In this document: positions 1-43,602 of the stretch, piece by piece
How positions within the stretch are numbered: the stretch's first letter is position 1
Layout of the letters: every line of letters begins with the position of its first letter
Origin: Acidilobaceae archaeon
GTDB taxonomy: Archaea > Thermoproteota > Thermoprotei_A > Sulfolobales > Acidilobaceae
Direction: 5' to 3'
Assembly: GCA_027051095.1 (NCBI GenBank)
Contig: JALUAM010000045.1
Coordinates: forward strand, 1 to 43,602
DNA length: 43,602 nt
Program-made: the position numbers and the translations under genes
Notes under the pieces: generated by a model
What the model was told of the DNA's origin: nothing
Databases searched by the model: none
Seen by the model: only the letters and a program-made list of their open reading frames with translations

Positions 1-422
1 CCCCCCGACACTATGTAGTTCGATGTAGTTGGGTCCCCGTGGACTATGCCCGCCGAGTGTAGCCTTCCAAGATGCTCTCCCGCCTCAACGAAGTAGTCTA
101 GCCATCCCTCGCGGCCTACATAATCCTTTAGCAGAGTCCCCTCAACGTATTCCATTATAATCAGGCCTGCACTAGGCAGAACCAGGTAGAGTAGGGGCGC
201 CCTAACCCCTGACTTCCTCGCGGCACTGAGAGCCTTAGCCTCTCTCTTAGTTCTAGCCTTTACCAGCCTCTCGGCTAGGGCTGGATGCATGTAGGGCTTC
301 TTCACTCTGATCTTGAAGACGGCCTTGAGGCCTAGGAACTCGCCGACCCTGATCTCCGACTCGGCCCCCCTCTTGATGAGCCTCTGCCTCCTAGCCCACT
401 CTACTACCTTCCCGGCATCCAT
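1..422 (-). CDS. bud32: Bud32-like (PRPK) kinase of the KEOPS complex, partial at window edge
   Basis: Reverse-strand reading from ATG at 422 gives MDAGKVVEWARRQRLIKRGAESEIRV...YMHPALAERLVKARTKREAKAL...IIMEYVEGTLLKDYV...LHSAGIVHGDPTTSNYIV; HGDPTTSN is a Bud32 motif. Overlaps the Kae1 3' end. Confidence 0.93.
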   Translation of the reverse strand, partial: MDAGKVVEWARRQRLIKRGAESEIRVGEFLGLKAVFKIRVKKPYMHPALAERLVKARTKREAKALSAARKSGVRAPLLYLVLPSAGLIIMEYVEGTLLKDYVGREGWLDYFVEAGEHLGRLHSAGIVHGDPTTSNYIVSG

Positions 423-1423
423 GGATACCACGGTAGGTCCACCTCGTCTATTCTCCACCTCTGCCTTATGAACGCCCTCCTCGGGTCTATCGTGACTCCA
501 GCCTTGTAGGCCGCAAGCCCCGTAATAGCTATCATGACTCCATTATCGCCCGAGTACTTAACGTCCACGGGTTTATATATGGCCCCGTGGAGCCTAGCCA
601 TGCTGTCCATCTTCTCGTTGAGAACCTTATTAGCGGCTACTCCTCCGGTAAGGGTTACAGCCTTCTTGCCGGTATGTGCCAGGCACCTCTCAGTGACCTC
701 GACTACCATAGAGAACGCTATTTCCCTCAACGTGTAGCAGAGGTCGCTCAGCTTATACCCCTTCCTGTAGAGTTTGAGCACCGCCGTGAGCAGGCCCGAG
801 AACGATACATCCTGGCCCTTAACAACGTATGGCAGAGCTTCCTCCAGGAAGCTGCCCCCCTCCGCGCATATGTCGACGGCATGCATCCCCTTTACCACGT
901 AGGGAGGCGCTATACCCACCTCCCTGGCGAAGGTGTCTAGCAGGTTCCCCAGAGCTATATCCTCGGTCTCGCCGAAGACCCTATACCTGCCTCCCTGGAA
1001 AGAGACTACTGTAGTGTTGCCGCCCGCAACGTATAGCGCCACGGGGTCTTCCAGGCCTGTCGTGAACCTGGCAACCTCTATGTGAGCTACGGCGTGGTTA
1101 ACGGGCACCAAGGGCTTCCTGAAGTGGAGGGCTAGCGCCCTCGCCACCGTGGCGCCGACCCTTAGAGCCGGGCCCATGCCGGGGCCCAGCGCGACAGCTA
1201 TGGCGTCAACGTCTCCCATTCTAAGCCCCGCCTGGGATAAAGCCTCTCCTACAACCTCCCCCGCCACCCTGGAGAAGAAGTGGGCTACCTCCCGAGGCAG
1301 TATACCGCCCTTCTCGGGCACGTATTGCCTCCTAGCATCAGCTAATATGTATGGCGGCTCGTCGGATACTATGCCTACGCCGAACGTGTGCGCCGTAGAC
1401 TCTATGCCGAGGACTATAGTCAA
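404..1423 (-). CDS. kae1: Kae1/TsaD tRNA N6-threonylcarbamoyladenosine synthase subunit
   Basis: MTIVLGIESTAHTFGVGIV..., HAVAHIEVARF, TGGVAANKVLNEKM; adjacent to Bud32. Confidence 0.96.
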   Translation of the reverse strand: MTIVLGIESTAHTFGVGIVSDEPPYILADARRQYVPEKGGILPREVAHFFSRVAGEVVGEALSQAGLRMGDVDAIAVALGPGMGPALRVGATVARALALHFRKPLVPVNHAVAHIEVARFTTGLEDPVALYVAGGNTTVVSFQGGRYRVFGETEDIALGNLLDTFAREVGIAPPYVVKGMHAVDICAEGGSFLEEALPYVVKGQDVSFSGLLTAVLKLYRKGYKLSDLCYTLREIAFSMVVEVTERCLAHTGKKAVTLTGGVAANKVLNEKMDSMARLHGAIYKPVDVKYSGDNGVMIAITGLAAYKAGVTIDPRRAFIRQRWRIDEVDLPWYPWMPGR

Positions 1424-1450
1424 AGCGTATCTCCCATGGCCCCAGAGCGT

Positions 1451-1636
1451 TTAGCCTATGAATTCGGTGTAGCCACACTTACCGCAGTGCCATCTCTCCC
1501 TGCCCACCTTATGATGAGCCATTATGCTCCCACAGCGAGGGCACCTCTTGTTCTTCAACCTTATAGTCCACTTCTCATAGTCATACTCGTAGAGCTTGTG
1601 CACGTATATCTTAAGCTTCTTCTTCTCCTTAGCCAA
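1451..1636 (-). CDS. rps27ae: 30S ribosomal protein S27ae
   Basis: 61 aa with CPRCG...CGKCGYTEF zinc ribbon; linked to S24e and Kae1. Confidence 0.95.
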
Positions 1637-1648
1637 GGCTCACACCAC

Positions 1649-2005
1649 CTACCCTTCTCCCGAGAACGGATCAACGCCTCCGTTACGCTCTATAATGTGC
1701 TTCGGCTCGAACTGCAGCGCTCTTTCAACGGTATCATACACGTGAACCCTGACCCTGCTCCTCCCTATGCCGTACTCCGTCTTGATCTCCCTCACATAGA
1801 CCCTTTTAATGTCAACCCCCAGCTTCTGGGAAATAGCCTGCCTCACCATGATCCTCATGGGAGTAGGCTTTAGCTCGTGGTGCAAGATCATCACTATTTC
1901 TCTCCTCTTGATAAGCGGGTTGTACCAGTCCTTTAGGACCTCGGCCCACCCAATCTCGCCTAGGTCTAGCCTAGCTGCCTGCTGCCCCTCACTAGACGCC
2001 ACCAT
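1649..2005 (-). CDS. rps24e: 30S ribosomal protein S24e
   Basis: [36 protein letters not shown] is a typical S24e N-terminal region. Confidence 0.94.
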
Positions 2006-2067
2006 ACCCCGCCCTCCGAGATGGTGGAGCCCGCTCGAGCTTTAAATAGCCTGGAGCCCGGGGGCTC

Positions 2068-3789
2068 CTACTCTCTGAGCAGCGGAGGCCTCTTCGACGC
2101 GGCCTTAACCCTAGCTTCGTCTATTATTGAATCAATTTTCTCCAGGAAGTCGGGCGGCAGCTTCTTGAAGAGCGGCTCAACCTCTCCAATCCTCAATCCT
2201 GGTTCTGGGGGCTTCTCGATCCACTCGTCCCATACGGCCTCGTGGACGCTACCCTCCATGCCAAGCATCCTCCAGAGCCTATCAGCAGCGTCCGGCGTAA
2301 ACGGAGCTAGCAGGTGAGACAGCGTTTTAACAGCCCATAGCGCCGCGTAGAGGGCAGACTCGCCCGCCTTCCTATCCTCCAATAAGAGCTTCCAGGGCTG
2401 CCTCTCGTTCAGGAACCTATTACCTGCCCTTGCGACTTCCAGCACATGGTCCGTCGCAGCCTTAATCCTGATCTTGTCCAGCTCCTCCGCAGCCTTCCAA
2501 GCCTCCCTAATAACCCTCTCAATGAACTCCCTGTCCCTCTCATGGAGGTCGCCTACTTCCGGCACGACTCCGCCCAGCCTAGACCTGACTAGGCTGAGCA
2601 CCCTATGGACAAAGTTCCCTATATCATCGTTAAGTTCGCTGTTAACAATCCTATAGAATTCCTTCCAAGTGAAGTTCGTGTCCCTAGCCTCAGGCCTCAT
2701 CCTAGCCAGAACCCAGCGCCAATAGTCGGCCGGCGCTATCTCCAGCGCCTCGTCTATCCAGACGCCGATCCGCCTGCTCTTACTGAACTGTTGTCCCTCG
2801 TACATCAGGTACTCGGTAGCGCTTATTCTCCAGGGTAGAACGTAGGGGTCTCCCGAGGCTATCAGCATCGCTGGAAATATTATGGCATGGAAGGGTATGT
2901 TATCCTTGCCTATGAAGTATAGCGTCCTGACCTCGCTACTCCACCACCACTCCTTCCACTTCTCCGCGTCTCCTTCACTCTTGATGAAGTACTCCTTGGT
3001 CGCACTCACATAGCCCAGTAGCGCGTCGAACCACACGTAAATGGTCTTCCCTTCGGCTCCCTCGAAGGGCGCTGGGACGCCCCATGGCGTGTCCCTGGTT
3101 ATGCTCCTGGGCTTCAGCCCCTGGCCCACCCAGTTTATGCTGAACTTTTTGACATTGTCTGGCAGCTCTTTATGCTCTCTAAGCCACTTCAAGACCCTAT
3201 CCTGCACCTTCCTAAGATCTATGAACCAGTGAGTCGTCTTCCTATACACGGGCTTAGAGCCGCACAGGGCACACCTAGGGTTCTTAAGCTCCGTTGGGTG
3301 TAGCAGCCTGCCACAGTTATCGCACTGGTCGCCGCGGGCCCTCTCAAAGCCACAGTAGGGGCAGGTCCCCTCGACGAACCTGTCGGGCAGGAACGTTCTA
3401 TCCCTCTCACAGTATGGTAGGACCTCCTCCTGCTTGAATATGTACCCGTTTCTTTCGAGCCTCTTCATAAATTCTATTACGAAGTCCTTGTGCACCGGGC
3501 TCTCTGTCCTCGTGTAATTAGAGAACGTTATCCTGTACTCCTTCCAGAGCTTTAAGTTGTATTCGTGGACCTGGTCTGTGAGCTGCTTGGGATGCACACC
3601 CTTCTTGCGGGCCTCCAGTTCTATTGGCGTGCCATGCTCGTCGCTACCGCTGACAAATATGACCTCGTGACCCCTGAGCCTTAAATAGCGCGCATATATG
3701 TCAGCGCTTAATATAGAACCTATCAGTGTACCCAGGTGTGGCACATGGTTTACGTAGGGCCAGGCAGCGGTGACGATGTATCTTGCCAT
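2068..3789 (-). CDS. metG: methionyl-tRNA synthetase
   Basis: [41 protein letters not shown]...CDNCG zinc knuckles; KMSKS-like motif is QFSKSRR. Confidence 0.96.
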
Positions 3790-4130
3790 TAACCGCCCCT
3801 TGATAAGCTTCCGGTGCCCTGGGGAGATTTAACCTCTCCCCGCTTCTCGGGCTTCGGCTCCTCTACATAGATAGCCTTAACCACGCCCTCGCGGCCGTTG
3901 CACTCGCTCACCCGGGCACCCACGTAGTCGCCCTCCCTGAAGTCTCGCTTCAAGTCCGAGCCTCCACAATCTATCACAGTTACATACCTCTTCTTAGAAG
4001 CGACCTTCTGTTCCAGGGCCCTCAGATCTCTAGCCTGCTTGATGGCTAATGCCAGAGTAGCAGCTACTATAGCAGCTAGGAGCAGAACCTGTAAAGCCTC
4101 GCTCGAGCCTAATGGGTCTAGCGCCATCAC
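3789..4130 (-). CDS. small conserved membrane-anchored protein of unknown function
   Basis: 113 aa, one N-terminal TM helix then a basic linker; tightly packed between metG and the DUF1512-like gene. Confidence 0.6.
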
Positions 4131-5245
4131 TGGCCCACCCCAATAGTGTTACCCACGCCTATTACCACTACAACATCTCCAGGCCTCGTCTCCCGCCTTA
4201 TAAGCTCCTTTACCAGGTTAACCGCTTCCATCGCGCCCTTAGCTATCTTCTCGCTCATGGCTATGATCGCCTCCTCCAGCCCCATCTTTATGATTACAGC
4301 CCTGAGAGGTATCCCGTACTTCGCGGCGATCCTCTCGAACCTAATCTTCTCAGGCCCGATGTCGCCTATGGCGGCTCCCACGCCCTCTGCAACGCTCCCG
4401 GTCTCCTCCCCCTCCAGCTTCAGGGCCGCGTCCACGGTGATTATCAGCTTTGGCTTCCTCCCCTCCCTCACCAGCCTCTCTACAAGCATCTCAGTCGCAG
4501 TGCCAGGTTTGCCCACACTACTGCCCGGCCCCTCAGCCTTAACTATGACTACCCTCCTGCCCTCCACCTCGGTCTCCGTGTACACTGTCTCATCCGCTAT
4601 CTTATTCCATTTAGCATTAGGGCCCGCGAGAGTGTAAGCAACTAGGGGGCCCGCCGAGTCTCCTATGGGAACGCCCTTTAAGAAGTCGTTGAGAGCCCTT
4701 CTATAGGCATCCGCGATCTTCATGAGCTGAGGCATTATTAGTTGTAATTGCATTATAAGAATCCAATTCCTCCCCTTCTCGCCCTGTATTAGGAGGTGCC
4801 TCACCAATTTATATATAAAGTTTAGAGCCGACGCAATCTCAGCCGCAGTCTCTATTTTACTCCTCTCAACAGGATCCGCGTTAGGCATCGCCCTCTCGAA
4901 CTCGCTTCTCAGTCTCCTCTCCCTCACGTTGATAAGATGCTCAAGCCTCTTTATTATGTCTATAGGCTCTATGTCCACGGGCATCACCACGAAGAACTCC
5001 ATGACCCTGTTTAACAGTTTCTCAGGCTCCCTAGCCCCTTGAGACGCCATCCTCTGAAGCGTCTTCCTCTTAGCCTCGTTGACCATGCCCTCGAGAATCG
5101 TTAGCTTCGACTTAATATCTCTACTCCACATATATATCTGTAGCCGCTGGTTAGCACCAGCGAATATCGCTATGAAGAAGAGCAGTAGTAGCAGCTGGCT
5201 GACAGCCGAGATCCACTCTGGCAGCGAGGCGGAATGCTGCGGCAT
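4127..5245 (-). CDS. archaeal DUF1512-like membrane-anchored protein
   Basis: N-terminal TM, helical middle, C-terminal [17 protein letters not shown]; resembles the archaeal DUF1512 family from memory. Confidence 0.65.
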   Translation of the reverse strand: MPQHSASLPEWISAVSQLLLLLFFIAIFAGANQRLQIYMWSRDIKSKLTILEGMVNEAKRKTLQRMASQGAREPEKLLNRVMEFFVVMPVDIEPIDIIKRLEHLINVRERRLRSEFERAMPNADPVERSKIETAAEIASALNFIYKLVRHLLIQGEKGRNWILIMQLQLIMPQLMKIADAYRRALNDFLKGVPIGDSAGPLVAYTLAGPNAKWNKIADETVYTETEVEGRRVVIVKAEGPGSSVGKPGTATEMLVERLVREGRKPKLIITVDAALKLEGEETGSVAEGVGAAIGDIGPEKIRFERIAAKYGIPLRAVIIKMGLEEAIIAMSEKIAKGAMEAVNLVKELIRRETRPGDVVVVIGVGNTIGVGQ

Positions 5246-5410
5246 ATCGACGCCCGCCTAAAAATAAAAAGTGGGGGGTCCCGGCTTAAAACAAGTGATA
5301 AAATTCAATATACCCTTTTAGAGGTCTTCTAGCATAAAGCGTTCCAGGGATTCTCTAACTTGGGTTAAATCCTCCTGTATACTTAATTTAAGGTTAAAGG
5401 GCGCTACATC

Positions 5411-6328
5411 GTGAGGGGTGAAGAGCCTCCCCGGCAACTAGTGGAGGCCGGCAGGATAGCTGCCATGGCTAGGGACTACGGCGAGCGCCTTGTTAAGCCC
5501 GGTGAAAGTTGCAGGAGAATATGCGAAGAAATCGAGAACTATATCAGGAGTATGGGTGCGCAGCCTGCGTTCCCCTGCAATATATCAATAAACGAGGTGG
5601 CAGCACATTATACCCCCGGCCTAAGGGACGACTGCGTTATACCTGAGAGCGGGGTAGTGAAGATTGACGTGGGAGCCGCTGTAGAAGGCTACATAGCAGA
5701 CACCGCGGTCAGCGTAGCCCTAGACGACAAGCATAGACCGCTCGTCGAAGCCGCCTTCGAGGCCCTTCAGGCCGTTATGCGCGTGATTAAGCCCGGCATG
5801 AGACTATACGATATAGGTAAAACTATAGAATTAATAATAAAAAAGATGGGCTTCAAGCCCGTGAGAAACCTATCGGGCCACTCTATAGATAGATACACGA
5901 TTCATGCCGGGCTGACTATACCCAACTATGCCGATAGAGCCGCATGGCTTAGAAGACTCTCGCCAGGATTAACCGTCGCTATAGAGCCGTTTGTTACTAA
6001 CGGGAGAGGCCTCGTAGTCGAGCAGAGAATAGTCAATATATATGCCTATAGGGGCAAGAACCCTAGAACCCCCCTAACATCGATAGAAGAAAAGATTCTT
6101 TCAACTGTTAAGGAAAGATTCAAGACCCTGCCATTCACGCCTAGATGGCTTGTAGACGTTGCCGACGCAGATACGCTGGAGTCGTCTATAGCGTCTCTCG
6201 CAGCGAAGGGGGCACTGCACGCTTATCCTGTGCTCGTTGAGGCGGGTAGAGGCATAGTAGCTCAGGCCGAGCACACCTTCTATGTCGCTAGGGATAGGGT
6301 CTACGTGGTGACTTCAAGAGAGCAGTAA
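5411..6328 (+). CDS. map: methionine aminopeptidase type II
   Basis: VKIDVGAAVEGYIADTAVSV, NLSGHSIDRYTIHAG, AIEPFVTNGRG metal-binding motifs. Confidence 0.96.
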   Translation: MRGEEPPRQLVEAGRIAAMARDYGERLVKPGESCRRICEEIENYIRSMGAQPAFPCNISINEVAAHYTPGLRDDCVIPESGVVKIDVGAAVEGYIADTAVSVALDDKHRPLVEAAFEALQAVMRVIKPGMRLYDIGKTIELIIKKMGFKPVRNLSGHSIDRYTIHAGLTIPNYADRAAWLRRLSPGLTVAIEPFVTNGRGLVVEQRIVNIYAYRGKNPRTPLTSIEEKILSTVKERFKTLPFTPRWLVDVADADTLESSIASLAAKGALHAYPVLVEAGRGIVAQAEHTFYVARDRVYVVTSREQ

Positions 6329-6398
6329 GCGCCCAGTCTAGGTTATAGCCGCGCGCCGCGACCCAGGATAAAAATAGCTGTGGAGCGGGGGGCCTGCC

Positions 6399-7124
6399 TT
6401 GGCGAAGCTAACTTACTATGGGCATGCCGCGTTCGAGCTTGTCATAGACGGCAGGAAGGTCCTAATAGACCCCTGGCTAACCAACCCTAAGAGCCCTGTT
6501 AAGCCCTCCGATGTTAAAGATGTCGACCTGATATTAATAACGCACAGCCACTTCGACCACGTGGGTGACACCGTTGAAATAGCGGCTAACAATGATAAGG
6601 CGAGGATAGTCGCTGTGTACGAGGTTGCAGACCAGGTTGCAGGCGATCTCGCCCAAAGGCTAGGCACCAGCAAGGACGAACTCTTCAATAAGGGCAGGGT
6701 TATAGGCGCTAACATCGGCGGGCCCGTGATACTAGAGGACCTAGGCCTTAAAGTCGCATTTACACCTGCTACTCACAGCGGCATTGGCGTCGCCGCCGGG
6801 GTCGTAGTCATAGGCAAGGAGGGTAGGGTCTACCACGCGGGCGACACAGGGGTCACAATGGATATGAGGCTCGTAGGCGAGATCTACAAGCCCCACATAG
6901 CTCTCCTACCCATCGGAGGCCACTTCACGATGGACCCCGTGGAGGCCGCCAAGGCTGTAGAGTTAATCAGGCCCCTGGTAGCAATACCCATGCACTACGG
7001 CACCTTCCCCGTCCTCTACGGCAAGCCTGAGGAGTTCAAGAAGAAGGTTGAGGATAAGTGCCTGCCCACGAAGGTAGTCATACTCAACCCTGGAGAGAGC
7101 TACGAGTTCGATTATAGCAAGTAG
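6399..7124 (+). CDS. metal-dependent hydrolase, metallo-beta-lactamase fold (UPF0173-type)
   Basis: TYYGHAAFEL, THSHFDHVGD, HAGDTG, PMHYGTFP motifs. Confidence 0.92.
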   Translation: MAKLTYYGHAAFELVIDGRKVLIDPWLTNPKSPVKPSDVKDVDLILITHSHFDHVGDTVEIAANNDKARIVAVYEVADQVAGDLAQRLGTSKDELFNKGRVIGANIGGPVILEDLGLKVAFTPATHSGIGVAAGVVVIGKEGRVYHAGDTGVTMDMRLVGEIYKPHIALLPIGGHFTMDPVEAAKAVELIRPLVAIPMHYGTFPVLYGKPEEFKKKVEDKCLPTKVVILNPGESYEFDYSK

Positions 7125-7203
7125 CCCGTCTAAATTCGAGCCCTACATTTAAATGAGGTTTTTAGTCCACGAGCTAATTATCTGCTTGGGTGCCTGCCTA
7201 GTT

Positions 7204-9024
7204 ATGCCCGAGTCCAAGGTGAGGCTCGCAGTTATAGACTATGAGACATGCAAGCCGAGGAAGTGCAACTACGAGTGCATATCGGTGTGCCCTATAAACA
7301 AGAGCGGCACGGCAGTCGCGATAGAGGCTAACGTGCAGGCGAGATCCAAGCCCGTAATCTACGAGGACACCTGCATAGGCTGCGGCCTCTGCGTCAAGGC
7401 ATGCCCCTTCGACGCAATATTCATCATCAACCTGCCCTCAGAGTTAGAGGAAGACGCCGTCCACAGGTACGGTGTCAACGGATTCAAGCTCTACAGGCTC
7501 CCTGTGCCGAAGGACGGCATGATAGTTGGGTTATTGGGCAAAAACGGGACGGGTAAGACAACAGCTATACGCATACTCGCGGGGGAGATCAAGCCTAACC
7601 TGGGAAGGGTTGAAGGGGAGCCGCCCGACTGGGACGAGATTATAAGGAGGTTTAGGGGGAGCGAGCTACAGCCCTACTTCAAGAAACTCGTTGACGGCAA
7701 GTTGAGGGTCGCCCATAAACCTCAGTACGTTGAAGTCGTGCCCCGTAGAGTCAAAGGAAGCGTCAGAGAGCTCCTTAAGAGGGCTGATGAGACAGGAGAG
7801 GCTTTCGAGCTAGCTGCAGAGGTCGGCCTAGACAAGGTTCTGGATAGGGATGTTAGGCATCTCAGCGGCGGCGAGCTGCAAAAGCTACTTATAGTCGCAG
7901 TGCTTAGCAAAGATGCTAACGTGCTAGTGTTCGACGAGCCCAGCAGTTATCTCGACGTGAGGGAGAGGATACGAGTGTCCAGGCTTATAGCGAGGAAAGC
8001 CAAGCCAGGCCGCTACATAATAGTTGTAGAGCACGACCTTGCAGTACTCGACTACCTAAGCGACATAATTCACATACTCTATGGCGAGCCCGGAGCCTAT
8101 GGAGTTGTTTCGAAGCCCTATAGTAGCAAGGAGGCGATAAACATATACCTTCAGGGCTATCTGCCCGCCGAGAACATCAGGCTCAGGAAGGAACCCATCA
8201 AGTTTAGGAAAGGCGAGGAGGGAGCGCAGGCAGCTGAAGCAGGTATTAGAAAGCTTGTGGGATGGACTAGGCTTGAGGTGAAGCTGAACGGGTTCACGCT
8301 AGAAGCCGAGGAGGGCGAGATAAGAGCGGGGGAGATCATAGGGGTAGCCGGCCCCAATGGCATAGGTAAGACAACCTTCGTGAAGGTCCTAGCCGGGGCT
8401 CTCAAGCCCAAGTCAGGCACTGTCTACCCCTACGGCGAGGTGAGGATAAGCTATAAGCCGCAATATATAAGCCCCGAGAGTCTACCCCCCGTCACAGTCT
8501 ATGAAGCCCTGAGAAAGGTAAACCCTGAAAGCGTGGCACCCGGTTCATGGCTCTACCTAGAACTGGTTAAGAAGCTGGGCCTCGACAAGCTGATGGATAG
8601 GAGAATGGACACACTCAGCGGGGGCGAGCTTCAGAAGGTAGCCATAGCCGCTGCCTTAAGCAAGGAGGCAGACCTTTATCTCCTCGATGAGCCCAGCGCT
8701 TACCTAGACGTGGAGGAGAGGGTAAACGTTGCAAGGGTGATTAGAAGGCTTACCGAGGTGAGGAAGGCCTCAGCCCTCGTGGTAGAGCACGACCTAATGC
8801 TTCTAGACTACGTGAGTGATAAAGTGATGCTAGTTCTCGGCGAGCCGGGCGTAAGAGGCCATGTACTAACTCCACAGCCGTCTAAGAGGGGCATGAACAG
8901 ACTACTGGAAGAGCTAGGTATAACTGTGCGGAAGGACGAGGAGACCGGAAGGCCCAGGATCAACAAGGAGGGCAGCTACCTTGACAGGATGCAGAAGGCT
9001 AGGAGGCAGTACTACGCTGTCTAG
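7204..9024 (+). CDS. abcE1: ABCE1/Rli1 ribosome recycling ATPase
   Basis: Two N-terminal 4Fe-4S motifs (CKPRKCNYECISVCP, CIGCGLCVKACPFDAI) and two ABC domains. MPESKVRLAVIDYETCKP is the natural start; the ORF track extends 17 aa upstream. Confidence 0.96.
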   Translation: MPESKVRLAVIDYETCKPRKCNYECISVCPINKSGTAVAIEANVQARSKPVIYEDTCIGCGLCVKACPFDAIFIINLPSELEEDAVHRYGVNGFKLYRLPVPKDGMIVGLLGKNGTGKTTAIRILAGEIKPNLGRVEGEPPDWDEIIRRFRGSELQPYFKKLVDGKLRVAHKPQYVEVVPRRVKGSVRELLKRADETGEAFELAAEVGLDKVLDRDVRHLSGGELQKLLIVAVLSKDANVLVFDEPSSYLDVRERIRVSRLIARKAKPGRYIIVVEHDLAVLDYLSDIIHILYGEPGAYGVVSKPYSSKEAINIYLQGYLPAENIRLRKEPIKFRKGEEGAQAAEAGIRKLVGWTRLEVKLNGFTLEAEEGEIRAGEIIGVAGPNGIGKTTFVKVLAGALKPKSGTVYPYGEVRISYKPQYISPESLPPVTVYEALRKVNPESVAPGSWLYLELVKKLGLDKLMDRRMDTLSGGELQKVAIAAALSKEADLYLLDEPSAYLDVEERVNVARVIRRLTEVRKASALVVEHDLMLLDYVSDKVMLVLGEPGVRGHVLTPQPSKRGMNRLLEELGITVRKDEETGRPRINKEGSYLDRMQKARRQYYAV

Positions 9025-9039
9025 GGTTTAAGCCGTCTC

Positions 9040-9555
9040 CTAAGGCTCTAAGAGCATCTTGCCCCTACCCGAAAGAGGGTAGACCTCCACCCTGCGCTTC
9101 GACAAGGATACTCCCAGCAAGGCATCTATTCTAGCCTTCGAGCCCACCCTCTTCGAAGCGAGCTTAGCGTAGCTGAGAAGCGCGCCCTCCAGCACCGCCT
9201 CGCCCCCCATCTTATACACCTCAGGGGGCACCGGAATCCTTATATAGGAGGGCGCGGCGACAGCGAATATATCAGCGTGGCTCGAGTACCTGGAGGCCTT
9301 AGCTAGCGCCTTCCCCGCCAGATACTCCTCCGCTCTATCTATGCTAGACGGGGCCACGAAGCCCGTCTCAACCTCCACTATAATCGAAGCCCAGGGGCTC
9401 TCCCCATACACATCAGCTACCAGCCCGCCACCGAGGGGCTCCTCAACGTAGACATCAAACCCCAGGGAGTCCAGCCACTCAGCGACTCTCACCTGAACCA
9501 GCCTGTGGAGTCTAGACGACGCCTCGAAGCGAGCTCTATCGCCTATCCTCCACAC
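9040..9555 (-). CDS. uncharacterised protein with PD-(D/E)XK nuclease-like signature
   Basis: 171 aa; VADVYGESPWASIIVEVETG resembles the D...ExK/ExE core of restriction-like folds. Confidence 0.55.
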   Translation of the reverse strand: MWRIGDRARFEASSRLHRLVQVRVAEWLDSLGFDVYVEEPLGGGLVADVYGESPWASIIVEVETGFVAPSSIDRAEEYLAGKALAKASRYSSHADIFAVAAPSYIRIPVPPEVYKMGGEAVLEGALLSYAKLASKRVGSKARIDALLGVSLSKRRVEVYPLSGRGKMLLEP

Positions 9556-9760
9556 CAGGGTTGCCCTTCTCGTTGAGGACAGACTAATCCTCTTATCTCG
9601 ACGCCACCGTTATACTAGAGTGTTAACCGTGGACCCCCGCCTTCGCCGTCATACCGCCAAGAGGCTCCAGTATTACCCGTTGCCGAGAGGCTCAGCAGGG
9701 TAAGGGTTGAATCCCGCGCAGGCCCGAAACTATGAGTTAAGAAGGAGGGGAACGCGGGGC

Positions 9761-10918
9761 ATGAGCCAGGAGAAGAAAATGACCACGATTAGCGTGATAA
9801 AGGCTGACATAGGAAGCCTGGCCGGGCACCATAGAGTCCACCCCGACACGATACTAGCGGCGAGCCGAGTCCTCGCGGAGGCTAAGAAAAAAGGTGTAAT
9901 AACAGACTTCTACGTCACCAACGCGGGCGACGACCTACAACTTATAATGACTCACTTCAAAGGCGTAGATAACCCCGAGATACATGAGCTGGCATGGAAC
10001 GCTTTCCAGGAGGCAACAAAGGTTTCAAAGGAGCTGGGCCTCTATGCCGCAGGCCAGGACCTGCTGAGCGACGCGTTTAGCGGCAATGTTAGAGGCCTAG
10101 GGCCTGGAGTAGCCGAAATGGAATTCGTAGAGAGGCCCTCTGAGCCCGTGGTAGTCTTCATGGCAGACAAGACTGAACCGGGTGCCTTTAACCTGCCGCT
10201 CTTTAGGATCTTCGCAGACCCGTTCAACACCGCCGGGCTAGTAATAGACCCTAGGCTCCATGACGGCTTCATCTTCGAGGTCCTAGACGTTTATGAGGGT
10301 AAAGCCGTGGAGCTAAAGACCCCCGAAGAGATGTACGACCTATTAGCCCTAATAGGAACCCCTAGCAGGTATGTAATCAAGAGGGTCTACAGGAAGAAGG
10401 ACCGCGAAATAGCAGCTGTTGTTAGCAGCGAGAGGCTAAGCTTGATAGCCGGGAGATACGTCGGCAAGGACGATCCCGTCATGATAGTAAGGGCTCAGAG
10501 CGGGTTCCCCGCCGTGGGTGAGATCCTCGAGGCGTTCAGCTTCCCCCACCTAGTGGCGGGCTGGATGAGAGGCAGCCATCACGGGCCCCTCATGCCAGTG
10601 GGTCTCAGGGACTCAAAAGTAACTAGGTTCGATGGGCCCCCCAGAGTCATAGCTCTCGGCTTCCAGATCAAGAATGGCAGGCTGATAGGCCCGGCAGACC
10701 TATTCGACGACCCCGCATTCGACGAGACCAGGAGACTAGCACAAATCATAACTGACTACATAAGGAGGCACGGTCCCTTTATGCCCCACAGACTGGGCCC
10801 TGAGGAGATGGAGTACACCACGCTACCCGAGGTCCTCAAGAAGTTAAAGGACAGGTTCAAGCCTGTGGAGCTCGGGTATAAGCCCGCGGTTAAAAAGGAA
10901 GAGAAAGACGTAGACTAG
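9761..10918 (+). CDS. fbp: fructose-1,6-bisphosphate aldolase/phosphatase, bifunctional archaeal type
   Basis: KMTTISVIKADIGSLAGHHRVHPDTI, DLLSDAFSGNVRGLGPGVAEMEF, ADKTEPGAFNLPL. Start chosen at MSQEKK; the ORF track extends 18 aa upstream. Confidence 0.95.
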   Translation: MSQEKKMTTISVIKADIGSLAGHHRVHPDTILAASRVLAEAKKKGVITDFYVTNAGDDLQLIMTHFKGVDNPEIHELAWNAFQEATKVSKELGLYAAGQDLLSDAFSGNVRGLGPGVAEMEFVERPSEPVVVFMADKTEPGAFNLPLFRIFADPFNTAGLVIDPRLHDGFIFEVLDVYEGKAVELKTPEEMYDLLALIGTPSRYVIKRVYRKKDREIAAVVSSERLSLIAGRYVGKDDPVMIVRAQSGFPAVGEILEAFSFPHLVAGWMRGSHHGPLMPVGLRDSKVTRFDGPPRVIALGFQIKNGRLIGPADLFDDPAFDETRRLAQIITDYIRRHGPFMPHRLGPEEMEYTTLPEVLKKLKDRFKPVELGYKPAVKKEEKDVD

Positions 10919-10950
10919 CCCTGCCCCCACGTTTTGGATCCCCCTCTCCC

Positions 10951-12330
10951 TTAGCCTCTCTTTAGGACCTTCATTAAAGCCTCATAGTATAGTGCCACTA
11001 CGGACAACGCAATTAATATGAGGCCCGGCTCTATCAGGGCTTTCACCCATAGATTATCGTAAGGGTTAAGCGTGTACTCACCGGGACTGGATGCCGCGAA
11101 ATATAGTATGTACCCGGCGCCGGATAGTAGCAACCCCGCCATTGAACCCCATATTATTACTAGTGATAGCCTGCCCCTAACTAGTAACGCTGCAGCTGCT
11201 ATCAATGCTACGCCCCACACGGCCACGAGATAGTGCCAGTGCCCTATGTTGAATGCCAGCTCCGCCCAGTCCCATTGAGGGCTGCGGAACTCTGGGTCGA
11301 AGAATATTGTGGGCTTCCTGAGGCTCATGGCAATTACAGCGCCGGGAGCTGCAACGAAGAGCCATATGAAAGCATTGCCTAACCTCGAAGCCCAGACTAG
11401 CGACCATCTAAGCGGGTCCGACCTCGGAGCCACTGCTATCATTGAGAGCAGCATAGTCGACGATATCAGGGCTAGAGCCGCGGGAGTTATCACCAGGTGC
11501 GCTCTACCCCCTAGGAACCACACCGAGTAGCTCGCCAGCGACATTATGACCGTCGAGGGCGCTATCACCCATTGCAGGATCCTCGCCAGGCGCCCCGCCC
11601 TGAACTCCATGAGGCCTGCTAGGGCTACAAACGCTAGCGCGAGAGAGGTAGCTATCATGGCGTGTTGGTGGCCCGTCCATGCCCTCCATAGCTCGTTCTC
11701 CTCAGCCCAGTCAGGATTGAACCTCGAATCTATGACTGCCTTCCTGAACTCTAGCGACTCCTCCTCACTCATATAATGGGCCCCCACATAGCCTCCTATA
11801 GCGCCTCCTATCAATAGTAGGACCCCGCAGGCCAGCGCTGCCCACTCCAGGGGCTTCGAGGGCCTTGCCTCTGCGACGGCCAGCACGCCGGCAGCAAATG
11901 TGAACGCTAGGCCCCCTATAAAGAGGCCGTGCCACTGGGGCTCGTGGTTCACGTAAGCATAGGCTACTGCGCCGATAGCCGTTGTAGCGGCTCCTATACC
12001 GGCTAGCTTGAGCACGGCGTCCCAGTTTCTCACGGCGGCCGGATACACTGCTGAGAGTACCGCCAACGTACCGTATAATAGGGCTATGAACAGCGCGTGG
12101 TAGTAATGAGCTATCCTGCCCAGGTACTCTAGGGCCGCCCCAAGCGAGGGGTTTATGATCTCGAATTTCCCGTCTACTAGCCTAGTCCCTTCAAGCTCGC
12201 CTATGCCTAAGGCGTCCCTTACAGGCTTAAGCGGCGGCGAGAGCAGGGAACCCCAGCCTAACAGGAATGCCAGTATAGTTAACGCTGCAAGGCCGTGAAC
12301 CAGAGCCCTTCTCACATGATCCTCAGCCAC
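10951..12330 (-). CDS. polytopic membrane protein (about 12 TM) with histidine motifs in helices; possible divergent haem/copper-binding protein
   Basis: 459 aa; motifs AHYYHALF, NHEPQWHGLF, TGHQHAMIA, GGRAHLVI, NIGHWHYLVAVW in predicted TM segments. Confidence 0.6.
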   Translation of the reverse strand: MAEDHVRRALVHGLAALTILAFLLGWGSLLSPPLKPVRDALGIGELEGTRLVDGKFEIINPSLGAALEYLGRIAHYYHALFIALLYGTLAVLSAVYPAAVRNWDAVLKLAGIGAATTAIGAVAYAYVNHEPQWHGLFIGGLAFTFAAGVLAVAEARPSKPLEWAALACGVLLLIGGAIGGYVGAHYMSEEESLEFRKAVIDSRFNPDWAEENELWRAWTGHQHAMIATSLALAFVALAGLMEFRAGRLARILQWVIAPSTVIMSLASYSVWFLGGRAHLVITPAALALISSTMLLSMIAVAPRSDPLRWSLVWASRLGNAFIWLFVAAPGAVIAMSLRKPTIFFDPEFRSPQWDWAELAFNIGHWHYLVAVWGVALIAAAALLVRGRLSLVIIWGSMAGLLLSGAGYILYFAASSPGEYTLNPYDNLWVKALIEPGLILIALSVVALYYEALMKVLKRG

Positions 12331-12943
12331 TGCGCCTCCCCTCCAGGCCGTTAGACGCGTAGAAGCCTGCTGCCAGCAGCAGAGCCGATAGTGACAGCAC
12401 AGGATAGAGCGCGATGCTTACGAGCCGTGTAGCCGCCTCAACGCCAGCCTGGGAGAGTGCAAGCGAGACGCCGCCTACAGAAATCACGAAGCCGCCCAGC
12501 GACACGAGAAGAGCCCATCTGCTAGCCCCGAGCCTCAGGTAATAATAGGCTGGGCCCGCCACCAGTATTAGACCCGAAATAGAGTGTAATATGCCGTGAG
12601 AGGCGCCCCTCAGCGCCTCCAAGCCCCAGGCATAGCCCAGGGCTATACCCAGGATTAAGACCGCGTAGATAAGGGCCAGGTACCTCCACCATCTAGACCT
12701 AGCCGCGACCACAGCCAAGGACAGCAAGGCGGGGTATAGGCTGCCCACGACTCCAGCGTACTTGTACTCTAAGACTTCTACCCCCTTTACTAGCAATAGC
12801 AGCGCGACCACAGCAAATACAGCGCCCCCCGCGCTCCATAGAATCGCCGCCGCGCTCCTCCTGCTCCAAGCCCTGGCTAGACCGCTGGCAACGAGCACTA
12901 CTCCCGACAGGAGGACCACAAACCCCCACATAGTTTGCACCAT
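12323..12943 (-). CDS. polytopic membrane protein (about 6-7 TM), translationally coupled to the 459-aa protein
   Basis: 206 aa; overlaps the downstream gene by 8 bp; GASHGILHSISG within a TM segment. Confidence 0.6.
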   Translation of the reverse strand: MVQTMWGFVVLLSGVVLVASGLARAWSRRSAAAILWSAGGAVFAVVALLLLVKGVEVLEYKYAGVVGSLYPALLSLAVVAARSRWWRYLALIYAVLILGIALGYAWGLEALRGASHGILHSISGLILVAGPAYYYLRLGASRWALLVSLGGFVISVGGVSLALSQAGVEAATRLVSIALYPVLSLSALLLAAGFYASNGLEGRRSG

Positions 12944-13057
12944 TAAATAAATATTTCAATATGAGGATTTAGTTCTATCGTGCTTAATATGGTATGACGA
13001 TTTTCTTTGACATATTCAAACAAATAAACGGGCTCGAGAGCACCATTATTCTGCTAC

Positions 13058-14083
13058 TTAGCTACGCTTGACCTCAAGAACCTTCACGTCGACCCTGTAA
13101 ACCCCTACCCCCGGCGCATAATCGAGAACCAGCCTGCACCCTTCATCCTCGACACGACAGCATCTCGAGAAAGCTTCTAGCGCCTCATCTACCGCTTCGA
13201 GACAGCTCAAGGTCACAGTATAATAGTGTATAGTGCCTGAAGGCCTCACAAGCCTGCAGGCAGCCCAGGCAAACCACCTAGAAGCAGTAGGATGGTTCAT
13301 TATAATCCTTGTGAACGCCCTGTCTAGGACCTCGGGTAGTAACGACGCGTCAGCCCATAACACGTTTACTTTGCCTTTAAGCCTCCTCTTATTGCGTCTT
13401 AAATTGCGGGTTAGATACATTACCGCGGAGGGGTTTATGTCCGACGCTACTATAGACGCCTCTCTGAGGGCCGCTATGTGGACTGTAAAGCCGCCGACAC
13501 CACTGAACATGTCTAGAACGCGTTCGCCGTTGCTCACATACTCGGCTATGACTCTATGCTCGTTAGCCAGCCTGGGGTTAAAGTAGACCCGGGCTATGTC
13601 TACCTCGAATTCGAGGCCGAACTCCTTATGTATAGTCCAGGTCCTTTTCTCTCCCGCAAGATGAATAAGCCTTTGGACCCGCCACTCCCCCTCAGTGATC
13701 TCCTTAAGCCACACGCCTCGCACGTTGCTCATCTCCTCGACTAGCACTTTGGCCGCTTCTTTATACTCGTCTATGCCTGGACCCTCCGCTCGTTTGCTGA
13801 ACACTGCCAAATCGCCTATCAAGTGGTAGCCGCTTATCCCCTTAACCCCCGCTTCAGCTAAGCTCTTAGGCCTCTTCCTCCGAGGGAACTTAGCCTCGCA
13901 GGCCTTTGAGCTTATTCCATGCTCCCTCAGAGCCTTCACGGCCTCGCTAGAAACCGATACAGGTATGTAGACTAGACCCCCCTCTTTGACAGTCTTATAA
14001 TTCGTGTCTAGAAGCGACAGTTTTCTAAGCAGCTTTATAGCCTCCCCTGCCTTTTTAGCTTCGACCGCAACACATTCAACCAT
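13058..14083 (-). CDS. trm5: Trm5/Tyw2-family tRNA methyltransferase
   Basis: EHRVIAEYVSNGERVLDMFSGVGGFTVHIA, ASDINPSAVMYLTRNLRRN, MNHPTASRWF. Probable start MVECVAVEAKK. Confidence 0.88.
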   Translation of the reverse strand: MVECVAVEAKKAGEAIKLLRKLSLLDTNYKTVKEGGLVYIPVSVSSEAVKALREHGISSKACEAKFPRRKRPKSLAEAGVKGISGYHLIGDLAVFSKRAEGPGIDEYKEAAKVLVEEMSNVRGVWLKEITEGEWRVQRLIHLAGEKRTWTIHKEFGLEFEVDIARVYFNPRLANEHRVIAEYVSNGERVLDMFSGVGGFTVHIAALREASIVASDINPSAVMYLTRNLRRNKRRLKGKVNVLWADASLLPEVLDRAFTRIIMNHPTASRWFAWAACRLVRPSGTIHYYTVTLSCLEAVDEALEAFSRCCRVEDEGCRLVLDYAPGVGVYRVDVKVLEVKRS

Positions 14084-14185
14084 AAACGACACCCTAGCTG
14101 CCTCCCGCAGGGAATGCCTAGAGGCTGCCGATCCCACATCTATACTATATCGACGTGCTAAATCGGTGATCCGCGGGTGCAGGGT

Positions 14186-15031
14186 ATGGGGGACAATGTG
14201 ATAGGGCTCGTAGTCAAGCGTGGTAGTAACCTCGCCGAGGAGACGGCTTCCAAGATAGTCAAGCTGTTGGAAGAGAACGGCTACGATATAGTAGTCGACG
14301 TTACTGTCGACGCCCCAAGCCTGCAGGGGTACAAGAGGTTTGACATATCTGAGTGGAGCCCGGACAAGGTTATAGTTGTGGGCGGTGATGGGACTCTGCT
14401 TAGGACCTTTCTAAGGCTCGGCGAGAGGAGTAGCCCCGTATTCATGACTGTTAAGGCAGGCAAGAGGGGCTTTCTACTCGATGTCGAGAGGTACGAGGTC
14501 GAGGAGAGGCTGAGGGATTTCATAGAGGGCCGTTACAAGGTTTACACTTATACGCGCTTCACAGTATATCTTAACGGCGAGAAGAAGGGATGCATATTCA
14601 ACGATGCCGTCGTAATAGCTAAGCACGCTAAGATGGCCAGGCTTCAAGTTCAGATAGACGGCGAAATCGCCATGAACATAGACGGCGACGGAGTCATAAT
14701 AGCCTCGACAGCGGGCAGCACGGCCTACAGTCTAAGCGCGGGCGGCCCCATAATCGACCCGAGGCTGGACGTCCTAGTAGTGAATCCCTTAAACCCTGTC
14801 CAGCTCTATCTAAGGCCTATAGTGATTCCGTCCAGCAGCACGGTAATGGTCAACGTCAGTCCTCAGAGCAATGAGATGATAATAAGCCTTGACGGCCAGA
14901 TAATCTTCGAGGTACCCCCGGGTAGCAACATAGTAGTGTCTAGGTGCGAAAGCCCGATACGCATTGCAAGGTTCAAATGGTGGGAGATGTACTATGAAAG
15001 GCTCTACACGAGGCTCATCACGTACTGGTAG
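14186..15031 (+). CDS. nadK: NAD kinase
   Basis: VVGGDGTLLRTF, INDAVV-like FNDAVVIAKH, GDGVIIASTAGSTAYSLSAGGPI. Confidence 0.94.
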   Translation: MGDNVIGLVVKRGSNLAEETASKIVKLLEENGYDIVVDVTVDAPSLQGYKRFDISEWSPDKVIVVGGDGTLLRTFLRLGERSSPVFMTVKAGKRGFLLDVERYEVEERLRDFIEGRYKVYTYTRFTVYLNGEKKGCIFNDAVVIAKHAKMARLQVQIDGEIAMNIDGDGVIIASTAGSTAYSLSAGGPIIDPRLDVLVVNPLNPVQLYLRPIVIPSSSTVMVNVSPQSNEMIISLDGQIIFEVPPGSNIVVSRCESPIRIARFKWWEMYYERLYTRLITYW

Positions 15032-15425
15032 CAGCTGCGTCGCTTTTGTAGCCGATACCGGAGCCTTCATAACCGGCAAGGTACTAGCCCTGCCACCACC
15101 AATCTATACAACCCCCTCTGTGATCGACGAGGTTAAAGATGAGAGGAGCCGCGAAATCCTTGAAACAGCTGTCTCCAGCGGGAAGGTGTCTGTAGAGGAA
15201 CCTGACGAGGCTTACATAGAGGAGGCTAGGTCCTCCGCGAAGGTCGGCGGGGTTCTGGGTAGGCTGAGCAGGGCTGATCTAGAGGTTCTGGCCCTAGCTT
15301 TAAAGCTATCAGGCGAGGGGTGTAGAGTCTACGTTGTAACAGACGACTACGCCCTCCAACGGGCAGCCTCTAAGGCCGGGCTCGAGGTGGTAAGGCTGAG
15401 GTATAGGGGCACGGTTAGGGCTTAA
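14994..15425 (+). CDS. Nob1-like PIN-domain endoribonuclease without Zn ribbon
   Basis: VADTGAFITG, PSVIDEVKD, LSRADLEVLALAL, VVTDDYALQRAASKAGL supply the four acidic PIN positions; protein ends before any CxxC ribbon. Confidence 0.78.
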   Translation: MKGSTRGSSRTGSSCVAFVADTGAFITGKVLALPPPIYTTPSVIDEVKDERSREILETAVSSGKVSVEEPDEAYIEEARSSAKVGGVLGRLSRADLEVLALALKLSGEGCRVYVVTDDYALQRAASKAGLEVVRLRYRGTVRA

Positions 15426-16569
15426 CTAGTAGAGCTAGGAAGAACCCCGGCGTCCCAGACCTATGTGGTGCCCACCTCCAGCCCAGCCCAGTACTCCAGC
15501 CCCTTGAAGGCTTCACGCCCCACTCCCAGTGAAGCTCGAATCCTAGCTCCAGCGCCCTTTCAACTATAAACTCGTTCTCTAGAGAGGTAAGCGTGCACGT
15601 AGAGTAGGCTAGCAGCCCCCCACGCTTCAACAGCCTCCACGCCTCTTCTACGAACGACCACTGGTACCTACTCGCGGCAACTGCCTCCCTCAGCCTCTTC
15701 CTGTCGTAGACCTTAGGCACCACGCCTATGTTGGTGCAAGGAGGATCCACTATGACGGCGTCGGCCTTAGACTCGAGGCTAGGATAGAGCTTGGTGAGCC
15801 TCCTAGAGTCAGCCCCCACTACTTTAACCCAGTCCATGCCGAGCTTGTGAAGGTTCTCACGCAGCTTTTCCACCTTGCTAGGCCTATCTACGGCTATGAT
15901 CCTCGAGCCCCTACCAGCTAGCTGGGCTACGTGGCTAACCTTGCCTCCAGGGGCAGCGGTTAGATCCACTATAAGCCAGTTCGGCCTAGGCGATAGAGCC
16001 CTCGCAACGTACATCGAAGTGACACTTTGCCCGTAGATGTAGCCCTCTTCCCAGCCCGGGAGGTCTCTCACCCGGGGCGCCCTGTAAATAGGCTTAGTAT
16101 TTCTGACTACGAGGCCCTGCCCCCTCTCCCTCGCCTCCCTCCACGAAATCACTGCCACGCCACCGCCCACCACTATCCCGTTAGGAGCGACTATGTAGAC
16201 CTCGTCCCCCGCCTCAAAGTCCTCAGCGTCCACTATGCCCGGAGCGTAGAGGTCGCTTCCCATTAAAACCGACTCGGCCGCAAACTTGTCGGCAACCACC
16301 CTTTTACCCTTAAACTCCCAGTGCAGAGGCCCCTCCACAGGGTGCCATATAGCTTCCGGTATATCCTCGTCTACGTGGAACTCCAGCCCTTTATCTCTCA
16401 GAAGCTTCAAGTAGCTCTCCACGCTTATCTTGAGCGTATTGACCCTGACGTAGAGCCTAGGCGGGGGCTTCTGCAGACTCGATATTAGCTCGCAGAGGGG
16501 GCCTGAAGATGCGTCTAGGTCCTCGGCAAGCCCTGGATCATAGTCTATGTGGGATCCGCAGAGTCTCAA
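15415..16569 (-). CDS. RsmB/NOP2/Sun-type RNA m5C methyltransferase with internal PUA-like domain
   Basis: DLTAAPGGKVSHVAQL, VDPPCTNIGV, YSTCTLTSLENE; PUA-like segment KRVVADKFAAESVLMGSDLYAPGIV. Confidence 0.9.
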   Translation of the reverse strand: MRLCGSHIDYDPGLAEDLDASSGPLCELISSLQKPPPRLYVRVNTLKISVESYLKLLRDKGLEFHVDEDIPEAIWHPVEGPLHWEFKGKRVVADKFAAESVLMGSDLYAPGIVDAEDFEAGDEVYIVAPNGIVVGGGVAVISWREARERGQGLVVRNTKPIYRAPRVRDLPGWEEGYIYGQSVTSMYVARALSPRPNWLIVDLTAAPGGKVSHVAQLAGRGSRIIAVDRPSKVEKLRENLHKLGMDWVKVVGADSRRLTKLYPSLESKADAVIVDPPCTNIGVVPKVYDRKRLREAVAASRYQWSFVEEAWRLLKRGGLLAYSTCTLTSLENEFIVERALELGFELHWEWGVKPSRGWSTGLGWRWAPHRSGTPGFFLALLVKP

Positions 16570-16682
16570 GGCCCCCAGCGGTCACCCCATTGACCCTACA
16601 TCCCCAGCCCCTCGCGGGGCTTCAGCCTATGTCGGCCCGTTCATCCCAACGCCTCATTCTAGGATTTAAGGGGATAAAGGTT

Positions 16683-16766
16683 GCGGCTCGGCAAACCCCG
16701 ACTTCGCTTCACCGCCCCGCAGGTTTAGGGCGGGGCTCCGTCTTGCCGGGTTCCCGTCATCGCCGC
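16683..16766 (-). ncRNA. candidate box C/D-like sRNA with dual k-turns (locus 1)
   Basis: Minus strand: GCGGC-GAT-GACGG-GAACCCGGCAAGA-CGGA-GCCCCGC-CCTAAACCT-GCGGGGC-GGT-GAAGC-GAAGTCGGGGTTTG-CCGA-GCCGC. Terminal 5-bp stem and internal 7-bp hairpin each sit next to a 3-nt bulge plus tandem GA/GA. Confidence 0.65.
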
Positions 16767-16844
16767 TCTTCTAGTGAGAGAGTTGCCCCGGATAAGGCTT
16801 CGACGCGCCCTCTATTTAGATCGGAGCTCGGGGGAGGTGTAGAC

Positions 16845-18668
16845 GTGGGCTCCGGCGACCTAGAGTTTAGGCATGTAGCCGAGACGTTCGCAGCGCTCGA
16901 GAGAGTATCGTCTAGAACTCAGATGGCAGTAGTCCTGGCTAAGTTGTTCAAGAGAACGCCGCCTCAGGTAATAGACAAGGTAGTCTACCTTCTGCAAGGG
17001 AGGCTTCTGCCTGACTGGAAGGGCGCGCCAGAGCTGGGCGTTGGCGAGAAGCTCCTGGTCAAGGCTATAGCCCAGGCTTACAGGGTAAGCGAGTCCCGCG
17101 TCGAGAAGATGTTTAAGGCCCTCGGCGACCTAGGCTCCGTGGCTGAGAAGCTGGCGGAGGAGTCTAAGTCTAAAATGTCGAGGGGGGCGGGCCTCCTAGC
17201 TTTCATGGGCTCCCAGCAGGCCGGCCTCACAGTATCCAGGGTATACAACGACCTCCTAAGAGTAGCCTATGCACAGGGCGAGGGTAGCCGCGACATAAAG
17301 CTTAAGATAGTAGCTGGGCTCCTAGTCGACGCTACACCCCTAGAAGCCAAATATATAGTTAGGTTTATAGAGGGTAGGCTCAGGCTGGGCGTGGGCGATG
17401 CAACTATACTGGACGCCCTTGCACTCGCCTTTGGAGGAGGATCCCACAGCAGGCCCGTGATAGAGAGAGCCTACAACCTTAGGGCGGACCTAGGCTACAT
17501 AGCTAGGCTTGTCGCTGAGAAGGGCGTCGACAGCGTTAAGGGGATAAAGCCTGAGGTGGGAGTTCCCGTTAGGCCCATGCTAGCCGAGAGAGGCAAGGAC
17601 CCCGCCGAGGTCCTGCGGAAAGTTGGAGGCACCGCGCTAGCAGAATACAAGTACGACGGCGAGAGAGCCCAGATACACAAGGCCGGCGACAAGATTATAA
17701 TATACTCCAGGCGCCTGGAGAATATAACCCACATGTACCCGGATGTAGTGGAGATGGCTAGAAAGGGTATCAAGGCTGAGAGGGCGATCGTCGAGGGAGA
17801 GATAGTAGCCATAGACCCCGACACGGGCGAGCTAAGGCCCTTCCAGGTCCTCATGCACAGGAAGAGGAAACACGACATAATAAAGGTCATGAAGGAGGTC
17901 CCCGTGGCCGTCTACCTCTTCGACGCTATATACGTTGACGGCGAGGACCTAACGCAAAAGCCGCTACCCGAGAGGAGGAAAATCCTAGAGTCTATCATAG
18001 AGGAGAGTGATAACTGGAAGATAGCCAAGTACATTATAACCAGCGACGCCGAGCAGCTATGGAAGTTCTTCCTAGAAGCTATTGAGGAGGGAGCGGAGGG
18101 CATAATGATCAAAGCGCTACACAGGGAAAGCTACTATACCGCGGGGGTGAGAGGCTGGCTGTGGGTGAAGCTCAAGAGGGACTATAAGAGCGAGATGACT
18201 GACACCGTAGACTTAGTCGTGGTCGGGGCATTCTACGGTAAGGGGAAGAGGGGAGGCAAGCTGAGCAGCCTCCTAATGGCCGCCTACGACCCCGACAGGG
18301 ATATATTCGTCACAGTCTGCAAGGTCGCCACAGGCTTCACAGACGAGGAGCTGGATAAGATGAACGAGATGCTCAAGAGGTACATAATACCCAGGCGCCA
18401 TCCCAGGGTTGAATCAAAGCTTGAGCCCGACGTGTGGGTCGAGCCTGCTCTCGTAGCCGAGGTCCTAGGCGCTGAGCTCACCCTCTCCCCAATGCATACA
18501 TGCTGCATGGGCGCGATAAGGCCCGGTGTAGGCATAAGCATAAGGTTCCCGCGCTTCATAAGGTGGAGGGACGATAAAAGGCCCGAAGACGCCACCACAA
18601 CCAAGGAGCTAATAGAAATGTATAAGAGGCAGTTGAGGAGGCTTGAGGAGGCCCCTGTTGAGACGTGA
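16845..18668 (+). CDS. lig: ATP-dependent DNA ligase
   Basis: EYKYDGERAQIHK active-site lysine motif, VEGEIVAID, EGIMIKAL, GWLWVKLKRDY. Start GTG at 16845 after GGAGGTG; the track's upstream extension runs through locus 1. Confidence 0.94.
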   Translation: MGSGDLEFRHVAETFAALERVSSRTQMAVVLAKLFKRTPPQVIDKVVYLLQGRLLPDWKGAPELGVGEKLLVKAIAQAYRVSESRVEKMFKALGDLGSVAEKLAEESKSKMSRGAGLLAFMGSQQAGLTVSRVYNDLLRVAYAQGEGSRDIKLKIVAGLLVDATPLEAKYIVRFIEGRLRLGVGDATILDALALAFGGGSHSRPVIERAYNLRADLGYIARLVAEKGVDSVKGIKPEVGVPVRPMLAERGKDPAEVLRKVGGTALAEYKYDGERAQIHKAGDKIIIYSRRLENITHMYPDVVEMARKGIKAERAIVEGEIVAIDPDTGELRPFQVLMHRKRKHDIIKVMKEVPVAVYLFDAIYVDGEDLTQKPLPERRKILESIIEESDNWKIAKYIITSDAEQLWKFFLEAIEEGAEGIMIKALHRESYYTAGVRGWLWVKLKRDYKSEMTDTVDLVVVGAFYGKGKRGGKLSSLLMAAYDPDRDIFVTVCKVATGFTDEELDKMNEMLKRYIIPRRHPRVESKLEPDVWVEPALVAEVLGAELTLSPMHTCCMGAIRPGVGISIRFPRFIRWRDDKRPEDATTTKELIEMYKRQLRRLEEAPVET

Positions 18669-18972
18669 AGCCTGCTGGAGAAGACTCGTTAGAAGAGAGA
18701 TAGAACGGCTAATCTCGTTTTCTAGAAGCCTGGCGAGGGAGGGGCGGCTAGACGAAGCCCGGATCGCCGCTCTGCAGGCCCTTGAGATCTCTAAGTCGAC
18801 ACGAGTCAAGATGCCTAGGAGGCTGAAGAGGTGGATATGCAAGAACTGCTACTTGCCGCTCATACCGGGCGTGACGGCTGGGGTTAGGCTTAGGAGCCAA
18901 GGTGGCATGTCGTATCTCGTAGTCACCTGTAGAGGGTGCGGTTGGATCAGGAGGTTTCCTTACAAGCGCTAG
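18643..18972 (+). CDS. rnp4: RNase P protein component 4 (Rpp21/Rpr2)
   Basis: 109 aa; CKNCYLPLIPG...VVTCRGCGWIRRFPYK zinc ribbon. Confidence 0.88.
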   Translation: MRRPLLRREACWRRLVRREIERLISFSRSLAREGRLDEARIAALQALEISKSTRVKMPRRLKRWICKNCYLPLIPGVTAGVRLRSQGGMSYLVVTCRGCGWIRRFPYKR

Positions 18973-18980
18973 CGTGGCAG

Positions 18981-18997
18981 CGTGTCGCCGCGACACG
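18981..18997. other. perfect 7-bp inverted repeat (CGTGTCG-CCG-CGACACG)
   Basis: Read directly in the intergenic gap between rnp4 and the CRM gene. Confidence 0.6.
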
Positions 18998-19055
18998 TGA
19001 GATCGCGTAAATCCAACACGAAAATAATCTATAGAAGGCGGCGGATGCCTAAGCT

Positions 19056-19358
19056 GTGGGGTGGGTCATAAGGTTGAGTGAGAGTCTAAAGGAGAGGGTT
19101 AAGCGTGCCCACCACGAGAGGGCGGACGTGATTATAGGTAAGAAGGGCGTTACGGAGGAAGTCTTGAAGGAGATAGATAGAAGATTGGAGTTAAAGGAGG
19201 TTGTAAAGGTTAAGATGCTGAGAACGGCTGTCATGAAGGAGGGTGCCGATAGAAGGGAGATAGCGCGTAAAGTTGCAGAAGCTCTAGGAGCTAAGCTCAT
19301 GGGTGTGAGGGGCAGGACCTTCGTTCTATACAGGCCTAGAAGGAAGAGGGAGGGTTAA
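19056..19358 (+). CDS. YhbY/CRM-domain RNA-binding protein
   Basis: 100 aa; VIIGKKGVTEEVLKEIDRRLELKEVVKVKM...GVRGRTFVLYRP. Confidence 0.85.
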   Translation: MGWVIRLSESLKERVKRAHHERADVIIGKKGVTEEVLKEIDRRLELKEVVKVKMLRTAVMKEGADRREIARKVAEALGAKLMGVRGRTFVLYRPRRKREG

Positions 19359-19402
19359 AGGCTCTCGTGTGGACTCGTTGAGTAGCCGGGGGGCTAGGAG
19401 CT

Positions 19403-19864
19403 ATGGTTAACGCCTTGGAGGTCCCTGCTGACCTGCTGATAAAGCGTGTCGCGGAGAAGCTGAAGAAGGATTACCCTCAGATTAAGCCGCCTGTATGGGC
19501 CTACTTCGCTAAGACAGGCGTCCATAAGGAGAGGCCGCCGGAGGACAAGGACTGGTGGTATATAAGGGCGGCGAGCATGCTCAGGAAGATGTATAAGAGC
19601 GGCGAGCCTATCGGCATAGAGACCTTTAGGGTTATCTATGGCGGAAGGCAGAATAGGGGTGTTGCCCCCGAGAAGTTCAGGAAGGGCTCGGGCAGCGTTG
19701 TGAGGAAGATACTTCAACAGTTGGAGCAGGCAGGGCTCGTCAAGAAGGTGCCCGGCAAGGGTAGAACTCTCACTCCCGCGGGGAGGAGCCTGCTCGATAG
19801 GACTGCTAAGGAGATAATGGAGGAGCTTGTGAAGGAGAGGCCCGAGCTTGCGAAGTACCTCTAG
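19403..19864 (+). CDS. rps19e: 30S ribosomal protein S19e
   Basis: [56 protein letters not shown]. Confidence 0.96.
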
Positions 19865-19912
19865 CGCAGGCTCACATATTTAACATTACAGGCGCATTAT
19901 CTCCAGGAGGGG

Positions 19913-20272
19913 GTGACCCAGTTGTCCTACGATATCGAGGATAGAGAACTTGAGGAGATTAGGAGGAGGAAGCTGCTCGAGCTACAGAAGCAGCTAGAGG
20001 AGGAGCAGAAGAGACGCGAGCTAGAAGCTAGAATGGAGGCTGAGAGACAGGCAATCCTAAGGAGGATACTGACTAGTAGAGCACGCGAGAGGCTAGCAAA
20101 CCTGAAGATTGCTAGGCCCGAGCTGGCTAGGGCTGCGGAAGACGCTATAATCCAGCTGGTGCAGGCCGGAAGGCTAGTGCCCCCCGTAGACGACGACCAG
20201 CTTGTAGAGATCTTAATGGAACTTGACAGCGCTAGCAGGAAAGACTTCAGGATTAGGTTTAAGAGGAAGTAG
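19913..20272 (+). CDS. PDCD5/TFAR19-family DNA-binding protein
   Basis: LEEIRRRKLLELQKQLEEEQKRRE...LTSRARERLANLKIARPELA. Confidence 0.92.
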   Translation: MTQLSYDIEDRELEEIRRRKLLELQKQLEEEQKRRELEARMEAERQAILRRILTSRARERLANLKIARPELARAAEDAIIQLVQAGRLVPPVDDDQLVEILMELDSASRKDFRIRFKRK

Positions 20273-20291
20273 GGAGGGGGTGCAGGCTGGG

Positions 20292-20447
20292 ATGGCTCAT
20301 TTCAAGCACGTAGCCAGGAAGTTAAGGCTCGCCAGGGCCCTCAAGGCTAACAGGCCCATACCCATATGGGTAGTTATAAAGACTAGGCGCAGGATAAGGG
20401 TGAACCCTCTGAGGAGGCACTGGAGGAGGAGTAAACTTAAGGTGTGA
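20292..20447 (+). CDS. rpl39e: 50S ribosomal protein L39e
   Basis: MAHFKHVARKLRLARALKANRPIPIWVVIKTRRRIRVNPLRRHWRRSKLKV; begins inside the longer track ORF at 20223. Confidence 0.96.
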   Translation: MAHFKHVARKLRLARALKANRPIPIWVVIKTRRRIRVNPLRRHWRRSKLKV

Positions 20448-20474
20448 AGCCCCAGGCCTATAGGGGGCTGGGCC

Positions 20475-20792
20475 GTGCCGACCAGCGGGAGCTGGGTCTA
20501 CGTCATAAACCTCTCTAGGGTCTACTGGGGGCGTAGGACCAACAGGGCTGACAGGGCTATTAGGCTCATAAGGCGCTTTGTCCAGAGGCACACGAAGGCC
20601 GACAGGGTGATCATAGATAATGAAGTAAACATGGTTGTGTGGAGTAGGAGCAGAGAGAAGCCTCCTAGGAGGATTAAGGTGCTGGTAACTATAACCGAGG
20701 AGAAGAGCGGAGATAAGACTGCTAGGATAGCTAGGGTTAGGCTTGCGGGGCCTAAGCTTAAGCCCGGCCCCTACAGGCGCGAGTCTAGCTAA
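20475..20792 (+). CDS. rpl31e: 50S ribosomal protein L31e
   Basis: [44 protein letters not shown]. Confidence 0.95.
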
Positions 20793-20809
20793 TAGCGGGG
20801 CCCCTCATA

Positions 20810-21511
20810 ATGCAGGGGGGTAAGCATAGGTTTCAGGTCGCCAAGCTGAATTTATACGGCACTCCAAACATAGGAGCATATATACTTGCGTCTGACAATT
20901 ATGTTCTAGTCCCCGATGATATAACGTTTGAGGAGGAATCCACTATAAGGGAGGTCCTAGGAGTAGACCTTATCCTTAGGACCCGGATACTTGGTATGAG
21001 GCTTATAGGTGTTCTCGCGGCCGGTAACAGCAGGTGCCTCGTGATACCCTACGAAGCCGAAATAGAGGAGTCAACGCTCAGGAAGTCGTTGGGGGACATT
21101 GAGGTCCTAAGGCTTCCTAGCAGGAGCAACGCCGTAGGCAATATACTAGTGGCTAACGACCGGGGCGCTCTGGTCGATGAGGGCTTAGAGGCCAGGGCTG
21201 TGAAGGCCCTGGAGGACTGCCTTGGGGTAGACGTTGTCAAGGGAAGCATAGCCGGGATAAGGACCGTGGGGGCCGCGCTAGTAGTCACGAATAGGGGCGG
21301 CGTCGTGCATCCCAACGCTAGCGAGGAAGAAATAAGGAGGTTAGAGGATCTCTTTAAAGTCCCTATAGAACCCGCGACCATAAATTTTGGAGTGGAGCTT
21401 GTTAGCACGGGGCTTGTGGCTAACAGCTATGGAGCCCTGGTAGGCGAAGATACAACTGGCCCGGAAATAGCTAGGATTCAGTTGGCCCTAAGCGGGGGAG
21501 GGGAGGAGTGA
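20810..21511 (+). CDS. tif6: translation initiation factor aIF6
   Basis: [21 protein letters not shown] and repeated pentein-like units; L31e-aIF6-LX order. Confidence 0.96.
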
Positions 21512-21777
21512 GCGGCTCGGAAGTAAAGGTCTATAGGGTTGAAGGCGAGATGCTTATAGCCCATGACAGGTTCCCTGAGTGGAGGAAGTTCGTCAAATAT
21601 GTTAGGGCGTTGAAGCCTGAGCACGCCCTCGAGAGGGTCTACTCGGAGCTGGGTAGCAATCATAAGGTTAGGAGGAGGCACATCAAGATACACAAGGTAG
21701 AGGAGGTCCCGCTGGAGGAGGTCGACGACTTGTACATAATCAAGCTTAGCAGCCTTGAGAGATTCGTGAAGGTATGA
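21508..21777 (+). CDS. rplX: 50S ribosomal protein LX (L18Ae/L20)
   Basis: 89 aa; [26 protein letters not shown]. Confidence 0.93.
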
Positions 21778-21784
21778 GCTAGAG

Positions 21785-22243
21785 GTGCGCGTATTGTCAG
21801 GCGAGGAGGGTAAGGGGAGGGTCGGTCCCGAGCAGCTGGCCCAAGCCTATGTGCTTCAGCTGGGCGCCCTCAAGAGCCAGATAGACGAGCTTCAATCCTA
21901 CATAGCGCAGCTCGAGGCAACCATAGCTAACCTGGAGGCGGCTAAAAATAGTGTGAAAGCCGTTAACAGCGGGTCGGACGATATACTGGTGCCTGGCGAC
22001 CCTGGGGGCACGGTGTATATGAAGGTTAAGCCGGCTAGGACGGACGCCGTGCTACTACACCTAGGCCTCAACATATATGTCTACGTGAGCCCCGACGACG
22101 CGGTCAAGATCATAGAGGAGCGTAAATCCAAGTATGCCAGCGTAGTTGAGAGGCTCAGGAGCGAGCTGGAGAAGCTCGTGACCCAATATAGAGAGCTTGA
22201 GAGAGGCCTAGCGGTCCTCCAGCAGAGGCAGCAGAAGAGGTAG
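21785..22243 (+). CDS. pfdA: prefoldin alpha subunit
   Basis: Coiled-coil termini flanking VPGDPGGTVYMKVKPARTDAVLLHLGLNIYVYVSPDDAVKII. Confidence 0.92.
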   Translation: MRVLSGEEGKGRVGPEQLAQAYVLQLGALKSQIDELQSYIAQLEATIANLEAAKNSVKAVNSGSDDILVPGDPGGTVYMKVKPARTDAVLLHLGLNIYVYVSPDDAVKIIEERKSKYASVVERLRSELEKLVTQYRELERGLAVLQQRQQKR

Positions 22244-22251
22244 GCTTACTA

Positions 22252-23184
22252 TTGCTGGGTAGGCTTAGAGACGCTTTAAGGAGGTTCGCAGAGGAGGTAG
22301 CATCCTCTATAGCAGAGAAAGCGGCGTATAAGACCATAACCGAGGAGGACCTGAGGCCGCTGCTAGATGATCTAGTCTTTAGACTCGTTGAAGCTGACGT
22401 GGGGATTGACGCTGCGGAAGCGATAGCAGGCATGGTATCCGAGAGGCTGTCAGGATCTAAAGTGCCAAGGGGCACCGATGTCAGGAAGCACGTGGAGGAG
22501 ACGCTGAGAAGCGTCATACTAGAGGTGCTGTCGGCTGCAAGGCCTACTATAGACCTGCTAGGAGAGGCCAGGCGGAGATGCGGGACAGGCTCCCCCCTAG
22601 TGGTCCTCTTTCTAGGCGTCAACGGGGTCGGCAAGACTACAACGATAGCTAAGATAGCATACATGCTAAAGAAGGCGGGTGCGACGCCCGTCTTAGCCGC
22701 CGCCGACACGTTCAGGGCTGGAGCACAGGAGCAGCTCGCCTACCACGCGTCCAAAATAGGGGTTCCTATAGTCAAGGGCTCCTACGGCGCAGACCCCGCC
22801 AGCATCGCTTTCGACGCTATCCGCTACGCATCGTCTAGGAGGCTCTGCGCGGTGCTAATCGATACCGCTGGGCGCATGCATGTGGATAAAAACCTTGTCG
22901 ACGAGCTTAAGAAGATCGCCAGGGTATCTAAGCCCCATTACAAGATATTAGTAGTTGACTCGCTTACAGGCAACGACGCAGTAGAGCAAGCTCTAAGGTT
23001 CGACGAGGCAGTAGGCGTCGATGCAGCTGTGATAGCTAAGATTGACGCGGATCCTAAGGGAGGCACTGTTCTCAGCATAGCCTATGCTTTGAAGAGGCCA
23101 ATACTATACCTTGGAACTGGTCAGAGATATGGGGACCTAAAGCCCTTTAACCCCGAGGAGATAGTGGAAACTATCCTATCTTAA
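22252..23184 (+). CDS. ftsY: signal recognition particle receptor FtsY
   Basis: LGVNGVGKTTTIAKIAY, AADTFRAGAQEQL, IDTAGRMHVDKNLVDELKK, KIDADPKGG. Confidence 0.96.
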   Translation: MLGRLRDALRRFAEEVASSIAEKAAYKTITEEDLRPLLDDLVFRLVEADVGIDAAEAIAGMVSERLSGSKVPRGTDVRKHVEETLRSVILEVLSAARPTIDLLGEARRRCGTGSPLVVLFLGVNGVGKTTTIAKIAYMLKKAGATPVLAAADTFRAGAQEQLAYHASKIGVPIVKGSYGADPASIAFDAIRYASSRRLCAVLIDTAGRMHVDKNLVDELKKIARVSKPHYKILVVDSLTGNDAVEQALRFDEAVGVDAAVIAKIDADPKGGTVLSIAYALKRPILYLGTGQRYGDLKPFNPEEIVETILS

Positions 23185-23232
23185 GATTAATCTAGTAATT
23201 TAATATTAACTCGGGCTTGCAAGAGCCTGTGT

Positions 23233-23300
23233 GGGGGATGAGGAGTTTGCCGAGTCCTTAGGCCGCTGGCTGATGCTGAGTGGGAGACCTCGCCGACCCC
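23233..23300 (+). ncRNA. candidate box C/D-like sRNA with terminal k-turn (locus 3)
   Basis: GGGG-GAT-GAGGA-[48 nt]-CCGA-CCCC. Terminal stem, 3-nt bulge, GA/GA tandem and a G-C pair at the usual U.U position; internal C'/D' not clear. Confidence 0.5.
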
Positions 23301-23309
23301 GCCCCAGCT

Positions 23310-24077
23310 TCAGCTCAACGTCAATATCGCCTTGACGTTAGGCACCTTAGCCCACTCAGTTCCCAACGCCACCATCAAGTAGACTGCTTTAACTGCTATG
23401 TTGTTGGATTCGAGAGCGTCTATCAAGGCCTGGATTGTAGCTCCCCTCACGCTGAAGTCATCAACTATTATGGCCTTCCTCGCGTCGCCGAGCAGCCTTG
23501 AAGGTATATAGTAATATTCTATATGTGTGGGATCTCTCACTACCGGCACCTCCAGATAAGCACCGTCGATAGGCCTCCTCCTCGACGCTACGACTAGCTT
23601 CTTGCCGGTTACAAGTGCTGCAGCGCTCGCAAAGGTGATCCCCCCAGCTTCAGGGGTCACTATCACGTCGAAGTCGCAGTTAGAATCCTGCGCTATATAC
23701 TCGCCTATTAGGTAGAGTAGGTCGGGGTCGCTAGCCGCTACGTCCAAGGCATAGACGCTACCTTTCTCCATCTTAACGCTAGACAGGCTCCGCAATAGTA
23801 TCTCTGCTATCACATCCTTCCTCAAAATGCTCTTCAACAGTTGCTGTGACGTTGCATAGTTCGGCGTGAGCCTGCCATTAATGTACCTGGAAATTAACGG
23901 CATCGATATGCCGGTGAGATCGCTGAGGTCCTTGAGCTTAACATATTTCTTAGCGGCCCTAAGCACCTTCACCGCTCTATACCTTATCTCATTTTTATCG
24001 TTAAGCGTCGAGGCCACGCTTTTGCTATCCCTCTTATTAAATGTAGCCGCCACACCCAACCCCCCACTTTTAATCAT
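23310..24077 (-). CDS. HTH plus phosphoribosyltransferase-domain transcriptional regulator (GfcR-type)
   Basis: LKDLSDLTGISMPLISRYINGRLTP HTH; TPEAGGITFASAAALVTGKKLVVASRR and AIIVDDFSVRGATIQALID PRPP-loop. Confidence 0.85.
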   Translation of the reverse strand: MIKSGGLGVAATFNKRDSKSVASTLNDKNEIRYRAVKVLRAAKKYVKLKDLSDLTGISMPLISRYINGRLTPNYATSQQLLKSILRKDVIAEILLRSLSSVKMEKGSVYALDVAASDPDLLYLIGEYIAQDSNCDFDVIVTPEAGGITFASAAALVTGKKLVVASRRRPIDGAYLEVPVVRDPTHIEYYYIPSRLLGDARKAIIVDDFSVRGATIQALIDALESNNIAVKAVYLMVALGTEWAKVPNVKAILTLS

Positions 24078-24215
24078 TTACACCGGCGGTTAAAGTCTAC
24101 CGCCGAGATACTAAGTCCAATGTGTAACTTATATTAAAAAACCTTGAGCCTATTTTTAATATCACGTCTCCGATAATTCTAATAGATATGTACTAGCGCT
24201 CGTCCGAGTCGTGTC

Positions 24216-24242
24216 AGCGCTTGCATTAGCTGTGCAAGCGCT
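24216..24242. repeat. perfect 10-bp inverted repeat AGCGCTTGCA-TTAGCTG-TGCAAGCGCT
   Basis: Read directly; lies in the divergent region between the PRTase regulator and the 184-aa/XPB genes. Confidence 0.75.
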
Positions 24243-24300
24243 TTCCCTTGCCGAGGTGTCTGCTCTCGCCACGTCGAGTAAGTAGCCGTGCGCCCTTATC

Positions 24301-24855
24301 TTGAAAGCGCGGCCAGACAGAGAGATTAAGCGGGCGCTCTGGCATTGCCTAAGAGCGGGTCTAGGTTCTAAGGCGTCGCATCCCTTAATTATATTTAGGC
24401 CTCCGGCGATGACTGGGGAGTTAAGCGCCGACCCCTCAATGGAGAAGGGCGGGGGTGAGAGAGAACCCACGCATGGAGCCGGGGGCTGCATCGACTCGAT
24501 CCTAAACTTAGACGATAAGGATGTAAGCCTCATTTATGGCATTCTTCGGGCTAGGGAGTTCGACGAGATAGCCGTGCTACTTCATAAGGCTGGAGAAGAC
24601 GAGTTATACGCTATAGTGTATTACAGCAATGAATGCCCCGTTCTCAAGGAGGTTAGATATAGGAGATGCGGCAGTGTAGGCGACCTTCTAAAGTCGTTTG
24701 AGTGGCCTGAAGTATCGGAAGTCTCTCTTGAGGGCAGATGCGCTGAGATAGTAATACCGGGCGATACTAGTGTTAGGGTCAGAAGGGCTTTAGATAGACT
24801 TGGCGTGAAGGTCCTAGGCTTCCTAGCGTGGATGCCGTGGCAAGAGGGTGTATGA
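24301..24855 (+). CDS. uncharacterised protein upstream of XPB helicase (start uncertain)
   Basis: C-terminal part is well formed and overlaps the XPB start by a few bp; the N-terminal ~50 aa look low-quality. Confidence 0.5.
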   Translation: MKARPDREIKRALWHCLRAGLGSKASHPLIIFRPPAMTGELSADPSMEKGGGEREPTHGAGGCIDSILNLDDKDVSLIYGILRAREFDEIAVLLHKAGEDELYAIVYYSNECPVLKEVRYRRCGSVGDLLKSFEWPEVSEVSLEGRCAEIVIPGDTSVRVRRALDRLGVKVLGFLAWMPWQEGV

Positions 24856-26473
24856 CATGGGGGGTGGGTGGAGCGAGCTCACGTTTAGAGTTAAAGGGTG
24901 GTTGAGTGACGACGACTTCAAGACGCTGCTAGAGTTCTCTAGATACCTTGGCAGGGATAGAGGCCTTAGTATATTTAAACTTGACCCTTCGAAGATGAGG
25001 GAGAATGGTCTGAGGTTGAGCGACGTAGCGGATATCCTATCCTCCATTAATGGCGTCGTTGAAGAAGACTTAGAGAGGATTAAGACGGCAGCCGAGGAAT
25101 TGGAAAAAGTAGTAGTTGAGCTGAGGCCCGATGGCAGGCTAATAGTTTCGAGCAAGGCCTACCTGAAGCCTATAGTCGAGGAGCACGGGTTACCGTTAAG
25201 ATACGACAGAGACCTGAGAGCCTATCTCACAGAGCCTATGAACTATTGGAGGATAGTAGAAGTTTTCGCTAAACACGGCTTTAAAATTGAAGACAGAGTC
25301 TTCGCCTCCCAGGCTAGTCTGCCCCGCAAGGTCGAGTTCACAGGTAAGCTAAGAGACTACCAGGAAGAAGCCTTAGGCGCCTGGAGAAAGGCTGGCTACA
25401 GGGGCGTTATAGTCTTACCCACGGGGGCGGGCAAGACGGTCGTTGCCATAGCGGGGATCGTCGAGCTATCAGTGTGGAGCCTCATAGTAGTCTACACCAA
25501 GGAGCACGTTAAACAGTGGATCGAAGCTTTCAGGAAGTTCACGGATGCAGCCGGCATGGTCGGGGCTTATTATGGCGAAGAGAAGAGGCTAGCCCCCATA
25601 ACAATCACTACGTACCAGACAGCGTTCAGGAGAATAGGGGAACTCTCCAAATACTTCAGACTACTGGTGTTCGACGAAGCCCACCACATACCCGCTGACA
25701 AGTTCAAAGCTATAGCGCTTAAGAGCCCAAGCCCCTACAGGCTTGGGCTCTCGGCTACAATAGAGAGGGAGGACGGCAAGCACCACGAAATATACCCCCT
25801 TGTGGGCGGCGTAGTATACTCTACCGACCCCGGCGAACTCATGAGTAAGGGGTATCTAGCCCCCTTCGTGATAAGGAAGGTACGCGTGAAGCTGGAAAGG
25901 GACGAGAGGAAGAAGTATCTAGAACTAAGACGGAGGTACCAGGCTCTAGCCCGGGGCCGGACGTTCGACCAGTTATTAGAAGCGGCCAGGGCCGGAGATG
26001 AGAGCGCTAAGGAGGCTCTCAGGATTCATGCTGAGATGAGGGAGCTAGTGCAGATGAGCAAGGCTAAGCTGAAAGAGGCCGAGAGGATCGTGAGAGAAGA
26101 GCTAGAGAAGGGTTCTAAGATTATAGTGTTTACTCAATATAAGAGGCAGGCGGAGGAGATAGCCAGGAGGGTCGGAGGCCTGCTGATACACGGCGGGCTC
26201 GACAAGGCTAGGAGAGAGGCTGCCCTGAGAAGGTTTAAGTCTATGAAGACCGGTGTCCTCGTAGTGACTACCGTGGGGGACGAGGGGCTTGACATACCCG
26301 ATGCTAACGTGGGGGTGATAGTCTCGGGTACAGGATCCCGCAGACAGTTTATACAGAGGCTTGGGAGGCTGCTGAGGCCCCAAAACGGTAAGACAGCGGT
26401 GCTCTACGAGCTGGTAGCGGAAGGAACGGGTGAAGAGTACCAGAGCCTTAAGCGCCGCGGTCTAGTAGAGTAA
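24848..26473 (+). CDS. xpb: XPB-like superfamily 2 helicase
   Basis: LPTGAGKTVVAIAGI, VVYTKEHVKQW, LVFDEAHHIPAD, GLSATIERED, FIQRLGRLLRPQ. Confidence 0.93.
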   Translation: MYDMGGGWSELTFRVKGWLSDDDFKTLLEFSRYLGRDRGLSIFKLDPSKMRENGLRLSDVADILSSINGVVEEDLERIKTAAEELEKVVVELRPDGRLIVSSKAYLKPIVEEHGLPLRYDRDLRAYLTEPMNYWRIVEVFAKHGFKIEDRVFASQASLPRKVEFTGKLRDYQEEALGAWRKAGYRGVIVLPTGAGKTVVAIAGIVELSVWSLIVVYTKEHVKQWIEAFRKFTDAAGMVGAYYGEEKRLAPITITTYQTAFRRIGELSKYFRLLVFDEAHHIPADKFKAIALKSPSPYRLGLSATIEREDGKHHEIYPLVGGVVYSTDPGELMSKGYLAPFVIRKVRVKLERDERKKYLELRRRYQALARGRTFDQLLEAARAGDESAKEALRIHAEMRELVQMSKAKLKEAERIVREELEKGSKIIVFTQYKRQAEEIARRVGGLLIHGGLDKARREAALRRFKSMKTGVLVVTTVGDEGLDIPDANVGVIVSGTGSRRQFIQRLGRLLRPQNGKTAVLYELVAEGTGEEYQSLKRRGLVE

Positions 26474-26490
26474 AGAGTAGTGTGATCTCA

Positions 26491-27378
26491 CTACCTCTTG
26501 AGAGCCTTCTTCACAAGCTCTGGCACTTCGAAGGGCGTCCTTGCGACCAGCGCTCCCGCCTCCTCTAGCGCTTTAACCTTGCTCTCATACGTGCCCGTGC
26601 CCATCATTATGATCGCCCCGGCATGCCCCATTCTCTTCTCCCTGGGAGCCGTTCTCCCCGCTATGTACGCTACCACTGGCTTCTTGAACTCGCCCTTCTC
26701 TATCATGGCCGCTGCCCGCTCCTCCATATCACCTCCTATCTCCCCTATTAACACGAGCGCCTCGGTGTCGGGGTCCTGCTGGTAGAGCTTCATAGCTTCG
26801 GTGAAGGTTAAACCTACCACTGGGTCCCCTCCTATACCTATAACCGTTGACTGGCCCAAGCCCGCCTTGGTGAGGAGAGCGCTTATCTCATAGGTTAGGG
26901 TCCCGCTCCTACTCACCACTCCCACAGGCCCTGGCTTGAATATGTGGCCCGGCATTATGCCGACCTTCGCCTGGCCGGGGGTTATTATGCCCGGGCAGTT
27001 AGGTCCTATGATTACTGCTCCCTTCGCCTTAGCATAGTTTATGAACCTCATCGTATCGTGTACGGGTATACCCTCAGTTATGACGACTATCAACTTAATG
27101 CCCGCGTCTATCGCCTCATACACAGCGTCGGGAGCGAAGGGCGCCGGCACAAATACTATGCTGGTATTTATATCTGGATGCTCCGACATAGCCTCTGCCA
27201 CGCTATCGTACACGGGGACTCCGTGCACGCTAGAGCCCCCCTTACCCGGCGTCACCCCAGCCACGATCTTCGTTCCATATTCTAGCATTAGCTTCGTGTG
27301 GAAGGAGCCCTCCCTACCGGTTATACCCTGGACAAGGACGCGAGCCCCCGAGTCCAGTAGAACCGCCACGAGGCTCAC
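26491..27378 (-). CDS. sucD: succinyl-CoA ligase alpha subunit
   Basis: [72 protein letters not shown]. Confidence 0.96.
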
Positions 27379-27382
27379 CCCC

Positions 27383-28519
27383 CTACATCTCTAGCAGCCT
27401 TTTAACGGCCTCTACCGGGTCGCTGAAAGCCTCGATGCCCGCCTCCTTTAGCAGCCTTCTTCCCTCCTCCTCTCTCGTGCCTGACAGCCTAACCGCAAAC
27501 GGCTTCTTAGAACCTTTCTCCCTGACCGCTTCTACGATGCCGCGAGCTACTTCATCACCCCTAGTTATGCCCCCAAACACGTTTATAAATATCTTCTTCG
27601 CCTTAGGGAAGTCTATAAGGAACGATACAGCTTTCTTTACGAGCTCGGCTCTAGCCCCGCCTCCTATGTCTAGGAAGTTAGCGGGCCTGCCCCCATAATG
27701 ATAGACTAGGTCCATAGTAGCCATTGTAAGCCCGGCGCCATTGCCTATAACACCTATATCACCGTCTAGTTCCACGAATGCCAGGCCTAGCTCCCTAGCT
27801 TTAACCTCCCACTCGGTCAGCTCGCCCCTCTGCTCCACTTTCCTACCCTCCACAAGCTCCTTATGCCTGAAGAGGCTGTTATCGTCGACTATTATCCTAG
27901 CGTCGAGAGGCACCACTCTCTCGCCTACAACTGCTAGAGGATTACTCTCTACTAGCTCAGCGTCGAAAGCCTCGAACACTCTATACATTACCATGAGAGT
28001 GTTGGCGAAGCTAAGCAGCAGCCTGCCCCTGAGCCCTAGCCTCTTTCCTATAGCCCTCGCCTCGAAGCCCCTGAGCCCTACAAACGGGTCTACATGGTAT
28101 CTTATAATGCTCTCAGGCCTCTCTCTGGCTATCTCCTCTATATCGACGCCTCCATACTCGCTTGCAAGTATTATAGGCTTTCTTTCACTCCTATCTATGG
28201 TTATAGACACGTAAAGCTCTTTCTCGTGCTCCACGGCCTCTTCGACCAGGATAGCACCTGGCTTGATCCCCTTTATAGGCTTCTCGAACAGCTCCTCTAC
28301 GAGTTTAACCGCCTCTTCTAGGCTTCCAGCCTTCCTTATACCACCCGCCTTCCCCCTACCCGCTACAAGCACCTGGCTCTTGACAACGACAGGATACCTT
28401 AACCCGGCTTCGCTAAGCTTAGATTTAACATCCTCACCCTTAACAATTAAAACGCCCCTGGGAACCTCGACGCCGTAGCCCGCCAGTATCTGCTTAGCCT
28501 CGAACTCGTAGAGCTTCAA
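27383..28519 (-). CDS. sucC: succinyl-CoA ligase beta subunit
   Basis: [57 protein letters not shown]. Likely TTG start at 28519; the track ORF runs to 28603. Confidence 0.94.
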
Positions 28520-28673
28520 GAGGGGACACCCTCTAAGCCCCCCTAAGCCGGGCCCCTTGCTGTGCTTATATCCGCGCCGCGTTGAGCCCGGGCTATTAGA
28601 CATTCACGTTTACGCTTTAAAGCTTGCCTACATCGCCTAGCCTCTAAGACTGCGTTCCGCTATAAACGGGGTA

Positions 28674-28745
28674 TGGGGCGATGACCGGCCATGTAAGGGG
28701 CGAGCCCTTAAAGGCTATGAGCGCCGACCAGGCTGGGGAGCCCCA
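28674..28745 (+). ncRNA. structured k-turn-containing element in 5' leader of the 185-aa ORF (element A)
   Basis: TGGGGC-GAT-GACC...GGGA-GCCCCA: 6-bp stem, 3-nt bulge, GA/GA, then C-G pairs; internal hairpin TAAGGG-GCGAG-CCCTTA. Confidence 0.35.
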
Positions 28746-28765
28746 CAGATGGGAGGTCCTAGCTT

Positions 28766-29323
28766 ATGCCTAGGGTTGACGCAAGGTACTATATGGTTGA
28801 CGTGTCGATCGTTGATAGGGTTTCAGAGGAGGAGGTCAAAGAAATGATAGACTGGGCTCTAGGCTCTAACGCGATAATCGCCCTTGAGGCTGGGATAGCA
28901 TCGGTTAGAGGGCCTACGGGGCCCTTGCTAGTAGCATACGGGCCCGCCTCGATCTTCTCTCCAGAGCCCCCGCCTGTAGGGAGTTACCTGGAACTGGCTA
29001 GGAGTGAGTGGGTTACCGGGTGCGCTGCCGGCGTTAAGAAGCCCATGTATGTAGAGGCAGTGGGGCCCGGCTACGAGGTAGCTGGCTTAGTGATCGCTAA
29101 AGCCTACCAGGACCCTGTAGCTATTCTAGTTAACGGGTATAAGGGGGCGCTCGTGCTAGCACCCCCGCAAAGCGATGTCACTGTGTACGCAGAAATCGAT
29201 GGCAGGCCTGTGCTGGGCTACTCACAGTCGAGCGGGTACATTAACTACGTTGTAGAGGGGCCTTTGCGCAGGAGGATCAAGTTCGCAGCTATACTCGTAT
29301 CCAGCTGCGAGCTGAAGGATTAA
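28766..29323 (+). CDS. conserved hypothetical protein
   Basis: 185 aa, well-formed ORF with GGGAGGT upstream; no family recognised. Confidence 0.7.
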   Translation: MPRVDARYYMVDVSIVDRVSEEEVKEMIDWALGSNAIIALEAGIASVRGPTGPLLVAYGPASIFSPEPPPVGSYLELARSEWVTGCAAGVKKPMYVEAVGPGYEVAGLVIAKAYQDPVAILVNGYKGALVLAPPQSDVTVYAEIDGRPVLGYSQSSGYINYVVEGPLRRRIKFAAILVSSCELKD

Positions 29324-29352
29324 ACGTCCGAAAGCTCTAATATTGCGACGGC

Positions 29353-29432
29353 GCCGGGGGGCGATGGCTTAGCTACCCTACCCTGAGCGGTGAAGAGCAC
29401 CGACCTTGAGCCCCGAAAGCTAGCCCCCCGGC
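29353..29432 (+). ncRNA. structured RNA element with 10-bp terminal stem (element B)
   Basis: GCCGGGGGGC...GCCCCCCGGC perfect 10-bp stem followed by GATGG (C-box-like), CTGA, GTGAAGA, and a CGGTG-AAGAG-CACCG hairpin. Confidence 0.4.
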
Positions 29433-29450
29433 CGCGCCTCTAGTCTACCG

Positions 29451-29762
29451 GTGTCTGCGGTGAGGCTCCCGGGCAAGCGCGAGCTGGCAGCATTATATTT
29501 GATATATTCCAGGGGCCCCGACATGAATTATTACGCGGCGATAGATCTCCTAAGGAGCGAGATGTGCATGAATAAGAAGACCGCTAGAAACATCGTCAAG
29601 AGGCTAAGGAAGATTGGAGCCTTAACCGTGTACATGGAGGGCGGCGAGCTTAGGGTTAGAGCCGAGCATCCTTGGAGCTACCTGGAGGAGAAGCTCAAAT
29701 CATATATTAGCGGCAGGCGTTCCCGTAGGATGGGCCCCTGTGAGGTAGGCCGTACTCTCTGA
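29451..29762 (+). CDS. small winged-helix-like DNA-binding protein
   Basis: 103 aa; MNKKTARNIVKRLRKIGALTVYMEGGELRV. Confidence 0.6.
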   Translation: MSAVRLPGKRELAALYLIYSRGPDMNYYAAIDLLRSEMCMNKKTARNIVKRLRKIGALTVYMEGGELRVRAEHPWSYLEEKLKSYISGRRSRRMGPCEVGRTL

Positions 29763-29860
29763 GCAGTGATGAGGCCTTTAAGTCCCGAGGGGCCGCGCCC
29801 TCAGATACTGTAAAATTTAAGTTTTGGATGGAGACGGGCTTTCAAGGGTGAAGTGGAAGC

Positions 29861-30859
29861 TTGTCGTTGAGGCTTGGAGCCCCCAGAAGGGCTAAGGTCC
29901 CCAAAGGCGAGGACTACGACGTTGTAATAGTGGGTGGAGGGCCTGCAGGCCTATCCGCAGCTATATATACAACGCGCTTCCTCTTATCAACCCTCGTAGT
30001 GAGCAAGGACATTGGGGGACAGCTCAACCTAACCAACTGGATCGACGACTATCCGGGTATGGGCGGCCTTGAGGCCTCAAAGCTAGTGGAAGCTTTTAGA
30101 AGCCACGCAGAGATGTTCGGCGCTAAGATAGTGTCCGGCGTCGAGGTCACGAGTATCGATAGGACCTCAGACGGCCGTTTCAGAATCACCGGTTCGAGGG
30201 GCCTAGACGTCACGGCCTCTGCGGTTATACTAGCAGTGGGCAGCCAGAGGAGGAAGCTCAGGGTCCCCGGAGAGGATAGGCTTGCCGGCAGAGGCGTCAG
30301 CTATTGTAGCGTGTGCGACGCCCCCCTCTTCAAGGGCAAGGACGCAGTTGTAGTAGTGGGGGGAGGCGACGCTGCATTCGAAGGGGCAGTACTCCTGAGC
30401 GGCTACGTGAAGAAAGTGTACCTAGTCCACAGGAGGAGAGGGTTTAGAGCTAAACCCTATCTAGTTGAGGAGGCTAAGTCGAGAGGCAACATAGAATTCG
30501 TGCTGGACAGCGTCGTCAAGGAAATCAAAGGTAGCGATAGGGTTGAGGGCGTTGTAGTCGTTAATAGGGTCACCGGCGAGGAGCGGGAGCTCAAGGTTGA
30601 CGGCATATTCATAGAGATAGGTAACGAGCCTCCCAGGGAGTTCTTTGAGAAGATAGGTCTAAAGGTTGACTCGGACGGCTATGTAATCGTGGATGAATTC
30701 ATGAGGACGAGCATTGAAGGCATCTTCGCGGCTGGCGACTGTACTACTATGTGGAAGGGCTTCAGGCAGGTCATAACAGCGGCCTCTATGGGCGCCGTGG
30801 CAGCTTACAGTGCCTACAACTACTTAGCCGAGAAGGGGTTGTTGAGGAAGAAGTCCTGA
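29861..30859 (+). CDS. trxB: thioredoxin reductase
   Basis: VVIVGGGPAGLSAAIY, SYCSVCDAPLFKGK redox motif (CSVC), GIFAAGDCT. Confidence 0.95.
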   Translation: MSLRLGAPRRAKVPKGEDYDVVIVGGGPAGLSAAIYTTRFLLSTLVVSKDIGGQLNLTNWIDDYPGMGGLEASKLVEAFRSHAEMFGAKIVSGVEVTSIDRTSDGRFRITGSRGLDVTASAVILAVGSQRRKLRVPGEDRLAGRGVSYCSVCDAPLFKGKDAVVVVGGGDAAFEGAVLLSGYVKKVYLVHRRRGFRAKPYLVEEAKSRGNIEFVLDSVVKEIKGSDRVEGVVVVNRVTGEERELKVDGIFIEIGNEPPREFFEKIGLKVDSDGYVIVDEFMRTSIEGIFAAGDCTTMWKGFRQVITAASMGAVAAYSAYNYLAEKGLLRKKS

Positions 30860-30965
30860 GGGGATCCCGGCTAAGCGGCTTATCGCCACGCTAACGCTGC
30901 GTTTAAGGAATGCTTATAGAAGCCTGACCACTTTAACACAATTAAAGGCGTCGGGGTGGCCCTGA

Positions 30966-32045
30966 GTGAGAGCAAAGGTGAAGGCTAGGAGGATCCCTGA
31001 GGGAATCCCCGAGAAGTGGCTGCCTCTGGTAGAGGTAATGCTTAAACAGAAGTACCACTTCGCGGGCAGGCACACCGTTGTCAAGAAGTGTTACTGGACC
31101 CATAAGGCGCTCGTAGAGGGTAGGCACTGCTACAAGTGCAAGTTCTACGGTATAGAGAGCCACCGCGACATACAGATGAGCCCAGCCGCTTTCTGGTGCT
31201 GGAACGCCTGCCTGCACTGCTGGAGGATAAGGCCACAGGATGTGGGTATAGACATGGATGAGACGAAGATACCGATAGTAGACGACCCCAAGTGGCTTGT
31301 AGACGAGTTAATAAGGATTCACAGGATGCTCGTCAGCGGCTACAAGGGGCACCCGAAGGCTGACCCCAAGCTAGTCGAGGAGGCTATGAACCCAGTCCAC
31401 GTGACGCTTAGCTTGACAGGAGAGCCTACACTTTACCCGCTGCTCAGCGACCTACTGAAAGAGATTCACAGAAGGGGCATGACGTCGTTCCTAGTCACTA
31501 GGGGTGTCAGGCCTGACGTGCTGGCTAACCTAGAGGAGGAGCCCAGCCAGCTTTACGTTAGCATAGAGGCCTGGGACAAGAAGAGCTACAACTTCTTCAC
31601 AAGGCCCCTAGTGCCTAGGGCGTGGGAGCTGACGCTGGAGACCTTAGAGCTTCTACCAAGCTTCTCCAGCCCCACGGTGCTGAGGATCACCCTCGTGAAG
31701 GGCTTCAACGACACAGAGGAGGCTTTGAGGGGCTTCGCCAAGCTAGTAGAAATCTCGCAGCCCACCTACATTGAAGTCAAGAGTTATATGTGGGTCGGCG
31801 CGAGCAGGATGAGGCTGTCAAAGTCTAACATGGCTGAGCACGAGTACGTTAGGAAGGTGTCTCAGAGGCTTTCTGAGCTAACAGGCTACCCGATACTCGG
31901 CGAGAGCAGGGCTAGCAGGGTAGTGCTTCTCAGCACCCTTAAGAAGCCCATAAGGCTGGGCAAGGGATGCCCCGAGGGCCTTAATACGCCTGAGCCAGAC
32001 GAGGGAGAATACGACTCCGCCTACGACCCCGACGTCATGCCTTAA
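30966..32045 (+). CDS. taw1: tRNA 4-demethylwyosine synthase Taw1/TYW1 (radical SAM)
   Basis: QMSPAAFWCWNACLHCW radical SAM Cys motif, HVTLSLTGEPTLYP. Confidence 0.94.
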   Translation: MRAKVKARRIPEGIPEKWLPLVEVMLKQKYHFAGRHTVVKKCYWTHKALVEGRHCYKCKFYGIESHRDIQMSPAAFWCWNACLHCWRIRPQDVGIDMDETKIPIVDDPKWLVDELIRIHRMLVSGYKGHPKADPKLVEEAMNPVHVTLSLTGEPTLYPLLSDLLKEIHRRGMTSFLVTRGVRPDVLANLEEEPSQLYVSIEAWDKKSYNFFTRPLVPRAWELTLETLELLPSFSSPTVLRITLVKGFNDTEEALRGFAKLVEISQPTYIEVKSYMWVGASRMRLSKSNMAEHEYVRKVSQRLSELTGYPILGESRASRVVLLSTLKKPIRLGKGCPEGLNTPEPDEGEYDSAYDPDVMP

Positions 32046-32075
32046 ACCCCGCCTATCGCGTTATTACTAGTAGAT

Positions 32076-32146
32076 GGCCGATGACGACCAACCTCGTCAC
32101 CGAGCCCATTTACGGGGCTGTGTGGAGTGCGCCGGAAGCCGAGGCC
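32076..32146 (+). ncRNA. candidate box C/D-like sRNA (locus 4)
   Basis: GGCC-GAT-GACGA-CCAACCTCGTCA(12)-CCGA-GCCC-ATTTACG-GGGC-TGT-GTGGA-GTGCGCCGGAAG(12)-CCGA-GGCC. Confidence 0.68.
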
Positions 32147-32198
32147 TTCACGCTTCTAACCCTCGCCGATTTTAATTTATGGAGCGGGTGAGCGGTCA

Positions 32199-32861
32199 AT
32201 GGGTAGCCTTAGAATCCAGAAGGCCAGCGGGGCTCCTATAAGACCGGAGGAATTAAGCGACAGCGACGGCGAGGTCCTGGTGAGGCTGGCTAGAAGGAGC
32301 GTTGAGAGCTACCTGCTAAACCGCAAGGTTATCAAGCCCCCTGAGGACCTAGACCCGAAGCTGTTAAGGCCCGGGGCGGCCTTCGTGACCATAGACTCCG
32401 TGGAGAGCGGCGGGAGGAGAGAGCTTAGGGGGTGCATAGGCGCTATACGCCCGGTTGAGCCCCTGGCGGTCACTGTCATAAAAGTCGCTGTCGACGCCGC
32501 GGTAAACGACCCCAGGTTTCCTCCCATGAAGCCTGAGGAGCTTGATAAAGTAGTCTTTGAGGTCACAGTGCTTGGCCTTATGGAACCTCTTCCCGAAGAC
32601 CCTTCTCTAAGGCCTCAGAGCATAATTATCGGCGTCCACGGCCTTTACGTGGAAATGCCCCCATTCTCGGGTCTACTGCTCCCCCAGGTAGCCGTCGAGG
32701 AGGGGTGGGATGCCTACACGTTCCTGACGTGGACCTGTATTAAGGCGGGCCTGCCCGGCACATGCTGGCTAAGGAGAGATGTCAGGGTCTATAGGTTCAC
32801 GGCCGCTATATGGGGTGAGGTTGAGCCCAAGGGGCCCGTTAAGAGGAGGATTCTATCCTAG
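32199..32861 (+). CDS. AMMECR1-domain protein
   Basis: GAAFVTIDS...LRGCIGAIRPVEPLAVTVIKVAVDAAVNDPRFPPM; LLLPQVAVEEGWDAYTFLTWTCIKAGLP. Confidence 0.93.
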   Translation: MGSLRIQKASGAPIRPEELSDSDGEVLVRLARRSVESYLLNRKVIKPPEDLDPKLLRPGAAFVTIDSVESGGRRELRGCIGAIRPVEPLAVTVIKVAVDAAVNDPRFPPMKPEELDKVVFEVTVLGLMEPLPEDPSLRPQSIIIGVHGLYVEMPPFSGLLLPQVAVEEGWDAYTFLTWTCIKAGLPGTCWLRRDVRVYRFTAAIWGEVEPKGPVKRRILS

Positions 32862-32882
32862 ATGAGATGCTAAGCGCCCTGA

Positions 32883-32948
32883 GGCTCGGCGTCTCTACCA
32901 TTCCTCACAGGCATCCAATGCCTCGGCAAACCCCGTCTCCTCACGGCC
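32883..32948 (-). ncRNA. candidate box C/D-like sRNA with two perfect k-turns and CCGA D boxes (locus 2)
   Basis: Minus strand: GGC-CGT-GAGGA-GACGGGGTTTG(11)-CCGA-GGCAT-TGG-ATGCC-TGT-GAGGA-ATGGTAGAGACG(12)-CCGA-GCC. Confidence 0.75.
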
Positions 32949-33001
32949 AGCGTAGGACCTAGCGCCCGATCGGTATAAATTAGTGCTCCTGGAGGCTTTG
33001 T

Positions 33002-33640
33002 TCACGCTCCTTCCTTCCTCTCCGCTCTCATGTAGGCTTTGAGAGCATCCATTATGTCCTTTCGGGTCACGTCCGGCCACAGCTTATCAGTAAAGTATAG
33101 CTCTGCCCTGGATGAGAGTGTCGGGAAGAAGCCGCTAAGCCTCTTTGCCCCTCCGCTCCTGAAGACGAGGTCTATATATCCGAAGCTCTCCCTGATAAGC
33201 CCGCAGCCAACGTTCTCCTCCCATTCCGGGTAGTAGCATATAGCTACTGCTACGAACTTATCGCCTGGTTTACCTCCATCCCATAGCAGGTTTTCCACAA
33301 CGCCTAGAAGGCTCTTATCCATCATGTCCACGTCGCCGACAACTACGACGCGGAAGCCCCTACTCTCAGCCCATTCTACAGCCCTTCTGAGAGCTTCCCC
33401 TATAACAGCATTTATTATTTCCAGCTCTAAGCTCGTCCTCTTCCTACAGTTATCCCCGCTTAGCGCGTAGACGAAGATTCTCTCTACGCCGAAGCTCGCA
33501 AGGAAGTCTACAGTGTCGGCTGCCACCTTAGAACCTCTGATATAAGCAGCTCTCAGCGGGACTCCGTTAAGCCTGGCCCACCTCCTGTTACCGTCAGGTA
33601 TTAAGCCTACGCTTCGAGGCAGGCGGCTATCAAGATTCAT
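33002..33640 (-). CDS. uppS: cis-prenyltransferase (undecaprenyl diphosphate synthase family)
   Basis: VGLIPDGNRRWARLNGV, RSGGAKRLSGFFPTLSSRAELYFTDKLWPD. Confidence 0.92.
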   Translation of the reverse strand: MNLDSRLPRSVGLIPDGNRRWARLNGVPLRAAYIRGSKVAADTVDFLASFGVERIFVYALSGDNCRKRTSLELEIINAVIGEALRRAVEWAESRGFRVVVVGDVDMMDKSLLGVVENLLWDGGKPGDKFVAVAICYYPEWEENVGCGLIRESFGYIDLVFRSGGAKRLSGFFPTLSSRAELYFTDKLWPDVTRKDIMDALKAYMRAERKEGA

Positions 33641-33739
33641 CGCTTGAGCCAGCCTCCCCGGCTATTTAAGATAGGTCGGGCCACGCTTCTCAAGTATTTA
33701 AAGTTTACAGTACGCTATGAACGGCGGGGGACCCACATT

Positions 33740-34999
33740 TTGGTAGAGGCTCGCGACCCTTTAGTAGAGGCGAGGAAGCAGCTTCGGAGGGCTATAGACC
33801 TCCTGGGGTACCCCGATTATATATATGAGGTCCTAGCTGAGCCTGAGCGGGTGATACAGGTCAAGATACCCGTTAAGACGAGCGACGGCGTCAAAGTATT
33901 CATCGGGTGGAGAAGCCAGCATAACAGTGCTCTCGGCCCGTATAAGGGGGGAGTCAGATATCATCCCAACGTCACAATGAACGAGGTCATAGCTTTGAGC
34001 ATGTGGATGACTTGGAAGAACAGCCTAGCCGGGCTCCCATATGGCGGGGGCAAGGGAGGGGTCAGAGTCAACCCTAAGATGCTTACGCCCCGCGAGCTCG
34101 AAGAGCTGTCCAGGAGGTACTTCGAGGCTATAAGCGACTTCGTCGGCGTCGACCTGGACATACCCGCACCAGACGTTTACACCGACCCCCAGGTAATGGC
34201 CTGGTACTTCGACGAGTACTCCAGGATCAAGAGGGGCATTTACCCGGGCGTCGTTACCGGCAAGCCTCCCGAGCTGGGCGGCCTCAAGGCCCGTATAGTC
34301 GCCACAGGCTATGGCGTGGCAGTCGCTGTGAGAGAAGCCGCTAGGAGGCTCTTAGGCGGCCTAGAGGGTAAGACCGTCGCGGTACAGGGCTTCGGCAACG
34401 TCGGCTACTACACTGCTAAGTACCTCGCCGAGATGGGCGCTAAAGTTGTCGCTGTTAGCGATAGCCGCGGCGGGATATACCTGCCTGAGGGGCTCGATCC
34501 CGATGAGGTCCTGGCCGTCAAGAGGAGGGAGGGCAGCGTAATACACTATCCTAAGGCTAAGAAGAAGGTCTCTCCCATGGAAGTGTTAGAGTTGGATGTA
34601 GACATACTTGTGCCCGCAGCGATCGAAGGTGTGATTACAGAGGAGAACGCTGGCAGGATTAAGGCGAGGCTTATAGCCGAGGGCGCTAATGGGCCGACGA
34701 CTACCGAGGCCGAGAGGATACTAACCGAGCGGGGCATCATAGTGCTACCCGATATACTAGTCAACGCTGGGGGCGTGATAATGAGCCACATAGAGTGGGT
34801 CAACAACAGGATGGGGGGGTGGATAACCGACGAGGAGGCCCTTAGAAAGCTCGAGAGCAAGATGTCGGAGAATGTACGCTACGTGCTAAGCTACTGGGAA
34901 AAGAAGCTTGAAGTCGACAAGCACCCCGTCAGGGACGCCGCATACATGATCGCTGTGGAAAGGGTAGTCAATGCTATGAAGCTACGAGGATGGATTTAA
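33740..34999 (+). CDS. gdhA: glutamate dehydrogenase
   Basis: GPYKGGVRYHPNVTMNEVIALSMWMTWKNSLAGLPYGGGKGGV, VAVQGFGNVGYYTAKYL. Likely TTG start at 33740; the track ORF begins at 33644. Confidence 0.93.
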   Translation: MVEARDPLVEARKQLRRAIDLLGYPDYIYEVLAEPERVIQVKIPVKTSDGVKVFIGWRSQHNSALGPYKGGVRYHPNVTMNEVIALSMWMTWKNSLAGLPYGGGKGGVRVNPKMLTPRELEELSRRYFEAISDFVGVDLDIPAPDVYTDPQVMAWYFDEYSRIKRGIYPGVVTGKPPELGGLKARIVATGYGVAVAVREAARRLLGGLEGKTVAVQGFGNVGYYTAKYLAEMGAKVVAVSDSRGGIYLPEGLDPDEVLAVKRREGSVIHYPKAKKKVSPMEVLELDVDILVPAAIEGVITEENAGRIKARLIAEGANGPTTTEAERILTERGIIVLPDILVNAGGVIMSHIEWVNNRMGGWITDEEALRKLESKMSENVRYVLSYWEKKLEVDKHPVRDAAYMIAVERVVNAMKLRGWI

Positions 35000-35070
35000 A
35001 CCCTGCTCCCCAAACGATTAAGCACTCTTTTATGCATAAGGGCCGTTCTTAAAGCCTCGGGGAGGTCCGC

Positions 35071-36051
35071 TTGAAGGCTGCCCTCCTAAAGGGCCCCTAC
35101 AAGGTAAATGTAGTAGACGTTAACGATCCTAGCCCCCCAAAGGGATGGGCTCTCGTAAGGAGCAAAGCTGTGGGTATATGCGGCACTGATAAAGCGTTCT
35201 ACAGGGGCACTTACCCCCTCTTTAAGGAGCCACTTATACCCGGTCATGAGGTCTCTGGGGAGGTTGTAGAGGGTCCTGATGACCTAGTCGGGAGGCGTGT
35301 TGTCTCCGAGATCAACTTCTCATGCGGGGTTTGCGCCTTGTGTAGGAGCGGTCTCTACACGCACTGTCCTTACAAGAAGACGCTGGGCATAGACTTCGAC
35401 GGTGGCATGGCAGAGTACTTTATAGCTCCAGTGCAGGCCCTTCACGTACATGAGCTGAGCCATGACGTAGCCTTCGCTGCCGAGCCCTTGGCTGCCGTGC
35501 TAAACGCTCTAAACTTAAGCCCCCCCAGGCCTGGCTGGAGCGTTGCTGTGGTGGGAACCGGCTTCATAGCCCTGCTAGCGGCTCAGGTCCTGAGGCTGAA
35601 GGGCTTCGAGCCCGTCGTTGTTGCTAGGAGCGATAGCCCGAAGGCTGGGATCTTCGAATCTATGGGATTTGAGGTCCTAGCCTTCGAGGAAGCCCTAGAA
35701 AGAGGGCGTAGGTCCTGGAGCGGCCTGGGCTTCGACATGGTTTTCGAAGCCACAGGCTCTAACGAGGGTGTTAGCGCTGCTGTCGCCCTAGCGAGGCCCC
35801 GCGGCGTAGTACACCTAAAGAGCACGCCCGGCGGGGAGGCGCGGCTGCCCCAGACAATAGCTGTCGTCAAGGAACTCAAGCTCGTGGGTAGCAGGTGTGG
35901 CACGTTCAGGGAGTTCGCAGAGGCCCTGCGCCTGCTTAAAGACGGCCTGGTTAAGGTTGTAGTCAGCGAGAGGTACCCGCTGGAGAGAGCCGCGGAGGCC
36001 TTCGAGGCGTCACTGAGGAGAGACGCTATTAAGGTCGTAGTCGAGCCCTAG
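35071..36051 (+). CDS. zinc-containing MDR-family alcohol/polyol dehydrogenase
   Basis: GICGTDKAFYRG, GHEVSGEV, CGVCALCRSGLYTHC structural zinc site. Confidence 0.92.
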   Translation: MKAALLKGPYKVNVVDVNDPSPPKGWALVRSKAVGICGTDKAFYRGTYPLFKEPLIPGHEVSGEVVEGPDDLVGRRVVSEINFSCGVCALCRSGLYTHCPYKKTLGIDFDGGMAEYFIAPVQALHVHELSHDVAFAAEPLAAVLNALNLSPPRPGWSVAVVGTGFIALLAAQVLRLKGFEPVVVARSDSPKAGIFESMGFEVLAFEEALERGRRSWSGLGFDMVFEATGSNEGVSAAVALARPRGVVHLKSTPGGEARLPQTIAVVKELKLVGSRCGTFREFAEALRLLKDGLVKVVVSERYPLERAAEAFEASLRRDAIKVVVEP

Positions 36052-36100
36052 ATGGGGGTGTGCTGGGCTGGCTAGGGCCTCGGCTGCTGGGCTAGGAGGG

Positions 36101-37573
36101 GTGGCAGCCACCGAGGTCGCGCTTGCAAGCTTCGAGGCAGCTAGGATACTCCGAGCCGGGGGCAACGCTGTAGACGCATCGATAGCGGCCAGCCTCGTGC
36201 TGGCAGTGACCGTGCCGCACCTCGGCGGAGTGGGCGGCGACTTCTTCATACTCTACATGGACCCCAACGGCAGAGTGCACTTCATAAATGGCTCAGGCCA
36301 GGCGCCTGCCAGGCTAAATCGAGAAGAGCTCGCCTCCAGAGGCCTTAACTCTATACCCGAGAGAGGCCCCCTTTCCACTGTCGTGCCCGGCATGCTAGGG
36401 GGCCTCTACGAGGCTTGGAGAAGATTCGGCTCGCTCGAATGGAAAGAGCTAGTAGAACCCGCTAGAAAGCTCGCGGCCAGAGGCTTCCCGCTGCCGGCGT
36501 CCACAGCTAGAGCACTGCGCAACCTAGAGCAATGCCTGTCCTCGGACCCGGGAAGCCGTAGCTCGATACTGAAGAAGCTTCCCAGAGAGCCGGGAGCCCC
36601 CGCCAAAATGCCGGGTCTAGCCGCCCTGATGGCCCTCTACGCCGAGGACCCTTACACGATGTATAAGGGTGAGGTCGCGGAGGCTATAGACGATTACATT
36701 TACTCTGTGGGCGGGGTCCTATCTCTCGACGACTTGAAACGGTACAGCCCCCTAGAGGCCGAGCCGCTGAGAGGCGAATACAAGGGATACGTTATTTACG
36801 AAATGCCCCCTAACAGCCAGGGAGCCACTACGTTCTACGTGCTCTACGGGCTAGAGGAGCGCCCGGAACACCATCCTCCTTTCTCTAAGCAGCGCGCTGA
36901 GGTCCTAGCCGAGGCTGCTATGACCGCCTACCGGATAAGAGACGCCGTAATAGGCGACCCCACTAAGGTCCCGGTTGGCGCTGACGAGCTGGCCAGCAGG
37001 GAGTTCTACTTGAAGATGAAGGAGAGGGGGCCCCGGCTAGAGGCTGGCGCCGGGAAGGGCGATACCACCTTCTTCGCCGTAGCGGACGGCGAGGGCGGGG
37101 TGGCTGCCGCCATACAGAGCCTCTTCTACCCCTTCGGCTCGTGCGTCACAGAGCCGCGCTTCCAGGTAACGCTAAACAATAGGGCGCTGGGCTTCACCCT
37201 GGCAGAGGGCCTGCCTTCCTCGCTAGAGCCGGGGGCCAGGCCTCTTCACACGCTCTCGGCTGTCATAATAGAGGGGGACGGCAGGATCGTGGCCTTAGGG
37301 GCTAGCGGCGGCCACCTCAGACCCCAACAGCACGCGCTCTTCATAACAAACATGATAGACTATGGCATGAATGTGGATGAGGCTATCAATGCGCCGAGAG
37401 CTGTGCTAGACCCTTCCTCGAGGGTAATCCTTTACGAGGAGGGCTGGGAGCCCGGCCCCGGGTGGAGAAAGGCTGAGAGGATAGGAGTGGCTAACGCGGT
37501 CGAGGTGATAGAAGGCGGAGTTAAGAGGGGGTACACGGACAAAAGGGGCGAGGGAGTGCCCGTGCCCGTCTAA
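36101..37573 (+). CDS. ggt: gamma-glutamyltransferase family protein
   Basis: AGGNAVDASIAASLVLAVTVPHLGGVGGDFFILYMD; KGDTTFFAVAD with candidate nucleophile Thr; GYGMNVDEAINAPR-like NMIDYGMNVDEAINAPRAV. Confidence 0.92.
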   Translation: MAATEVALASFEAARILRAGGNAVDASIAASLVLAVTVPHLGGVGGDFFILYMDPNGRVHFINGSGQAPARLNREELASRGLNSIPERGPLSTVVPGMLGGLYEAWRRFGSLEWKELVEPARKLAARGFPLPASTARALRNLEQCLSSDPGSRSSILKKLPREPGAPAKMPGLAALMALYAEDPYTMYKGEVAEAIDDYIYSVGGVLSLDDLKRYSPLEAEPLRGEYKGYVIYEMPPNSQGATTFYVLYGLEERPEHHPPFSKQRAEVLAEAAMTAYRIRDAVIGDPTKVPVGADELASREFYLKMKERGPRLEAGAGKGDTTFFAVADGEGGVAAAIQSLFYPFGSCVTEPRFQVTLNNRALGFTLAEGLPSSLEPGARPLHTLSAVIIEGDGRIVALGASGGHLRPQQHALFITNMIDYGMNVDEAINAPRAVLDPSSRVILYEEGWEPGPGWRKAERIGVANAVEVIEGGVKRGYTDKRGEGVPVPV

Positions 37574-37601
37574 CGTGTTAATGATGCTATGCGTCCCCAG
37601 G

Positions 37602-38894
37602 TCACAGTATCAATAGTTCCTTTTCACATAGCCTTCCCTCGAGGCCCAGCCACGAAACCCGGAATTTCTCGCCCGTGTAAAGTTCCACCTCATCTAGGCC
37701 TAGAGCTAAGGCCGCCGCGACCCTGCCAATCCCGTCGGCCTTCATTATACCGCTGCCGCTGGTGCCGCCCGCGACTATAAGATCACTGTCGTAAGGCTCG
37801 TAGACTATCGGGTTGCCGTCGAAGCTCACATCGTAGTGGCCGGCCCAGCTACCGCTGGGTGCAGCCTCGCTGAACGGCGGCATGTAGAGCGAGAGGACTG
37901 GGTGTATAGCTAGGTTGTAGTAGTGCTCCTCCGCTGAAGGGGGCTCCTCAAGCGTGTAGGGCCTGCCCAGGTCGTCGCTCAGTTGAACCCAGAACGACCT
38001 TTCTCTGACCGCCGGCCTGACAAGCACCTTCTTAGGCAGTATTATTAGCGGCGGGCTGCCGGACCCTGTTAGATCCCCCCTCTCCAGGATCTCAGCTAGA
38101 CGCCCTTTAGCGGAGATTCTGAATACCTGCCTCTTCTTAGGCCTGCTAAAAGTGTCGACCCCTATGGGATTCAAGATTTTATTAGCCCACACGCCCGCGG
38201 CTACTATAGTCTTCTTCTTCACCCTCACAGAGTCGCCCGTTGATAGTAACGCGCCGGAGACCCTAGGCTCCTGCCAGGGGAACGGTTCTCCTTCCAAGCC
38301 GAGCCTTTCTCTCCTAGGCTCAAGCAGCAGTCTCTCCACCTCAGCCTCGAACACGAATTCTACACCAGCCCTCCTCGATTCCCTAAAATAGTACTCTACA
38401 ACTCTATCTGCGTCGAGGAAGCCCGCCTTCCTGACTAAAACACCCCCCACAACGTCAGAGGCGCCTAGGACGTCCGCCTCCTCCAGGTGGGAGACCTGCG
38501 TTCTAATCCCCAGCCTCTCCTCCAAGAGTGACGGCTCCACCCACTCCCAGTTCTCGCCCTCTCCCCCCAGCAGCCTAAGCCCTCTATCTACATGCTTCTT
38601 CAACTCGTTGTCTAGGACGAAGAGGTATCCTGCCCAGGTCATGCCGAGGCTAAAACCCCTCTTTTCCACGTCTTGGTATAAAGCTATGGTGCTCCTTGCT
38701 AGCATCGAGCTCACCCTGCTGGTGAATATAGTTCGGAAGGCTGCCATGCTCTTGCCAGTATCACCAGCCCCGGGCGCCGCCTCCCTCTCCACCACGACAA
38801 CCCTGCTCCGGGGGTCCATGGACTTAAGGTGAAGGGCCGTCGCGAGCCCCACCACGCCGGCGCCAATAACCAGGTAGTCTGTGATAATTGGCAA
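37602..38894 (-). CDS. FAD-dependent oxidoreductase (DAO/sarcosine oxidase-like)
   Basis: TDYLVIGAGVVGLATALHL, VAAGVWANKIL, DSDLIVAGGTSGSGIMKADGIGRVAAALALG. Confidence 0.9.
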   Translation of the reverse strand: MPIITDYLVIGAGVVGLATALHLKSMDPRSRVVVVEREAAPGAGDTGKSMAAFRTIFTSRVSSMLARSTIALYQDVEKRGFSLGMTWAGYLFVLDNELKKHVDRGLRLLGGEGENWEWVEPSLLEERLGIRTQVSHLEEADVLGASDVVGGVLVRKAGFLDADRVVEYYFRESRRAGVEFVFEAEVERLLLEPRRERLGLEGEPFPWQEPRVSGALLSTGDSVRVKKKTIVAAGVWANKILNPIGVDTFSRPKKRQVFRISAKGRLAEILERGDLTGSGSPPLIILPKKVLVRPAVRERSFWVQLSDDLGRPYTLEEPPSAEEHYYNLAIHPVLSLYMPPFSEAAPSGSWAGHYDVSFDGNPIVYEPYDSDLIVAGGTSGSGIMKADGIGRVAAALALGLDEVELYTGEKFRVSWLGLEGRLCEKELLIL

Positions 38895-38957
38895 TACCTA
38901 GCCTACCCCCACGTATAATTGTCCTCGAGGCGTCATTTATCGTTTAAACCAGCTGTT

Positions 38958-39557
38958 CTACTCCACCCTGCCCAGCCTCGCTGAGACTGAGCTCCCTTCT
39001 ACAGTCACAACAGCGTAGCGGCCCTCCATTAGGGGGCCGGGGTTCACGTGGAGGGTGCCGCCTCTTACCTCGTAGCCGGGAGACTCGTGTATGTGGCCGA
39101 ACAGGTGCACTCTAGGCTTAATCGCGTTCACAACGTTTTTTATTAAGTCGAGGCCTGCCCTCACGCCCAGCCTAGTTAAATCTAGAACCCCCTTCGGCGG
39201 GTGATGCGACATTAAGACATCGAGGCTGCCCGGCTCTCCCGCCTTCTCTGCGAGCGACCGCGAGCTGCTGTAGGGGTCGAGACCCCCTATACCGCCGAAT
39301 ACTAGCCCCTTCAAAGTCTTCACTCTGCCGTCGACCAGAACCCCAGCCTCAAGCAGCCTCCTGAAAATGGCTGCATGGTCTAGGTTACCCGTTACAGCGA
39401 CTAGCTGCGCATCCAACGATAAGAACTCCTCTACCACGTCGAGGCATTCAAAGTCGCCTGTAGCGGCTAACACGTCGAAGCTTAGCTTCGACGCTAGGTC
39501 CTTGAGGAGCCCGGCCCTGCAGTGTATATCGCTCACATGCAAGATGACAACTCCCAC
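38958..39557 (-). CDS. metallophosphoesterase
   Basis: HVSDIHCRAG, ATGDFE, TGNLDH, SHHPPKG, FGHIHESPGYE. Confidence 0.92.
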   Translation of the reverse strand: MGVVILHVSDIHCRAGLLKDLASKLSFDVLAATGDFECLDVVEEFLSLDAQLVAVTGNLDHAAIFRRLLEAGVLVDGRVKTLKGLVFGGIGGLDPYSSSRSLAEKAGEPGSLDVLMSHHPPKGVLDLTRLGVRAGLDLIKNVVNAIKPRVHLFGHIHESPGYEVRGGTLHVNPGPLMEGRYAVVTVEGSSVSARLGRVE

Positions 39558-39646
39558 GCCGCCTCCCCATCAACTATATAAACCCTTACCGGCCCCCTTA
39601 CCTCGCTTTTTAAACCCCGTCATTAAGAATAGGCTGGGGGGTTAAG

Positions 39647-41371
39647 GTGTCGGGGAGCAAGGAGGAGATTAACGCCGCCCAGGCATACCTATCGAGGCCC
39701 TGGCTAAAGAATTACGATGAGGGAGTGCCCCACGACGTGGAAGTGCCAGAGAAGCCTCTCTACTGGATCCTCGAGGAGTCGGCTAGGAGCTTCCCCGAGG
39801 GGGCCGCCCTGATATTCCTAGGGAGGAGCGTCACCTATAGGGAGCTACTCGACCTGTCAAAAAGGTTCGCAGGGTACCTTAATAGTATTGGCGTGGGTAA
39901 GGGAGACGTCGTGGGGATTCTCCTTCCAAACTCGCCCCAGTTTGCAATAGCCTTCTACGGGGCCCTGATGGCCGGCGCCACCGTGTCCCCCATGAACGTG
40001 CTCTACAGCCCCCGCGAGATTAGATTCCAACTTTCAGATAACAAGGCTAAGGTCCTAGTAACCCTGGACTTATTCAAGGACAAGGTCGAGGCCGGGCTCC
40101 CCGACACCGTGGAAAAGGTCGTGTGGACAGGCGTCCAGGACTTCCTGCCACCCCTCAAGGCTATCGCATATAAGCTCTTGAAGAGGCCTCCTAAACCGCC
40201 TAAAGGGGACCGCCACGACAGCTTCACCAAAGCCCTCAAGAGTGAGCCCATTAAGGAATACGCTGAGATAGACCCGCGGGAGGACGTGGCAGCTCTCATG
40301 TATACCGGGGGCACGACAGGCCTGCCTAAGGGCGCCATGCTGACCCACTACAATCTGCTCGCAAACGTGATACAGGTAGACGCGTGGTACAAGAGAGGCG
40401 TTAAGGGCAGGGATGTGTTCATAGGCGCACTGCCATGGTTCCATATATACGGGCTCACAGCTGTCCTCAACACGGGCGTCTACAAGGCCGCCACGATTAT
40501 AGTATACCCGAGGCCCAATATAGACGAGATAATGAGGGATATACAGAAGTATAAGGCTACCGTCTTCCATGGCGTGCCCACAATGTACAGGATGATAATA
40601 AACCACCCCAAGGTGAAGCAGTTCGACCTCAGGAGCCTAGAGATCTGTATAAGCGGTGCCGAGCCGCTACCCAAGGCTGTGGCGGAGAGGTTCATGGAGC
40701 TCACGGGGGCTAAGCTGAGAGAGGGCTATGGCCTCACCGAGACGAGCCCCGTAGCATCGGTTAACCCGATCCTGGGTAAGGCGAAGTACGGCAGCATCGG
40801 GCTGCCAGTGCCCTCGACCATAATGGCCATAGCGGACCCGGAGGCGCCCAGGCTACTACCTCCCGGCGAGGTGGGCGAGATAGTAATCAGCGGCCCCCAG
40901 GTTATGAAGGGCTACTACAACAGGCCAGAGGAGAACAAGGAGGTGTTCTTTGAGTGCTGCGGGCTTAAATGGCTCAGGACGGGCGACATAGGCTACATGG
41001 ACGAGGAGGGATACTTCTACGTAGTAGACAGGAAGAAGGACATGATAAAGTACAAGGGGTACAGCGTCTACCCGAGGGAGATCGAGGAGGTCCTCTACAG
41101 GCACGAGTGTGTTAAGGAGGCCGCGGTTGTGGGCGTACCCCACCCCGAGTACACCGAGATTCCCAAGGCCTTCATAGCCCTCAAGGATGAGTGCAAGGGT
41201 AAGGTGACGGAGCAGGATATTATAGAGTACGCTAAGAAGCACCTAGCACCTTATAAGGTGCCTAAGGAGGTCGAGTTTAGGGACGAGCTGCCTAAGAGCG
41301 CCGTGGGCAAGATCCTAAGGAGAGTCCTAAGGGAAGAGGAGATTAAGAAGAGGTCGGGGAAGAGCGCCTAG
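39647..41371 (+). CDS. AMP-forming acyl-CoA synthetase
   Basis: ALMYTGGTTGLPKGAMLTHYN, GYGLTETSPVAS, WLRTGDIGYMDEEGYFYVVDRKKDMIKYKGYSVYPREIEEVL. Confidence 0.95.
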   Translation: MSGSKEEINAAQAYLSRPWLKNYDEGVPHDVEVPEKPLYWILEESARSFPEGAALIFLGRSVTYRELLDLSKRFAGYLNSIGVGKGDVVGILLPNSPQFAIAFYGALMAGATVSPMNVLYSPREIRFQLSDNKAKVLVTLDLFKDKVEAGLPDTVEKVVWTGVQDFLPPLKAIAYKLLKRPPKPPKGDRHDSFTKALKSEPIKEYAEIDPREDVAALMYTGGTTGLPKGAMLTHYNLLANVIQVDAWYKRGVKGRDVFIGALPWFHIYGLTAVLNTGVYKAATIIVYPRPNIDEIMRDIQKYKATVFHGVPTMYRMIINHPKVKQFDLRSLEICISGAEPLPKAVAERFMELTGAKLREGYGLTETSPVASVNPILGKAKYGSIGLPVPSTIMAIADPEAPRLLPPGEVGEIVISGPQVMKGYYNRPEENKEVFFECCGLKWLRTGDIGYMDEEGYFYVVDRKKDMIKYKGYSVYPREIEEVLYRHECVKEAAVVGVPHPEYTEIPKAFIALKDECKGKVTEQDIIEYAKKHLAPYKVPKEVEFRDELPKSAVGKILRRVLREEEIKKRSGKSA

Positions 41372-42356
41372 CCTCTCCACCCGGCTTTTTAACGGCTAGG
41401 TCTACGGTGTTCCCAGGCATAGCGGCCTCCCTCACTACCTCCCAGGCCTTTTTAAGCTCCTCGATCGGGGGCTCCTCTAGGAGCTCGTAGCTTTTAACGG
41501 TAGCTGCTACTAGGCTCCTGTCGACTCCTATGAGGTTTGAGTATGCGTCAACATCGTAGAGCCCCCTGCGAGCGTCGGACACGGACTCCGCCATGATCCG
41601 TGAGAGATGGTCTGATATCCCCTCTAGGCTCCTATGCACTGTTAGCAGGCAGCACACTGGTACGTCGCAGGCTCTGACTTTAAGGCCTAGCTCCGACGCT
41701 TTTGACAGGTACGGCTCCCACACGACCCCGTATTTCACTTTTCCCGATGCAACCAGCCTCAGTATCTCCTCGCCGCTCGACGCGTAAACTCTAGGCCCGG
41801 GAAGCCTCTCGGCCACCGCACACATCTCCATGGTTGAGGCCATGGTAGTCACGTGGCCGTCGCCCCCGCCACCCTCTATAATGCCGGCTCCCCCTCGGCT
41901 GCCACCGCCCACTACTAGTATAGCCCCCTTACTGGCCCTGTGGACGAGGAGCGCTGTAACGGCGGGTATCATGGCGGCGTGTAGCCTCCCCGCTGCTAGG
42001 TCCGTCGCCAGCCTGTAAGCCTCATCATAAACCTTGACTTCAACCCTCCTATACCTGGCTCTGAGCCTCCTGGCTAGCGGCATTATGTAGGGGTACTCGC
42101 TCGCCCTAAGTATGCCTATCCTGAATATGCCGTGGGGCGGCGGGGGCAGCGCGGGCTCGAAAATAACCACGCCGCCGAGCCTATAGGACTTGACGAGCCC
42201 CATGAACTCGAGCTTCCTAAGCCTCCTCCAAACCATAGCCTTCGACGACCCCACCAGCCTTGCCAGCTCGCTGGGCGTAACCCTGCCCCTTCTCTCAATC
42301 TCCCTTAGGAGTTCCTCGTCTATGCTGTCTATCTCGCTATCGGGCGTCTCGCTCAA
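41343..42356 (-). CDS. winged-HTH regulator fused to solute-binding-like domain (DUF3834/NMT1-like)
   Basis: N-term VTPSELARLVGSSKAMVWRRLRKLEFMGLVKSY; C-term resembles a periplasmic-binding fold (IGILRASEYPYIMPLARRL..., ATDLAAGRLHAAMIPAVTALLV, VASGKVKYGVVWEPYLSKA). Confidence 0.7.
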   Translation of the reverse strand: MSETPDSEIDSIDEELLREIERRGRVTPSELARLVGSSKAMVWRRLRKLEFMGLVKSYRLGGVVIFEPALPPPPHGIFRIGILRASEYPYIMPLARRLRARYRRVEVKVYDEAYRLATDLAAGRLHAAMIPAVTALLVHRASKGAILVVGGGSRGGAGIIEGGGGDGHVTTMASTMEMCAVAERLPGPRVYASSGEEILRLVASGKVKYGVVWEPYLSKASELGLKVRACDVPVCCLLTVHRSLEGISDHLSRIMAESVSDARRGLYDVDAYSNLIGVDRSLVAATVKSYELLEEPPIEELKKAWEVVREAAMPGNTVDLAVKKPGGEARRSSPTSS

Positions 42357-42469
42357 AGACAGGCCACCCCTAGGAACATATAATTGGACTCACTAATGTA
42401 TGCGTGATCTAACGACTCATCTAAGACCGCGCGAAGACTTAATACTGCAATCGTGAACGGGTGTTCGCA

Positions 42470-42661
42470 ATGGGGGTGAAGGTCTCAGTGTCGGGATGGG
42501 CTCTCATACAGGCCCTCCTCCTGCTACTAGCCTATATCGTACCCTACTCTCTGCTAGGCGACTCCTCCGACTGGAGCCTCTACGCCTTCTGGGCCGCCCT
42601 GGGGGTCGCAAGCCTCGTGGTAGCGTGGGCTGGAACGAGGGGGTGGGGCCGTGGCGGCTGA
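42470..42661 (+). CDS. small two-TM membrane protein, probable symporter accessory subunit
   Basis: 63-66 aa, two hydrophobic helices, stop overlaps the symporter start; typical of SSS small-subunit genes. Confidence 0.7.
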   Translation: MGVKVSVSGWALIQALLLLLAYIVPYSLLGDSSDWSLYAFWAALGVASLVVAWAGTRGWGRGG

Positions 42662-43602
42662 CAGAGTATACCTGGCCCTTGGAGTCCTGCTTGGCTACCT
42701 CGCCCTGGGCACGCTCATAGCGATCGCTAGCAGACGCCTCCTTAGGGGTGCCGGCGAGAGCGAGTTCTTCGTGGCGGGCGGCCGCATGGGGGGCCTGCTA
42801 TCAGCGTTCACCTACGCAGCCACGACCTACAGCGCCTTCATGATAGTCGGCTTGGTGGGCTTGACCTACGACTGGGGGGTAGGCTCCTTCGGCTTCGAGA
42901 TAGCCTACTTCATAGCCACCGTGGGCCTCCTACTGCTCTTCTCCAGGCGCGTCTGGTCCATGGCTAGGGAGCGGGGGTGGGTGAGCCCTGGCGAGATGCT
43001 AGCCGACATATATGGCTCCAGGCTCTTAGCTGTGACCGCGAGCCTCATCTACCTGGTAGCCCTTATACCTTACGCGTCAGCCCAGGTTAAGGGTATAGGC
43101 GACGCCTTCGCCGGCATAGCCGGCGAGGACGCCTACCTGCTGGGTATAGGCCTCGCGCTGGTAGTAATGCTTGTGTGGAGCCTCCTCGCGGGGATATGGA
43201 GCGTCGCTGCCACCGACGCCTTTCAAGGCCTCTGGATGCTAGTGGCCGCTACCGGGCTGCTGGCATGGCTATACGCTTACCTGTCTTCAAACGGCGTCGG
43301 CCCGACCAGGGTCACAGAGGTCCTAGCTGGCGAGGGGCTCTTCTCGCTCGAGGGCTACTGGCCTCTAACGAAGTTCCTAGCCTTCACCCTGCCCTGGATC
43401 TTCTTTGCGGTCACTAACCCGCAGGTCGTGCAGAGGCTCTACCTGCCCAGGGATGAGAGGAGCCTGGCCAGCATGATAAGGTGGTTCGCGGTCTTCGGGC
43501 TCTACTACACGGTGGTAGTCACGCTTATAGGCCTTCTCGCCAGGGCCGGCGTTGAGGAGGGCCTGATACCCGAGCCCCCCAGGCGCGACGCCGTGACCCC
43601 CA
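42651..43602 (+). CDS. sodium:solute symporter family protein, partial at window edge
   Basis: GTG start at 42651: VAADRVYLALGVLLGYLALGTLIAIASRRLLRGAGESEFFVAGGRMGGLLSAFTYAATTYSAFMIVGLVGLTYDWGVGSFGFE...; not in the ORF track because it runs off the window. Confidence 0.92.
   Translation, partial: MAADRVYLALGVLLGYLALGTLIAIASRRLLRGAGESEFFVAGGRMGGLLSAFTYAATTYSAFMIVGLVGLTYDWGVGSFGFEIAYFIATVGLLLLFSRRVWSMARERGWVSPGEMLADIYGSRLLAVTASLIYLVALIPYASAQVKGIGDAFAGIAGEDAYLLGIGLALVVMLVWSLLAGIWSVAATDAFQGLWMLVAATGLLAWLYAYLSSNGVGPTRVTEVLAGEGLFSLEGYWPLTKFLAFTLPWIFFAVTNPQVVQRLYLPRDERSLASMIRWFAVFGLYYTVVVTLIGLLARAGVEEGLIPEPPRRDAVTP

Follow-up and report, generated by a model that had tools for sequence, protein, structure and literature searches.

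The locus and its neighbourhood

The locus lies in the 140 nt intergenic gap between two convergent genes, AMMECR1 (32199-32861, plus strand; PF01871) and a cis-prenyltransferase gene (33002-33640, minus strand; PF01255), of the window, which is the whole stretch of 43,602 nucleotides analysed here. The gene calls and the two protein families bore out the placement given in the original prediction. Much of the gap is occupied by an element of 66 nt. On the minus strand, from 32948 to 32883, it reads GGC-CGT-GAGGA-GACGGGGTTTG(11)-CCGA-GGCAT-TGG-ATGCC-TGT-GAGGA-ATGGTAGAGACG(12)-CCGA-GCC, which agrees letter for letter with the predicted layout. Its features are listed in Table 1. The GTGAGGA and CCGA boxes are each present twice, and per motif they are one paired substitution away from the RUGAUGA/CUGA consensus. 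The spacers had been proposed to fit archaeal C/D guides, and with 11 and 12 nt they fall within the usual guide length of about 10-13 nt abutting the D and D' boxes. Two k-turns with a 3-nt bulge, tandem G.A pairs and flanking stems can be read in the window sequence. The terminal stem consists of 3 bp (GGC/GCC) and the D'-C' hairpin of 5 bp.

The TATA-box-like TTTATA (32979-32974, minus strand) sits about 26 nt upstream of position 32950, near which a putative archaeal transcript would begin, two bases ahead of the terminal stem. Counting both strands, the entire window contains this hexamer 21 times (2.4e-4 per base). A profile search of the host genome identified fibrillarin (PF01269, E = 1.5e-104) adjoining Nop5 (PF01798, E = 1.2e-77). 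To our knowledge, L7Ae is universal in archaea.

Table 1. Features of the guide RNA locus in window coordinates.
Feature	Position	Strand	Evidence
TATA-box-like TTTATA, putative own promoter	32974..32979	-	sequence
Terminal stem, 5' arm GGC	32946..32948	-	pairs with 32883-32885
C box GTGAGGA (RUGAUGA with U5->G)	32938..32944	-	sequence; ATGATGA in orthologs L189, L190
D' guide GACGGGGTTTG, 11 nt	32927..32937	-	ACGGGG kept in 6/7 orthologs; candidate target 23S E. coli 2060-2068
D' box CCGA	32923..32926	-	sequence
D'-C' hairpin GGCAT-TGG-ATGCC	32910..32922	-	stem of other sequence at the same place in G001, G002, G003, G004
C' box GTGAGGA	32902..32908	-	sequence; GTGAAGA, ATGAAGA in orthologs
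D guide ATGGTAGAGACG, 12 nt, conserved core GGTAGAGAC	32890..32901	-	9 Watson-Crick pairs to 23S GTCTCTACC
D box CCGA	32886..32889	-	sequence; CTGA in L189, L190, L204
Terminal stem, 3' arm GCC	32883..32885	-	sequence

The motif compared with chance and with known models

The full four-box motif was found once in the window and never in 300 windows simulated with a third-order Markov model. A relaxed motif, with any base at C position 5 and D position 2, averaged 0.017 occurrences per simulated window. The 5-bp inner hairpin taken alone gave a modest shuffle p of 0.022. Unaided RNA folding of the locus favoured another fold than the two-k-turn one. K-turns are not scored by standard energy models.

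The locus had no Rfam match at the gathering threshold. At a permissive E-value only chance-level matches appeared, and of the C/D families just one overlapped the locus, the archaeal C/D sRNA model sR3 (RF01133), at 8 bits against a gathering score of 41 bits (E = 9.7), so the locus is not a member of it. The strict canonical pattern TGATGA/CTGA/TGATGA was absent from the host's own genome. In these archaea, C/D sRNAs can be under-called by finders that rely on a consensus (RUGAUGA/CUGA, Rfam).

Orthologs in related genomes

The original prediction had named a lack of conservation in related genomes as evidence against itself. On the contrary, six other genomes, four of the same genus and two of sister genera, proved to have orthologs whose D guide is again GGTAGAGAC, beside the D box. 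The pattern TGANGA-N1-6-GTAGAGAC-N-CNGA matched 5 of the 217 genomes of the order, namely that of the window, the congeneric G002, G003 and G004, and G013 from a sister genus; the control gave one match. Searching with the D' guide brought in two more, G001 from the same genus and G007 from another, and in both the same D guide follows at the D box. The C-D'-C'-D order is present in all seven orthologs, window included. A DNA search with the whole gap returned weak matches only, among them G001:C29 and G004:C1:1430259, which were later proven orthologs.

The G002 copy is syntenic. There, a radical-SAM-like gene, AMMECR1, the sRNA (minus strand) and a glutamate-dehydrogenase-like gene follow one another, and the prenyltransferase is missing although the sRNA is retained. 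Outside G002, the sRNA gene sits at other genomic places. The C/D pattern was not found in the gap adjoining the prenyltransferase in relatives. The syntenic anchor is AMMECR1 rather than the prenyltransferase.

The D'-C' hairpin, proposed to stand where a k-loop is expected, is present and recurs in the orthologs with different sequence. The stem is GGCAT/ATGCC in the window, GGGGTT/AGCCCC in G002, GGGCCCC/GGGGCCC in G001, CACC/GGTG in G003 and CGCC/GGTG in G004. Covarying stems of 4-7 bp are thus present in five orthologs, the window counted, and in G007 and G013 the stem has only 2 bp. Terminal stems are GCGGGC/GCCCGC in L199 and GGCGG/CCGCC in L204. The C and D boxes of G003 and G004 are exactly ATGATGA and CTGA, and their D' boxes are degenerate (TGGA or TCGA). 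Other degenerate boxes are the C' boxes of G001 (TGGAGA) and G007 (TGAGGT) and the C box of G002 (GTGGTGA). In the G001 ortholog (L199, G001:C29, position 1501), the upstream gene ends within the C box, whose TGA serves as its stop codon, an overlap that has been described for archaeal C/D sRNAs (PMC7994747). The upstream ORF there resembles an asparagine-synthase-type protein.

Complementarity to rRNA

The targets were read from the rRNA of two complete congeneric genomes (about 1.6 and 1.7 Mb), because the window's own MAG is without rRNA. The rRNA genes of both complete genomes contain insertions. In both, the nine conserved nucleotides of the D guide, GGTAGAGAC, form a perfect complement of GTCTCTACC in 23S rRNA. 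The match corresponds to E. coli 2608-2616, and its N+5 position pairs with U2611 in the peptidyl-transferase/macrolide region. Shuffled guides equalled it in 2% of cases (p = 0.02), a value in which the coincidence of the end of guide conservation with the end of complementarity is not counted. Guides have been defined by at least nine consecutive Watson-Crick pairs to rRNA with N+5 included (PMC4644070), and the D guide shows such a match, covering N+5, in the congeneric rRNA. The neighbouring C2606 is a predicted methylation site in six thermophilic archaea (PMC4644070). Judged from this complementarity, the D guide probably directs ribose methylation at U2611, in the catalytic centre of the ribosome.

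Complementarity to rRNA had been proposed as a check for both guides, and only the D guide passed it clearly. The best site of the D' guide is 23S 2060-2068, with eight Watson-Crick pairs, one G.U pair and C2063 at N+5, and its p of 0.22 is not significant alone. Rival sites are 23S 2002-2013 and a 16S site with nine Watson-Crick pairs. The N+5 register moves in G003 and G004, and the match is imperfect in all species. The D' guide was therefore rejected as proof of a target, given the p value and the competing 23S and 16S sites. A 10-nt D' guide match near LSU nt 83 was discarded since it was antisense. The D' target is possibly C2063, and this assignment is weak.

The G-C pair at 3b.3n and the GAGGA/CCGA spelling

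Both k-turns of the window have a Watson-Crick G-C pair at 3b.3n (C position 5 with D position 2) in place of U.U. In the window and in G013 the C/D and C'/D' pairs are both G-C. G003 and G004 have U.U as their C/D pair, and G002 has A-U as its C'/D' pair. With U.U, A-U and still other combinations present among the orthologs, G-C is one of the states that the k-turn tolerates at 3b.3n. By this comparison it is a permitted state and not a lineage-fixed invention. In published archaeal C/D sets, U:U is predominant at 3b:3n (PMC5689011). K-turns with G-C at this position fold with L7Ae and not in Mg2+ alone (PMC4382518).

GAGGA/CCGA cores were found in 39 of 60 relatives, although many single matches are due to chance according to a reversed control. 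G050 and G051, the cleanest of the genomes, had 58 short-loop C/D matches against 3 in the reversed control. In these two genomes C'5 and D'2 are coupled, with 13 cases of G-C (permutation p = 5e-5) and 15 of U.U. Among 20 fetched GAGGA/CCGA loci of the host's family, 12 had a second C[CT]GA box and a terminal stem of at least 3 bp, compared with 0.65% of shuffles, and nearly all of those loci carry a 12-nt C'-D spacer. In the family census of short-loop C/D patterns, matches outnumbered those of the reversed control only about twofold, so that single matches there are no proof. The recurrence across the order together with the G-C coupling indicates that GAGGA/CCGA is a recurrent variant. CCGA for CUGA had been regarded as unusual; its spelling was exact, but its rarity was overestimated. 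As to the compensation between the two substitutions, C'5 and D'2 are coupled in G050 and G051, and the G-C pair itself is not conserved among the orthologs.

Discussion

The occurrence of the motif beyond chance, the orthologs, the synteny in G002 and the presence of fibrillarin and Nop5 point to a genuine archaeal C/D box sRNA. With high confidence, the locus is predicted to be a dual-guide RNA about 66 nt long that is transcribed from a TATA promoter of its own. The guide-RNA reading of the original prediction is thus supported, also by the match of the conserved guide to rRNA, and its account of the structure is correct. The sRNA is conserved, was previously unannotated and uncurated, and has no Rfam match. 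The host is an Aeropyrum-like hyperthermophilic archaeon, and the guide RNA is of an ordinary kind, its two kinked motifs being spelled in a way that is uncommon but recurs.

After transcription from the putative promoter, L7Ae would fold both k-turns, C/D shut by the terminal stem and C'/D' by the 5-bp hairpin. With G-C at 3b.3n, the RNA is expected to be unkinked in Mg2+ alone and kinked upon L7Ae binding. Nop5-fibrillarin would then assemble on the L7Ae-bound RNA. The D guide would align 23S rRNA so that the nucleotide equivalent to E. coli 2611, a U in these archaea, becomes 2'-O-methylated, and the D' guide would probably pair with the facing region around C2063.

A C/D-like RNA with real k-turns and a real hairpin could also have its main job elsewhere, as a chaperone of rRNA folding or on another target, and not in methylation of U2611 and C2063. 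The two candidate sites, 2060-2068 and 2608-2616, are neighbours at the base of the peptidyl-transferase ring, a chaperone role has been proposed for dual-guide sRNAs with distant targets (PMC4644070), and the D' guide is imperfect in every species. However, the D guide pairs perfectly along its nine conserved nucleotides, N+5 included, and we consider this function rather unlikely. As the locus is directly downstream of the cis-prenyltransferase gene on the same strand, and L7Ae is known to bind k-turns in mRNA (PMC5539422), an L7Ae-binding element in the 3' UTR of that mRNA, acting in cis with no free guide RNA, has to be weighed as well. It is very improbable in view of the separate TATA-like box at the right distance, the orthologs located away from the prenyltransferase, G002 keeping the sRNA where that gene is missing, and the failure to find the C/D pattern near the prenyltransferase in other relatives; moreover, the conserved part is the guide, beyond the k-turns alone. 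The boxes are short and the whole window was scanned by eye in the first reading, so a chance arrangement of short motifs was also considered. Its probability is close to nil after none of 300 simulated windows contained the motif, and it is refuted by the six other ortholog genomes and their conserved guide. A TIGR-type array, in which several tandem guide units adjoin a tas gene, was rejected on the layout of the guides: a single two-guide unit lies between AMMECR1 and the prenyltransferase, and the orthologs contain no array.

The dual-guide C/D box sRNA thus favoured resembles the known archaeal ones working with L7Ae, Nop5 and fibrillarin in its C/D and C'/D' boxes, tandem G.A pairs, guides of 11-12 nt, rRNA complementarity over N+5, terminal stem, and the fibrillarin and Nop5 of its host. 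It differs from them by having CCGA twice and GUGAGGA twice (G-C, not U.U, at 3b.3n), and by the 5-bp hairpin that shuts D'-C' as a k-turn instead of a short k-loop. The GAGGA/CCGA sRNAs of the order (G050, G051; in family f1 L170, L173, L175, L179, L182 and L185) share the spelling, the 12-nt C'-D spacer and a terminal stem adjoining the 3-nt bulge, and L170 and L182 also the D'-C' hairpin, whereas most of them have a D'-C' loop of 3-6 nt and other guides. The 5' k-turn of U4 snRNA, bound by 15.5K/Snu13, is similar in its protein-dependent folding and in G-C at 3b.3n, which is the usual state there (62.6%) (PMC4914095). In contrast, U4 is eukaryotic and spliceosomal, with a single k-turn and no guide function.

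This genus-wide guide RNA carries a specific testable prediction, ribose methylation beside the peptidyl-transferase ring. In the ortholog set the same guide stands behind U.U, A-U or G-C pairs, which amounts to a natural experiment on 3b.3n in vivo. It is conceivable, though doubtful, that in hyperthermophilic relatives a sizeable subset of C/D guides has swapped U.U for G-C at 3b.3n, some with a closed D'-C' hairpin, and that the resulting symmetric two-k-turn guide is more L7Ae-dependent and more heat-stable than the textbook form.

Several related loci were noted. The C/D sRNA L170 (G025:C121:2000-2700) repeats the uncommon design of the window's, with a GGGG terminal stem, GAGGA/CCGA twice, a 12-nt C'-D spacer and a 6-bp D'-C' hairpin, CCCTGG/CCAGGG. 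In the C/D sRNA L182 (G008:C65:11931-12272), D' and C' are joined by a 5-bp triloop hairpin like that of the window, GCCTA-CGA-TAGGC, but the D box is CTGA. Two further C/D sRNA families are conserved in the host's family: L173, L184 and L185 have the common guide GGTGGGCTTTACCGA with D boxes alternating between CCGA and CTGA, and L177 and L178 the common guide TCCTAGCCAG. Another C/D sRNA (TGATGAGTTCYAGCCTT...TGAAGA), with CAGA or CGGA as D' box, is common within the genus (G003:C1:152307, G004:C1:143572, G005:C35:2005). The element GAGAGGGTTACTCCGAC..GGCCTAA.TGGAG.CGTGAGGA, with a possible hairpin, is conserved across families (G017:C8:10540, G022:C1:2654, G058:C211:282) and may be an RNA or a coding element.
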